Shown here: piece after piece, positions 1 through 51,795 of the stretch
Position numbering within the stretch: position 1 is the stretch's first letter
Layout: every line of letters starts with the position of its first letter
DNA from: Candidatus Gastranaerophilales bacterium
GTDB lineage: Bacteria; Cyanobacteriota; Vampirovibrionia; Gastranaerophilales; Gastranaerophilaceae
NCBI GenBank assembly: GCA_944324365.1
Contig: CALUWA010000010.1
Coordinates: forward strand, 1 to 51,795
Direction: 5' to 3'
DNA length: 51,795 bases
The notes under the pieces: generated by a model
Database searches by the model: none
The model's input: only the letters and a program-made list of their open reading frames with translations
What the model was told of the DNA's origin: nothing
Made by a program: the position numbers and the translations under genes

Positions 1-191
1 GAGTCCGGGGGGCGAGCGGATGGAGCCGGCTTGGCGAAAGCCAATAGGCGAAACTCCGGGAGCAAGAAGGAAATTCAAGACGCGAATTTCCGGACGGACG
101 GAGCGAAGCGAGTCCGGGGGGCGAGCGGATGGAGCCGGTTTGGCGAAAGCCAATAGGCGAAACTCCGGGAGCAAGAAGGAAATTCACAGCA
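1..191. repeat. Two tandem copies of a ~109-bp GC-rich repeat
   Basis: Bases 1-82 recur almost unchanged at 110-191 (offset 109), with one C/T difference (GGAGCCGGCTTGG versus GGAGCCGGTTTGG). The unit starts GAGTCCGGGGGGCGAGCGG and ends near GCAAGAAGGAAATTCA. The first copy is at the window edge, so the array may continue upstream. It is clearly richer in G+C than the genes around it. A reading frame crosses it, but that frame simply repeats itself and has no RBS, so I do not call it a gene. Confidence 0.8.
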
Positions 192-200
192 AATATGAAA

Positions 201-227
201 CGGCACCTTACGAGGTGCCGCTCTTTT
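201..227 (+). terminator. Hairpin with T-rich tail just upstream of hydF
   Basis: CGGCACCT-TACG-AGGTGCCG is a perfect 8-bp stem with a tetraloop, followed by CTCTTTTA. It looks like a rho-independent terminator of whatever precedes hydF. It lies immediately before the hydF ribosome binding site, so it could also act as an attenuator in a hydF leader. Confidence 0.7.
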
Positions 228-243
228 ATAGAGGGGGAATGAA

Positions 244-1449
244 ATGCAGACTTTAAAATCAGACAGACTACATATAGGCGTTTTCGGTAAAACAAATGTA
301 GGAAAATCCTCTGTATTAAACAGAATTACCGGGCAGCAAATCTCTATCGTTTCAGATATTGCCGGAACAACCACCGATGTCGTCGAAAAATCAATGGAAC
401 TTTTGCCTGTAGGGCCTGTAAGATTTTTAGATACAGCGGGTATTAACGATAAAACAGCACTCGCAGAACAACGCATTGAAAAAACCATGAAAATCATTAA
501 CCGTACTGATATTGCCGTTATTATATGTGATTTTAACGGAGTTGATGATTATGAAAAAGATTTGATAAAAAAGTTTGAAGAACTAAATATCCCGTATTTG
601 ATTCTTGTAAACAAGACAGATATTCAAAAAATAAGTGATGAAAAATTAAACGAACTTTATACACTGACTCCGCATGTCCTTCTGACGTCAGCTATGGAAG
701 ATAAAGAACTTGTATTTAAGTTTAAAGCAGAAATTTTAAAACTTCTGCCGGAAGATTTTGTAAACACTCCCAAAATAGCAGGGGATCTTGTTCCGCCGAA
801 AAGTACTGTTATTTTAGTTATCCCGATTGATAAAGAAGCTCCTAAGGGCAGAATTATTTTGCCGCAGGTTCAAACAATTAGAGATATGCTCGACAGCGAC
901 TGCCTGAGTTATGTTGTAAAAGAAACAGAATTAAAACAGGCAATCGAAAACCTAAAAGAACCGCCTGCACTGGTTATCACAGATTCCCAGGCATTCAAAC
1001 AGGTTAGTGAAATTGTTCCGCCTGAAATAAAACTTACGTCGTTTTCCATTCTTTTTGCACGGCTGAAAGGGGATTTGAATACCTTTATAAAAGGGGCACA
1101 GGCAATAGATACGCTCAATGACGGGGACAAAGTCTTAATATTGGAAAGCTGCACTCATCATGCGATTGAAGATGATATAGGCAGGGTTAAAATTCCTAAC
1201 TGGCTAAGAAAAAAGACAGGCAAAAACCTTATTATAGAAAACTTTTCAGGTCATGATTTTCCGAATATTGATGAGTATAAATTAATAATTCATTGCGGAG
1301 CTTGTATGACAAACAGGCGAGAAATTCTTTCCCGCATTTTAATTGCAAATGAAAAAGGAATACCTATCACAAATTACGGGATAACTATTTCTTATTGTCT
1401 TGGAATACTCCCGCGGGCAACGGAAATTTTTAGGCAAGCTAACGCTTAG
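244..1449 (+). CDS. hydF: [FeFe]-hydrogenase H-cluster maturation GTPase HydF
   Basis: HydF is the GTPase scaffold on which HydE and HydG assemble the 2Fe subcluster before it is passed to the [FeFe]-hydrogenase. The 401-aa length is normal. The N-terminal G domain shows the P-loop GKTNVGKSS (residues 15-23), GTTTD for switch I, DTAG (63-66) and NKTD near 122. The C-terminal part carries the HydF cluster-binding signature: CTHHAIEDD followed by HCGACMTNRREI. The start follows a GAGGGGG Shine-Dalgarno; a nearby ATG at 240 is out of frame. HydE, HydG and the hydrogenase are not in the window, so HydF is encoded alone here. It implies anaerobic H2 metabolism. A terminator hairpin follows the stop. 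Confidence 0.95.
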   Translation: MQTLKSDRLHIGVFGKTNVGKSSVLNRITGQQISIVSDIAGTTTDVVEKSMELLPVGPVRFLDTAGINDKTALAEQRIEKTMKIINRTDIAVIICDFNGVDDYEKDLIKKFEELNIPYLILVNKTDIQKISDEKLNELYTLTPHVLLTSAMEDKELVFKFKAEILKLLPEDFVNTPKIAGDLVPPKSTVILVIPIDKEAPKGRIILPQVQTIRDMLDSDCLSYVVKETELKQAIENLKEPPALVITDSQAFKQVSEIVPPEIKLTSFSILFARLKGDLNTFIKGAQAIDTLNDGDKVLILESCTHHAIEDDIGRVKIPNWLRKKTGKNLIIENFSGHDFPNIDEYKLIIHCGACMTNRREILSRILIANEKGIPITNYGITISYCLGILPRATEIFRQANA

Positions 1450-1461
1450 TGTCAAAATAAC

Positions 1462-1490
1462 ATTTGAGCTTTGCTCAAATATTACTTTTT
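1462..1490 (+). terminator. Rho-independent terminator of hydF
   Basis: ATTTGAGC-TTT-GCTCAAAT (1462-1480) is a perfect 8-bp hairpin followed by ATTACTTTTT, 12 bases after the hydF stop codon. Confidence 0.75.
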
Positions 1491-1596
1491 AATAAATTGC
1501 TTTGTCGCGTTGCTTCTTGCAATTGCACATGTCAAGTAATTAGTTACATAATTCATGTTATCGGTACCTCTTTTGATATGCAAAGGTACCGTTTAT

Positions 1597-1643
1597 GTTC
1601 ACTTCTTTCTCTTTATTTGCGATGCAAAGAGAAAGAAGTGAAC
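1597..1643. repeat. Perfect 18-bp hairpin in element A (left)
   Basis: GTTCACTTCTTTCTCTTT pairs perfectly with AAAGAGAAAGAAGTGAAC across an 11-nt loop that contains GCGATGC. It corresponds to the hairpins at 12778-12824 and 28720-28766, with changes on both arms. Confidence 0.85.
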
Positions 1644-1925
1644 CGAAGAAAGAGAAAGCACGCAAATGTTCCCTGCATTTCGCTGACGCTCAATGCCTAA
1701 ATGTTATTTGCGCTTTCAGCTCAAATTCTTTCAAGGCTCACTATCGCACTTCGTGCACGTTCGCCTGACTCACTTACGTGAGTAACAGATAGCAGTTTTG
1801 CGTGTGCGTAAGCACGATAGCAAAACCTAAAAGATTTTGTGAGCAAAGCGAACAAAACGTACATCCATTCGGTCAAAGCGATGCCGCAGGCAGCGCAGAA
1901 ATCTTTTGCGTGTTTTTCTTTTTCG

Positions 1926-1970
1926 GTTCACTTTTTCTTTTTTCCTCGCAACAAAAAAGAAAAAGTGAAC
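1926..1970. repeat. Perfect 18-bp hairpin in element A (right)
   Basis: GTTCACTTTTTCTTTTTT pairs with AAAAAAGAAAAAGTGAAC around the 9-nt loop CCTCGCAAC. The same stem, with the loop seen from the other strand (GTTGCGAGG), is at 28168-28212. Confidence 0.85.
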
Positions 1971-2122
1971 AAATAAATTACATAACTTATGTATGTGGTC
2001 GATAGATACACATAGCATGAATTATGTAACTAATTACTTGAGGTATACAGCAATTACGTAAAATCATCCCCCGTAATAACTTAATTACTTAGTCACTTAA
2101 CAGTGCCAGCAAGCAGAAAAAT

Positions 2123-2881
2123 TTATACAAGAGCCTCTTTGCCTTCAAGGGCATTGGAAATTTCGTCTATAATAAGTTTTGCTGCCGCAACTCTATCTTC
2201 TGCCGTAGTAATCGGCCGTCCGATAACAAGATAATCTACACCGGCCGTAATTGCACTGTACGGAGTATCAACACGCACTTGATCATTAACTGATGACCAG
2301 GTAGGACGGATTGCAGGACAAACGATAATAAAATCTTTATCAGGAATTTCTTTTCTTATCCTTTTTGCTTCTTCAGCACTTGCGACTACGCCGTCCAAGC
2401 CGCAGTCATAAGCAAGTTTTGCAAGCTGAAATACATAATCTTCAATACTTTTTTCAACACAAAGTTCGGTTGTAAGCGTACGCTGGCCAAAACTCGATAA
2501 AAGAGTAACCCCGAGGATTACAGGAGGTTCTTTTTCCATACGTTTTGCAGCGGCACGTGCAGCTTTCACACTGCCTGATATCATCTTTGAACCGCCCTGG
2601 ATATGGATATTAAAAAAGTGGACATTGTTTTTTACAAGACTGATGCAAGCCTTCTGGACAGTATTCGGGATATCATGGAATTTGCTGTCATAGTAGCATT
2701 TTCCGCCAAGTTTTTCTATAAGGCGAACAGCCTCAAACCCGTAATTTACCATTAAAGGCAGGCCTATTTTGAAATATCCTACGTAATCTTTTAACTCGTT
2801 TACTAAATTCTCAACTTCTTCCAGCGTTTCAACATCAAGTGCCAAAATAATTCTGTCTTTAGGACAAGTCGGTTTTATCAT
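2123..2881 (-). CDS. pyrF: Orotidine-5'-phosphate decarboxylase
   Basis: Catalyses OMP to UMP, the last step of de novo pyrimidine synthesis, as a cytosolic TIM-barrel dimer. Seen: ALDVET at the first strand, the catalytic tetrad segment DSKFHDIPNT (the family's D-x-K-x-x-D), and the phosphate-gripping end with VIGRPI. About 252 aa, typical for the short bacterial form. I start it at the ATG at 2881 (MIKPTCPKD), which follows AAGAGGTGG at good spacing; a longer frame to 2911 lacks an RBS. It lies 80 bp downstream of the solute-binding protein gene on the same strand and may be cotranscribed. No other pyr gene is in the window. Confidence 0.95.
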   Translation of the reverse strand: MIKPTCPKDRIILALDVETLEEVENLVNELKDYVGYFKIGLPLMVNYGFEAVRLIEKLGGKCYYDSKFHDIPNTVQKACISLVKNNVHFFNIHIQGGSKMISGSVKAARAAAKRMEKEPPVILGVTLLSSFGQRTLTTELCVEKSIEDYVFQLAKLAYDCGLDGVVASAEEAKRIRKEIPDKDFIIVCPAIRPTWSSVNDQVRVDTPYSAITAGVDYLVIGRPITTAEDRVAAAKLIIDEISNALEGKEALV

Positions 2882-2961
2882 ATATCCACCTCTTAAGCGA
2901 CAGTGTATCATAATAAAATATCTTACGCAAGTACCGGAAGTTTTAAGCCTGCTGTTCGATT

Positions 2962-4188
2962 TTATTTAAGCATTTCCGCCCAGTCAGCAGCAAGTTTTTC
3001 CAGAATTTTCAAAGTATCGCCTTCTCCAAGAAGAATTTTTTGAGTTGCAGAATTAATCAAATTATTTATATCTTTTTGGTTTTGTGATGAATGCAGAACC
3101 GGCTCAACTTTATCTAACTGTTTTGCGCTTATCACACGAGCTTTTGCCATCAAATCATCATCTGAATATTTTGTATAAAAATCATTGCGGAGGGTTTCTT
3201 TATTCACGGCGATTACATTTGTAAGTTTTGCAAGTTCAAGTTCGTTTTTGTCATTTGTCAAAAACAGAGCAAATTTTAACGCCTCGTCTTTGTGTTTTGC
3301 TTTTAAAGGAATTACAAAATTCATTAGAGAAAAATCGTTTTGTCCGAGTTTCCCGGTCATTTGCGGTGCCACATCGGTATTTTGATATGTCAGAGGAGCA
3401 TTTTCCTTAATCATATTTAAAAAATTTGCACCAGCCTGGAAAAGCACAATATTTTCGGACATATATTTTTCAAGCGCTTCTCTGTGAGTTTGGGTGATTG
3501 ATTCTTTAGGGATAAGATTTTTTGAATATAAATCTTTAAAATATTCAAAAACCTCGACAGAAGTTTCGCTTGTTATTGTTTGCGGAGAATTTACACCGTA
3601 CTTGTTCAAGATTTTAAGCATAGTATCGTTTTCCGTAATATTAGGAAGAAATACATATGCACCTGTCTTTGATTTTATAGTCTGAGCGGCATGTCCTGCT
3701 TTTTCATAAGTCAATGGAACCTCAATTCCTGCTTTATCAATTAGTTTCTTGTTATAAATTGTAACGGCAGAAGTCGCATACCACGGAAGAGAATACAACT
3801 TCCCGTTGTATTTTAAAGACTCAATTATTGAAGGATTAAATTGTGAGGTGCTGCTATCCGGGATTTCATACAAAGCCCCTTTCTGCGCAAGAGCAGCCGA
3901 AAAATCAGGATTAAGATTAATCAAATCCGGCGGATTGTCGCTTAAAACAGAAGCAAGAGTTCTTTTTTCACCTTCCGAGAACGGAACATCAATCCATTTG
4001 ATTTTAATCTCCGGATTTTCATTTTCAAATTCCCGGATTACACCATTAATATAATCCGAAAAATCACTCATCTGCAAAGTCCAAAAGATAACTTCATTGT
4101 TATCTTTCGGGCCATGAAAAATTTTGAAACCAACCCCGGCACATATAATAACTATCACTAACACTAAAACAAATCTTAATTTATTCAT
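2962..4188 (-). CDS. Extracellular solute-binding protein, family 1 (sugar type)
   Basis: About 408 aa. It begins with a hydrophobic N-terminal segment (LRFVLVLVIVIICAGVGF), then a family 1 binding-protein fold: VIFWTLQMSDF, the D-P-P-D-L-I-N-L hinge motif, an ALYEIPDS segment, YSLPWYATSAVTIYNKKL and FALFLTNDKNELELAKLT near the end. These are hallmarks of the MalE/UgpB-like proteins that deliver sugars to ABC importers. The N-terminus lacks a canonical lipobox (VIIC), so it may stay anchored by an uncleaved segment. The start at 4188 is chosen for CAGGGG upstream; an ATG at 4212 has no RBS. No permease or ATPase gene adjoins it, so its substrate is unknown. Confidence 0.85.
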   Translation of the reverse strand: MNKLRFVLVLVIVIICAGVGFKIFHGPKDNNEVIFWTLQMSDFSDYINGVIREFENENPEIKIKWIDVPFSEGEKRTLASVLSDNPPDLINLNPDFSAALAQKGALYEIPDSSTSQFNPSIIESLKYNGKLYSLPWYATSAVTIYNKKLIDKAGIEVPLTYEKAGHAAQTIKSKTGAYVFLPNITENDTMLKILNKYGVNSPQTITSETSVEVFEYFKDLYSKNLIPKESITQTHREALEKYMSENIVLFQAGANFLNMIKENAPLTYQNTDVAPQMTGKLGQNDFSLMNFVIPLKAKHKDEALKFALFLTNDKNELELAKLTNVIAVNKETLRNDFYTKYSDDDLMAKARVISAKQLDKVEPVLHSSQNQKDINNLINSATQKILLGEGDTLKILEKLAADWAEMLK

Positions 4189-4196
4189 ATTGCCCC

Positions 4197-4225
4197 TGAT
4201 TATTTTATCCAATCCATGTTATGAT
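4197..4225 (+). promoter_or_regulatory. Leaderless promoter of rarA
   Basis: TATGAT (4220-4225) sits exactly 6 nt before the ATG at 4232. A weak -35, TGATTA (4197-4202), lies 17 bp upstream. No Shine-Dalgarno is present, so transcription probably starts at or next to the A of the ATG. An opposing TATAAT on the minus strand (ATTATA at 4224-4229) overlaps it and could serve the divergent solute-binding gene. Confidence 0.55.
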
Positions 4226-4231
4226 TATACT

Positions 4232-5464
4232 ATGAATAACTTATTTACGGAACTCGAAAATCAGAATAAGCAAATTCCTCTGGCGGAAATTTTACGCCCG
4301 AAAACTTTGGACGAATTTTTGGGGCAGAGCAATGTTGTTGCTCCAAACAGTCCGCTTTTAAATTTACTCAAAACACAGAGATTATTTTCCATGATTTTTT
4401 GGGGTACTCCGGGATGCGGAAAAACTACCCTTGCGCGGCTTATCGCAACAAAAACAAATGCTAATTTTATCGAAATTTCCGCTGTAACATCAGGGGTTAA
4501 GGATATAAAAGACGCCGTTGAAAACGCAAAAATGTCGTTGAGAAGCGGAATAAAAACAATTTTATTTATAGATGAAATCCATCGTTATTCAAAAACCCAA
4601 CAGGATGCCCTGCTTCCACACCTTGAAAACGGAACCCTGTTTCTTATAGGTTCTACTACGGAAAATCCTTCGTTCCAGGTTGTTCCGGCACTTTTGTCGA
4701 GAGTTCAGGTTATCCGTTTAAACTCAATAGATGACGAAAGTATGTACAGAATTATTAAACGCGGCTTTGCTTATCTTGCAAAAAATTATCTTCCCGTGGA
4801 TATTGAAAGCGGAGTTTTTGACTTTATAATCAACCTCTCACGCGGTGATGCGAGATTTGCTTTAAATATTGTTGAAAATGCCTATTTTGCAAGCGATTTA
4901 AAAGATGAACGACGCAGTTTGACTGTCAAAATTATAGAAGAAATTTGCCAGAAAAGAAATACAAGATATTCGCAGCAAGAGCATTACGATTGTGCCTCTG
5001 CGTTTCAAAAGAGTTTAAGAGGAAGCGATCCTGATGCGGCGATATATTACCTTGCAAAAATGCTCGCAGCGGGTGAAGACCCGAGATTTATTGCCCGAAG
5101 GCTTATTACCTGCGCCGCGGAAGATGTCGGGAACGCGGATCCGATGGCTTTTAATATTGCGGTAAACGCATACCGGGCAGTTGAACTCATAGGGCTTCCG
5201 GAAGGAAGAATTCCGCTTGCGCAAGCTGTAATCTATGTTGCGCGCGCTAAAAAATCAAACGAAGCGGCATGTGCAATTGATGCGGCGCTTTCCGATATCT
5301 CAAACGGCAAAGATTACCCGCCTCCTGTGCACTTGCGGGATGCACATTACAAAGATGCTGCAAAATACGGTTTTGGTGTCGGCTATATATACACTCCGTC
5401 CGATCCGGATTATGATCAACAATTTATGCCTGACGAACTTGTGGGAACAAAGTATACAAGATAG
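4232..5464 (+). CDS. rarA: Replication-associated recombination protein A (AAA+ ATPase, MgsA/WRNIP1 family)
   Basis: About 410 aa. RarA acts at stalled replication forks, related to clamp-loader subunits. Seen in order: LRPKTLDEFLGQ (clamp-loader-like N-terminus), Walker A GTPGCGKTT (58-66), Walker B LFIDEIHR, sensor I GSTTENPSFQV, the arginine-finger region PALLSRVQV, and the C-terminal tetramerisation domain with AIYYLAKMLAAGEDPRFIAR and CAAEDVGNADP, which are diagnostic. I start it at ATG 4232 (MNNLFTELENQ); the frame is open back to 4124 but that part overlaps the divergent gene and is not conserved-looking. No Shine-Dalgarno; see the leaderless promoter. Confidence 0.93.
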   Translation: MNNLFTELENQNKQIPLAEILRPKTLDEFLGQSNVVAPNSPLLNLLKTQRLFSMIFWGTPGCGKTTLARLIATKTNANFIEISAVTSGVKDIKDAVENAKMSLRSGIKTILFIDEIHRYSKTQQDALLPHLENGTLFLIGSTTENPSFQVVPALLSRVQVIRLNSIDDESMYRIIKRGFAYLAKNYLPVDIESGVFDFIINLSRGDARFALNIVENAYFASDLKDERRSLTVKIIEEICQKRNTRYSQQEHYDCASAFQKSLRGSDPDAAIYYLAKMLAAGEDPRFIARRLITCAAEDVGNADPMAFNIAVNAYRAVELIGLPEGRIPLAQAVIYVARAKKSNEAACAIDAALSDISNGKDYPPPVHLRDAHYKDAAKYGFGVGYIYTPSDPDYDQQFMPDELVGTKYTR

Positions 5465-5525
5465 TTTCCGCTGTTTCTTTTTTATTTGCAGGCTGTTTTA
5501 CGATTAAATTTACATTTTATAAACC

Positions 5526-5556
5526 AATTCTTAATTTTTCCTTAAGGAATTCTTAA
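5526..5556 (+). promoter_or_regulatory. Direct repeats upstream of groES (possible operator)
   Basis: AATTCTTAA occurs at 5526-5534 and 5548-5556, 22 bp apart, about two helical turns. Between them is TTAAGGAATT, a near inverted copy. The canonical CIRCE operator (TTAGCACTC-N9-GAGTGCTAA) for HrcA is absent from 5465-5622. A role as regulator site is inference from position and spacing. Confidence 0.35.
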
Positions 5557-5567
5557 ATTTGCCAAAA

Positions 5568-5597
5568 TTGTTATATAAATAATATTGTAGATAATAT
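5568..5597 (+). promoter_or_regulatory. Probable groES-groEL promoter
   Basis: TTGTTA (5568-5573), an 18-bp spacer and TAATAT (5592-5597) precede the groES ATG by 25 nt. The region is AT-rich and other hexamer pairs can be drawn, so the exact register is uncertain. Confidence 0.45.
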
Positions 5598-5622
5598 TGA
5601 GTATTAAAAGAAGGAGAAAGAT

Positions 5623-5907
5623 ATGTTAAAACCATTAGGCGACAGAATTGTTGTAAAAGTTATTGAAGATACAGAACAAACTTCCGGCGGAATTTTTATT
5701 CCTGAAAGTGCAAAAGAAAAACCTCAAAAAGGCGAAGTTGTTGCGGTAGGTTTGGGAAAAGTAAATGACAAAGGCGAAAGAGAGCCAATGGATGTAAAAG
5801 TAGGTGAAACAGTTTTATATGCTAAATATGCAGGAACTGACGTTAAAATGGACGGAGTAGAATACAAAATTCTCTCTATTAAAGATGCATTAGCAATTAT
5901 TGAATAA
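5623..5907 (+). CDS. groES: Co-chaperonin GroES
   Basis: A 94-aa chaperonin-10: the heptameric lid for GroEL. It starts [13 protein letters not shown] and has the mobile-loop region ([20 protein letters not shown]) with the conserved G-G-I-F/I tripeptide that docks on GroEL, then GKGEVVAVG-like and [15 protein letters not shown] segments. Length and order are textbook. A strong AAGGAG lies 7 nt before the ATG. groEL follows after 33 bp as a classic bicistronic operon. Confidence 0.98.
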
Positions 5908-5928
5908 TTAATTAGACATATATAATAA

Positions 5929-7581
<1,653 letters not shown>

Positions 7582-7607
7582 TAACCCGCTTGCAAAAAAT
7601 AATCATG

Positions 7608-7642
7608 AACCAAGACCGGAAGTTATCCGGTCTTGGTTTTTA
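7608..7642 (+). terminator. Rho-independent terminator of groESL
   Basis: AACCAAGACCGG (7608-7619), loop AAGTTAT, CCGGTCTTGGTT (7627-7638), then TTTT. A 12-bp perfect stem 27 nt after the groEL stop codon. Confidence 0.92.
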
Positions 7643-7706
7643 GTTGATTAGTTTAAATAATAAGTAAACAAGTGATTAAGTGATTTCTTAGTTACTTTTC
7701 CTAAAT

Positions 7707-7734
7707 TGCCTCGCTGCGCTCACAAAATCCGTTA
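7707..7734. repeat. Possible remnant of the palindrome element family
   Basis: CCTCGCTGCGCTCACAAAAT (7709-7728) resembles the GTTCGCTTCGCTCACAAAAT segment inside element copies B and C. Too short to be sure. The rest of 7643-7775 shows nothing I can name. Confidence 0.25.
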
Positions 7735-7775
7735 TATTACTTTATATTTTAGCCAGAAATTTATCTGTCAGGTCA

Positions 7776-8930
7776 TTAATTAAACATGCGCTCAAACTCC
7801 GGACGATATTTATCCAAAATTTCCTTATAATTAACACTTACCGGTGTGGGTTTTGAAGTTTTTATCACATCAAGAAATATTTTTGCGTGTTCAGGCTTTT
7901 TACCGTCTAAAAAATATTTGGAATTTTGTACATCAGACCTTGCCGGCACAATAAGCCCGCTTTTAGTAAATTTTTCAATACTTTCTTTTGATGAAAGATA
8001 ATTTATAAACTTGAAAGCCTCATTCTTATGCGCGGATTTTTCGGCAACAGCCCAACCGGAAGAATCTAAAGGAACAACACTGCCGGCTTTCCCGTTTGGA
8101 AAATTTATTATATCCCAATCAAATTTGGCTTCCTCGCGATATTTTGGCACAAGCCATCTGCCGGTTAAATGCATCGCAATTTTTTGCTGCAAAAATAACT
8201 GCGCCATTGTTGCGCTGGCACTTTCTTCCGCCCTTGGCGCCGTATGATATTTTTTCCTTAAAGCCGCATAAAATTGCAGCCCGTTTTGGGAGTTTTCAGA
8301 TTTTACAATCTCATTTGACAAGTCGTCAGATAAAATCCCTCCGCCCTCGCTCATCAAATACGGTAAAAAGAACAATGAATCTTCCTCAAAACTTATACCG
8401 AAATGCCCGTCACGGGTTAATGCCTGCGAAGTTCTTAAAAAATCATCAAATGTCCAGCTTTTATCCGGATAAGAAACCCCGTATTTATCAAACAAATCTT
8501 TATTATAAAAAATTACAAGATTTGAAACATCACGCGGAACCGCATACAAAACACATTTCCAGCTCAGTGATTTTAAAATATTTTTATCATAACTGCCTAA
8601 ATCAACATTATCCTCGACAGGTGCCAAAACTCCGGCATTTGCATAAATCGGCAGATATAAATTATTGATAAAAATTACATCCGGCTGGGTATTTGATGCA
8701 AAAAGCAGATGAATTTTTTGAAAATAATTCTGCGGGATATGCATAAAATTAATTTTTATATCAGGGTTGTTCTTTTCGAAATCGGCAATTACCGGTTTTA
8801 AAATATCTGTTTCGGATTTTGAACCCCAGCTTGCAAAATTTAAAACAACCCTGTCATCTTTAGGCGTACACCCGCACAACAGAATTATTAGCAGCATACA
8901 TCCGATGAACTTACTTAATATATTTTTCAC
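7776..8930 (-). CDS. Solute-binding lipoprotein, family 1 (sugar type)
   Basis: About 384 aa. It has a lipoprotein signal peptide with lipobox LCGC (Cys at residue 21), so it is probably lipid-anchored. The mature part is family 1 like: VLNFASWGSKSETDI, DVIFINNLYLPIYANAGVLAPVED, YAVPRDVSNLVIFYNKDLFDKYGV, SWTFDDFLRTSQALT, PLDSSGWAVAEKSAHKNEAFKFINYLSSKE. The start codon is GTG at 8930, preceded by AAAGAAGAG as a modest RBS. It lies 25 nt behind the AMIN-like membrane protein gene, likely one transcript. As with the first binding protein, no transporter subunits are adjacent, so it must pair with distant permeases or act as a sensor. Confidence 0.85.
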   Translation of the reverse strand: MKNILSKFIGCMLLIILLCGCTPKDDRVVLNFASWGSKSETDILKPVIADFEKNNPDIKINFMHIPQNYFQKIHLLFASNTQPDVIFINNLYLPIYANAGVLAPVEDNVDLGSYDKNILKSLSWKCVLYAVPRDVSNLVIFYNKDLFDKYGVSYPDKSWTFDDFLRTSQALTRDGHFGISFEEDSLFFLPYLMSEGGGILSDDLSNEIVKSENSQNGLQFYAALRKKYHTAPRAEESASATMAQLFLQQKIAMHLTGRWLVPKYREEAKFDWDIINFPNGKAGSVVPLDSSGWAVAEKSAHKNEAFKFINYLSSKESIEKFTKSGLIVPARSDVQNSKYFLDGKKPEHAKIFLDVIKTSKPTPVSVNYKEILDKYRPEFERMFN

Positions 8931-8955
8931 TTCTGCTCTTCTTTCTGCTTAATAA

Positions 8956-11244
8956 CTATAATTCAAGCAGTACACCCATTTTATTATTATTTATTTCTAC
9001 AAGATAACGGCTTCTGTTTGCTTTTACCATATAAACATTAGGGCTGTCTGCTCTTACCTGGAGTTTTATGTTAGAGTCAGTACCAAAATCTTTGAGTTTG
9101 GTTACATCGTTGTTAATTCTGCCGATAAGAGAGGTTTTTCCCTCATTATCTCTTACAATATAAAATCCGCTGTCATCAGTTATACTGTATCCGGAAAGTA
9201 CAACCATGCCGTCAAACGGATTAGTATGTTTTACAGCTGCCTGTTCTTTAATTTTGTTAATATTGTTTTCAATAGTCATCTTGCCTAAGCTGTCTGCAAC
9301 ACGGCTTGCAAGAGATGCCGGTGCTGTTGCCGTACTTGAATAATCAATTTTATCGAAAAATTCATCCAAAGTAACCGTAGAATATTTTTCTTTTTTATTC
9401 GGACGCGGCATAGGCGCATTATCGTTTGATTTTGCATTTAAGAATTTGTCGCTTTTTGCAATCAAATCACCCACACTCAAATTTGCCCCTTCAAACTTTC
9501 TTGAATTAGTATGAAGCGGAGAATTTCCGAGTTCTACATGTTTTGATTCAATATTTCCGACTCTTTTTATTTCAGAACGGCCCTTTGGCATAGGCATATC
9601 GCGTTTTGTTTTTTCCAGTGCAATTTTATCTGCAAAAGATTTAAGTTTTTTAGTTCTGCGCATTGTTTCTGCGATTTTATCAGTTTCATTTGCAACCGGA
9701 GAAGACGTCAAATTATTCTGCATCTGTTTTAACAATGATTCTTCGTTTATTTCGAAGAGTTCAATATCCGGTGCTTCATGAAGCGATCTTTCCAAAGATT
9801 CCGCAAGTTCTCTGTAATCGTCCTCCACAATAGTAAGTTTTGGAGCTTTTTTAGGTTTTAAATCCTGATTTTTAACTTTCTTAATAGGAGGAATATTTTC
9901 AGGAGATACGTCTTTTGCAGTTTTATTATAAGCCTTAAATTTATTTCCCTGTTTAGGTTTCAACTGCGCCGCAGCAGAAGTGATATCGCTTACGATTTCG
10001 CTCTTGCCGGTTTGAACGGTATCTTTTGCATCACTGTTTTTAACCTCTTTTGTTTTTCTCTGAGGTTCCGGAGCTGCAGCTTCATTGACAAACTTATATT
10101 CGCCGTTGCCGATATGTTTCAAAACTCTGCGGCCCGGTTCTTCAACGGCAGCTTTTGCGTTGTTAATATATTTTTGATATTTTTCCTGCCAGTTAAGCTC
10201 CTTATCATTTACAATATCATCGTATGTTTCGACTTCTACAGGTTTATATTTTAAATTTTCTTTAAAAGATTCTTTCAACAGCATCGAATGTTCAAGCGAT
10301 TTCTTAATCAGCTTAAACAACAAAAATACTCCTAAAGCCGAGCACAACAGCATTCCTAACAAAGTAAGCAAATTTGCAGGAATACGCATTTTGTAATGAT
10401 CTTTTAAAAGATTTTTAAACGGCGTTACGGTGTTTTCAACAGTCTGTTCTTCTGCGGCAGGTTTTACATCTTCATTAGAAGCTGTTTCCGCAGGTTGTTC
10501 AACAGCCTGGGTTACACCCTCCTTAAATAACGGCGGAACATGCTTTTCCAAATCTGCGTTTATATCAGTTGAAGCTGTTTTGTTTTCCACAACATTCTTA
10601 ACTGTATTTTTGATTTTATCCTGAGCCGCTTTTACAATATTTTCTTTTTTAATTTCCGGTTCAATATCAATCGGTTTTGAAGATACTAGCGGCTTTTCCG
10701 TAACTTTTTGCTGAACTTTTGGTTTTGAAGGTTCTGCATTATCAAACTTCAAAGTTGCAGAAGGAACGGAATAAGTTTTAGGAGCATTCGTACTTGATAC
10801 AGGTTTCGTCGCTCTTGATTGCGCTATTAAATTTTTGTAAGCTTTTTGCTCTGCTGTGAGCGGGGCGCTTCTTTTAGTGAGAGTTTTAATAGTTACAGGT
10901 TTAGTGGTAGTGAGAGTAACTTTTGTATATCCGTTTTCATCTGCCTGAACAGATTTTACATCAACATCTGATATAACATCGTGCAGGCCGGATAAATCAG
11001 GTTTTTCACCGGTAACGCCGGAGATATTAGGCATAATGATAACGTATTTGTTATCCGCTTTTTTGGAAACCGCAACATTTTCATCGTACGGTGAACTTGT
11101 ATAAATTGTTACATTTAAAGTACCGTCAGAAGACACACTTTTCTTGATGTCAAGCTGCGTTAAATTATTTGAATATGCGCCAAGAATAGTAAGTCCCAGT
11201 CCCAAAAGCAGACATACTGCTAATTTACGTGTCATTTTTACCAT
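8956..11244 (-). CDS. Large membrane protein with an N-terminal AMIN-like domain
   Basis: 762 aa, function unknown. Residues about 5-22 form a signal/anchor segment. Residues about 27-125 read like an AMIN domain (envelope/peptidoglycan-targeting module of AmiC and PilQ proteins): TLNVTIYTSSPYDENVAVSK, KYVIIMPNISG, then KVTLTTTKPVTIKTLTKRS. A long Lys/Glu/Pro-rich linker follows, then one strong membrane segment near 290-315 (LLTLLGMLLCSALGVFLLFK). The remaining 440 residues are charged and probably cytoplasmic and disordered, ending with a compact unit (VVLSGYSITDDSGFYIVRD). The AMIN call is from pattern only. Divergent from era with 106 bp between them. Start at 11244 (MVKM) or ATG 11235. 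Confidence 0.6.
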   Translation of the reverse strand: MVKMTRKLAVCLLLGLGLTILGAYSNNLTQLDIKKSVSSDGTLNVTIYTSSPYDENVAVSKKADNKYVIIMPNISGVTGEKPDLSGLHDVISDVDVKSVQADENGYTKVTLTTTKPVTIKTLTKRSAPLTAEQKAYKNLIAQSRATKPVSSTNAPKTYSVPSATLKFDNAEPSKPKVQQKVTEKPLVSSKPIDIEPEIKKENIVKAAQDKIKNTVKNVVENKTASTDINADLEKHVPPLFKEGVTQAVEQPAETASNEDVKPAAEEQTVENTVTPFKNLLKDHYKMRIPANLLTLLGMLLCSALGVFLLFKLIKKSLEHSMLLKESFKENLKYKPVEVETYDDIVNDKELNWQEKYQKYINNAKAAVEEPGRRVLKHIGNGEYKFVNEAAAPEPQRKTKEVKNSDAKDTVQTGKSEIVSDITSAAAQLKPKQGNKFKAYNKTAKDVSPENIPPIKKVKNQDLKPKKAPKLTIVEDDYRELAESLERSLHEAPDIELFEINEESLLKQMQNNLTSSPVANETDKIAETMRRTKKLKSFADKIALEKTKRDMPMPKGRSEIKRVGNIESKHVELGNSPLHTNSRKFEGANLSVGDLIAKSDKFLNAKSNDNAPMPRPNKKEKYSTVTLDEFFDKIDYSSTATAPASLASRVADSLGKMTIENNINKIKEQAAVKHTNPFDGMVVLSGYSITDDSGFYIVRDNEGKTSLIGRINNDVTKLKDFGTDSNIKLQVRADSPNVYMVKANRSRYLVEINNNKMGVLLEL

Positions 11245-11338
11245 TTTATAAACCTGTTAGTATTTTCCCACTATATATATTATAATAACTTATGCCGAAA
11301 AAAATTGCCACTTTGTTAAAAAATTGATACTTTTATGT

Positions 11339-11344
11339 TAAGAT
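11339..11344 (+). promoter_or_regulatory. Leaderless -10 box of era
   Basis: TAAGAT lies exactly 6 nt (ATCTTT) before the era ATG at 11351. No Shine-Dalgarno is visible. The -35 is not clear: TTGTTA at a 20-bp spacing is the best candidate. Confidence 0.5.
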
Positions 11345-11350
11345 ATCTTT

Positions 11351-12241
11351 ATGAAAAGCGGATTTACAGCGATAATAGGGCGTCCCAATGTGGGCAAATC
11401 TACACTGCTCAACTGTATATTGGGGCAGAAAATAGTTATTACAACTGACAAAGCCCAAACAACGAGAAAACGAATAAAAGGAATTTACACAACAGAACAG
11501 GGACAAATAGTCTTTGTGGATACCCCGGGTGTGCACAAGCCGCTTAATAAACTCGGCGAATTTCTGCTTGATGAAGCAAAAGTTGCAGTTCCGGACGCGG
11601 ATTTAATCCTGTTTCTGGTTGACGGTTCAGAACCCGCCGGCAAAGGCGACAAGTGGATTGCAGAAAATATTCTTAAAACAAATATCCCTGTAATAATTGT
11701 CATGAATAAGGTAGACAAAATAAAAAAAATTGACAAAGTAGAAGAAAATCTTCTCTCTTACAAAACCTTGTTCAACAAAAATTATCCGGTTGTTAAGATT
11801 TCCGCAAAAACCGGCAGAAATATTGATACTCTTATAAAAAACATATACAAAGAACTCCCGCAGGGAGAAATGCTTTACCCGGAAGATGTTGTAACAGAAG
11901 AAACTATGAGAGATGTCACGGAAGAAATTATCCGCGAAAAAATCCTTTTAAATACATCAGATGAAATTCCGCATTCAGTTGCCGTAAAAGTCGAAAACTA
12001 TTTTGAGCAGGAAGATATAGATAAAATTTATGCAACAATATTTTGCGAGCAAAAAAGCCAAAAAGGCATACTAATAGGCAAAGGCGGCTCTCTGTTAAAA
12101 AAAATAGGCACAGAAGCAAGGCTTGAGCTCGAAAAAATTGTTGAAAAAAAAGTTTTTTTATCACTTGAAGTCAAAGTCGAAAAAGACTGGCGGAAAAAAC
12201 AAAATGCACTAAACAATTTTGGCTATAAAAGCGAGAAATAA
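11351..12241 (+). CDS. era: GTPase Era (16S rRNA maturation / 30S assembly)
   Basis: 296 aa, the normal length. The N-terminal G domain has GRPNVGKSTLLN, the Era-specific effector loop KAQTTRKRIKGIYT, DTPGVHKP and NKVDK. The C-terminal KH domain carries the GxxG loop in KGILIGKGGSLLKKIG, which binds the 3' end of 16S rRNA. It begins MKSGFTAIIGRPNVGKS. No RBS; initiation is probably leaderless. It stands alone, divergent from the AMIN-like gene and followed by repeat element copy B. Confidence 0.97.
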   Translation: MKSGFTAIIGRPNVGKSTLLNCILGQKIVITTDKAQTTRKRIKGIYTTEQGQIVFVDTPGVHKPLNKLGEFLLDEAKVAVPDADLILFLVDGSEPAGKGDKWIAENILKTNIPVIIVMNKVDKIKKIDKVEENLLSYKTLFNKNYPVVKISAKTGRNIDTLIKNIYKELPQGEMLYPEDVVTEETMRDVTEEIIREKILLNTSDEIPHSVAVKVENYFEQEDIDKIYATIFCEQKSQKGILIGKGGSLLKKIGTEARLELEKIVEKKVFLSLEVKVEKDWRKKQNALNNFGYKSEK

Positions 12242-12247
12242 TTCAGT

Positions 12248-12902
12248 TGCATAACTCATGTTATGTGCATCTATCGACCACATACATAAGTTATGTAATT
12301 TATTTGTTCATTTTCTCTTTTTGATTGCGAAGCAAAAAGCGGATTGTGAGCGTAGAGTGAAGAACATTGCCGTAGGCAATGCTCTGGAACTCGTAATACG
12401 CGAACAACCAAGCAGAGAAAACGAACCGTTCACGACCGAAAGAAAGAGTGAAGCCATTTTGCACGTTTCGAGCAAAGCTCTCAACTGCAAAAGAAGGCAA
12501 AGAGAAAAACACGCAAAAGATTGTTGCGCTGCCTGCGGCATCGCTTTGACCGAATGGACGTACATTTTGTTCGCTTCGCTCACAAAATCTTTTGGGTTTT
12601 GCTATCGTGCTTACGCACACGCAAAACTGCTATCTGTTACTCACGTATGTGAGTCAGGCGAACGTGCACGAAGTGCAATAGTGAGCCCTGAAAGAATTTG
12701 AGCTGAAAGCTCAAATAACATTTAGGCATTGAGCGTCAGCGAAATGCAGGGAACGTTTGCGTGTTTTCTTTTCTTTCGTCTATTTCTTTTCTTTTGCCTC
12801 GCAAACAAAAGAAAAGAAATAGACATAAACGGTACCTTTGCATATCAAAAGAGCTACCGATAACATGGGTTATGTATGGACATATACAGCAATGACGTAA
12901 AA
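12248..12902. mobile_element. Palindrome-rich non-autonomous element, copy B
   Basis: Lies between the convergent 3' ends of era and dgt. Terminal inverted repeats: ATAACTCATGTTAT (12251-12264) and ATAACATGGGTTAT (12860-12873), one mismatch. The outer flank TATACAGCAATGACGTAAAA (12883-12902) is shared with copy A (at 2043) and, inverted, with the left side of copy C. The left interior differs from A and C: the left hairpin is decayed and about 160 bp of unique sequence is inserted (roughly 12340-12500). Frames of 91-147 codons run through it on both strands but follow the repeats and are not called as genes. Confidence 0.75.
12778..12824. repeat. Perfect 19-bp hairpin in element B
   Basis: GTCTATTTCTTTTCTTTTG pairs with CAAAAGAAAAGAAATAGAC across the 9-nt loop CCTCGCAAA. 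The stem sequence differs from those in copies A and C at several positions, yet both arms have changed together so pairing is perfect. Confidence 0.85.
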
Positions 12903-12948
12903 TGTGAAGCGTTATAACGATGTGCCTCAGGCATTATGTAATGCCCTG

Positions 12949-13986
12949 TTAGCTTATAACCTTTGCAAGTTTAAACAAATAATCCTCTTTTGCCCCGCAT
13001 TGCAGACCTATCGGAATAAAGTTTTCCTTAAATTTTTCAACGGCATATCTGTCTGTCATGCCGGAAATATAATCCGTTACAACACGTTCAATTTTACTTT
13101 CTTCACAAACCGGTTTAAGCATTTCACAGTAATGGTAAAAGAGTTCTCTTATAACCCGGCGGGCTTTTTTCTCTTCATTTTTCGCAGGCGAATCATCTGT
13201 ATAAACATTATCGAACATCCACTGCCTTAATTCTGTTGTATAGTGCCAGCCCTCTTCACTCATCGCTATATGGCTTTTGCCGATTGAGTTTGTTATAACC
13301 TCCATAATCATCTTATTCAATCTCTTGCTCTGAACCGATGAAAAATATTTTATACAATCTTTCGGCAAATCGCTTTCCGCAATTATTCCGGCACGGATTG
13401 AATCTTCTATATCATGATTTATGTATGCTATTTTATCCGCAAGCTGAACAACCTGAGCCTCCGGAGTACGCGGCGTATAACCCCAGGTATGGGTTAATAT
13501 TCCGTCTATTGTTTCTGCACAAAGGTTTAAATCCTCTAAAACTTCAACCACCCTCACACTTTGAATATTATGATGAAAACCGCCCTTCACAAGCTCGTTC
13601 AATACACCCTCACCGCAGTGCCCGAAAGGTGTATGCCCCAAATCATGCCCAAGTGCTATCGCTTCCGTCAAATCCTCATTCAAATTCAAAGAACGGGAAA
13701 TTGTTCGCGCAATTTGGGACACTTCAAGAGTATGCGTAAGACGGGTTCTGAAATGGTCGTCAAAAGGTGATAAAAACACTTGGGTTTTGTGCTTCAATCT
13801 CCTAAACGCTTTGGAATGTAAAATTCTGTCCCTGTCACGCTGGAAGCAGGTTCTGATTGCACATTCCTCCTCTTTGCGTTTTCTGCCTTTTGAATCTCGT
13901 GCTTTTGTAGCTATATCACTTAATATTTCAAATTCTCTGTTTTCTAAGCTTTCTCTTATTTTGCTCACATCTGTAAATTGAGGCAT
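12949..13986 (-). CDS. dgt: dGTPase-like deoxynucleotide triphosphohydrolase (HD domain)
   Basis: 345 aa. This family hydrolyses dNTPs to the deoxynucleoside and tripolyphosphate, controlling dNTP pools. Seen: AFRRLKHKTQVFLSPFDDHF and RTRLTHTLEVSQIARTI (first metal-binding His), the HD core EAIALGHDLGHTPFGHCGE, then VVQLADKIAYINHDIEDSIRAGI with the last metal-binding Asp. Length matches the shorter, type 2 dNTPase branch rather than E. coli Dgt (about 505 aa). AAAGGA lies upstream of the ATG. A short perfect hairpin (GGCATTA-TG-TAATGCC, 12930-12945) follows the stop on the minus strand but lacks a T run. Confidence 0.9.
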   Translation of the reverse strand: MPQFTDVSKIRESLENREFEILSDIATKARDSKGRKRKEEECAIRTCFQRDRDRILHSKAFRRLKHKTQVFLSPFDDHFRTRLTHTLEVSQIARTISRSLNLNEDLTEAIALGHDLGHTPFGHCGEGVLNELVKGGFHHNIQSVRVVEVLEDLNLCAETIDGILTHTWGYTPRTPEAQVVQLADKIAYINHDIEDSIRAGIIAESDLPKDCIKYFSSVQSKRLNKMIMEVITNSIGKSHIAMSEEGWHYTTELRQWMFDNVYTDDSPAKNEEKKARRVIRELFYHYCEMLKPVCEESKIERVVTDYISGMTDRYAVEKFKENFIPIGLQCGAKEDYLFKLAKVIS

Positions 13987-14044
13987 AGTATATAAATCCT
14001 TTTTAAATAATTAATTGCAAAAATATTGTAACATACAATTATCT

Positions 14045-15691
14045 CTAGGCAACCTGACTGTTTGTAGGATTTTCTGCAGCATTTCCAGCCGGATTTTTAG
14101 CGAATTTTTTCCGCAATATATCCGCAACACTGCCGATTTGATTAAGAACAAAACCGGAAACAGCACCAAACACCATAGCCTTTCCGCCTGAGATTAATCT
14201 TGCCGTACAGAAAAGGGATGTCGCAATTGCGCCGACAATCGGAATACCGGCTTTTAACGTTACGGACATTCTCTCATCTGCATCTTTTGCTTTAGTCAAG
14301 CCGTATGCAATCATTCCGCCGGAAGCCGCAATTGATAACAAATCTGTCGGAGCCGAACCTAATTCCAAATCTCTCACTTTATCGAAAAATTCAACAGTTT
14401 CCAAATTCAGGGATTTATCAAATGAAGCAACAGCCTTTGTAACCTGCGAACGAACAAGAGATAATTCATACGGAGCAATTTTTTCGTAAATGGAAAGCAT
14501 CTCCTGCAACTCTCCGCAGTCTTTGCTGTCAATCAAATCTGTTATTGATTTCATGTAAGAGTGTCTTAAATTCTTTTGATTTGCAATTATACTCTTGTCA
14601 AGCCCCTCCTGCAAAGGTCTTTCCATAAGTTTCGCCAATTCTTTCTTGAATACATCTGTGTTTTCAGCCAAGCCGTCAGGGTTTTTCAGGAACCATTTTA
14701 ATTTTTTGACGATATCCAGTCCTTCTCTGTCGGAAGGCAGAATAAGTTCTTCAAGCTTTCTCAAATGTTCATCCATAAGGTTTATCTTGTCAGCATTCGT
14801 ATATGTTATTTTGTTTCTTATTGCAGCGACCTGTTCGGCAAGAGAAGTTTTTCCGGCAGAAATTTTCTCCTCAGGAATAAACGTCTGCCACATCTCTTTG
14901 CGGCGGAATTTATTATTTTTTGACCAAAAATCTTTAAAACTTTCATCCCAGAATTGGTCATAAAGCCTTGAGGTTGTGGACTTAATGCTTCTGTAACGGT
15001 TCGTCTGTTTCGGAGCAGAAATAAAATCCTCTACCGCTCCTTTTATATTTTCTCTGTGCTGTTTTGCAATTTTGAGCCATTCATGCTTTGTACGGGATAT
15101 TCCGTTAATAGTAACAATCTCATCAGGATTTGTTTTTAAAATACGGGCATCCAAATTATCAAAAGACGTGAACATCCTAGAGAATTTTTTACCGGTATTT
15201 TTATACGCACTTTTTACCGTCTTTCTTGATATTCTTTCAAAAAAGTCTGAAATCTTTTTATGAATTCTTGCAGTAGTTTTGTTTTTGCTCATTATATTTT
15301 TAAACAATATATCTTTTAATGAGGAGAAATTGTTGATACTCTGCGCTTTTTCAATAAATGAGTTAACTTTTCTGATTGAATATACATAAAATTCATTCCA
15401 GTAATCAGAACCTTTAATCGCGGATTTTTCTAAACGTTTCTCCAAAAATTCCTTAATTTTTTCCAAATGTTTAGCAGTATTCTTTGGAAGGCCTCTTGTT
15501 AACAGCAGAAAACCCGCACCGACAATAAGTGCGGAACTTCCGATTGCAAAAGCCAGGTTTCTGCCGCGATGAGATTTTTCCTGAGTTTCTTTTGTCTGCG
15601 ATGGAGTCATAATAAAATTAACATCGCGATTTTTTGAAAAATCCCGAAACGGATTTTGACTATAACTGCTACTATTTACTGAACTAATCAT
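14045..15691 (-). CDS. Unrecognised 548-aa membrane protein
   Basis: I do not recognise the family. The start is ATG 15691 (MISSVNSSSYSQNPF), preceded by AAGG; a TTG at 15697 is less likely. The N-terminus is polar and Ser/Asn-rich, followed by one membrane segment near 45-65 (LAFAIGSSALIVGAGFLLL). A long Lys-rich, helical middle (about 70-430) follows, then a C-terminal hydrophobic hairpin (AASGGMIAYGLTKA; IPIVGAIATSLFCTARLISG; AMVFGAVSGFVLNQIG) and a polar tail. The first 16 nt and five residues (MISSV) are identical to those of the small membrane protein at 39501-39770. It lies downstream of the lipid A operon but 70 bp away. Confidence 0.7.
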   Translation of the reverse strand: MISSVNSSSYSQNPFRDFSKNRDVNFIMTPSQTKETQEKSHRGRNLAFAIGSSALIVGAGFLLLTRGLPKNTAKHLEKIKEFLEKRLEKSAIKGSDYWNEFYVYSIRKVNSFIEKAQSINNFSSLKDILFKNIMSKNKTTARIHKKISDFFERISRKTVKSAYKNTGKKFSRMFTSFDNLDARILKTNPDEIVTINGISRTKHEWLKIAKQHRENIKGAVEDFISAPKQTNRYRSIKSTTSRLYDQFWDESFKDFWSKNNKFRRKEMWQTFIPEEKISAGKTSLAEQVAAIRNKITYTNADKINLMDEHLRKLEELILPSDREGLDIVKKLKWFLKNPDGLAENTDVFKKELAKLMERPLQEGLDKSIIANQKNLRHSYMKSITDLIDSKDCGELQEMLSIYEKIAPYELSLVRSQVTKAVASFDKSLNLETVEFFDKVRDLELGSAPTDLLSIAASGGMIAYGLTKAKDADERMSVTLKAGIPIVGAIATSLFCTARLISGGKAMVFGAVSGFVLNQIGSVADILRKKFAKNPAGNAAENPTNSQVA

Positions 15692-15761
15692 AGACAAACC
15701 TTCTATGAATATAAAAACATAAAACCAACAAGATTTGCTTTTATAAAATTTATTTTTTAAG

Positions 15762-16889
15762 TTATGTTAAATTTAACTCCGCGGCAATCTCTTCGGCAGC
15801 CTCTTCACTTGAAACTTTATCAGACAACAGTTCCCGAACACCTTTCAGGCCGTTAATTTGCTCTTCGCGAGCCTGCTTATCATAAAGAAGTTTTTCGACA
15901 TTGTAAGAAATATTATGCACCGTTGCGTGATGTTCAAGAATTTCCGGAACTATAAATTTCCCGCTGATAATATTTGGGAGGCAGACCATATTAATACATC
16001 TTACCATCAAATAAATCAGATAAAAAATAAACGGCCCGCGATATGATATAATCATCGGAGTTTGATACAATGAAGCTTCCAGTGCAACAGTTCCCGATGC
16101 AAGTATCAACGCGTCGGATACACTCAAAAGAGCCTGGTTTTCTCCTTTTATTACTTTGAAATCGGTTCCCTTGATGTATTTGTCATAAACCTTATCCGGT
16201 AAATTCGGAGCATGCGATATACAAAACTGAAGCTCAGGATGTTTCTTTTGCAAATCCAGCGCCGATTTAATAAATAATTTTGCAAGATTTTTTAACTCAA
16301 ACTCCCTTGAGCCCGGAAAAATTGAAACAAGCCTTCTGGCAGGGTCAAGTCCGTGTTTTTTAAAAAACTCAGTGCGATCAGCCTTTGGGGGTAATTGTGA
16401 TACAAGAGGATGACCGCAATAGTGAGTTTTTATTCCAAGATTTTCATATAATTCTTTTTCAAACGGAAATATACACAAAACCTTGTCAATATTTTTCTTA
16501 ATTGTATTAATACGCCATTTACGGCTCGCCCATACCTGAGGTGGAATATAATAAAATACTTTTATGCCTGCACGTTTCAAAAATTTTGACACGTTAAGAT
16601 TAAATGCACCGTAATCTATCAATACAACCAAATCAGGCTTATATTCTTTGGTAATATAATCAACAACTCTTTTGCCCAAAGAAATATGGTCGACAAGAAT
16701 TTTTAAAGATATTCCCATTACACCCATTTTCTTTTGATCAGAAAAGAGTTTTACGCCGCAAGAGCGAAGATTTTCTCCGCCAATACCTTCTATTTCAACA
16801 TCAGGACACTTTGCACGCAAAGCTTTTACAACACAACTCGCATGGATATCGCCTGAATATTCACCCGTTATTATAAATACTTTCTTCAT
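15762..16889 (-). CDS. lpxB: Lipid-A-disaccharide synthase
   Basis: 375 aa, GT19 glycosyltransferase. It joins UDP-2,3-diacylglucosamine and lipid X into the lipid A disaccharide at the inner face of the cytoplasmic membrane. Seen: the GEYSGDIHAS N-terminal signature, GIGGENLRSCGVKL, VLIDYGAFNLNVSKFLK, YYIPPQVWASRKWR, FPFEKELYE, YCGHPLV, SIFPGSREFELKNL and SGTVALEASLYQTPMIISYR, all in the family order. AGGTGA precedes the ATG. The gene starts 5 bp after lpxI stops, so the two are translationally close; LpxI makes its donor's partner lipid X. Evidence that the cell makes lipid A. Confidence 0.96.
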   Translation of the reverse strand: MKKVFIITGEYSGDIHASCVVKALRAKCPDVEIEGIGGENLRSCGVKLFSDQKKMGVMGISLKILVDHISLGKRVVDYITKEYKPDLVVLIDYGAFNLNVSKFLKRAGIKVFYYIPPQVWASRKWRINTIKKNIDKVLCIFPFEKELYENLGIKTHYCGHPLVSQLPPKADRTEFFKKHGLDPARRLVSIFPGSREFELKNLAKLFIKSALDLQKKHPELQFCISHAPNLPDKVYDKYIKGTDFKVIKGENQALLSVSDALILASGTVALEASLYQTPMIISYRGPFIFYLIYLMVRCINMVCLPNIISGKFIVPEILEHHATVHNISYNVEKLLYDKQAREEQINGLKGVRELLSDKVSSEEAAEEIAAELNLT

Positions 16890-16894
16890 TTCAC

Positions 16895-17710
16895 CTATAC
16901 TGCCATAAGAACTATATTATGTGCATCCGCATATTTAATAACCTTTTCCTGGTCAACAATAATCGTTTCATTAGCTTCAACCGCCAAAAGGGAAGCTTTA
17001 TATCTGTGCATGGTTTTTAACGTTCTCAAACCAACAGCCGGAATATCAAAACGTTTATCCTGCTTCGGCTTTGAAACCTTTATCACAGACGCACCGGATT
17101 TTGCAAGTTTTGCTCCTCTTTTTATACAGCAATCAGTACCTTCAATTGCCTCAACTGCCATTGCCATCTTATCCTTGATAACCACAGACTGGCCGACATC
17201 GATTTTTCCCATTTCTTTAGCAAGCCAAAAGCCATAGTTAACATCTTCCATTTGTTCTTTTGTCGGTTTATGTTTGCCGAGAACTCCTGCCGGTATCATA
17301 AGATTTTTTATAAATATTGTTTGGTCAAGTACTTTAATACCCGCTTTTTCAAATTCATTTACAATAAGAAGCATAACTTCATCATCATTAAGCCTTTGAA
17401 CAGTCTTAAGAATTTCAATCGCTCTTGAATCAAACTTATGAAGCTGCAAAAGCACCCTCTTATGAACTTTACCCAGGAATGTTACCTGTTTTAATTCTTC
17501 ATCTTTTATTATCTTCTCAATCCTGTTAACTTCCCCCGGATGACAGGAATATACTTTGGAACAGTATTTTTTTAACTGCGCTAAATTGTCATTTGCCAAT
17601 GAAATGCAAATAACATCAAATCCGTTTTCTTTTGCATATTGAGCCATTTTTACCGGTAAAGTTCCGTCGCCTGCTATTAATCCCTGTTTATGTTCCAATT
17701 CTAGTGACAC
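16895..17710 (-). CDS. lpxI: UDP-2,3-diacylglucosamine diphosphatase LpxI
   Basis: 271 aa, DUF1009/LpxI family. It hydrolyses UDP-2,3-diacylglucosamine to lipid X and UMP, replacing LpxH in many bacteria. Seen: GLIAGDGTLPVKMAQYAKENG at the N-terminus, VTFLGKVHKRVLL, LMIPAGVLGKHKPTKEQMED, DVGQSVVIKDKMAMAVEAIEGTD, and GLRTLKTMHRYKASLLAVEA with the conserved active-site patch. The start is GTG at 17710 after GAGGAATATAAA. It sits between the class II aldolase and lpxB in one minus-strand run. Confidence 0.94.
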   Translation of the reverse strand: MSLELEHKQGLIAGDGTLPVKMAQYAKENGFDVICISLANDNLAQLKKYCSKVYSCHPGEVNRIEKIIKDEELKQVTFLGKVHKRVLLQLHKFDSRAIEILKTVQRLNDDEVMLLIVNEFEKAGIKVLDQTIFIKNLMIPAGVLGKHKPTKEQMEDVNYGFWLAKEMGKIDVGQSVVIKDKMAMAVEAIEGTDCCIKRGAKLAKSGASVIKVSKPKQDKRFDIPAVGLRTLKTMHRYKASLLAVEANETIIVDQEKVIKYADAHNIVLMAV

Positions 17711-17733
17711 TTTATATTCCTCTTTTCTATTCT

Positions 17734-18366
17734 TTATTTTTTCCTTAATTCATAAATTTCTTTTACCTGCTGTTCAGTCAAAACCTTTGCACCGCCAAGT
17801 ATTCTGGTATTTAAAACAACCTGCGCATAAGATTCCGCTAAGGTTAATTTTAAGAATGCATCGTGTATAGTCTTATCCCCGACTATAAACCCGTGATTTG
17901 CCATCAAAACAGCATCGTATTCATCAAAAAATTTTGCAGTTTTGTTTACAAGATCCGTTGACGAAGGTAAACCGTACTCCGCGAGCGGAATTTTGCCGAA
18001 ATAAAAAACATTTTCCGCCATAATAGGTTCATCCAGCGCAACACCCGCGGAAGCAAACGAACTTAAGTACGGACTGTGCATATGTATAATATAATCGACA
18101 TCGCTGCGCATCTTATAAAAAGCACAATGAAGCAGTTTTTCACTTGACGGTTTCTTTTTGCCTTCAATGACATTCCCGTCAAAATCAATCAGTACAAAAT
18201 CATCTTCACTTAAATACCCGTTTGCGGATCCGGATGAAGTTATCAAAATTTTATCACCGCAGCGCGCGGACATATTACCCGAAACTCCGGGAGTCAAATT
18301 CTTTTCCTCGGCATGTTTTCCGTATTTAATTATTTCTTCTTTTAATTCTTTTATTGATTTTGTCAT
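17734..18366 (-). CDS. Class II aldolase/adducin family protein
   Basis: 210 aa, zinc-dependent aldolase fold. Metal-ligand motifs: Glu in KKPSSEKLLH (catalytic), His pair in DYIIHMHSPYLSSFAS, and a third His in LMANHGFIVGDKTIHDAF. The phosphate/substrate end SGNMSARCGDKILITSSG is also present. Relatives cleave fuculose-1-P or rhamnulose-1-P, or act on ribulose-5-P or methylthioribulose-1-P; the sequence alone does not decide which. Its ATG overlaps the lptD stop codon (ATGA), so it is translationally coupled into an envelope operon between lptD and lpxI. This suggests a role in sugar supply for the envelope, but that is inference. Confidence 0.85.
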   Translation of the reverse strand: MTKSIKELKEEIIKYGKHAEEKNLTPGVSGNMSARCGDKILITSSGSANGYLSEDDFVLIDFDGNVIEGKKKPSSEKLLHCAFYKMRSDVDYIIHMHSPYLSSFASAGVALDEPIMAENVFYFGKIPLAEYGLPSSTDLVNKTAKFFDEYDAVLMANHGFIVGDKTIHDAFLKLTLAESYAQVVLNTRILGGAKVLTEQQVKEIYELRKK

Positions 18367-20714
18367 AGTTGTTCTCTATTCGGATCTTCTATATTTATAA
18401 CCTCTGCGTAAGTTCTTTTTATCTTTTGAGGTTTCGGCTGATCAAAGTTAACCAGCTCAACCTTTTCGGAATCATCTCTTGCAAGTTTATCAGGATTTTT
18501 AATTACCATTTTCTTGTAATCAACGCTTGTTCCTTTCATGTCAATTGCAGATGTAAACAAGAAAATAGTCTGCTCACGTATAAAATCGTAACCAAGCATA
18601 AGTTTTAAATCATCCGGCCCTATTGCCAAATAAAACCCGTTTTCTTGGAATACTTTGCCGTTAGGCGAATCATCAGACAAGTTCGCAGATGTTACCCAAG
18701 AAAAAGTCAAATATTTATTTAAACGCAAAGATTCTCTTGCAAAGACATTTGATCTGCCGTAACGGTATGTATCAAAAATAGGAAGCGGTGTATTGTCATC
18801 ATATGCAGATATAAAATATCCTATATCCTGCATCCAGCGTTTATATTGGGTATGCAGTACAGGCCCGGTTCTTCCGATAAACTGTGTGTCACCCGTACCG
18901 TATAAAGCGGCACTACCCTGCAAAATCCAGGCCAAATCCGCTCTTATAAGTTTTTCTTCATTTTTATAGCTGTATAAACTTTGCGCCAACTCCGCCATAT
19001 ACTTCAGACGTGTTGTACCCATTTCATTTGTATTCAAATGTTCATTTTTTCTGTTATAATTTGTATCCTGAATGTAACCGGCAGAAATTCTCTGTCTGTA
19101 TTGTGCAGAACGGTTGCCGAGAGTATTCGGGATAGTGTATGAATCTCTGTATATAGCCTGAACTTGATATTTGGACATGCCGCTGCCCATCCACCATTCT
19201 TCTAGGTAAGAATTTACACCATACTGCAGATACAGGCGGTCATCCAAAAATTGCCGGCCTTTTAATATGAAAACATTTTCTGCTGTTCCGTAATAGGCTT
19301 CGGTATAATTTGTACCGCTTCTGTATTTAAGAGCCGCACCAACTCCCATATCGTTTTTATAATTCAAAAACGGAATAACTTTGAATGTACCGCCGCCATA
19401 CGGTGCATCAAAAACAAAGCCCGGCCCGATAAACATACCTAAGCGCGGTTTTGAACCAAGTTCCGGATAATTTGCTTCAAAATATTCATGATTTTTATTG
19501 GTATGAGCCGTAAACGAGCCTATACGGGTTATATAATTACCTTTAATAAAAATATCCGCATCTTTAACTGTTACAACATCATGATCTTTTTTTGCCGTTA
19601 CATAAATGTCTTTGGCTTTTACTTTAACTTTTAAACCTTCTTTCCCGGCAGCACACGTATATTCATCTTCTGGAATCATCATTTCTTCAAGCCGAGGCCC
19701 GACCATTCTTGAGCGGAAACGTAAAATATAATCACCTTCACCCTGCATTGAACCATTTTCAAGCACAAGAGTATCTTCTGAAGCGGAAACATCTTTCGCT
19801 TTTACAAGCATATTCATCTTATGCGCTTTCATATTAGTTACAATTGCAGTTTCATCGTTCATATTAATCTGGATATAATCTCCGGTAATAGGAGGATTAT
19901 TATCTTTTATAATTTCAACATTGTCATATGCTTTTATAATATTACTTGCGGTATTGTAAACAAGTTTGTCTGCTTTTATAGTTACCCTCTGCGGCGGGAA
20001 AGAAAGTACAGGACTTCCAACAGCAACCAAATCTTCCGTAGCATCGTCATAATTCATCTTATCGCAATCCAAAACAATATCATTTTGGGCAACAACTTCT
20101 TTGACACCTCCGGAAAGTTCAACATTTTCTTCAGAGTCAGTTGATTGTTCCGAAGCTGCACTTTCTTTAGACGCATCATCAGCTTTGGTTTCAGTTGCAT
20201 CTGTTTTTTTACGCTTAAAAAGATTTTTAAATTTCTCAAAATAAGAAACTTCAATCTCGTCGCCGTTTTCGTCAGTATAAATCTTTTTTATATTACGATC
20301 TATAAGCTCTTCTAACTCTTCGTCGCTAATATCTTCAGCCGCATACTCATCCATTATCTGTCTGCGCACTTCTTCCTCTTTGAGGAGTCTTTGCGCATCC
20401 TGATAAGCTTTAGTCCTGAAGTGATTAGTAATTTTTATACGGCATTTTTTAAACAAAGGGGTACCGGAAGAACGCGGCCCGTCACCGCCGCCGCTTGCAT
20501 ACATAAGCATTGATCCCGGAAAATCCCCGCCGTTAGAAGCATTATCCATCGGCTGCGGATTCACCGGACGAACCGTTCCCGATTCAAAAAATTCCTGCTG
20601 CTGTGCTTCCAGCTCATTCCCTTCATAGAAATTACTGTTGCGGACAATTTCTGCATTAACCGGAGCTGCACATACTATAAGCGATATTAATGATATTAAA
20701 GCTAACTTCTTCAA
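18363..20714 (-). CDS. lptD: LPS-assembly protein LptD (OstA family)
   Basis: 783 aa, close to E. coli LptD. LptD is the outer-membrane barrel that places LPS at the cell surface. N-terminal signal peptide (MKKLALISLISLIVCAAPVNA, cut after A21 likely). A charged insert spans about 60-205. The periplasmic OstA/LptA-like jellyroll is near 210-330 (IVLDCDKMNYDDATEDLVAV; IKADKLVYNTASNIIKAYDN; MNDETAIVTNMKAHKMNML). The barrel follows, with alternating aromatic strands (RSGTNYTEAYYGTAENVF; RLYLQYGVNSYLEEWWMG). Start is TTG 20714 after GAAGGGA, so initiation may be weak. It begins 14 nt after the M23 gene and overlaps the aldolase start. Family call is firm for the OstA part, softer for the barrel. 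Confidence 0.82.
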   Translation of the reverse strand: MKKLALISLISLIVCAAPVNAEIVRNSNFYEGNELEAQQQEFFESGTVRPVNPQPMDNASNGGDFPGSMLMYASGGGDGPRSSGTPLFKKCRIKITNHFRTKAYQDAQRLLKEEEVRRQIMDEYAAEDISDEELEELIDRNIKKIYTDENGDEIEVSYFEKFKNLFKRKKTDATETKADDASKESAASEQSTDSEENVELSGGVKEVVAQNDIVLDCDKMNYDDATEDLVAVGSPVLSFPPQRVTIKADKLVYNTASNIIKAYDNVEIIKDNNPPITGDYIQINMNDETAIVTNMKAHKMNMLVKAKDVSASEDTLVLENGSMQGEGDYILRFRSRMVGPRLEEMMIPEDEYTCAAGKEGLKVKVKAKDIYVTAKKDHDVVTVKDADIFIKGNYITRIGSFTAHTNKNHEYFEANYPELGSKPRLGMFIGPGFVFDAPYGGGTFKVIPFLNYKNDMGVGAALKYRSGTNYTEAYYGTAENVFILKGRQFLDDRLYLQYGVNSYLEEWWMGSGMSKYQVQAIYRDSYTIPNTLGNRSAQYRQRISAGYIQDTNYNRKNEHLNTNEMGTTRLKYMAELAQSLYSYKNEEKLIRADLAWILQGSAALYGTGDTQFIGRTGPVLHTQYKRWMQDIGYFISAYDDNTPLPIFDTYRYGRSNVFARESLRLNKYLTFSWVTSANLSDDSPNGKVFQENGFYLAIGPDDLKLMLGYDFIREQTIFLFTSAIDMKGTSVDYKKMVIKNPDKLARDDSEKVELVNFDQPKPQKIKRTYAEVINIEDPNREQL

Positions 20715-20728
20715 AACAATCCCTTCAT

Positions 20729-21874
20729 CTATATATAATTCAACGGATTATTAGGCTTACCGTTTATTCTTACCTCAAAGTGGCAATGAGGCCCGGTGCT
20801 ATAGCCTGTAGTTCCTTCATGTCCGATAACTTGTCCTTTATTGACATTCTGCCCGTTTTTCACCGTAATAGATGACATATGAGCATAAAGTGTAGTTGTC
20901 GGTTTATTATTAACCAGTCCATGATCAATAATAACAACTTTTCCATATCCGCCATACCAGCCTGTGTATATAACTTTCCCGGAATTTGAGGCATGAATAT
21001 TACCGTAGTTTGGCCCGCCGATATCAACCCCTGAATGGAATGTTCTGCTCTTAAATATAGGATGGGTTCTCCAGCCAAACGGAGAAGTTATTCTTCCGCC
21101 AATAGGTTTCATAAACCCGGCAGACGTGACTTTTACTGTTGAATGATTATAATTGCTCAACATTGCCTGCAAACTCTGGGATTGTCTGGCAAGTTCTCTT
21201 TCCGAACGTTCATATGCAGCTCTGTCAGTTTTTAATCGCTGTATCATATCATGATTTTGAGCGATTGCATTTTGTATTGAGCGTTTTTGTGAATTTATAT
21301 TTTCAATTGACTGAGCAAGGTAACGTTTCTGAGCTTCTATATCAGCTTTCATCTTGGCAAGTTTTGCCGCACGTGTCTTTAACACAATCATATGCTTGTA
21401 ATCATTTTGAATTACTATGCGCTCAAAATAGATTATATCAAGCATTGCGTTCAAATCTTTTGCTTTAAAGATTAAATCAAACATTCCGGTTCTTTGGGTT
21501 TTAAAAACCTGTCTGATTCTGTTTTTAATAATCGCATCTATATTATTAAACTCACGGTTTGCAACAGCATATTTTTCTTCCATTTCTTTCAACCTTGCAT
21601 CCATATTAGAATATCGCTGCTTGGATATCTCAAGATCAGAAGCTGCTGTTTCAAGTTTTTTCTGGTTTCTGACAAGTTTGCTTTTTTCCTGCTGTTCCCG
21701 GACCTTTAACGTTTGAATTTTTTGTCTTGTAGTTTTAATTTTGACCTGATTTTTTTGCAGCTTTTGGGACAGCGATGCATTAGAACAAAATGCTGCCTGC
21801 GGCACTCCGGTAAATAATATGAATGCCGTTAATACACATATAAATAATTTCCCTACAAGTCTGTTTATATCCAC
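20729..21874 (-). CDS. Murein hydrolase activator, EnvC-like (coiled coil + M23 domain)
   Basis: About 381 aa. Signal peptide (LFICVLTAFILFTGVPQAAFC), then a long coiled coil (about residues 35-245) full of Lys/Gln/Arg heptads, then a C-terminal M23/LytM domain: GGRITSPFGWRTHPIFKSRTFHSGVDIGG, VIIDHGLVNNKPTTTLYAHMS, GQVIGHEGTTGYSTGPHCHFEVR. The zinc ligands (H-x4-D and H-x-H) are intact, so unlike E. coli EnvC it may be an active endopeptidase. The start is most likely GTG 21874, which follows ATAGGGAAACA; a TTG at 21895 has no RBS. It is second in the envelope operon and overlaps nothing downstream (14 nt to lptD). Confidence 0.88.
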   Translation of the reverse strand: MDINRLVGKLFICVLTAFILFTGVPQAAFCSNASLSQKLQKNQVKIKTTRQKIQTLKVREQQEKSKLVRNQKKLETAASDLEISKQRYSNMDARLKEMEEKYAVANREFNNIDAIIKNRIRQVFKTQRTGMFDLIFKAKDLNAMLDIIYFERIVIQNDYKHMIVLKTRAAKLAKMKADIEAQKRYLAQSIENINSQKRSIQNAIAQNHDMIQRLKTDRAAYERSERELARQSQSLQAMLSNYNHSTVKVTSAGFMKPIGGRITSPFGWRTHPIFKSRTFHSGVDIGGPNYGNIHASNSGKVIYTGWYGGYGKVVIIDHGLVNNKPTTTLYAHMSSITVKNGQNVNKGQVIGHEGTTGYSTGPHCHFEVRINGKPNNPLNYI

Positions 21875-21881
21875 TGTTTCC

Positions 21882-21986
21882 CTATTTAAAAACAAGAGGT
21901 ATCATCATTAAACCAACAGTCCAGGCAATGAAAGTTATCGCTATTATAAGAATAATCGCTTTTTGGTGTCTTCTAAAAAATTCCAT
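21882..21986 (-). CDS. 34-aa single-pass membrane peptide
   Basis: A small frame with its own Shine-Dalgarno (AAGGGGAAATT before ATG 21986). It begins MEFFRRHQKA and continues as one hydrophobic helix (IILIIAITFIAWTVGLMMI) to the stop at 21882. Positive N-terminus then hydrophobic helix predicts N-in orientation. The design resembles the N-terminal anchor of SurA/PpiD-type foldases, but no foldase follows. It is first in the envelope operon and its end lies 8 bp upstream of the M23 gene's GTG start, which favours a real, cotranscribed gene. Confidence 0.6.
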   Translation of the reverse strand: MEFFRRHQKAIILIIAITFIAWTVGLMMIPLVFK

Positions 21987-22011
21987 AATTTCCCCTTGTA
22001 TCACTGCTAAT

Positions 22012-22041
22012 ATTTTACTATAAAAATATTTTATTTGGCAA
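22012..22041 (-). promoter_or_regulatory. Promoter of the envelope operon
   Basis: On the minus strand TTGCCA, an 18-bp spacer and TAAAAT (forward TGGCAA at 22036-22041, ATTTTA at 22012-22017) precede the 34-aa peptide gene by 25 nt. Divergent from the NTPase-TPR promoter. Confidence 0.6.
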
Positions 22042-22058
22042 ATTTTTAAAATTAAAAT

Positions 22059-22087
22059 TTGCAAAATATTAAAAAATCAGGTAATAT
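22059..22087 (+). promoter_or_regulatory. Leaderless promoter of the NTPase-TPR gene
   Basis: TTGCAA (22059-22064), a 17-bp spacer, TAATAT (22082-22087), then 6 nt (GACGAT) to the ATG at 22094. No Shine-Dalgarno. This is one of the clearest leaderless arrangements in the window. Confidence 0.7.
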
Positions 22088-22093
22088 GACGAT

Positions 22094-24532
22094 ATGGAAA
22101 CACAGTTTACTGACGGAAATTTTGACTATAAAAATTTAATCAAAGGTGAAATCAGCGGGGTTAATCAATTTCTGCTGGATAACAACAAAAAACAACTTGA
22201 AACTATTTATAATTTTTATAAATCAGATATTCCGCTTCTTTTGGTAAACGGTTTTATGGGAACAGGAAAAACCCAGATAGTCAGGCACTCTCTTAAATTT
22301 CTTTCCCAACAAACCATTGTCCTTGAATACAATTGTTTTGAAACAACTATCCTGGATGATATTCTGCTTTCGTTCTTTGAAGATTTTAAAGAGCTTACAA
22401 TGCAGAATATTATACACCAGCCAAAAGTTAAAACGGAAAATTTCACTCAAAAAATAGCGTCTTATTTCAACAGTATTAATCTGCCGATAGTAATAACTTT
22501 AAATTCATTTGAAAGTATTTTAAAAAGCAATAAGCAGGAAATTCTGGATTTTATTTTCCATGTTTCAAAAAAAGAAAATATAAAAACTATTATTATTTCA
22601 AGAACATTTGATTATGATGACTTTTTGCAAAAAACGGATTTTGAAAGAGCAACCGTTCTTGCACTTGAAAAAAGCATTTTTGAAAAATATCTTCGCGCCG
22701 AAGGTATAAAAATGATAGGCCCTGTATCGGATGAACTGTATAAATATACACGCGGATATTTTTTATACACCCAGCTTTCGGCTAAAATTATTAATTTTCA
22801 CAACCTGACATTAATAAAATTTCTTGACGGCTATACAAAAAGCTTTTTGTCATATAACGACTTTATTCTGCGCGAAGCACTCGCCCTTGTTGACCCTGTA
22901 AGCGGTCATCTATTCAGGCTTTTAACAATTATAAGACATCCCGTAAGCATTAAACTCTTGCAAACGGTAAATCTTTTCAACAAAGAAAAAATAGATTTCT
23001 TTATCTCAAATCTTCTTTTATCAAAAGAAAAAGATATGATATATCTGCAAGACTACTATAAAGAAATATCAATAAATTCTATTCCCGAAAATGTTGCAAT
23101 TAAACTTCATAAAGCCTGCATAGATTTATATTCAACCCAGCTTCCTCTGAAACCTTTTGAGAGAGATTTGTTAATTTCGCGCCAAACAATGCGTTCGGAA
23201 ATTGAATACCATACATTGTTTATCCCTAAGAAACCGCAATTTAAGACATTGGGAGAAACTACAGTAGAGGCACTTGAATATTCGGCAGATTCAAAATACA
23301 CCTATGACGTCCCGAAAACGGATGAAATTCCGCAGCCTGTTCTCGAACCGCCAAAAACAAAAGAGGAGCAAATTAAGAATATTACATTTATTTTCGACTC
23401 CGAAGAAGATGAAAATAAAATTATGACAGGAATTGCAGATTCAATAAATAAATTTATCGACTATTCAAATAAAATTCTCACACCGGAAGAAACAAAACTT
23501 TCTCTGATGGAAATTATGAATAATGCAAACAAAGAAGAATTAAACTTCAATTACAAAAAAGCATTAGCCTTTTACCAGCTCGCCCTGACAATGAAAGATG
23601 ATGATAATTTCCCGTCAATGGTGTCAAGAATTTATCCGAAAATGGCAAACTGCTACGAAAAAATTTCCGACTGGTTTAACGCCTTAAAATATTACGACAT
23701 GGCATTTGATTATTTTACCAACGCGCAGGATATAGAAAAATTAAACGAAATACGCTTAAAAATTGCAAACATTTTCTACATAACGTACAAGCATGATAAA
23801 GCTAAGCTTATTTTGAATGATATTCTTGACTCAAAAGAAACTATCTCCAACGAAACAAAAATCAGAGCGCATATTGCTATGGCAAACCTGTGCAACGATG
23901 ATTTGAAATCGGCATACAACCACTATAAAACTGCTTTTGAACTAATTCAGCCGGGAATGAATAAGCAGCTTCTTGCGGAATTATATTATAAATTCGGGGC
24001 AGTATGCGACGAAATAGATGAGATTGAAGCCGCCGTGAAATTATACAGAAAATGTCTTGACATAACAAAAGACAACAGTTACCTTTCTTCGGCAATGACA
24101 AATCTGGCAATGATTTTTGACGATACAGGCGCAAAAGACCTGGCCATAAAATATTACAAAGAAAGCCTTAAAATTGATGAAGCAAACAAGAATTTAAGCG
24201 GCATATACGTTTCAGCCGCAAAACTTGCCGAACTATACAGACGCAAAGAACCCGACACTGCCCTTGAATATTTTCACAAAGCAGCACAAACCGCAAAAGA
24301 AACAGGAGAATCCTATTATATAATTCTGTCAAACATTGAACTTGGAGATTTTTGTATAATCAGAAAAGATTACAAGTCCGCACTATCTTCATACCTGACA
24401 GCATTAAGAAGCCTGGATGAGAAAGCTCCGCTCCAAACACGCGAAAAAATCGAAACAAGAATTCAGGATTTGAAAGTCCGGCTTGGAATATACGAATTTG
24501 AAAAACTTGAAAAAGAGATTGCAAATGGATAA
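22094..24532 (+). CDS. STAND-like P-loop NTPase with C-terminal TPR repeats
   Basis: 812 aa. N-terminal NTPase: Walker A VNGFMGTGKTQIVRH near residues 53-66, a Walker-B-like LPIVITLNSFES and a sensor-like KTIIISRTFDYDDFLQ. A helical region follows, with YTRGYFLYTQLSAKI resembling the winged-helix part of STAND proteins. A linker rich in Pro/Glu sits near 390-440. From about 475 to the end are tandem TPRs (FNYKKALAFYQLALTM; DWFNALKYYDMAFDYF; GAKDLAIKYYKESLKI; DYKSALSSYLTALRSL). STAND NTPases with TPR sensors act as signal switches, including defence and transcription; which applies here is unknown. Its stop overlaps the rsmG start by 8 bp. Leaderless start. Confidence 0.7.
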   Translation: METQFTDGNFDYKNLIKGEISGVNQFLLDNNKKQLETIYNFYKSDIPLLLVNGFMGTGKTQIVRHSLKFLSQQTIVLEYNCFETTILDDILLSFFEDFKELTMQNIIHQPKVKTENFTQKIASYFNSINLPIVITLNSFESILKSNKQEILDFIFHVSKKENIKTIIISRTFDYDDFLQKTDFERATVLALEKSIFEKYLRAEGIKMIGPVSDELYKYTRGYFLYTQLSAKIINFHNLTLIKFLDGYTKSFLSYNDFILREALALVDPVSGHLFRLLTIIRHPVSIKLLQTVNLFNKEKIDFFISNLLLSKEKDMIYLQDYYKEISINSIPENVAIKLHKACIDLYSTQLPLKPFERDLLISRQTMRSEIEYHTLFIPKKPQFKTLGETTVEALEYSADSKYTYDVPKTDEIPQPVLEPPKTKEEQIKNITFIFDSEEDENKIMTGIADSINKFIDYSNKILTPEETKLSLMEIMNNANKEELNFNYKKALAFYQLALTMKDDDNFPSMVSRIYPKMANCYEKISDWFNALKYYDMAFDYFTNAQDIEKLNEIRLKIANIFYITYKHDKAKLILNDILDSKETISNETKIRAHIAMANLCNDDLKSAYNHYKTAFELIQPGMNKQLLAELYYKFGAVCDEIDEIEAAVKLYRKCLDITKDNSYLSSAMTNLAMIFDDTGAKDLAIKYYKESLKIDEANKNLSGIYVSAAKLAELYRRKEPDTALEYFHKAAQTAKETGESYYIILSNIELGDFCIIRKDYKSALSSYLTALRSLDEKAPLQTREKIETRIQDLKVRLGIYEFEKLEKEIANG

Positions 24533-25124
24533 AAAATTATTTGAAAATTATATAAAAATTTTTTTGGAAGAAAATTCGAAACTAAATCTTATATCAAAAA
24601 ATGACGAAAAATATTTATGGGAAAAGCATATATTTGACAGCCTTGCAATTGAAAAGTTTTTCAGAGAATACAATATTAACCCGTCAGGCAAAACTCTGCT
24701 CGACTTTGGAACAGGGGGAGGGTTTCCGTCCGTACCGGCTGCAATATATTATCCCGAATTATCAGTAACGGCACTCGACAGCATAAGAAAAAAAATTAAC
24801 GCCATTGAAGAGATGAGGGAAAGATTATCTATAAAAAATCTTGAAACTATATGCTGTAGAGTTGAAAACTTGCAGAAAAAATTTGATTTTATAACATCAC
24901 GTGCCGTAGCGTCTATGGATAAACTAATCCCGTATGCAATGCCGAGATTAAAATCTGACGGGTATTTTATTGCATACAAATCCCTGAAAGTACAGGAAGA
25001 ACTTGAAAAAGCTGCCCCGATGCTAAAAAAATACAACGCAAAAGTCCTGTCTGTCATAGAATATGAACTTCCGCTTGAAGAAAATCATACAAGAAATCTT
25101 GTTATAATCAGGAAAACAAATTAA
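24525..25124 (+). CDS. rsmG: 16S rRNA (guanine527-N7)-methyltransferase RsmG
   Basis: 199 aa. RsmG methylates G527 of 16S rRNA using SAM. Seen: NLISKNDEKYLWEKHIFDSL (the family's N-R/L-I-s x W-x-x-H-i-x-D-S-L), SAM loop LLDFGTGGGFPSVPAAI, VTALDSIRKKINAIEEM, DFITSRAVASMDKLI and DGYFIAYK. All GidB hallmarks are present, and the length is near the usual 205-240. Start is ATG 24525, inside the end of the TPR gene (ATGGATAA overlap), so translation is coupled to it. It converges on the next gene, with the stops 5 bp apart. Confidence 0.94.
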   Translation: MDKKLFENYIKIFLEENSKLNLISKNDEKYLWEKHIFDSLAIEKFFREYNINPSGKTLLDFGTGGGFPSVPAAIYYPELSVTALDSIRKKINAIEEMRERLSIKNLETICCRVENLQKKFDFITSRAVASMDKLIPYAMPRLKSDGYFIAYKSLKVQEELEKAAPMLKKYNAKVLSVIEYELPLEENHTRNLVIIRKTN

Positions 25125-25128
25125 TTAC

Positions 25129-25548
25129 TTATGCCTGAATATCCAATTTTTTACCCAAGTTAGGGTTATGATTTTTATAACTGATTGCCTGCTGTTTAAT
25201 CATTCGTGCCTGATTTGCAACTTTATAATCCTGAGAAGAAGGATCGGAAGGTGCCATCGCGGAGCGTATTACCGTATCTGCATCATTAATTGTTTTCTGC
25301 GGATTATTTTTATCAAGCCCGGGCATTTTTATATCAACATGCCCGCCAATCGGAATACCATCCGGGTTTCTTTCAATAACAATGGAACCAGCAAGATTTC
25401 CGCCGGCTCTTTTATGCGCAAGTTCATGTGAATATATTTCGTTATAGTTTTTGTTAATCAAATCCTGCTTCTGCTGCTGATTTTGCTGTTTTTGCTGATT
25501 CAGGGCATCTATATAAAGACTTTTATAAGCACTGTTAACATTCATCAT
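25129..25548 (-). CDS. SprA-related putative metalloprotease
   Basis: About 139 aa. The motif YSHELAHKRAGG is the HExAH-x2-AGG signature I associate with the SprA-related / CJM1_0395 putative metalloprotease family. Following are GGHVDIKMPGLDKNNP and a helical tail (VIRSAMAPSDPSSQDYKVANQARM), typical of that family's second half (P-x-x-P-S-x-Q-D). The N-terminus is Gln-rich (ALNQQKQQNQQQKQDL). I start at ATG 25548 (MMNVNSAYKSL), 9 nt after AGGAG; the frame is open further but lies beyond the promoter. No signal peptide. Role unknown; HExxH suggests zinc. Confidence 0.7.
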   Translation of the reverse strand: MMNVNSAYKSLYIDALNQQKQQNQQQKQDLINKNYNEIYSHELAHKRAGGNLAGSIVIERNPDGIPIGGHVDIKMPGLDKNNPQKTINDADTVIRSAMAPSDPSSQDYKVANQARMIKQQAISYKNHNPNLGKKLDIQA

Positions 25549-25570
25549 ACCGCACACTCCTAACTGACAC

Positions 25571-25599
25571 ATTATACTACTTTCGTAGCAATTTTGCAA
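25571..25599 (-). promoter_or_regulatory. Near-consensus promoter of the SprA-like gene
   Basis: On the minus strand TTGCAA, 17-bp spacer, TATAAT (forward ATTATA at 25571-25576), then GTGTCAGTTAGGAGTG and the ATG at 25548. One of the strongest sigma70 promoters seen here, with a normal SD-led leader. Confidence 0.75.
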
Positions 25600-25617
25600 G
25601 CGGTATGTTAAAAAGTT

Positions 25618-26376
25618 TTACACTGAAATTGATGAAAAACTCATTTTATTTTTATACAAGTTGTCTATGAGCCTAGTCATACGCCTTTGGCCCGAGTCAT
25701 CCAAAACCTTTTTGTTAAGATAATCGGCAGTAACTTTTTTATCGAAAACAGCAGGACTGCTGAAATAAACCGGCGTATTATAATAAAAAGTTGTTTTAAT
25801 AGTTTTATCGCCTTGAAAATCGTATTTTGAAACGGAGCTTATCGCCGTGGAATCCTTTTTGTAATTAATTGCTCTTGTGACCATGCCGGTAGACGGGTCA
25901 ATTTCTTTTACCATACTTATTGAAACTCCGTCCGGACGAAAAAGAGTAACCCTGTTAATTTTTTCGAGTTCAATATCAAAATCATAAACCGAAGTTTTAC
26001 AATTTTCGTTTTTTATATCGTAGTTTGTGGTCTTTGTTTTTTTACCTGTTTTCACATCAAATTCTGTTACGGATTTAAACAGGGTATAGCTTGTCATCCG
26101 TGTTTTAAGCCCCGTTTCTTTATCGAATTCTTCTACAGATTTAATTTTTTTATCGTTGAAGTAATCATAATTGATTACTTTAACTTTCATTCCGGTCTTT
26201 GGATGGTACTCAATAATTTTTTCAACAGATGTGCCGTTATGGCGAAAAATCGTTTCTTTTAAATTTTCTTCTTCAGTTTTTTCGCCTTTCAACTCTAAGA
26301 GAAATTTCGAATTGACAAGTATGCCGAATTTATTATTTTCATTCTCTTTTTTGCCGCACATAACAGAATTACCCAT
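25618..26376 (-). CDS. Protein with TGxK-type tandem repeats (DUF2963-like)
   Basis: 252 aa. The body is built of about five imperfect 25-30-residue repeats: IIEYHPKTGMKVKVINYD, SVEEFDKETGLKTRMTSY, SVTEFDVKTGKKTKTTNYD, MVKEIDPSTGMVTRAINY and VSKYDFQGDKTIKTTFYY. The D/HPxTGxK...xxY pattern is like the DUF2963 repeat described from phytoplasmas and like MORN/toxin-type YD repeats; a beta-solenoid or beta-hairpin ladder is plausible. No signal peptide or membrane segment. Start ATG 26376 follows AAGGAGG; the adjacent TTG at 26379 is too close to it. Function unknown. Confidence 0.6.
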   Translation of the reverse strand: MGNSVMCGKKENENNKFGILVNSKFLLELKGEKTEEENLKETIFRHNGTSVEKIIEYHPKTGMKVKVINYDYFNDKKIKSVEEFDKETGLKTRMTSYTLFKSVTEFDVKTGKKTKTTNYDIKNENCKTSVYDFDIELEKINRVTLFRPDGVSISMVKEIDPSTGMVTRAINYKKDSTAISSVSKYDFQGDKTIKTTFYYNTPVYFSSPAVFDKKVTADYLNKKVLDDSGQRRMTRLIDNLYKNKMSFSSISV

Positions 26377-26498
26377 CAAGCCTCCTTAATTATTTTGATT
26401 GCTACAGTAAAATCAAACAACCAAAACAACGTTGAATAAATTACCCGGTAAGGTAATTTGTGCCGCCGAGGACAGAATATTGCCAAGGTTAGAAGATA

Positions 26499-26562
26499 TA
26501 CATAATCCCTATTATCGGCACCTTTTTTGATATGCAAAGGTACCGATAATAGGGATTATGTA
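26499..26562. repeat. Solo palindrome of the element family (copy D)
   Basis: TACATAATCCCTATTATCGG (26499-26518) is a perfect inverted match of 26543-26562. The 24-nt centre itself holds ACCTTT...AAAGGT around TTGATATGC. The centre matches the end of copies A and B (TTTTGATATGCAAAGGTACC), so this is a minimal, interior-less member of the family. The remainder of 26377-26655 shows nothing else. Confidence 0.75.
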
Positions 26563-26655
26563 CCTGATACAGGTACAAAGATACCATTCAAATAAAGCGC
26601 TATTGCTATATAAGCACTATTAAATAACTTTTGACAGAAAACTAAAAGAAACGGC

Positions 26656-27240
26656 TTAGCTGTTTTGTGAAGCCAAGAAATCCAGGACTTTTCTTAATGC
26701 CCTGCCGCGATGAGAAACTTCATTTTTTTCATCTTCGGACAATTCTGCCATTGTAAGACCATCTTTTCCGTCAACCAGAAACACCGGATCATACCCAAAC
26801 CCGCCGGTACCGGCTTGTTTATGTGCAATCTCGCCAAAGCATTCGCCTCGATCCGCAAACAATATGCTGCCGTCAGAATTTGTCAGAGTCATTGCACAAA
26901 CAAACTTTGCTTTTCTGTTTTTGTACGGAGCAACAGCAGCAAGCAATTTATCAATTCTGGCCTGCGGAGTCGGCGCATAACGCGCGGAATAAATTCCCGG
27001 CGCACCGTTCAAACATTCAACACAAAGACCGGAATCATCCGCCAAGGATATCATGCCGGTCAGCTTTGATGCTTCTCTTGCCTTTATCAGAGAGTTTTCT
27101 TCAAAGGTTTTGCCGTCTTCCAGCGGATCAAAATCTTTAGGAGGCAGTATAAATTCAATATCTTTCACCCCGTAAGAAGCGGTAATTTCGTTTAATTCTT
27201 TTAATTTATGCGGATTTGAGGTTGCAAAAACTATTTTCAA
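26656..27240 (-). CDS. rdgB: XTP/dITP diphosphatase (Ham1/RdgB family)
   Basis: 194 aa. A house-cleaning enzyme that converts dITP, ITP and XTP to monophosphates so they are not built into nucleic acid. Seen: MKIVFATSNPHKLKELNEI (family start), FEENSLIKAREAS, SLADDSGLCVECLNGAPGIYSARYA, GTGGFGYDPVFLV and AELSEDEKNEVSHRGRAL, all typical. The start codon is TTG at 27240, well supported by AGGAGGTTGTT and by the family N-terminus. It starts 9 nt after uppS ends; one operon. Confidence 0.96.
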   Translation of the reverse strand: MKIVFATSNPHKLKELNEITASYGVKDIEFILPPKDFDPLEDGKTFEENSLIKAREASKLTGMISLADDSGLCVECLNGAPGIYSARYAPTPQARIDKLLAAVAPYKNRKAKFVCAMTLTNSDGSILFADRGECFGEIAHKQAGTGGFGYDPVFLVDGKDGLTMAELSEDEKNEVSHRGRALRKVLDFLASQNS

Positions 27241-27249
27241 AACAACCTC

Positions 27250-27990
27250 CTACTTGCCGTAACGTCTTTGGCGGCTGTGAAATTCCTCTATTGCATTAGC
27301 AAGTGCATTTTTATCAAAATCCGGCCAAAGCATTTTTGTTACAACAAACTCCGAATATGCAATCTGCCATAACAGATAATTCGAAACCCTCATTTCGCCG
27401 CCGGTTCTGATTAATAAATCCGGATCCGGAATGTTTTTTGTATAAAGGTGGTTTGAAATCAAATCTTCGGTAATATTTTCGAGTTTTTCTTCACCGTTTT
27501 GAACTTTTTGGGCAATTTCTTTTACCGCATGCACAATTTCATCACGCGAACCGTAATTAAATGCAATTTGGAGATGCACCCCTGTGTTATCCTTGGTAAC
27601 TTCAACCGCATGCGCGAGAATTTCCTGCAATTTTTTGCTTAACTTGGTTAAATCTCCGATAAAATTTATTACAACACCGTTTTCGTGCATTTCTTTTAAT
27701 TCATTTTTAATAGTCTGCCCAAGCAAATCCATCAAGAAATCGACTTCTTCCTGTTTTCTGTTCCAATTTTCAGTAGAAAAAGCGTAAACAGTCAAATATT
27801 TAACACCGAAATCATCGCAGGCACGCATTGTTTTTTTAAGAGCGTCAACCCCTTTTTTATGTCCGAAAGCGGATGGGAAATTTCTTTCTTTTGCCCAACG
27901 TCGGTTGCCGTCCATAATTACCGCAATATGCTGTAATTTTGTATCCTTCACATAACCGATAATTTTTTCGTCTAAAGTTTCAACAGCCAT
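27250..27990 (-). CDS. uppS: Isoprenyl transferase (undecaprenyl diphosphate synthase)
   Basis: 246 aa. cis-prenyltransferase making the C55 carrier lipid used for peptidoglycan and O-antigen. Seen: HIAVIMDGNRRWAKERN (catalytic Asp and diphosphate-binding Arg), GHKKGVDAL, YLTVYAFSTENWNRKQEEVDFLM, LQIAFNYGSRDEI, DPDLLIRTGGEMRVSNYLLWQIAYSEF and WPDF near the end. All five conserved regions are intact. First in an operon with rdgB. Its promoter is at 28024-28052. The cdsA gene that often follows is absent. Confidence 0.96.
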   Translation of the reverse strand: MAVETLDEKIIGYVKDTKLQHIAVIMDGNRRWAKERNFPSAFGHKKGVDALKKTMRACDDFGVKYLTVYAFSTENWNRKQEEVDFLMDLLGQTIKNELKEMHENGVVINFIGDLTKLSKKLQEILAHAVEVTKDNTGVHLQIAFNYGSRDEIVHAVKEIAQKVQNGEEKLENITEDLISNHLYTKNIPDPDLLIRTGGEMRVSNYLLWQIAYSEFVVTKMLWPDFDKNALANAIEEFHSRQRRYGK

Positions 27991-28023
27991 TTTATATTCC
28001 GTTCCAATTTTAATCCGTTAGTT

Positions 28024-28052
28024 ATTATAGCCTGAACCTGAATAAAAAACAA
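28024..28052 (-). promoter_or_regulatory. Promoter of uppS-rdgB
   Basis: Minus strand TTGTTT, 17-bp spacer, TATAAT (forward ATTATA at 28024-28029), 33 nt before the uppS ATG. It lies just outside element copy C. Confidence 0.55.
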
Positions 28053-28167
28053 CATCTGATAAAATTGGATTAAAAAGTGATAATTTATTGTCATTGCGGT
28101 ATATGTCATTACATAACCCATGTTATGTGCATCTATCGACCACATACATAAGTTATGTAATTTATTT

Positions 28168-28212
28168 GTTCACTTTTTCTTTTTTGTTGCGAGGAAAAAA
28201 GAAAAAGTGAAC
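28168..28212. repeat. Perfect 18-bp hairpin in element C (left)
   Basis: GTTCACTTTTTCTTTTTT, loop GTTGCGAGG, AAAAAAGAAAAAGTGAAC. Identical stem to 1926-1970 with the complementary loop. Confidence 0.85.
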
Positions 28213-28340
28213 CGAAAAAGAAAAACACGCAGAAGATTTCTGCGCTGCCTGCGGCATCGCTTTGACCGAATGGACGTACGTTTTGTTCGCTTCGCTCACA
28301 AAATCGTTAAGCGCTGCTAAGGACAACGCAGCGCATTTGA

Positions 28341-28583
28341 CGTCATTGCGAGGTCGGATTTTCGGTAGGGTGTAGCGAAGCGAAACCCGTAAGTTGGAGC
28401 CGGACGTTACTCCGGCGACAACCCGAATAATCCGATGCAACGCGACGAAGCAATCCATAGATCGCGCAACAAGTGCGCGATGACATATTTTGGCGCATTA
28501 CATCAGCCACATGTCATCGCGGAAAACCAAAGGTTTGTCCGCGATCTCATTTCCTGGATTGCTTCGCTTCGCTCGCAATGACG
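28341..28583. repeat. Nested dispersed repeat (CATTGCGAG family)
   Basis: Bounded by CGTCATTGCGAG (28341-28352) and its complement CTCGCAATGACG (28572-28583). Inside, 28442-28493 is a 52-bp exact copy of 51741-51792. The CGTCATTGCGAG...GAAGCAATCC motif is a dispersed palindromic repeat seen in many bacterial genomes. Two further hairpin stretches are present (GAACCG-free GGAGCCGGACGTTACTCCGG region). Confidence 0.8.
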
Positions 28584-28719
28584 CCTCGTGTACGTCAGGC
28601 GAACGTGCACGAAGTGCGATAGTGAGCCTTGAAAGAATTTGAGCTGAAAGCTCAAATAATATTTTGGCATTGAGCGTTAGCGAAATGCAGGGAACGTTTG
28701 CGTGTTTTCTCTTTCTTTG

Positions 28720-28766
28720 GTTCATTTCTTTCTCTTTGCTTCGCAAATAAAGAGAAAGAAATGAAC
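28720..28766. repeat. Perfect 18-bp hairpin in element C (right)
   Basis: GTTCATTTCTTTCTCTTT pairs with AAAGAGAAAGAAATGAAC across GCTTCGCAAAT. It differs from the copy A equivalent by a C-to-T on one arm and the matching G-to-A on the other (CACTTC/GAAGTG versus CATTTC/GAAATG). Confidence 0.85.
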
Positions 28767-28841
28767 ATAAACGGTAACTTTTGCATTAAAAAGATACCGA
28801 TAACATGGGTTATGTAAGTTAATTCTTTACGGATTGCTCTG

Positions 28842-30464
28842 CTATGCATCATATCGCTTAAATGTTTTTTCAATATTTTTTGAGATAACTGATTTCACTG
28901 TATCATATTCCGTTGTCAGGGCAGATATTTCAGTATCAAGATTTTTCATCTTCATATCTATAATATTTTCTTTTGCATTGATTTTATCTTTTTCGCGGTT
29001 GTATTTTGCTTCGGCAATTGCTATACCCTCTTCATCAGTAATTTCTTTTATATAAGAATTGGTCGCATAATTACCCTGGTAATAATAGTTATCATCTCCT
29101 ATTGTAGATATATACATTGAACCGTTTTGAAGCATTGTCTGAAGATATTCGTTATCTGTTACCTGGTCATTCTGTACCCAGCCCTTTGTTGCTATCTGGT
29201 TGAACAACATATCATAGAAACTTGCCATTAATACACTGTCGCCTGATGTGTCGGCTCCTTCTATTATTTCAAATGAAAAATCATCATCTACAAAGTTACA
29301 GTTACTTTCTTCATTATTGATTTCGTATTCTGTTGTTGCAAGTCCTTGCATATATTGCGCAAAGTATGTGAAGTATGCTTTTGTTATGTTGGTCAAGTTT
29401 AAAGCATAACCGTGATTATACTTGCCGGAATTTCCTTTTTTGTTATGACAGTATATAAAGCCGACATAATCATCGCCTCTATTATTTATTTCATAATTAA
29501 TATCACCATCTTTTGAATGGGAACTTGTCCATTGGTGTGCTGCGTTTGAAACATCAAACTCTTCTCCATTAGCACCGGTTCCTAAACATTCAACTTTTTT
29601 CAATGTTTCACGTTGTGCATATTCAAGTGCGGCGGCAACGTAGGAATTACTTGTATCTACATAAGATGCCAAAGTTTCAAATAATACATCCCAATATGAG
29701 GATGAGCCTACTTTGTCTACAACTCCGCCTTTACCATAATCTCCAAGATTTTTATTATCCCAGGTAAGACCCATTATAGCATAATCACCATTTAAAATCT
29801 GGGACAACGTCAAAACTGCTCCGGATGAGCCCGGATCTTCTACAGTAGTGTCATTTGCATAGTTCTTCAATCTTAGATTTGAACCGCCGGTATCATCAAG
29901 TAAATCACCAAAATCAAACTCTATATTACATAAGTATTCGTTTACAAATTCATCATAGGTTACGGTTCTTGTTACAAAATCAATTGTATCAATTGAACCA
30001 AGACCCGCTTCAGGATTATATTGTATATTCATTATACCCTGACCTACGGTTTCTGTTATTACTCCATTATCTACTAAGCCTTGAATAAATTTGTTCCTTA
30101 CATCCGAAGAAGGAGTTGTTCCCAATCCTTCCTGTGGTATTCCGGCTGCTGCCGCTGCTGCCGCAAGTTTTGCATCCAAAACTACTCTGCCTGCCTGATC
30201 TGTTATCGGGGACGGCATATAATCATTCAATTTTGATGGCTGCATAAGCAAGCCGTATGACAACTGGGTACTCTTATCCCCTGTTCCGTAAAAATCGTAT
30301 ACAAGTTTTGTCTGGGTCAGCGCATCCTGGTATTCCGCAGATACTATGCTCATATCGCGGGACAGCGCAATCTTTTGGTGTGAATATGCCATTGACTGGT
30401 ATTCACAGTCCGATTTGCGGGCCGTTATTGTTAATAATCTGGCTTGTGATGCTGCTAATCCCAT
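28842..30464 (-). CDS. 540-aa protein with flagellar-axial-like helical ends
   Basis: I do not recognise a named family. The N-terminus (MGLAASQARLLTITARKSDC, then SMAYSHQKIALSRD) is a helical, heptad-patterned, Ser/Ala-rich segment. The C-terminus, about 470-540, is a coiled coil (AIAEAKYNREKDKINAKENI; MKNLDTEISALTTEYDTVKS; VISKNIEKTFKRY). Between them is an acidic, Asn/Gly/Tyr-rich domain with few Lys. No Sec signal or membrane segment. This helix-domain-helix layout is that of flagellar axial and type III secreted proteins, and a flagellar export operon lies 14 kb away. The link is inference. Start ATG 30464; CAGG lies close upstream and AAGGA further out. Confidence 0.65.
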   Translation of the reverse strand: MGLAASQARLLTITARKSDCEYQSMAYSHQKIALSRDMSIVSAEYQDALTQTKLVYDFYGTGDKSTQLSYGLLMQPSKLNDYMPSPITDQAGRVVLDAKLAAAAAAAGIPQEGLGTTPSSDVRNKFIQGLVDNGVITETVGQGIMNIQYNPEAGLGSIDTIDFVTRTVTYDEFVNEYLCNIEFDFGDLLDDTGGSNLRLKNYANDTTVEDPGSSGAVLTLSQILNGDYAIMGLTWDNKNLGDYGKGGVVDKVGSSSYWDVLFETLASYVDTSNSYVAAALEYAQRETLKKVECLGTGANGEEFDVSNAAHQWTSSHSKDGDINYEINNRGDDYVGFIYCHNKKGNSGKYNHGYALNLTNITKAYFTYFAQYMQGLATTEYEINNEESNCNFVDDDFSFEIIEGADTSGDSVLMASFYDMLFNQIATKGWVQNDQVTDNEYLQTMLQNGSMYISTIGDDNYYYQGNYATNSYIKEITDEEGIAIAEAKYNREKDKINAKENIIDMKMKNLDTEISALTTEYDTVKSVISKNIEKTFKRYDA

Positions 30465-30701
30465 TGCCTGTAAATATTTCCTTTCAGTCTTAGTAACATT
30501 TCCTGGTCGTACATGTTGTTCTACGGCTTTTATGGGATAAAACTTTAAAAATCATAACTGTATATGTTACAAATGTTTACAATTTTAAAAGTAAAAAAGA
30601 TTGCCAAATCATACTACTTTAACTTAGACCTGGGGGGGATTATTTGAACGGCAAAAACAACTACAATTTTTATATAGAAATTTTTTGTGGAGTATTTTGT
30701 T

Positions 30702-31010
30702 ATGTTTATCGAAAACAATTGTCATGATTGTAGCAAATACAATCGTATGGAAATGAAAAATGTTAATAAAGAAATAGTAAATTGGCTCGAAGACATTGTT
30801 GAAGAAAACAATAGCCGGGTAGAAAGAAAAGAATGGAAAAGCAAATATAACAGCTATGTTGTATATGATTATGAACCGTTTTGTACAGACGGATTTGAAA
30901 TTAATCTTGTCATCACATCATACGATCAGGCATATTTGGATTTTATAAAATACCTGTATGATGAAAAAGTCAGTACAATTGATTATTTAAACAGCTGCAT
31001 AAGCCAATAA
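30702..31010 (+). CDS. Small acidic hypothetical protein, 102 aa
   Basis: Starts at ATG 30702 (MFIENNCHDCSKYNR) with GTGGAG 9-10 nt upstream; a GTG at 30687 in frame is an alternative. Contains a CHDC pair near the start, an acidic helix (NKEIVNWLEDIVEENNS) and an aromatic-rich second half (YVVYDYEPFCTDGFEINLVI; YDQAYLDFIKYLYDEK). No membrane segment or family I recognise. It precedes the two-component genes, which have their own promoter. The region 30465-30701 upstream holds only AT-rich sequence and a G7 run at 30631-30640. Confidence 0.5.
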   Translation: MFIENNCHDCSKYNRMEMKNVNKEIVNWLEDIVEENNSRVERKEWKSKYNSYVVYDYEPFCTDGFEINLVITSYDQAYLDFIKYLYDEKVSTIDYLNSCISQ

Positions 31011-31082
31011 CAGCAGCTTATTATTCTCTTTGCACATACGCCGGAAGTGCGCTGCTCTTACTTCATAATAAGTCATATAACG

Positions 31083-31111
31083 TTGAAAAAATATTTGGGA
31101 TAAGATAAAAT
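31083..31111 (+). promoter_or_regulatory. Promoter of the two-component/tadA operon
   Basis: TTGAAA (31083-31088), 17-bp spacer, TAAAAT (31106-31111), then an SD (GAGGG) and the response regulator ATG at 31132. Confidence 0.65.
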
Positions 31112-31131
31112 CAAAATAAAAGAGGGTTAAT

Positions 31132-31845
31132 ATGACTGCAGTTCAAAAGCGTATCTTAATTGTAGATGATGACGATGAAATAAGAGAGTTACTGGAATTC
31201 GACGTTGCTCAAAGCGGTTATTTTGTCGATACTGCCAGTGACGGAATGGAAGGGCTTCATAAAGCGCTGAATAATTCTTATGATTTGATTTTACTTGATG
31301 TTATGATGCCTAAAATGAACGGATTTGATGTATGTAAAAATATCCGCCAGGCAAAACTTGCTATCCCGATTTTAATGTTAACCGCAAAAGGCACAATAGA
31401 CGATAAAACCGAAGGTTTTGACTGCGGGGCTGACGATTATTTGGTAAAGCCGTTTGACATTCAGGAAGTCCTTTTAAGAATCAGGGTTCTTTTGAGAAGA
31501 AACCAGGTTGAAGAAAAAAATTCTCTGTCGGATGAAATATTAAATGTCGGCGATATCCAAATTTTTCCGGAAACTTTAGAATGTATTATTGTTAATAAGC
31601 GCGTAAAACTTACACCTACGGAGTTTGAAATATTATACAGTTTAATGCAGCATTTTAATAACCCTGTTACATTGGCAACTCTGCTTGACGAGGTATGGGG
31701 TTATGACAGCAACGAAGATGTAAGAATGCTGAGAGTACATGTCGGAGGTTTGAGAAATAAAATCGAAGCTGATGCAAAAAATCCGAAGTACCTTCATACG
31801 GTTACAAATGTAGGGTACAAACTCACTCCGTTTGCAGAGGACTAG
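31132..31845 (+). CDS. OmpR/PhoB-family response regulator
   Basis: 237 aa. Receiver domain 1-120: acidic pocket VDDDDE (11-16), phosphoacceptor D56 in LILLDVMMPKMNGFDVC, switch Thr in ILMLTAKG, and Lys in DYLVKPFDIQEVLLRI. DNA-binding winged helix from about 135: LNVGDIQIFPETLECIIVNK, KLTPTEFEILYSLMQHFNNP, VWGYDSNEDVRMLRVHVGGLRNKIE, YLHTVTNVGYKL. All residues needed for phosphotransfer are intact. Its stop is 3 bp from the kinase ATG, so the two form a cognate pair. Target genes cannot be told from this window. Confidence 0.93.
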   Translation: MTAVQKRILIVDDDDEIRELLEFDVAQSGYFVDTASDGMEGLHKALNNSYDLILLDVMMPKMNGFDVCKNIRQAKLAIPILMLTAKGTIDDKTEGFDCGADDYLVKPFDIQEVLLRIRVLLRRNQVEEKNSLSDEILNVGDIQIFPETLECIIVNKRVKLTPTEFEILYSLMQHFNNPVTLATLLDEVWGYDSNEDVRMLRVHVGGLRNKIEADAKNPKYLHTVTNVGYKLTPFAED

Positions 31846-31848
31846 CTT

Positions 31849-33537
31849 ATGAGATTTTTCAAACTAAAGCGGCTTAAGATTGTAGAACAGATTGCTATTA
31901 TCGTCTGTATTGCAGTAGTTATCCCGCTATCCGTAAGCGGTTTTATTATCAATAACGTTAACCAGCAGGCAGTGAGATACCAGTTAAGAGAATCTGCCGT
32001 TTTGATTGCAAATATGGTATCTGATGAAATAGACTTCTTTTCCAATACAATTAATACAAGTCTTGAACAGGTTGAGTTTTCACTTAAATATATTAAAGGA
32101 GATGCTGCCCGTAAAAAATATTTAAATTCGGTTTCGAAAAGTTTTGAAAATTGCGAAAAAATCGAAATCGCAAAAACTACTGCAGAACTTCTACAAATTC
32201 ACGAAAGAAACAACCAAAAGGAAAAAGCCACAATTTCCATAAATCTTGATAACGGAGATTTTCTTGTTGCAACATACAGTCTGCAGGGATTAAGAGATGA
32301 ATTATTCCAGTCATTAAAAGATGATGAACGACAAATATATGTTATGACAAATGACGGAACACTTATTGCATCTCACAATTACACTGCAGACCTTTTCCGG
32401 GAAACTCTTGCGTTAATGCCTAAACACCAAAAATTTGATGAACCAGTTATATTCGGAAATGCCAAAAACCAGCCGATTGTATATGTTAAAAAGAAAGAGC
32501 CGGCTATTACGATTATCGTAAATACAACGGAAGATATTACAAACAGAATGATATATTCAAACAGGGCAAAAATTATTCTGTCAATATTGTTTGCAACCAT
32601 TGTAATTCTCTTTATTGTGGCACTTTATACTTATTACCTCTACATAAATATAAGGCAGCTGTTCAAAGGGATTATTGCGATATCCAAAGGAAATTACGAA
32701 CGCCAGATAAGACTTTTGACTACTGCTTTTACTCCGCATGAAATCGTCTTTTTGGCATTTGAATTTAACCGTATGGCAGGCGAAATCCATAAATCTTATA
32801 TCCAGCTTAAACAAAATAACGTTGAACTTAAGCAGCTTAACGAATTCCGTTCAAACTTGATTGATACGGTAAGCCACGAGTTAAGGACGCCTTTGACGAG
32901 TATTCAGGGATATACTTCACGTTTGATGAGGCAGGATATCAAGATTGATGAGGAAACAAAACAGAAATCCCTGCGCATAATTAAAGAACAGTCCGAACGC
33001 TTAAAAAGACTGATTGAAGATTTGCTTACTATTCCTGATATTGAAGGAATGAGGCTGCGGACAAATATCGAATCCGTATGGCTTCCGGAGGTTATGGAAA
33101 CCGCAAAACTTCTTGTAAAAAACAAAGATAACAAAGAAATAATTATAAATATAGATGAAAATTTCCCGAATGTTATGGGAGATAAAAACAGGCTAGAACA
33201 AGTTTTCGTCAACCTCATAGAAAATGCCGTAAAATACGCTTATCCTGACACAAAAATTATAGTAGACGGGATTGTAGAAGACGGTAAAGCCAGAATTTAT
33301 GTACAAAATGAATGCGATGTCATTCCGGAAGATAAATTAAACCGCTTGTTTGAAAAGTTTATACGCCTTGATGATAATACAACTCGTACGACCCGGGGAA
33401 CGGGGCTTGGATTGTTTATTGTAAAAGGTCTAATCGAAGCAATGGACGGAGAAATAAAACTTTCTTCTTCCGAAGAATGCGGTTTTTGCGTGGAAGTTAC
33501 ACTGCAGCTTGTTGACAATAAGGTGCCTCAAAAATGA
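31849..33537 (+). CDS. Membrane sensor histidine kinase
   Basis: 562 aa. TM1 about 13-34, a roughly 200-residue extracytoplasmic sensor region (PAS/Cache-like, unassigned; contains IYVMTNDGTLIASHNYTADL), TM2 about 241-266, HAMP about 267-320, then HisKA with the phospho-acceptor His343 in DTVSHELRTPLTSIQGYTSR. The HATPase domain has the N box RLEQVFVNLIENAVKYA, an F box LFEKFIRLDD and the G2 box RGTGLGLFIVKGLIEAMDGEI. The layout is the PhoR/ResE/VicK type. It reads LTIPDIEG where many relatives have LSRLESG. Its stop overlaps the tadA start (ATGA). Confidence 0.92.
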   Translation: MRFFKLKRLKIVEQIAIIVCIAVVIPLSVSGFIINNVNQQAVRYQLRESAVLIANMVSDEIDFFSNTINTSLEQVEFSLKYIKGDAARKKYLNSVSKSFENCEKIEIAKTTAELLQIHERNNQKEKATISINLDNGDFLVATYSLQGLRDELFQSLKDDERQIYVMTNDGTLIASHNYTADLFRETLALMPKHQKFDEPVIFGNAKNQPIVYVKKKEPAITIIVNTTEDITNRMIYSNRAKIILSILFATIVILFIVALYTYYLYINIRQLFKGIIAISKGNYERQIRLLTTAFTPHEIVFLAFEFNRMAGEIHKSYIQLKQNNVELKQLNEFRSNLIDTVSHELRTPLTSIQGYTSRLMRQDIKIDEETKQKSLRIIKEQSERLKRLIEDLLTIPDIEGMRLRTNIESVWLPEVMETAKLLVKNKDNKEIIINIDENFPNVMGDKNRLEQVFVNLIENAVKYAYPDTKIIVDGIVEDGKARIYVQNECDVIPEDKLNRLFEKFIRLDDNTTRTTRGTGLGLFIVKGLIEAMDGEIKLSSSEECGFCVEVTLQLVDNKVPQK

Positions 33538-33965
33538 TGGAATTAGCTCTTGAACAGGCAAAACTATCAGGTGCTGATATTCCTGTCGGTGCCGTAATTG
33601 TTTTGGACGGACAAATTATCTCATCTGCCTGCAACCGAAAAGAACAAACAAACGATGTAACTGCACACGCAGAAGTTGTTGCGATAAAACAAGCAGCACA
33701 AAACCTGGGCAATTGGCGGCTTGATGAATGCGAAATGTATGTCACATTGGAACCCTGCCCGATGTGCGCTTGGGCAATTATTCAATCAAGGATTAAGACC
33801 GTTTATTTCGGAAGTTATGATGTTAATTACGGTGCCCTTGGCTCCAAAATTGATTTGAGAAATCTTTTAAATTCTCCCCTAAAAGTTTATGGCGGCATAA
33901 TGGAGAGTGAATGCGACAAATTGCTTAAAGATTATTTTGCTAAATTAAGAACAAACAAAAATTAA
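33534..33965 (+). CDS. tadA: tRNA(adenine34) deaminase TadA-like
   Basis: 143 aa. Zinc deaminase converting A34 of tRNA-Arg(ACG) to inosine. Motifs: IPVGAVIVLDG, TAHAEVVAI (zinc His45, catalytic Glu47) and EPCPMCAWAIIQSRI (zinc Cys75 and Cys78), plus the TadA-type YFGSYDVNYGALGS. The C-terminus (VYGGIMESECDKLLKDYF) is TadA-like rather than cytidine deaminase-like. It is fused in translation to the kinase gene by an ATGA overlap (ATGATG gives two candidate starts). It converges with trmD: the two coding ends overlap by 4 bp. Confidence 0.9.
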   Translation: MMELALEQAKLSGADIPVGAVIVLDGQIISSACNRKEQTNDVTAHAEVVAIKQAAQNLGNWRLDECEMYVTLEPCPMCAWAIIQSRIKTVYFGSYDVNYGALGSKIDLRNLLNSPLKVYGGIMESECDKLLKDYFAKLRTNKN

Positions 33966-34651
33966 TTTTCATCAATATATTTTTGATACAAATCCGGACG
34001 TTTTTGCCTTGTTCTTTCTAAAGACTGTTGATATCTGAATTCGTTTATATCTTTGTGGTTGCCGTTTAGGAGAACTTCCGGGACTTTATATCCTCTGAAA
34101 TCTCTCGGACGCGTATACTGCGGATATTCCAAAAGCCCGTTTGAAAAACTGTCCTCATCAGCTGATTCTATTTTCCCCAATGTACCCTCAATTTTGCGGC
34201 TGACAGCATCAATAAGACACAGTGCAGGCAACTCCCCGCCCGTTAATACAAAATCACCTATAGAAATTTCACGCGGTTTTATTATTTCCCTGATTCTTTC
34301 GTCAAACCCTTCGTAATGTCCGCATAGCATAACTATCTGCTCAAATCCGGCAAGCTCATTTACAACTTTATCGGTTAAAGGTTCTCCCTGCGGTGAAAGC
34401 ATTATAGTAACAGAATTTTCTAACTTATCCACGGCAGCATACGCATCAACATACGGCTGCGGCATTAAAACCATACCGGCGCCGCCGCCGTAAGGGATAT
34501 CATCAACTTTTTTGTGTTTATTTTCCGTATAATCCCGCGGATTTACCGTATTTATAGATACAACTCCGCCTTCGACCGCACGTTTTAAAATGCTGAACTG
34601 AAAATAATTTTCGACCATTTCAGGGAATAAAGTAAGTACATCAAACCTCAT
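33962..34651 (-). CDS. trmD: tRNA (guanine37-N1)-methyltransferase TrmD
   Basis: 229 aa, SPOUT family. It makes m1G37 next to the anticodon and prevents +1 frameshifting. Seen: MRFDVLTLFPEMVENYFQFS, VDDIPYGGGAGMVLMPQP, VIMLSPQGEP-like MLSPQGEPLTD, LCGHYEGFDERI and ISIGDFVLTGGELPA (the trefoil-knot SAM pocket), then the C-terminal YPQYTRPRDFRG and VLLNGNHKDI. Everything expected is intact. Start overlaps the rimM stop by 4 bp. rpsP and rplS, its usual neighbours, are missing here. Confidence 0.97.
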   Translation of the reverse strand: MRFDVLTLFPEMVENYFQFSILKRAVEGGVVSINTVNPRDYTENKHKKVDDIPYGGGAGMVLMPQPYVDAYAAVDKLENSVTIMLSPQGEPLTDKVVNELAGFEQIVMLCGHYEGFDERIREIIKPREISIGDFVLTGGELPALCLIDAVSRKIEGTLGKIESADEDSFSNGLLEYPQYTRPRDFRGYKVPEVLLNGNHKDINEFRYQQSLERTRQKRPDLYQKYIDEN

Positions 34652-35160
34652 TCAAGCAGTCCCTCAAGATTATTTATAACAATCTTTTTGTCCTTAATGC
34701 TTACTTCTCTTATTATCGCCTGCACAAAAGGTACAAGACAGATGTGTTTTGAGTTTGTTTTGACGGAAAGCAAGTCGCTTGCTCCGTTGTTAGAAACCCC
34801 GATAACAAACCCGAGTTTCTTATCATTTTCATCAAAAACACTTAATCCGACAAGTTCATCAATAAGAAATTCATCCTCTTCAAGATTTTCTCTTATAGTA
34901 TTTTCGTCCACAAATAAAAGCTTGCCTTTGTATTCCATCAGATCATTAATAGAATCTATTCCCTTGAATTTGAAAAGTGCAAAATTTTTATTTATACGCA
35001 CCTGCTCAACATCCAAAGGCTTGTACTCAGAACCTTCCTGAACATAAACTTTATCCAGCATAAGCAGAAAATCTTCCTGGTTTTTAGTGAAACCGACTTT
35101 AGCTTCACCTTTAATCCCGTGGAAATTCAAAATTTTGCCGACTGAAATATATTTAGTCAT
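34648..35160 (-). CDS. rimM: Ribosome maturation factor RimM
   Basis: 170 aa. RimM binds S19 and helps form the 30S head. It begins MTKYISVGKILNFHGIKGEA (canonical G-x-I-x-x-x-H-G-x-K-G-E), has an N-terminal beta-barrel and a C-terminal PRC-like barrel (DELVGLSVFDENDKKLGFVIG, SVKTNSKHICLVPFVQAII). The start overlaps the stop of the zinc-ribbon gene (TAATG) and its end overlaps trmD, so the three genes are translationally coupled. Confidence 0.94.
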   Translation of the reverse strand: MTKYISVGKILNFHGIKGEAKVGFTKNQEDFLLMLDKVYVQEGSEYKPLDVEQVRINKNFALFKFKGIDSINDLMEYKGKLLFVDENTIRENLEEDEFLIDELVGLSVFDENDKKLGFVIGVSNNGASDLLSVKTNSKHICLVPFVQAIIREVSIKDKKIVINNLEGLLE

Positions 35161-36206
35161 TACTCTTCAACTGCTTCTTCGGTTTTTTTAGGTTTTCTGC
35201 CGCGTTTTGGTTTTTCTTCCTCAGCCGGGGCTTCTACCGCAACTGCTGCTTCTTTTGCTTCTTCAGCAGGTTCTTCCGGTTTTGCAGCTTCCTGATTCTG
35301 TTTATTTTTAAATTCTTCAGGAACATCTTCTCTTTCCTGGTTCCAGCGCTGTAAGCCCATCTGTGAACGAATTAAACCGATACCAACGTGAACACGCCAT
35401 TCGTCCATTTTTAACTGTGCTGCGATAATTTTGTGGCAGCCGATTGGAGGAAGCGGAAGCAGCGGTTCATACAAGTTCTTAATTGCAAACAACTGATCCG
35501 GTGTAATTGCAAGCTTACGTTTCGGGAACGGTAATTTCGGAAGCATAAGTTTTTGTCTTACAAGATTTATACCGAAAAATACTTTTCTTGGTTCTACACC
35601 GATTTTTTCCGCAATAACTTCATGGGCATCCGGATTTGGAAGCGGAAGCATTGTCTTATATAATGCTTCAATTTGCTCTAATTGCTCCTTGCTGATTAAC
35701 AACTGTTTTGGAGTTTTGTTTTTATTCATAGGGCGTTTATTGTTAAATCCGCCTCTGTTAAATCCTTGTCTGTTATTATAATTTCTGTTGTCGCGTCTTT
35801 GGAAACCGCCTTGCGGTCTGTTATATCCGCCTCTATTGTCGCGTCTTTGGTAATTTCCCTGCGGTCTGTTGTATCCGCCTCTATTGTCGCGTCTTTGATT
35901 GTCACGTCTTGGGTAATTGCCGCCAGGAGCGCTGTTATAAGAACGCTGCGGACGCGGACGCCCCTCTCCTGCACTGTAACTGTTATAAAACTGCGGCTGT
36001 GTTTCCGTACTGTAGCCGTTTAACGGTTCCGAAGCCGAAGCCGGAGCCGGAGCCGGTGCTGAAGCTGCAGGTTCATTTTCACTTCCGCTGTCAGACGGAT
36101 TAATCATCATTTTCTTATCCGGGTATAAACAATCCGGACATATAACTCTTTTGGGGTTCTTAGTTTCAAATTCCCGACCGCATTTGACGCATTTGTTTAC
36201 ATACAT
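35160..36206 (-). CDS. Zinc-ribbon / RGG-rich protein with a duplicated domain
   Basis: 348 aa, not a family I can name. Residues 1-30 are a treble-clef style zinc ribbon (C6-x2-C9 and C23-x2-C26). Residues about 75-160 are Arg/Gly/Asn-rich with 16-residue tandem repeats (RRDNRGGYNRPQGNYQ), like RNA-binding RGG tracts. Then two homologous units of about 55 residues: ISKEQLEQIEALYKTMLPLP...VFFGINLVRQKL and ITPDQLFAIKNLYEPLLPLP...VHVGIGLIRSQM, each helical with an LPLP turn. The C-terminus is Ala/Glu/Lys-rich. First gene of the operon with rimM and trmD, in the place where rpsP or the KH protein usually stands, so an RNA or ribosome role is likely. SD is AAGAGG. Confidence 0.65.
   Translation of the reverse strand: MYVNKCVKCGREFETKNPKRVICPDCLYPDKKMMINPSDSGSENEPAASAPAPAPASASEPLNGYSTETQPQFYNSYSAGEGRPRPQRSYNSAPGGNYPRRDNQRRDNRGGYNRPQGNYQRRDNRGGYNRPQGGFQRRDNRNYNNRQGFNRGGFNNKRPMNKNKTPKQLLISKEQLEQIEALYKTMLPLPNPDAHEVIAEKIGVEPRKVFFGINLVRQKLMLPKLPFPKRKLAITPDQLFAIKNLYEPLLPLPPIGCHKIIAAQLKMDEWRVHVGIGLIRSQMGLQRWNQEREDVPEEFKNKQNQEAAKPEEPAEEAKEAAVAVEAPAEEEKPKRGRKPKKTEEAVEE
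35790..35898. repeat. 48-bp tandem repeats within the RGG-coding region
   Basis: GTCGCGTCTTTGG recurs at 35790, 35838 and, with a changed end, 35886: an exact 48-bp period matching the 16-residue protein repeat. The repeat number could vary between strains. Confidence 0.8.
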
Positions 36207-36334
36207 AATAAAAGCCTCTTAATTGTTAAAAAATAATCTCATAAACTATAAAAAATAAAATAAAACTGGTTTGTTAATCTATAAATAAAAATCCTCTAGC
36301 ATAAAGTAAATCAACGATATATCTTAATGGTATT

Positions 36335-36363
36335 ATTATAACACATCCTCAAATTATAATCAA
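36335..36363 (-). promoter_or_regulatory. Promoter of the zinc-ribbon-rimM-trmD operon
   Basis: Minus strand TTGATT, 17-bp spacer, TATAAT (forward ATTATA 36335-36340; AATCAA 36358-36363). The start codon is about 120 nt downstream, so the mRNA has a long AU-rich leader (36207-36328), room for feedback regulation. I see no named riboswitch or ribosomal-protein leader in it. Confidence 0.65.
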
Positions 36364-36376
36364 GAGGGTAAATTTT

Positions 36377-36814
36377 TTATTTTTCTACCATAAAAGTTAC
36401 AGGCCCGTCATTTATAAGCGCAACATCCATCATAGCGCGAAACTTGCCGGTTTTGACGGATACATTGAATGAACTGATATTTTTAACAAATATTTCATAA
36501 AGCCGTTCGGCAATTTCCGGAGGTGCGGATTTATCAAAACTCGGGCGTGTCCCTTTTTTACAATCCCCGCATAGAGTAAACTGCGATACGACAAGCATTT
36601 CGCCATTAACGTCAATTAGCGATTTATTCATTTTTTCCTGTTCATCTTCAAATATTCGCAGATTAACAAGTTTTTGAGCAAGTTTTTGGGCATTTTCTTC
36701 CGTGTCACCTTTTTCAACCCCCAAAAACACCAGCATTCCTGCCGATATCTCGGAATAGAGTTCGGAATTAATTGTAACTGATGCTTTTTTAACTCTTTGA
36801 ATTAATGCTTTCAT
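36377..36814 (-). CDS. dtd: D-aminoacyl-tRNA deacylase
   Basis: 145 aa. Removes D-amino acids (and glycine mischarged on tRNA-Ala) from tRNA. Seen: MKALIQRVKKASVTI, the catalytic SQFTLCGDCKKGTRPSF motif, the cis-Gly-Pro hallmark near the C-terminus in LINDGPVTFMVEK, and LVFLGVEKGDTEENA. Full length with all key residues. Start ATG 36814, SD absent; a TATAGT -10 lies 7 nt upstream, so the mRNA may be leaderless or nearly so. It is followed on the same strand by the zinc-ribbon operon, which has its own promoter. Confidence 0.95.
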   Translation of the reverse strand: MKALIQRVKKASVTINSELYSEISAGMLVFLGVEKGDTEENAQKLAQKLVNLRIFEDEQEKMNKSLIDVNGEMLVVSQFTLCGDCKKGTRPSFDKSAPPEIAERLYEIFVKNISSFNVSVKTGKFRAMMDVALINDGPVTFMVEK

Positions 36815-36821
36815 AGATTTT

Positions 36822-36850
36822 ACTATATCATGAATGTAAATTTATGTAAA
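36822..36850 (-). promoter_or_regulatory. Leaderless-type promoter of dtd
   Basis: Minus strand TTTACA, 17-bp spacer, TATAGT (forward ACTATA 36822-36827), 7 nt before the ATG. No Shine-Dalgarno. Confidence 0.6.
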
Positions 36851-36916
36851 TTTTTGACGGCCATATTAGCATAAAAAGATTTTCAGGGGATATAATGCAT
36901 GCAAATAGGGGAAAAC

Positions 36917-37210
36917 ATGAAAGTACAAGCAATTAATACATATACTCCTTCTGCGAACAATAAAATTGCCAGAAATAGTCATGTATCACGTGTTAGCTTC
37001 GGATTTGGCGATGACTACGGAAATGAAGAATTTCTCTACGATTCAGACCACAAATCCGGCGGCAATATCTTTGAATATATAGGTTTGGCGATTGCTTTTC
37101 CTTTTGCTTGGATTCATGAGGTCATAAAAGAAAAACGTGCTGCAAAAAAAGCACGTGAAGGTAAATCGCTGAACGATTCGGAAAACTTTGATATAAACGA
37201 ATTTTCATAA
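36917..37210 (+). CDS. 97-aa hypothetical protein with VSFG motif
   Basis: Starts at ATG 36917 (MKVQAINTYTPSANN), 6 nt after AGGGG; an ATG at 36899 lacks an RBS. The N-terminus is polar, Ser/Thr/Asn-rich and leads to SRVSFGFGDD, a V-S-F-G element that I associate with small proteins of this bacterial group (recollection, not a search). A membrane-like amphipathic segment (NIFEYIGLAIAFPFAWIHEV) is followed by a basic stretch (KEKRAAKKAREGK). TATAAT lies at 36891-36896. Unknown function. Confidence 0.5.
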   Translation: MKVQAINTYTPSANNKIARNSHVSRVSFGFGDDYGNEEFLYDSDHKSGGNIFEYIGLAIAFPFAWIHEVIKEKRAAKKAREGKSLNDSENFDINEFS

Positions 37211-37219
37211 ATAAACTTG

Positions 37220-37249
37220 TTGATTAGCTAAAGTTTTTTATGTTATGAT
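37220..37249 (+). promoter_or_regulatory. Leaderless promoter of ffh
   Basis: TTGATT (37220-37225), 18-bp spacer, TATGAT (37244-37249), then 6 nt (GTGGTT) to the ATG at 37256. No Shine-Dalgarno. Confidence 0.65.
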
Positions 37250-37255
37250 GTGGTT

Positions 37256-38653
37256 ATGTTCGACAGTTTGAGTGAAAAATTACAGGATATAATAGGCAAA
37301 ACGCGCTCCAGGGAATTAACTCAGGAAAATATGCAGGAAGCTGTGCGCGAAATTCGCCGTGCGCTTTTGGAAGCAGATGTTAACCTCAGAGTAGTAAAAG
37401 CGTTTATTTCAGCTATTAAAGACAAAGCGGAAGGCGAAAATATTATTCAGGGTGTTGACCCCGCGCAGCAGCTTGTCAAAATAGTTAACGATGAGCTTAT
37501 CGAGCTTCTGGGAAAAGAAGCAAAGCCGCTTGATTTGTCTGCAAATCCCGCGTTAATTATGATGCTCGGGCTTCAAGGTTCGGGAAAAACAACTTCATCT
37601 GCAAAACTTGCCGTAAAATTAAAAAACGAAGGCAAAAGACCGCTTCTTGTAGCATGTGATGTTTACAGACCGGCGGCTATTACTCAATTGCAAACCCTCG
37701 GCAAAGAAATTGATACGGAAGTTTTTACAATCCCGGGCTCAACAAATGTTCAGGAAATTGTTCAAAATGCAATCAATTACGCAAAAGAAAATAATTATAA
37801 CGTTTTAATTTTGGATACTGCGGGCCGCCTGCAAATTGATGTCGATATGATGGCAGAACTTTTGTTAATTGACAGAATATTCAGCCCGCATGAAAAACTT
37901 CTTGTAATTGATTCTATGACAGGTCAGGAAGCTGTTAATGTTGCGGAAAATTTTGATGCGCAGTTAGGGTTAACCGGTCTTGTTCTCACAAAACTTGACG
38001 GTGATTCCAGAGGCGGTTCGGCGCTGAGCGTGGTTTATTGCACCGGCAAACCTATCAAACTTACGGGTACAGGCGAAAAACTTAATGCACTGGAAGATTT
38101 TTATCCTGAAAGAATGGCAACAAGAATACTCGGAATGGGTGATATCGTATCGCTTGTTGAACGCGCACAGGAAGTTTTTGACGAAAAACAGGCACTTGAG
38201 CTTGAAGAAAAAATCAGCAAAGATAATTTTTCTTATAACGACTTTTTAAAAATGCAAAAACAAATGCAAATGTTTGGTTCAATGGGTAACATCCTCGGGA
38301 TGATTCCGGGCTTAAACATCAAACGTGATGACAGAGATAAAATTACCCATGAGAGTGAAAAACAGTTTAAGCGGATGGAAGTTTTTATATCAAGTATGAC
38401 GCCGCAAGAACGCAGCAACCCGGATATAATAGACACAAGCCGCAAAAAGCGTATTGCAAAGGGCTGCGGAATGGAGCTTTCTGAAATTAATCAGTATATC
38501 AAGCAGTTTGATCAAATGCGCATGATGATGAAGGGTATGACGAGCTTAAAAGGGATGTTTTCGCACATGGGCGGCGGAATGCCTAACCCTCACAGCAAAC
38601 AGGGCAAACATGCCATGAAAAAAGCTATGTCAATGATGAGAAGGTTTAAATAG
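37256..38653 (+). CDS. ffh: Signal recognition particle protein Ffh (SRP54)
   Basis: About 465 aa. GTPase that binds signal sequences and 4.5S RNA and docks with FtsY for cotranslational membrane targeting. N domain MFDSLSEKLQDIIGKTRSRE; G domain with GLQGSGKTTSSAKLA, DVYRPAAITQL, LDTAGRLQID, TKLDGDSRGGSAL and GTGEKLNALEDF; M domain with the signal-binding Met-rich helices (FLKMQKQMQMFGSMG; QMRMMMKGMTSLKGMF) and RNA-binding RKKRIAKGCG. Start ATG 37256 (a GTG at 37250 lies inside the promoter gap). The aldolase follows after 6 bp; rpsP, often next to ffh, is absent. Confidence 0.97.
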   Translation: MFDSLSEKLQDIIGKTRSRELTQENMQEAVREIRRALLEADVNLRVVKAFISAIKDKAEGENIIQGVDPAQQLVKIVNDELIELLGKEAKPLDLSANPALIMMLGLQGSGKTTSSAKLAVKLKNEGKRPLLVACDVYRPAAITQLQTLGKEIDTEVFTIPGSTNVQEIVQNAINYAKENNYNVLILDTAGRLQIDVDMMAELLLIDRIFSPHEKLLVIDSMTGQEAVNVAENFDAQLGLTGLVLTKLDGDSRGGSALSVVYCTGKPIKLTGTGEKLNALEDFYPERMATRILGMGDIVSLVERAQEVFDEKQALELEEKISKDNFSYNDFLKMQKQMQMFGSMGNILGMIPGLNIKRDDRDKITHESEKQFKRMEVFISSMTPQERSNPDIIDTSRKKRIAKGCGMELSEINQYIKQFDQMRMMMKGMTSLKGMFSHMGGGMPNPHSKQGKHAMKKAMSMMRRFK

Positions 38654-38659
38654 CGTCTT

Positions 38660-39538
38660 ATGGTAAAGATTTTGGATTGTACAATCCGTGACGGAGGTTA
38701 CGCAAACAGCTGGAATTTTACTGATGAATGTGTTCTGGCTACATTTTTAACTGCTCAAAGAAGTAATATTGATTATTTTGAGGTCGGATACCGCAAAAAA
38801 TCTGCAACCAGAAAATATGAACGTATAACTGATGATAAACTTGACTTTCTTGCGGATTACAAAAACAATAAAACAAAGCTTCTCGTAATGGTAAATGAAC
38901 TTGAATATGACGCGGCTTTGTTTAATGATGCTGACAAATCGCCCGTTGACGGGGTCAGGGTTGCATGCCATGTTCCGGAGCTTCAAACGGGAATGGATAT
39001 TTGCGAAGAACTCTATGACAGAGGATATGAAGTTTTTCTGAACATTATGAATATCCCGCAGATTGAAGAAAAACATTATGAACTGCTAGCCGGATGGGAA
39101 AAGAAAAATATTATAACATCACTTTGTTTTGCAGACAGTTTCGGAGTGCTTGTACCGAGCAAAATTCCTGCATACTTTGAAAAATTCAAATCCTGCGGGT
39201 TTGAAAACGTAAGTATCCATACACATAACAACTTACAGATGGCATTTGCAAACTCTCTCAGAGCAATTGAGTGCGGGGCATATTCAGTTGATGCAACAGT
39301 ATACGGTATGGGCAGAGGCGGCGGAAATCTTCCAATTGAACTGATTATCGGATATTTAAAAGAAAATTCTCCGGTATACTATATGAACTTAATAGAAAAA
39401 TATTATCTTCCTATTTATAAAGAACACGATTGGGGCTATTCTGTTCCGGCATTAATCAGCGGATTGAAGAATATTCACCCTAACGAAACGCACGATACGG
39501 CTATGAATTTTGTGCAGATGTGGAACGAGTTAGGGTAG
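38660..39538 (+). CDS. DRE-TIM metallolyase-type aldolase (HMGL-like)
   Basis: 292 aa. Shows the HMGL-like barrel: ILDCTIRDGGYANSWNF (metal-binding Asp and catalytic Arg of the D-x-T-x-R-D-G motif), FEVGYR, SIHTHNNLQMAFANSLRAIE (metal-binding H-x-H, then NN) and DATVYGMGRGGGNLPIELII (the G-x-G-R-G-x-G-N signature). The set matches 4-hydroxy-2-oxovalerate aldolase-like proteins often found with surface-sugar genes, not isopropylmalate synthase, which is longer. Substrate unknown. It begins 6 bp after ffh, so it is probably cotranscribed. Its last 38 bp overlap the convergent small membrane protein gene. Confidence 0.85.
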   Translation: MVKILDCTIRDGGYANSWNFTDECVLATFLTAQRSNIDYFEVGYRKKSATRKYERITDDKLDFLADYKNNKTKLLVMVNELEYDAALFNDADKSPVDGVRVACHVPELQTGMDICEELYDRGYEVFLNIMNIPQIEEKHYELLAGWEKKNIITSLCFADSFGVLVPSKIPAYFEKFKSCGFENVSIHTHNNLQMAFANSLRAIECGAYSVDATVYGMGRGGGNLPIELIIGYLKENSPVYYMNLIEKYYLPIYKEHDWGYSVPALISGLKNIHPNETHDTAMNFVQMWNELG

Positions 39539-39770
39539 CAGACAGTTTTTTGTCCCATCTTTTAGCGGCACCCCAGTGCAGGAATGTTGAGATTGCTGCA
39601 ATATAGGCACTATATTTATGAACCTTCATTTTGTGCGGAAACCTAATTTGTCTAAAACCTGTAATTCCGCATATTGTACCTGTTGCAACTGCTGTATAGC
39701 CGCTGTCGCGGATAAACTGCCGGCGTCCGTATTTTGATTGTGTCAGAGTTGAAGTTACTGAACTAATCAT
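39501..39770 (-). CDS. 89-aa membrane protein with MISSV N-terminus
   Basis: Small protein with two weak hydrophobic stretches (YTAVATGTICGITGF and YSAYIAAISTFLHWGA) separated by basic residues. The first 16 coding bases are identical to those of the 548-aa protein at 14045-15691 and both begin MISSV-(N/T)-S. It overlaps the end of the aldolase gene tail to tail by 38 bp. It has no Shine-Dalgarno, but TATAAT lies exactly 6 nt before the ATG. Function unknown. Confidence 0.6.
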   Translation of the reverse strand: MISSVTSTLTQSKYGRRQFIRDSGYTAVATGTICGITGFRQIRFPHKMKVHKYSAYIAAISTFLHWGAAKRWDKKLSATLTRSTSAQNS

Positions 39771-39776
39771 ATAAAA

Positions 39777-39782
39777 ATTATA
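39777..39782 (-). promoter_or_regulatory. Leaderless -10 box of the MISSV small membrane gene
   Basis: Perfect TATAAT on the minus strand (forward ATTATA), 6 nt (TTTTAT) before the ATG at 39770. TTACAT at an 18-bp spacing is a possible -35. Confidence 0.6.
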
Positions 39783-39905
39783 AAGTGCTGAAATTTTTAA
39801 ATGTAATACTTTGTAAATAAATATTTACTATCCATAAAATATGTATCACAACTGATGAACCTAAAGTAATAACTTGAATTATGTAAATATTATTATTTTT
39901 TGTAG

Positions 39906-39911
39906 TAAAAT
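39906..39911 (+). promoter_or_regulatory. Leaderless -10 box of proB
   Basis: TAAAAT, then 6 nt (CAAATT), then the proB ATG at 39918. No Shine-Dalgarno; no convincing -35 at 17-18 bp. Divergent from the box at 39777. Confidence 0.5.
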
Positions 39912-39917
39912 CAAATT

Positions 39918-41060
39918 ATGGACAGAGAGAAATTTATTAAAGCAAAACGTATTGTTATAAAACTGGGGACAAATGTTTTACGCGGGGATGACGGTCATGT
40001 ATCGCTTCCGCGTGTATTCTCATTTATTGAAGATATATCAAACCTGGTTCACAAAGGCAAAGAAGTAATCTTGATAACATCCGGCGCCGTAGGATTAGGA
40101 AAAAAGCGATTAGGTCTTGAAAGTACGGAGGGTACGGCCCTCAAACAAGCTTGCGCCGCTATCGGCCAATGTAAGCTTATGTCAATATACGAATCCGGCT
40201 TTGATACTTACGGGCTTGTAGCTGCTCAAATTCTTTTAACAGAAGATGACTTTTCTATTCGTACTAGATATTTGAGCCTTCGAACAACTTTGAACAAACT
40301 GTTGGAACTCGGTGTAGTACCGGTTATAAACCAGAATGACACAGTATCAACAATAGAAATTTCGCCGCGATATGCCGATATGCAGGTATGTTTCAGCGAT
40401 AACGATAAACTTTCCGCTCTTGTTGCAAGCGAGCTTGATGCAGATTTACTGGTTATTTTATCAGATATAGACGGGTTGTTTGACAAAAACCCTAAAACAA
40501 ATCCTGATGCAAAACTTATACGGGAAGTTCCGGAAGTTACGGAAGAAATCTATGCTCTCGGAACAGATGCTTCGGAAGGCGGCAGAGGCGGAATGAGAAC
40601 AAAACTTAAAGCCGCACAGCTTGTTACGAGATTCGGCGGAAAAGTCTTGATTGCAAACGGTAAAGTTCCATATATCATTAAGAAAATATTTAACGGAGAA
40701 GACTACGGAACTATGTTTCTCCCTCAAAACGGCGGACTGTCCGACAAAAAACGCTGGATAGGATACGCTACAAACATTTTAGGAAAAATAATGGTTAATA
40801 ACGGTGCAAAAAAAGCCCTCATTAAAGAAACCAAAAGCCTTTTGCCAATAGGCGTCGTCAAAATTATCAATGAATTTAACAAGGGAGATGTTGTTTCAAT
40901 TGTTGACGAAAACAACAATGAGTTTGCAAGAGGAATTGTGAATTACAATTCCGAGGCCTGCGAAAAACTAATCGGCTCACATTCAGACAACATCATAGAC
41001 ATTTTAGGCTTCAAAAATTACGATGCTATTATCACACGTGACAACATAACTATATTGTAG
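39918..41060 (+). CDS. proB: Glutamate 5-kinase
   Basis: 380 aa. First step of proline synthesis, phosphorylating the gamma-carboxyl of glutamate; usually feedback-inhibited by proline. Amino-acid kinase domain: IVIKLGTNVLRGDDG, VILITSGAVGLGKKRLGL, PVINQNDTVS, FSDNDKLSALVASELDADLLVILSDIDGLFDKNP, GRGGMRTKLKAAQL. The C-terminal PUA domain (about 280-370) has GALIKETKSLLPIGVVKI and GDVVSIVDENNNEFARGIVNY. Length matches the PUA-containing form. proA follows 8 bp later. Leaderless start, unlike proA, which has AGGAG. Confidence 0.96.
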   Translation: MDREKFIKAKRIVIKLGTNVLRGDDGHVSLPRVFSFIEDISNLVHKGKEVILITSGAVGLGKKRLGLESTEGTALKQACAAIGQCKLMSIYESGFDTYGLVAAQILLTEDDFSIRTRYLSLRTTLNKLLELGVVPVINQNDTVSTIEISPRYADMQVCFSDNDKLSALVASELDADLLVILSDIDGLFDKNPKTNPDAKLIREVPEVTEEIYALGTDASEGGRGGMRTKLKAAQLVTRFGGKVLIANGKVPYIIKKIFNGEDYGTMFLPQNGGLSDKKRWIGYATNILGKIMVNNGAKKALIKETKSLLPIGVVKIINEFNKGDVVSIVDENNNEFARGIVNYNSEACEKLIGSHSDNIIDILGFKNYDAIITRDNITIL

Positions 41061-41068
41061 GAGAAATT

Positions 41069-42319
41069 ATGGATTTTGTTGAAATTGCAAAGAAAGCAAA
41101 AGAGGCAAGCCTTAAAATAGCGGATTTGTCTGATGAAATTAAAAACAAAGCGTTAATTAAAATTGCAGATAAAATTGACGAAAAAAAAGACGAAATTTTT
41201 GAAGCAAATAAAGAGGACTTGAAAGCCGCAGAACCTCTCGTCGAAGCAGGCAGTCTTACAAAATCCACTTTCAACAGGCTAAAGCTTGATGAAAACAAAT
41301 TACGCAATATGGTGCAGGGTATTCGCGATATTGCAAACCTGCCTGATCCAATCAATAAAAAATTGCTGGTCAGAGAACTTGATAAAGATTTGACCCTGTA
41401 CAAAATTTCCTGTCCTATCGGGGTTTTGGGCATAATATTTGAGGCAAGACCTGACGTTATTGCGCAGATTTCTTCTCTTGCAATTAAATCGGCAAATGCA
41501 GTAATTCTCAAAGGCGGAAAAGAATCAATTAATACGAACAAAAAAATTATGTCAATTATCACCACCGCTTTAGACGAAATTGAAGAATTTCCAAAAAACG
41601 TCTTAAATCAGGTATTTTCGCGTGATGATGTTGCCGAAATGCTGAAATGCGACAAATACATTAATCTTATTATACCGCGCGGCGGAAATAAGCTTGTTAA
41701 ATTTGTAAAAGAAAACACAAAAATTCCGGTTCTCGGACACGCCGACGGGATTTGTCATATTTTTGTTGATGAAAGCGCGGATTTAGCCATGGCGCAAAAA
41801 ATTGTAACAGATGCCAAAACACAATACCCGAGCGCGTGCAATTCAGTAGAAACTCTTTTAATACACAAAAATTTCCCTCAAACCGAAGCCCTGCTTGGTT
41901 CGTTGGAATTATCCGAAATTAAACTTGTGCCAAATCCGGACAGCTGGTCGTTTGAATACGGCGACAAAATTCTTGCATATAAATTTGTGAATAATGTTGA
42001 TGAAGCAATAGCCCACATAAATACATACGGCTCCGGACATACCGATGCAATAATTACCGAAGATAAAACTAATGCCGAAAGATTTATGAACAAAGTCGAT
42101 TCGGCAGGTGTTTACTGGAATGCATCGACAAGGTTTGCCGACGGGTTCAGATACGGTTTCGGCGCAGAAGTCGGAATTTCCACAAACAAAACCCACGCAC
42201 GAGGGCCGGTCGGATTAGAAGGTTTAACCATTTATAAATACAAACTCATAGGCTCCGGACAGATTGTCGGAGATTACGTAAGCGGAGAAAAACAATTCCA
42301 TCATAGAGATTTAAAATAA
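41069..42319 (+). CDS. proA: Gamma-glutamyl phosphate reductase
   Basis: 416 aa, ALDH superfamily. Reduces glutamyl-5-phosphate to glutamate semialdehyde with NADPH. Seen: PIGVLGIIFEARPDV, KSANAVILKGGKES, NLIIPRGGNKLV, the catalytic Cys in YPSACNSVETLLIH, HINTYGSGHTDAII, WNASTRFADGFRYGFGAEVGIS and the C-terminal HARGPVGLEGLTIYK. Complete. SD AGGAGAAATT precedes the ATG. With proB it gives two of three proline steps; proC is not in the window. Confidence 0.97.
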   Translation: MDFVEIAKKAKEASLKIADLSDEIKNKALIKIADKIDEKKDEIFEANKEDLKAAEPLVEAGSLTKSTFNRLKLDENKLRNMVQGIRDIANLPDPINKKLLVRELDKDLTLYKISCPIGVLGIIFEARPDVIAQISSLAIKSANAVILKGGKESINTNKKIMSIITTALDEIEEFPKNVLNQVFSRDDVAEMLKCDKYINLIIPRGGNKLVKFVKENTKIPVLGHADGICHIFVDESADLAMAQKIVTDAKTQYPSACNSVETLLIHKNFPQTEALLGSLELSEIKLVPNPDSWSFEYGDKILAYKFVNNVDEAIAHINTYGSGHTDAIITEDKTNAERFMNKVDSAGVYWNASTRFADGFRYGFGAEVGISTNKTHARGPVGLEGLTIYKYKLIGSGQIVGDYVSGEKQFHHRDLK

Positions 42320-42396
42320 CTTAACAAAAAGCAATCCTCTAACTCCAAAACTCTTTATATAAATATAAGATAAAGGGGAAATTAGGAGAAATTTTA

Positions 42397-43605
42397 ATGG
42401 GAATTTCAAAACTTATGCTTTCTTTTGCGCAAAAAGCAAGGAACAGTGTTGGTCTGTACACAAAAAAACAATCTGTCAACGCTTCAGTAAATATCGGCAA
42501 AGAACTGGTAGACTTATCTAAAAAAGAAACTCCGATGACAAAAGAAGTTATACAGTCTGTTATAAAGAAACACGTTCCAAAAGCAAAAGTAAATATAATT
42601 ACAGACAAAGATAAATTTGCAAAAGTATTACGCAACGCAGGAGAAAACCCTGAAGCCGTAGACGCCGCTTCAAGCGGAACGGCAGCTTTATATTTTAATT
42701 TCCAAGGAAAAGCAAAAGGGATATTCATCCCTAAATTGCAAACTCCAAATGAAATGGCAAACTTTGCACATGAATTTGAACATTACATGTATAACGAGCA
42801 TACTCCTAAAAGAAAACTCTTGCTAAATACAGTACAGAAAATATCAAACATTATTGAACGGTATAAACCTAAGGCCAAACAAACAAAACCAAAGGAATAC
42901 AAGCAAATTACAACAGAATTTGACCTTCAAAGAAATCTTAGCGAATTTTTCGGCATAAAAGATTTGACATTGTGTGGAAATTTAAAAGGAGTTAAACCAA
43001 CACACGAAGGGGTAACAGAATTACTTCAAGGCGAAAACTTCCTAGGCTTAACCAACGACAAACGTGTAAATGCTTATATAAGAGCCATTACACGTAATCA
43101 AATGCATCCTAAAGATCGAAAAAGCCTCTCAAAACTGCTGATCTCTAAAACAACTATCGATGACGAAGCAAGAGCATATAGCGTAAGTGATACCGTAAGA
43201 AGGTATGCAACCGGTAGAACGAGCATAACTACTGATGGATTAATTTCAGATATTTATAAAAGAACAAGTGCTGTTTTAAAAGATGAAATAAAACTTGCAT
43301 TCAAAAACTTAAGAAAACATAAACCTCAAAAAATAGAAAATCCGACTGGCGTCAATGGAGAATTTAAGACAGGACTTCCAACGAATTCTTATTGCGGCGA
43401 AAAGTATATTGACCCTCTCTCTGCATTTTTACAACAGACAAAAGTTGAATATGGAGAAACTATACATATTGGAGATATTATAAACAAAAAATTAAAAAAT
43501 GCAAAAAAAATAAAAGTCAGCAAAACGACACTTGAACCGTATGAACCGAAAGTTGTGGACTGCGGTGTATTTAAAAAAGCCGGAGGACAAGCGGATAAGT
43601 CTTGA
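42397..43605 (+). CDS. Unrecognised 402-aa protein with HExxH zincin motif
   Basis: No named family recognised. Residues about 125-140 read MANFAHEFEHYMYNEHTP, an HExxH zinc-protease type motif inside a helix. A later DDEARAYSVSDTVRRYA supplies an E-A-x-A-Y that could be the third ligand, as in gluzincins. The N-terminal half is Lys-rich with a helical start (KLMLSFAQKARNSVGLYTKK). No signal peptide or membrane segment is evident. An AGGAG Shine-Dalgarno precedes the ATG. It follows proBA by 77 bp on the same strand but shows no functional link to proline. Metallopeptidase activity is inference from the motif. Confidence 0.6.
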   Translation: MGISKLMLSFAQKARNSVGLYTKKQSVNASVNIGKELVDLSKKETPMTKEVIQSVIKKHVPKAKVNIITDKDKFAKVLRNAGENPEAVDAASSGTAALYFNFQGKAKGIFIPKLQTPNEMANFAHEFEHYMYNEHTPKRKLLLNTVQKISNIIERYKPKAKQTKPKEYKQITTEFDLQRNLSEFFGIKDLTLCGNLKGVKPTHEGVTELLQGENFLGLTNDKRVNAYIRAITRNQMHPKDRKSLSKLLISKTTIDDEARAYSVSDTVRRYATGRTSITTDGLISDIYKRTSAVLKDEIKLAFKNLRKHKPQKIENPTGVNGEFKTGLPTNSYCGEKYIDPLSAFLQQTKVEYGETIHIGDIINKKLKNAKKIKVSKTTLEPYEPKVVDCGVFKKAGGQADKS

Positions 43606-43630
43606 CAAATTAAGCAAAATCGGAAATAAT
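43602..43630 (+). promoter_or_regulatory. Promoter of a small antisense RNA
   Basis: Consensus TTGACA (43602-43607), 17-bp spacer, AATAAT (43625-43630); TAATGT at 19 bp is an alternative -10. It overlaps the end of the HExxH protein gene. No open frame with an RBS follows on this strand. Confidence 0.6.
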
Positions 43631-43636
43631 GTAAAC

Positions 43637-43745
43637 ATAGGGGGAAGCCCTAAAGAAGTAGAGTTTCCTTAGGACTTCACTTAGTACCCTATGATTTTAG
43701 GAATTTAGAAAAAGCTCCAAGAGTTCCAGCTCTGGGGCTTTTTCT
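43637..43745 (+). ncRNA. Predicted ~110-nt small RNA, antisense to a 32-aa ORF
   Basis: Between the TTGACA promoter and the terminator, the plus strand folds into an outer stem CATAGGG (43636-43642) with CCCTATG (43687-43693) and an inner stem GAAGCCCTAA (43644-43653) with TTAGGACTTC (43669-43678, one C-A mismatch; on the minus strand the same position is a G-U pair). Its 3' half overlaps the 3' end of the minus-strand 32-aa ORF. No known RNA family recognised; it is not SRP RNA, 6S or tmRNA. Confidence 0.5.
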
Positions 43746-43795
43746 TTAAGTGTTTTGATTAAAACATCAAACACCAGATAAAAGCCTAATTTCAT
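43697..43795 (-). CDS. 32-aa ORF with strong RBS (candidate toxin-like or leader peptide)
   Basis: Starts ATG 43795 with AAAGGAGGTGAGATT upstream, the best Shine-Dalgarno in this part of the window. The peptide begins MKLGFYLVFDVLIKTLKEKA and ends in a Leu/Glu-rich helix (PELELLELFLNS). The first 13 residues are hydrophobic, the rest amphipathic. TATAAT and TACTAT are about 80 nt upstream on the minus strand (near 43876). The leader has CCGCCACTTCC, which can pair with GGCGGAAAGG just before the RBS. With the antisense RNA this resembles a type I toxin-antitoxin layout, but the function is unproven. Confidence 0.5.
   Translation of the reverse strand: MKLGFYLVFDVLIKTLKEKAPELELLELFLNS
43708..43746 (+). 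terminator. Terminator of the small RNA
   Basis: AAAAGCTCCA, one-base bulge, GAG, loop TTCCAG, CTC, TGGGGCTTTT, then TCTTT. The stem lies inside the 32-aa ORF on the other strand. Confidence 0.6.
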
Positions 43796-43923
43796 AATCT
43801 CACCTCCTTTCCGCCGATTTCTTAGTAAAAATGCGTGTGCGGTGGAAGTGGCGGGCACTTACCCTGTAAAATTATAGTATCATATCCCCTAACATTTGTC
43901 TATAAATATTAATAATATTTCCG

Positions 43924-44133
43924 TTATGGCACCGGGTCATATCCGCCTTCATGCCAGGGATGGCATTTGGAAATTCTTTTTATTCCAAGCCATCCGCCTT
44001 TTAAAACCCCGTATTTTTCTATTGCCTGACGTGTGTATTCGGAGCAGGTTGGAGTAAACCTGCACACAGGCGGAGTGTATTTTGAAAAAAACTGATAAAT
44101 TTTAATTAAAAATAAAACAAACTTTTTTAGCAT
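43924..44133 (-). CDS. yidD: Membrane protein insertion efficiency factor YidD
   Basis: 69 aa, normal length. Amphipathic N-terminus ([20 protein letters not shown]) then the family signature [43 protein letters not shown]. YidD aids YidC-dependent membrane insertion and usually sits between rnpA and yidC. Here it is instead the last gene of the flagellar run, starting one base after the flhA stop (TAA-A-ATG). Its co-expression with FlhA is unusual. Confidence 0.95.
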
Positions 44134-44134
44134 T

Positions 44135-46231
44135 TTAACTTACCGTATAGCTGTCGCCGATAGTATCGACAGCTTCAACCTTAATATCCGTAATAAGTTC
44201 CGAATAAGATATAACAACAATAGTCGGAATATGACGCTCAAGAAGCTGGTACAACGGCAGACGTATTCTCGGAGAACACAAAATTACAGGCTGGGTGCCG
44301 CATGCCTGATGCGCTCTCATCAGGGTTGTAGCCGTTGTTTCAATAAGTTCCTGAACCTGCATAGGATTCAGCAAAAACATTGTACCAAGCTCTGTTCTCT
44401 GACAGCTGTCGTCAAGTGTTTTTTCCCAATCAGGCGAAAGTGTCAGCGCATACAATACCTTGTCGTCGCTTACATTAGAAAGACATATTTGACGACCCAA
44501 AGCAGCCCTCAAACGTTCTGACAAGATATCCGGTTCTTTTGAAAATCTTGCATAATCGCAAAGTCTTTCAAAAACGAAGATAATATCCTTGATTGAAACT
44601 TTTTCTCTGATAAGGTTAACGAAGATTTTTCTCAGGTCGCTTGTAGAAATAATTGTCGGAACAAGGTCGTTAACAAGTGTCGGGTCTTGTGAACGCACAA
44701 GTTCCATAAGTTTAAGCACGTCGGTCTTTGTCATAACCTCATCAACATGTTTTCTTACACATTCCTGCAAGTGGGTAACAATTACGTCTGTACTGTCAAC
44801 CGCCGTAACCGAACGCGCCGTTTTTGCATCTTCCGGCTTAATCCAGTAAGCCTGGGTTTGATAAGTCGGGTCAATACCGATAATTGCGTCTTCCGGAACT
44901 TCTTTTTTAACTGCATCCCACTGATCTGCGATAACCATTAATTTGCCCGGGTAAACATAACCCGTTGCAACAGTATTACCACGGATAGCAATCAAATATT
45001 CATTCGCATCCAAAGCAGATGAGTCCATAATTCTTATGTTAGGCAGAATATATCCGAGCTCGTCAGTCACTCTCTGACGCAAAGCGGCAATTTTTGCAAG
45101 CAATTGGCCTTCCTGGTCAGGATCAGCAATAACAAGCAAATTAGAACCTACCTGCAAACTCAAAACATCAACCCCTAAACGCTCGTACATTCTGTTCGGG
45201 TTAACAAGATCCTGCATATTCTGGCGGACATTTTCCAATTGACCCAACTGTGACTGAACATCCGCATTGATAAGTACTGAAAATCCGGCAACACCCAAAG
45301 CCACCGCAAATAAGGTAAACGGGAACCAAGGCAGTCCCGTAATAGGCCCCGTTACCGCAAGCAAAGCCAAAAATCCTGCCGCAAAAAACAAAGCATAAGG
45401 TTTTGTCATAATCTGCCCGGCAACATCAGCACCAAGAGAAGAACTCTGCGCGGAAGAACGTGTCATAAAAATACCGGCAGCTATTGACATCAAAAGTGAC
45501 GGAACCTGGGAAGCCAAACCGTCGCCGATTGTTAAGATAGTATATTTAGAAACTGCATCGGCAATAGGCATCTGGTTCATCAAACATCCCACGCACAAAC
45601 CGCCGATAATGTTAATAAGTACGATGATAATACCCGCTATAGTATCACCTTTTACGAACTTCATGGCACCGTCCATACTACCGAACAAACTTGATTCTCT
45701 TGACAGGTCATCACGTCTTTTAGTTGCCTCTTCAGGAGAAATCAGACCGGCATTAAAGTCGGCGTCAATCGTCATTTGTTTACCGGGCATAGCATCAAGT
45801 GCAAACCTTGCGGAAACTTCCGCGATACGTTCGGCACCTTTTGTGATTACCATAAACTGTACAACCGTAATGATAAGGAAGATAACACCGCCTACAACCA
45901 TATTACCGCCGGTAACGAAGGTTCCGAATGCGTGAATAACTTCTCCCGCCTCGCCCTTTGCCAAAATCAGCCTTGTTGATGCGATAGAAAGAACCAAACG
46001 AAACATCGTACCAAGCAAGATAATAGAAGGAAATGACGACAATTCCAACGGCTTTTGAACATACAGCCCGAACATCAAAAGTACAATTCCGAGAGTAATA
46101 TTCAAACATATTGAAAAATTAATAACCCAGTTAGGCATTTCAACAAGCAGGATTAATAACAGTGTCAATACAAACACTGCCAGGAATAATTCGCTTAACG
46201 GATTTGAATTACTTGCCGCGCCCTGTGCCAT
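44135..46231 (-). CDS. flhA: Flagellar export gate protein FlhA
   Basis: 698 aa, the usual size. Eight membrane segments in the first 330 residues ([40 protein letters not shown]). The FHIPEP-family signature is visible: [20 protein letters not shown], then [20 protein letters not shown] and [20 protein letters not shown] with the conserved charged residues for proton-coupled export. The cytosolic domain, about 360-698, forms the nonameric ring that docks chaperone-substrate complexes ([39 protein letters not shown]). SD GAGGGAATTGTA. The start overlaps the fliH stop. FlhB and FliPQR are not in the window. Confidence 0.96.
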
Positions 46232-47094
46232 TACAATTCCCTCAACGCTTCACTTACCAAATTTATTCGGGTTTCAATTGTTGCATCAACTACTCCGTTA
46301 TCAGTTGTTACAATACATCCGCCTTCACTAATCATCTCGTCCGGAAGAACAACAACCTTGGTACTCAACCCTGCCAAATCCAAAAGCTCAGGAACAGCCT
46401 GTTTAACCTCATTTACCTCTGCGGGATTTACCTGAAGCGTAACTTTTGGTTCTTCTTTTGAAAGAGTTTTTAATACGTCCACTATTGTATTGAACAGCAC
46501 CTGCGGATCTTGCTCTATCTCTTTTTTAATGATTTTCTGCGCAATATCAACACTGATTTCCAAAATATCAGGTGCAATATAACCGTATACATCATTCGGC
46601 GCATTCATAAACTGTGCTATAGCATTTCGAAATTCCGCCAAATCTCCCTGAACCTGTTCCAATCCGGCTTGATAACCCTCTTTTCTGGCAGCTTCACGGA
46701 TAGAATCCGCTTCTTCTCTTGCACGGGATACCAAATTTCTGTCATCAACACGCCTGAAACCGCGCCTTCTGTCACCCCGGCGGCGTTCCTTACGCTGGGT
46801 AAAATCTATATTATCCAGATTAAACAAATCAACTTCTTCCGGATTATCCTGAGCCTGAACCGGAGGCGGCACGGAAACCGAAACCGGAGGCGGGGGCTGA
46901 ATTTGTTCATTTCCGGACGGGGCAGGGTCAGAATAATTCTCTACATATGAAACGTTTTCGGGTTCAATATTTTGGTCGTAATTTTCTGCATAAGAAGTTT
47001 CCCCACTCTGATACTGCATTTCTGCATCAGACTGAGCCTGCGGAATATCCCCTAATCCGTTAGCTTTATTTAAACGTTTCTTTTTTATAATCAT
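46231..47094 (-). CDS. fliH: Flagellar assembly protein FliH-like
   Basis: 287 aa. FliH is the stator-like regulator of the FliI export ATPase, related to the F-ATPase b/delta subunits. The first 130 residues are Pro/Gln/Asp-rich and disordered (VSVSVPPPVQAQDNPEEVDL), then a helical segment (AREEADSIREAARKEGYQAGLEQVQ) and the conserved C-terminal domain (ILEISVDIAQKIIKKEIEQD; LVNPAEVNEV-like LQVNPAEVNEVKQAVPELL; VVVLPDEMISEGGCIVTTDNGVVDATIETR). The C-terminus is diagnostic. FliI, its partner, is not next to it. Start ATG 47094 is 12 bp after the upstream gene. Confidence 0.87.
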   Translation of the reverse strand: MIIKKKRLNKANGLGDIPQAQSDAEMQYQSGETSYAENYDQNIEPENVSYVENYSDPAPSGNEQIQPPPPVSVSVPPPVQAQDNPEEVDLFNLDNIDFTQRKERRRGDRRRGFRRVDDRNLVSRAREEADSIREAARKEGYQAGLEQVQGDLAEFRNAIAQFMNAPNDVYGYIAPDILEISVDIAQKIIKKEIEQDPQVLFNTIVDVLKTLSKEEPKVTLQVNPAEVNEVKQAVPELLDLAGLSTKVVVLPDEMISEGGCIVTTDNGVVDATIETRINLVSEALREL

Positions 47095-47106
47095 GATTTA
47101 ATTTTA

Positions 47107-48174
47107 TTATACACCACTCTCAAGATATGTGGCAATAATATTAGCAATTCTTGGTGAAATATTTTTGTAATATTCATCTTCAATTGCGTTGAAAACAAAC
47201 TGGCGAACCTTCTGTCTTTCAAGCTGTAATCTGCGTTCCAGACGATTTCTTCCGTATGTATCAATTGTCTGCTTAACTCTTTGGACAACTTTCTTTTTGT
47301 TAATTTCTGTTGCTTCGGGCAGTTTTTCGGCAATTTCATCGAGAAATTTCATAGTAACCGTCGGATCGACCTGATCCTCCAGGTCATTAACATACATATA
47401 CTTAATAACCGTTCCGGCATCTTCCTGCTCAAAACATTCAAGAATCGACTGAACCTGTTCTTCATCATCAATACGTTTTAACAAAAGTGCAACTGTAACA
47501 AGTTTAAGCAGCTTCGGCGGCTGGTAACGACCGTTTGAAGATACAGGTACACTGCTGTTCCCCTGTACTGCCGGTACATTTGACTGCTGTGCGGCAGCCG
47601 CATTACCCTGCTGTTGAACTGCAGGCGGAGCAGCCTGCGCTTGCGGCTGAGATTCAGGCTGAACTTCGCCTTCATCCTGCATTTGCTGCATCATATTGTC
47701 AATATTGGATTGATGGGAAGCTTTATCCATAAGCCCTTCATCAATAAATCCTTTATCTTTTAATTCTTTGATACTTTCCAGGTAAGTCTTTTTTACGTGG
47801 TGCTCTATAAGCTGTAAGATTTGATCCTGCGGAAGTCCCTGCTTAAAGGTTTGTTTTGCGATTTCAAAGATAGTAAACGCAATCTTTTGCATAATAGGAT
47901 CCCAAAACTGCTGCGGAATCCCTGAACGTATCAAGTCAACCGATTTATGAAATGCCCATTCTGCAATTATCTGGGTAATCATTACAGCCTGGTCTGCATT
48001 AAATCCTAATTCCGTATCGTTATAAAGCGCTTCTCCGGCAAGAACTGAAAAGTTTAAAAGAGTATTTGTAACATAAGCCTTTTGGTCATTGTTAAAATCC
48101 TGCGGTACAAGTTCTGCTGCCTGTCCCGCCAGATTTTGCGCAAACGCGTTATAATCAAATCCTTGTATAGCCAT
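47107..48174 (-). CDS. Divergent FliG-position protein (possible motor switch protein)
   Basis: 355 aa, lies exactly where fliG stands in fliE-fliF-fliG-fliH operons. However the canonical FliG elements (EHPQ motif, the charged torque helix with conserved Arg/Asp pairs) are not visible. Two helical domains: residues about 20-165 (VMITQIIAEWAFHKSVDLIR; FTIFEIAKQTFKQGLPQDQI) and about 215-355 (KLLKLVTVALLLKRIDDEEQ, VQSILECFEQEDAGTVIKYM, which loosely recalls the FliG middle domain; VVQRVKQTIDTYGRNRLERR). They are joined by a Gln/Pro/Ala-rich linker (about 170-210). FliF next door keeps its FliG-binding tail, so a FliG-type partner is expected. Family assignment uncertain. SD AGAGG. Confidence 0.55.
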   Translation of the reverse strand: MAIQGFDYNAFAQNLAGQAAELVPQDFNNDQKAYVTNTLLNFSVLAGEALYNDTELGFNADQAVMITQIIAEWAFHKSVDLIRSGIPQQFWDPIMQKIAFTIFEIAKQTFKQGLPQDQILQLIEHHVKKTYLESIKELKDKGFIDEGLMDKASHQSNIDNMMQQMQDEGEVQPESQPQAQAAPPAVQQQGNAAAAQQSNVPAVQGNSSVPVSSNGRYQPPKLLKLVTVALLLKRIDDEEQVQSILECFEQEDAGTVIKYMYVNDLEDQVDPTVTMKFLDEIAEKLPEATEINKKKVVQRVKQTIDTYGRNRLERRLQLERQKVRQFVFNAIEDEYYKNISPRIANIIATYLESGV

Positions 48175-48188
48175 TTCCTAACCTCTTT

Positions 48189-49859
48189 TTAACTGTTTTC
48201 AATCCAGCTCTTTATCTTATCGCCGGTATCTTCGCCGTCAGTATGTTCCATGCTGGAAGACAAGTTTTCCAAAGCTCCGGCAAGTTCTTCCGGTGTACGT
48301 GTTCCGAGATAAGCTCTCTGCTGCTGTTCCAAAAGTCCTTGCGCAAGTTCTGTTTGTCTGTCAGCAAGCTGTGCCGCACGTCCGTTAATATCAACAATTT
48401 CTTTATCCTGTTCAGCTTCTTTCTGGCGTAATCTTTCAACCTCAATGGCATTTTCTTCCTGAATTTGGCGGACTCTGCTTGATACGGCCTTAAATACAAT
48501 AACCAAACCAATACCGCTGAGGAGAACTGCCAGCCACCAAGGATTTCCGCTTTCATCCGGTTTTGGAAGGTTAGCAGGTCTGTCCGATGCAAGATAAGGG
48601 TCAACAGAATCGGAAAATGCAATTGAAACATTATCAGGACTTGCCTTTGGACTTGCTGCATGAGCAATAAGTTCTTTTAATTCTTCCAGAGTTGTTTCCG
48701 GCGGAATAGCACTTCTTTCCAATGTTACCGCAACTGAAATCTCCTCTACAATTCCCGGTTTCAAATACTCATTCAACTGGGTTTTGCTCACACCGTATTG
48801 AGTTTCGGTAGCAGAACGATTATAACTTCTGTTCTGGCTTGAATTTCCGCTGGCATTACCCATACCGTTCGGTAAATAAACACTCACTGCATTTGTATTT
48901 GTATTACTGTCTTGAGTTTGATCGCCCAAACCTTCATTAAAAGACTGTTCGCTTATTGACGCTTTATTGTTAGGGTCGTACATTGTGCTGTACTTTTCAG
49001 CAGGAGCCTGACGTAAGAAAGTACTAACCGTTGCAACATAGTTGCCTTTCCCAATAAGCCTGTCTAATTGAAGCGTAACTTTCTGCTGCATATATCTGTC
49101 ATTTTCTTCAAGTCTTGCAAGCATTTCATCAGAAGCATTCATAATACTGTGATAAACATTACCGTTTGTATCGGTAATAGATATATTTTCCGCACTCAAC
49201 CCGGAAACACTGCCCAATAAAAGATTAGATATTGCTTTAACTTTTAGCTGGTCAAGTTTTTCTCCCGGTGCAAGCACTATTTGAACAGTTGCCGTTACAG
49301 GTTTTTGATTTTCCGTAAACATTGTCTGTTCCGGAATTGAAATAAATACCGAAGCATTTTCAATAGGTTTTATTTTTCTGATTAATCTGGATAACTCACC
49401 GTTTATTGCACGGGTAAGTCTTATTTTTTTATCTTCTTTGGTAGATGTAAAGTCGCCTTTATCAAAAATTTCAAGTCCTACGTTTTGATCCATAAGACCG
49501 CTTTGTACAATTTGAATTAGAGCTTCATCTCTCTGTGCAGTTGTACATTTCTTTTCACCGGTCGTACAATCGCCGGCTTTTAGATATAGTCTTGATTTTG
49601 TACCGTCAAGTGCACGGGAAACCGCAATATTATATCTTGCCAAAAGCGCCTGAATTTCTATAGCTTTACCCAGATTATCCGTTGTAAGAAGGTCAACATC
49701 GGTTTTCAAAGGCTGCTCAGTTACGGTTGTGCCGTTTTTATTTTTTGAACCGGAGCTTGCAACTATACCTATCGTTATAAAAAGCGCCAGCACAAGCACT
49801 AAACCGCCTATTATGCCATATAAAAGAGGTTTATTCTCTAATATTTTTTGAAAATCCAT
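48189..49859 (-). CDS. fliF: Flagellar MS-ring protein FliF
   Basis: 556 aa. FliF builds the MS ring on which the motor and export gate assemble. TM1 about 13-34 (LYGIIGGLVLVLALFITIGI), ring-building motifs (EIQALLARYNIAVS; RLTRAINGELSRLIRKIKPIENASVFISIP; VTATVQIVLAPGEKL; ISNLLLGSVSGLSAENISITDTNGN), a long Asn/Ser-rich insert (about 285-345), TM2 about 440-460 and a cytoplasmic C-terminus ending DKIKSWIENS, similar to the FliG-binding end (x-x-x-W-I/L) of other FliF proteins. Second gene of the operon, 37 bp after fliE. A pair of Cys (TTGEKKCTT, preceded by GDC) in the ring domain is unusual. Confidence 0.93.
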   Translation of the reverse strand: MDFQKILENKPLLYGIIGGLVLVLALFITIGIVASSGSKNKNGTTVTEQPLKTDVDLLTTDNLGKAIEIQALLARYNIAVSRALDGTKSRLYLKAGDCTTGEKKCTTAQRDEALIQIVQSGLMDQNVGLEIFDKGDFTSTKEDKKIRLTRAINGELSRLIRKIKPIENASVFISIPEQTMFTENQKPVTATVQIVLAPGEKLDQLKVKAISNLLLGSVSGLSAENISITDTNGNVYHSIMNASDEMLARLEENDRYMQQKVTLQLDRLIGKGNYVATVSTFLRQAPAEKYSTMYDPNNKASISEQSFNEGLGDQTQDSNTNTNAVSVYLPNGMGNASGNSSQNRSYNRSATETQYGVSKTQLNEYLKPGIVEEISVAVTLERSAIPPETTLEELKELIAHAASPKASPDNVSIAFSDSVDPYLASDRPANLPKPDESGNPWWLAVLLSGIGLVIVFKAVSSRVRQIQEENAIEVERLRQKEAEQDKEIVDINGRAAQLADRQTELAQGLLEQQQRAYLGTRTPEELAGALENLSSSMEHTDGEDTGDKIKSWIENS

Positions 49860-49896
49860 GTCATCCCCGTCTGTACTTTAAAAATTTTAACTAAAA

Positions 49897-50235
49897 CTAT
49901 ACCTGAATTTGTGTTACTCTGTCATAAGCCTGGATAACTTTACCGACAGCCTGCGTAGCTACGTTAACAGTAATCTCGGACTTAGCCATCGCAATCATTA
50001 CATCGTGAATATCAATGTTTGTATTTCCGGACATTACATCTTTCAAAAGATCATCCGGAGCATTCAATTCCTTATTGAAATTCTCTACCAAGCCTGAAAA
50101 TACTGTCTTAAAATCCCCTGTTGCCGGTGTTTCCATTCTTTCCATACGAGCAGAAGGCATTCCGCCGACACCTGTGTCAAGTTTCGTGTGCTGTATTCTG
50201 TCTGCCAAATTAATGTTAGGATAGAAACTAGCCAT
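49897..50235 (-). CDS. fliE: Flagellar hook-basal body protein FliE
   Basis: 112 aa, usual length about 100-110. FliE joins the MS ring/export gate to the rod. The C-terminal half is diagnostic: DFKTVFSGLVENFNKELNAPDDL, SGNTNIDIHDVMIAMAKSEITVNVATQAVGKVIQAYDRV. The N-terminal 35 residues are a variable polar stretch. First gene of the operon, with an AGGAGGG Shine-Dalgarno and promoter at 50269-50297. Confidence 0.93.
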   Translation of the reverse strand: MASFYPNINLADRIQHTKLDTGVGGMPSARMERMETPATGDFKTVFSGLVENFNKELNAPDDLLKDVMSGNTNIDIHDVMIAMAKSEITVNVATQAVGKVIQAYDRVTQIQV

Positions 50236-50268
50236 ATTTATGCCCTCCTGATTTTATTTTAACTGATA

Positions 50269-50297
50269 ATTATAAATAATGTACGGGTTTACAGCAA
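50269..50297 (-). promoter_or_regulatory. Promoter of the fliE-yidD flagellar operon
   Basis: Minus strand TTGCTG, 17-bp spacer, TATAAT (forward ATTATA 50269-50274, CAGCAA 50292-50297). Sigma70-type rather than sigma28 or sigma54. The rest of 50236-50457 is AT-rich without other structure. Confidence 0.65.
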
Positions 50298-50423
50298 AAA
50301 TCATCTGTTTGCAGGATAAAAACAGATAAATTTACTACTTACTACCCAGCATCTGAAATTGTCTTAATGATTTTCTCCAAAAAATCAAGAAATTAATCAG
50401 ACAAGCTTCATTTATTCAACGGA

Positions 50424-50451
50424 TTGATTTTAATCTTAATATTATTAAAAT
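50424..50451 (+). promoter_or_regulatory. Leaderless promoter of the 187-aa secreted protein
   Basis: TTGATT (50424-50429), 16-bp spacer, TAAAAT (50446-50451), then 6 nt (AGTTAT) and the ATG at 50458. No Shine-Dalgarno. Confidence 0.65.
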
Positions 50452-50457
50452 AGTTAT

Positions 50458-51021
50458 ATGAAAAAATGGTTTATAGTTTTATGTTTAATAGCCGCTGGAA
50501 TAAGTGCAAACGCAAAGGACGTGGATTACCAGCAAATATACCGTGATATGGAAGCTCCGACCCTGAAATTTATCCACGATATTGATCCGGGAGAATATTA
50601 TGATACCCGTAATTCAACCTGGTCACCTTATCCGCTTTTCAGATTAACAAGTCCTATATACTTCAAAGATATTGAAATAGAGCCGGGATATTACCTCCTA
50701 ACCCCACGGGAACATAAAGGGAGCTGGTATATTCTCTTTAAAGAAGCCGGCAAAGTAAAATATATTATACCTACATACGACAGAGAAATTGTTCCGGTAA
50801 TGTTCTATGACGATAACCTTCCGCAGCCGAAACTGGCACCGTCGCAAAAAGTTCACTTAAAACTCCTCGATATAATGGGAAAATTCGTTCCAAGCGCCAA
50901 ACGTGAACCAACTCCACAAACTTACCTTGAAACAACGGATTTAGATAACAATTTTGTTTCAATTGTAATATATTGGGGAAATTATAGATATTACACAATA
51001 TTCAGAACAATCCGTCTGTAA
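50458..51021 (+). CDS. Secreted hypothetical protein, 187 aa
   Basis: N-terminal signal peptide (MKKWFIVLCLIAAGISANA, cut before KDVDY). The mature part is aromatic and Pro-rich, with no repeated motif: DPGEYYDTRNSTWSPYPLFR, SPIYFKDIEIEPGYYLLTPR, GSWYILFKEAGKVKYIIPTYD, then a basic stretch and NFVSIVIYWGNYRYYTIFR. It looks like an all-beta exported protein. I recognise no family. It is divergent from fliE and converges on the pilin-like gene with 15 bp between stops. Confidence 0.65.
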   Translation: MKKWFIVLCLIAAGISANAKDVDYQQIYRDMEAPTLKFIHDIDPGEYYDTRNSTWSPYPLFRLTSPIYFKDIEIEPGYYLLTPREHKGSWYILFKEAGKVKYIIPTYDREIVPVMFYDDNLPQPKLAPSQKVHLKLLDIMGKFVPSAKREPTPQTYLETTDLDNNFVSIVIYWGNYRYYTIFRTIRL

Positions 51022-51036
51022 GTATGTTACATATCC

Positions 51037-51771
51037 TTACCATGGATAATCATCCGGAATTTCCCAGCCGTTGAGCTGGATTAATTTTGTACAATATCCG
51101 CAGTAAATACAACCTTTTTTACAACCCCAAGTGCCATGAGTAAACAAAGATTCCCTCCTGCCATCCCAATTATAAACGTAAGGTTCAACAAAATTTATAC
51201 TGTTTTTGGTAGTAGAACCATCATACTTTCTTTTTGAAAATTGAAATACAAATTTTGTTCGAGGTCCCCGTTCAAATTTTCCTTTCGGGTAGAATATTAC
51301 ATCCTGCCCGTTACCATCTATCTGAAAATAAACGGAACTGCCATCTACCATACCAACATGTACAAATGTTTCCCCGCTAACAGATGATACGTATTTTTTT
51401 GCATATACATAACGCATATATGGAAAAAGATATTTTTCCAGCCAGGCGAGCATTTCATCATAACTATATGTTTTATCCGACACAACCCAGTCAAGCGTAT
51501 CGCCATTTTCCGCATAGGACATTCTGTATGCTTGGTTGATTTTTGAATAGAAAGAAATAAGCCGCGTTTCTACAACTTTTTTCTGGTAGTTAGCGATTAA
51601 TGTCGGAAGCGTCATTGCAGCAACTATGCCGATTATACCCAAAGTTATAAGCACCTCCGCAAGCGTAAACGCAGCTTTCTTTTTGTCATTCTGAGGATGG
51701 AATCCGAAGAATCTCTTTTTCCCGTCATTGCGAGGAGCTTGCGACGAAGCAATCCATAGATCGCGCAACAA
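51037..51771 (-). CDS. Type IV pilin-like protein (N-terminal methylation motif), 5' end uncertain
   Basis: Frame runs open to the window edge; the first start-like codon is TTG 51771, without RBS, so the gene may begin outside. The prepilin core is KKKAA-FTLAEVLITLGIIGIVAAM followed by TLPTLIANYQKK, with cleavage expected between A34 and F35 and the conserved E at +5. After the helix comes a soluble domain (NQAYRMSYAENGDTLDW, VHVGMVDGSSVYFQIDGNGQD) and a Cys-rich end (CKKGCIYCGYC) finishing GWEIPDDYPW, typical of pilin-like proteins of this group. Residues 1-29 ahead of the core are encoded by two dispersed repeats (RDLWIASSQAPRND and RFFGFHPQND), not by a normal leader. Confidence 0.75.
   Translation of the reverse strand: MLRDLWIASSQAPRNDGKKRFFGFHPQNDKKKAAFTLAEVLITLGIIGIVAAMTLPTLIANYQKKVVETRLISFYSKINQAYRMSYAENGDTLDWVVSDKTYSYDEMLAWLEKYLFPYMRYVYAKKYVSSVSGETFVHVGMVDGSSVYFQIDGNGQDVIFYPKGKFERGPRTKFVFQFSKRKYDGSTTKNSINFVEPYVYNWDGRRESLFTHGTWGCKKGCIYCGYCTKLIQLNGWEIPDDYPW
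51685..51715. repeat. Dispersed repeat of the CATTCTGAG type
   Basis: GTCATTCTGAGG...GAAGAATCTC, a short dispersed repeat known from many genomes. Here it lies inside the N-terminal coding part of the pilin-like gene and encodes FFGFHPQND. Confidence 0.7.
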
Positions 51772-51795
51772 GTGCGCGATGACATATTTTGGTAC
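51723..51795. repeat. Dispersed repeat of the CATTGCGAG type
   Basis: CGTCATTGCGAGG (51723-51735), then GACGAAGCAATCC and a hairpin GCGCAACAAGTGCGC. Bases 51741-51792 are an exact 52-bp copy of 28442-28493. It encodes the LRDLWIASSQAPRND stretch of the pilin-like frame. Confidence 0.85.

Follow-up and report, generated by a model that had tools for sequence, protein, structure and literature searches.

Gene X, the reading frame directly upstream of rimM and trmD in the 51,795-nucleotide stretch of DNA analysed here (the window), encodes a protein with a recognisable repeat fold: two tandem units, each predicted to be tri-helical and of the homeodomain-like helix-turn-helix (HTH) type. The combination of a zinc finger, an R/G/Y-rich arm, this double HTH and an AT-hook-like tail is an unusual architecture for bacteria. 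We tentatively read the protein as an abundant, probably self-regulating nucleic-acid binder whose HTH pair would read double-stranded nucleic acid, most likely DNA; from the sequence and the modelled structure we put the probability of this reading at roughly 0.45. The gene is unnamed in Pfam and NCBIfam, and a literature search did not find its product in any paper. Being single-copy and conserved as well as unnamed, it is a promising candidate for a nucleic-acid-binding protein that is essential and that defines its lineage, the Gastranaerophilales, which are common non-photosynthetic relatives of cyanobacteria in animal guts.

Domain architecture of the gene X protein

The preliminary description of this DNA recognised a CxxC-x13-CxxC ribbon; it lies at the N-terminus, and the four cysteines concerned are indeed invariant in an alignment of 19 diverse relatives. 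By its two conserved CxxC knuckles the region is a predicted C4 finger or ribbon; the structural model gives a beta-hairpin followed by a short helix, with pLDDT of about 90. Pfam returns only weak matches to many ribbons, and those of RNA polymerase and of ribosomal proteins are likewise matched weakly. Beyond the finger, the model of the full-length protein has pLDDT values mostly below 50 across residues 40-157 and 307-348, the former lying in the arm and the latter in the charged tail (residues 290-348). R, G, N, Q and Y are abundant in the arm, whose length and repeats differ between the 135 relatives compared. In the window protein two 16-residue units, RRDNRGGYNRPQGNYQ and RRDNRGGYNRPQGGFQ, are near-identical and are followed by a decayed third copy, so the 16-residue repeats described earlier are present; their designation as RGG-type fits less well. 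Strict RGG triplets number three in the window protein, with a median of one over the 135 relatives, GGY and GGF being plentiful instead; since strict triplets are this sparse, 'R/G/N/Q/Y-rich' is a more accurate term than 'RGG tract'.

Table 1. Positions of gene X, its parts and its neighbours within the window.
Feature	Position	Strand	Remarks
Gene X (complete)	35160-36206	-	348 aa, ATG start; zinc finger, disordered arm, tandem HTH, acidic/basic tail
rimM	34648-35160	-	Shares one base with X (TAATG)
trmD	33962-34651	-	
dtd (D-Tyr-tRNA deacylase)	36377-36814	-	Upstream neighbour of X; in some genomes upstream of X despite no rimM linkage
C4 zinc finger, residues 1-30	36117-36206	-	C6, C9, C23, C26; FETKNPKR core highly conserved
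Disordered R/G/N/Q/Y-rich arm, residues about 33-165	35712-36110	-	From pLDDT and composition
Two near-perfect 16-aa repeats, residues 105-136	35799-35894	-	RRDNRGGYNRPQG(N/G)(Y/F)Q; from sequence
HTH repeat 1, residues 167-227	35526-35708	-	Best stretch for Pfam Homeodomain; three predicted helices
HTH repeat 2, residues 229-289	35340-35522	-	Most conserved part of X (LPxPPIGxHK, EWRxHVxI)
AT-hook-like KPKRGRKPKK, residues 332-341	35184-35213	-	Follows acidic stretch
Frozen ribosome-binding-site element AATTAAGAGGCT (12-mer)	36213-36224	-	From leaders of relatives
Upstream purine-rich leader element AGAGGA	36292-36297	-	GAGGAG or GGGAG elsewhere
Candidate promoter TTGATT-17-TATAAT	36335-36363	-	Consensus match only, not above chance

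The two repeats align without gaps over 58 residues, with a z of about 18.5 against shuffled sequences, and a profile-profile comparison of one with the other gives a probability of 98.7 (E 4e-16). The duplicated domain with an LPLP turn that had been noticed earlier is thus borne out, with units of about 60 residues, but it is not novel in fold, as it matches the homeodomain-like HTH. The Pfam Homeodomain profile (PF00046) matches all 15 relatives in the domain alignment, with a best E of 2.7e-6; at the profile's curated cut-off of 22.9 bits, the isolated tandem domain of the window protein scores 24.9, the full-length protein 21.2 and repeat 1 alone 19.1. The Homeodomain match extends only as far as position 45 of the 57 in the profile, and the WFxNxR signature of the recognition helix is absent from both repeats, where the corresponding stretches read VFFGINLVRQK and VHVGIGLIRSQ.

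An AlphaFold2 model of the tandem domain (mean pLDDT 86) consists of two three-helix units, with helices predicted at 8-19, 29-37 and 41-54 and at 71-84, 92-100 and 104-118, the three-helix arrangement of an HTH in each case. When this model was compared with the PDB by Foldseek, DUX4 double homeodomains took the first six places, followed by a tandem engrailed homeodomain in seventh; these best matches have E values of 3e-3 to 2e-2, none reaching 0.001, and a best probability of 0.99. SelB bound to RNA is also among the matches, and the model of the full-length protein places the same families (DUX4 and engrailed homeodomains) on top. Superposition over the whole length is poor, with TM-scores of only about 0.3 and a large rmsd, which indicates that the relative placement of the two HTH units is not reproduced. 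Single units match many HTH folds; the VIA-align list is led by assorted HTH folds with Z below 6 and proves no specific relative, and no sequence relative of the tandem domain in the PDB was better than E 0.3. Given the missing WFxNxR signature, the placement that is not reproduced and the many HTH folds matched by single units, we name the region a tandem homeodomain-like HTH and not a homeodomain. A match of the repeat to a known fold outside RNA binding had been named in the preliminary description as a finding that would count against its RNA-centred proposal; a known fold is matched, and the best-known members of that fold bind DNA.

The protein ends in KPKRGRKPKKTEEAVEE. An RGR[KP] motif occurs in the tail of 100 of the 135 distinct relatives and is missing in 35; the members read of genera g17, g18 and g22 do not have it at all; some lineages carry the canonical KRGRPKK, and one relative (L273) has the hook-like motif twice. 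AT-hooks are defined by a GRP core with basic flanks, can also bind RNA, and often accompany domains that bind the major groove (PMC11354804). The KRGRKPKK of the window protein departs from this definition in having a K between R and P, and we refer to it as AT-hook-like.

Some of these features would also suit a protein-protein adaptor, in which neither the HTH pair nor the zinc finger would still bind nucleic acid, both instead contacting a conserved machine such as RNA polymerase or the ribosome, with the arm as no more than a tether. The LPxP turns and the EWRxHVxI motif are extremely conserved across families, the base-contact signature of homeodomains is lost, and the finger does match polymerase and ribosomal ribbons, if only weakly. 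Such an adaptor is nevertheless improbable in our view, as basic residues that never vary in repeat 2 and in the linker (PKR, HK, R) favour nucleic acid, and the basic arm and the tail motif do likewise.

Distribution and genomic neighbours

Of 286 genomes of the order, 277 carry gene X; among the 261 good ones the figure is 259. Its absence from close relatives looks like a matter of assembly gaps, since one such genome (G238) also lacks trmD and another (G191) has trmD at a contig edge; a weak score in a further genome (G209) is an assembly effect, the gene being split over the ends of two contigs (L111 and L112). With the tandem-domain profile, nearly all X-bearing genomes of the order give one match, consistent with a single-copy gene. 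In the wider class, families f9, f14 and f15 carry X (E 1e-55 to 1e-68); it was not found in the listed members of families f8 and f10-f13, and it is absent from all other Cyanobacteriota sampled. Identity of the protein core to that of the window ranges from 56 to 90%, and is about at least 75% across the order and at least 55% across the class.

In the window the stop codon of X and the start codon of rimM share one base (TAATG), confirming the overlap noted earlier. Of the 257 X-bearing loci that were fetched, a redundant set drawn mostly from family f1, 199 have rimM within 60 nt of X. This close spacing might suggest a dedicated component of the rimM-trmD pathway, acting in 30S maturation or in tRNA m1G37 methylation. 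The X-rimM-trmD arrangement is found in most of family f1, but the linkage is absent in the f1 genera g17, g18, g22 and g27 and in every other X-bearing family examined, and the sequence core of X is unchanged at all locations, rimM-linked or otherwise. Outgroup genomes, moreover, have rimM and trmD without X beside them. We therefore regard a dedicated role in this pathway as very improbable.

The neighbours of X elsewhere, several of them identified by Pfam, are diverse. The dtd gene adjoins X in some genomes of families f3, f4 and f7; other neighbours are infC-rplT (one f4 genome), yebC (f3), serine dehydratase genes (f9 and f15), queA and era (f15), gatB or secE (f14), and a MiaB-like gene or ffh (f1 genera). 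A 103-residue small ORF (MKVQAINTYTPSANNKIARNSHVSRVSFG) lies between dtd and ffh at 36899-37210 (+) of the window, and close relatives have diverged homologues there. In g17 and g18 a zinc-ribbon protein of 157-159 residues (GLINCKKCG...DxCxxC) is encoded divergently beside X (L276:3841-4311, L285:4309-4788 and L288:2429-2902).

The earlier account had assumed that this locus normally holds rpsP and/or a KH protein. In this lineage rpsP lies away from rimM-trmD, and the gene that precedes rimM in two outgroup Gastranaerophilales genomes (L261:4404-4880 and L264:1383-1895), at the site occupied by X in f1, is ylqD. X as a replacement for rpsP is likewise discounted, rpsP being present elsewhere in 14 of 14 genomes checked. 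Conservation of the operon across the order, which had been put forward as a check, does not hold, the linkage being confined to part of one family, and orthologues in unrelated contexts, whose predominance was to tell against the proposal, do occur. With linkage so limited the operon argument fails; as it is missing from the other families, X-rimM-trmD is best read as derived, and the place of X beside ribosome-maturation genes is a local accident and not a clue to function. What survives of the proposed lineage-specific ribosome or tRNA factor is a lineage-specific protein of nucleic-acid-binding type; the link to ribosomes or tRNA by way of the operon does not. The case illustrates how a tempting operon argument can mislead once a core gene has merely relocated.

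The leader and the choice between DNA and RNA

The ribosome-binding site of X carries a 12-mer, AATTAAGAGGCT, found in 99% of 75 unique leaders of near relatives. By comparison, no 12-mer ahead of dtd in those genomes is shared by more than 11%; these relatives are not independent, and the counts overstate the evidence accordingly. In genera without linked rimM the ribosome-binding-site words differ from AATTAAGAGGCT. Very conserved upstream words also precede two further genes in relatives; in L147 these are the ORFs that start near 4166 (minus) and 9177 (plus), with products beginning MSIRTALTSV... and MGSYEENYLSKRP.... A purine-rich element, mostly 60-90 nt upstream, is present in 87% of X leaders but in just 6% of those used as controls.

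Several other explanations of the leader were considered and set aside. In this genome TTAAGAGGCT is carried only by X and by the two arms of a terminator-like hairpin, and does not mark a regulon. X leaders fold no better than shuffled sequences (mean z +0.57), which speaks against a structured leader or riboswitch, and Rfam gave no match up to E 1 in the 5 kb around X. Short upstream ATG frames, read by eye, are out of frame between relatives and do not suggest a leader peptide. The 120-nt leader proposed earlier can be reproduced from a -35/-10 pair with 17-nt spacing at 36363-36335, which gives about 120 nt, but the scan that found this pair did no better than on shuffled sequence. Codon bias suggests that X is highly expressed: it stands 11th of 147 ORFs, in the company of ribosomal proteins and GroEL. 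This ranking is only an indication, as it was made on part of the genome and with some spurious ORFs in the list.

The position of the frozen element on the ribosome-binding site points to control of translation, and so perhaps to RNA binding. X may be an RNA-binding protein (an RNA chaperone, a ribosome-associated protein or an mRNA-translation factor), its HTH pair binding structured RNA, its arm providing RNA affinity and condensation, and its own translation being repressed through the frozen element; this is close to the original reading, without reliance on the operon. Homeodomain-like and winged HTH folds also bind RNA, and the C-terminal domain of ribosomal protein L11, which has a homeodomain-like fold, binds rRNA. 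The R/G/N/Q/Y-rich arm is present in all relatives examined, a frozen 12-mer in an unstructured leader is as expected of a single-stranded RNA site, SelB RNA-binding domains appear among the Foldseek matches, and genes of translation or tRNA lie beside several independent X sites (rimM-trmD, dtd, infC-rplT, yebC, queA and gatB, also era, secE and ffh), by a raw tally. On the other side, profile and fold searches both give DNA-binding homeodomains as their best matches, the tails are AT-hook-like and strict RGG is sparse, the neighbours vary and at other sites are serine dehydratase genes, and the surrounding 5 kb matches no Rfam family. The choice is close, because fold and tail point to DNA, and the arm, together with where the frozen element lies, to RNA; we hold an RNA-binding role to be a tenable but less favoured possibility.

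For a DNA-binding protein, which we prefer, sequence and predicted fold suggest that the two repeats would act together as a bipartite head that reads double-stranded nucleic acid, DNA being the likeliest, in a manner comparable to double-homeodomain proteins. The flexible arm may contribute weak, non-specific nucleic-acid contacts and self-association, and would tie the HTH head to the zinc finger, which could contact a protein partner such as RNA polymerase or add nucleic-acid contacts of its own. In most members the acidic, AT-hook-like tail might make minor-groove contacts, its motif being arranged as in the HMGA-like tail of CarD. The gene has a single copy, is strongly conserved and favours the codons of highly expressed genes; for these reasons the protein probably serves the nucleoid or transcription in general and is less likely to be a local regulator. 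Its level would probably be set by feedback on its own leader, the one with the conserved ribosome-binding site.

Comparison with known systems

Taken together, the double homeodomain-like reader, the sticky R/G/Y-rich arm and the HMGA-like tail could be combined in a more speculative reading, which we consider rather unlikely: a core, abundant bacterial counterpart of the chromatin or RNP proteins that form condensates, which would organise the nucleoid or the RNP bodies and is not seen outside the non-photosynthetic gut cyanobacteria and their relatives. Disordered RNA-binding proteins rich in R and G include those of the FUS/hnRNP type, and the glycine-rich tails of the cyanobacterial Rbp proteins are a bacterial example. 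Like these, X joins a low-complexity R/G/Y arm to a folded domain of nucleic-acid-binding type; unlike them, its folded part is a tandem HTH, its strict RGG triplets are few, and Pfam found no RRM or KH domain in it.

DUX4 HD1-HD2 and the PF00046 family, which supply the best fold match and the profile match, share with X a pair of homeodomain-like units of three helices each, with a short linker between them. X differs in the absence of WFxNxR, in the LPLP turn between helices 1 and 2, in its flanking zinc finger and R/G/Y-rich arm, and in being bacterial. CarD of Myxococcus xanthus has an HMGA-like tail in which an acidic stretch is followed by AT-hooks (PMC4374960), and X resembles it in combining a structured bacterial domain with a disordered tail that is first acidic and then AT-hook-like. 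The N-terminal domain of CarD is absent from X, and the tail of X is short, with one or two hook-like motifs that a quarter of relatives lack.

Closer to home, families f8 and f13, which lack X, have a frame of 343-409 codons (L306, L307, L308 and L310) that encodes a MerR-type HTH, a C4 finger (CQTCGKGFEHSNPKLRDCLDC) and, at the C-terminus, a conserved domain of helices. These proteins resemble X in having an HTH at one end, a disordered-looking middle and a similar C4 finger, although the similarity between the fingers is weak (E about 0.02); they differ in that their HTH is single and N-terminal, the finger lies in the middle, and there is no tandem repeat. They are possibly a functional counterpart of X.
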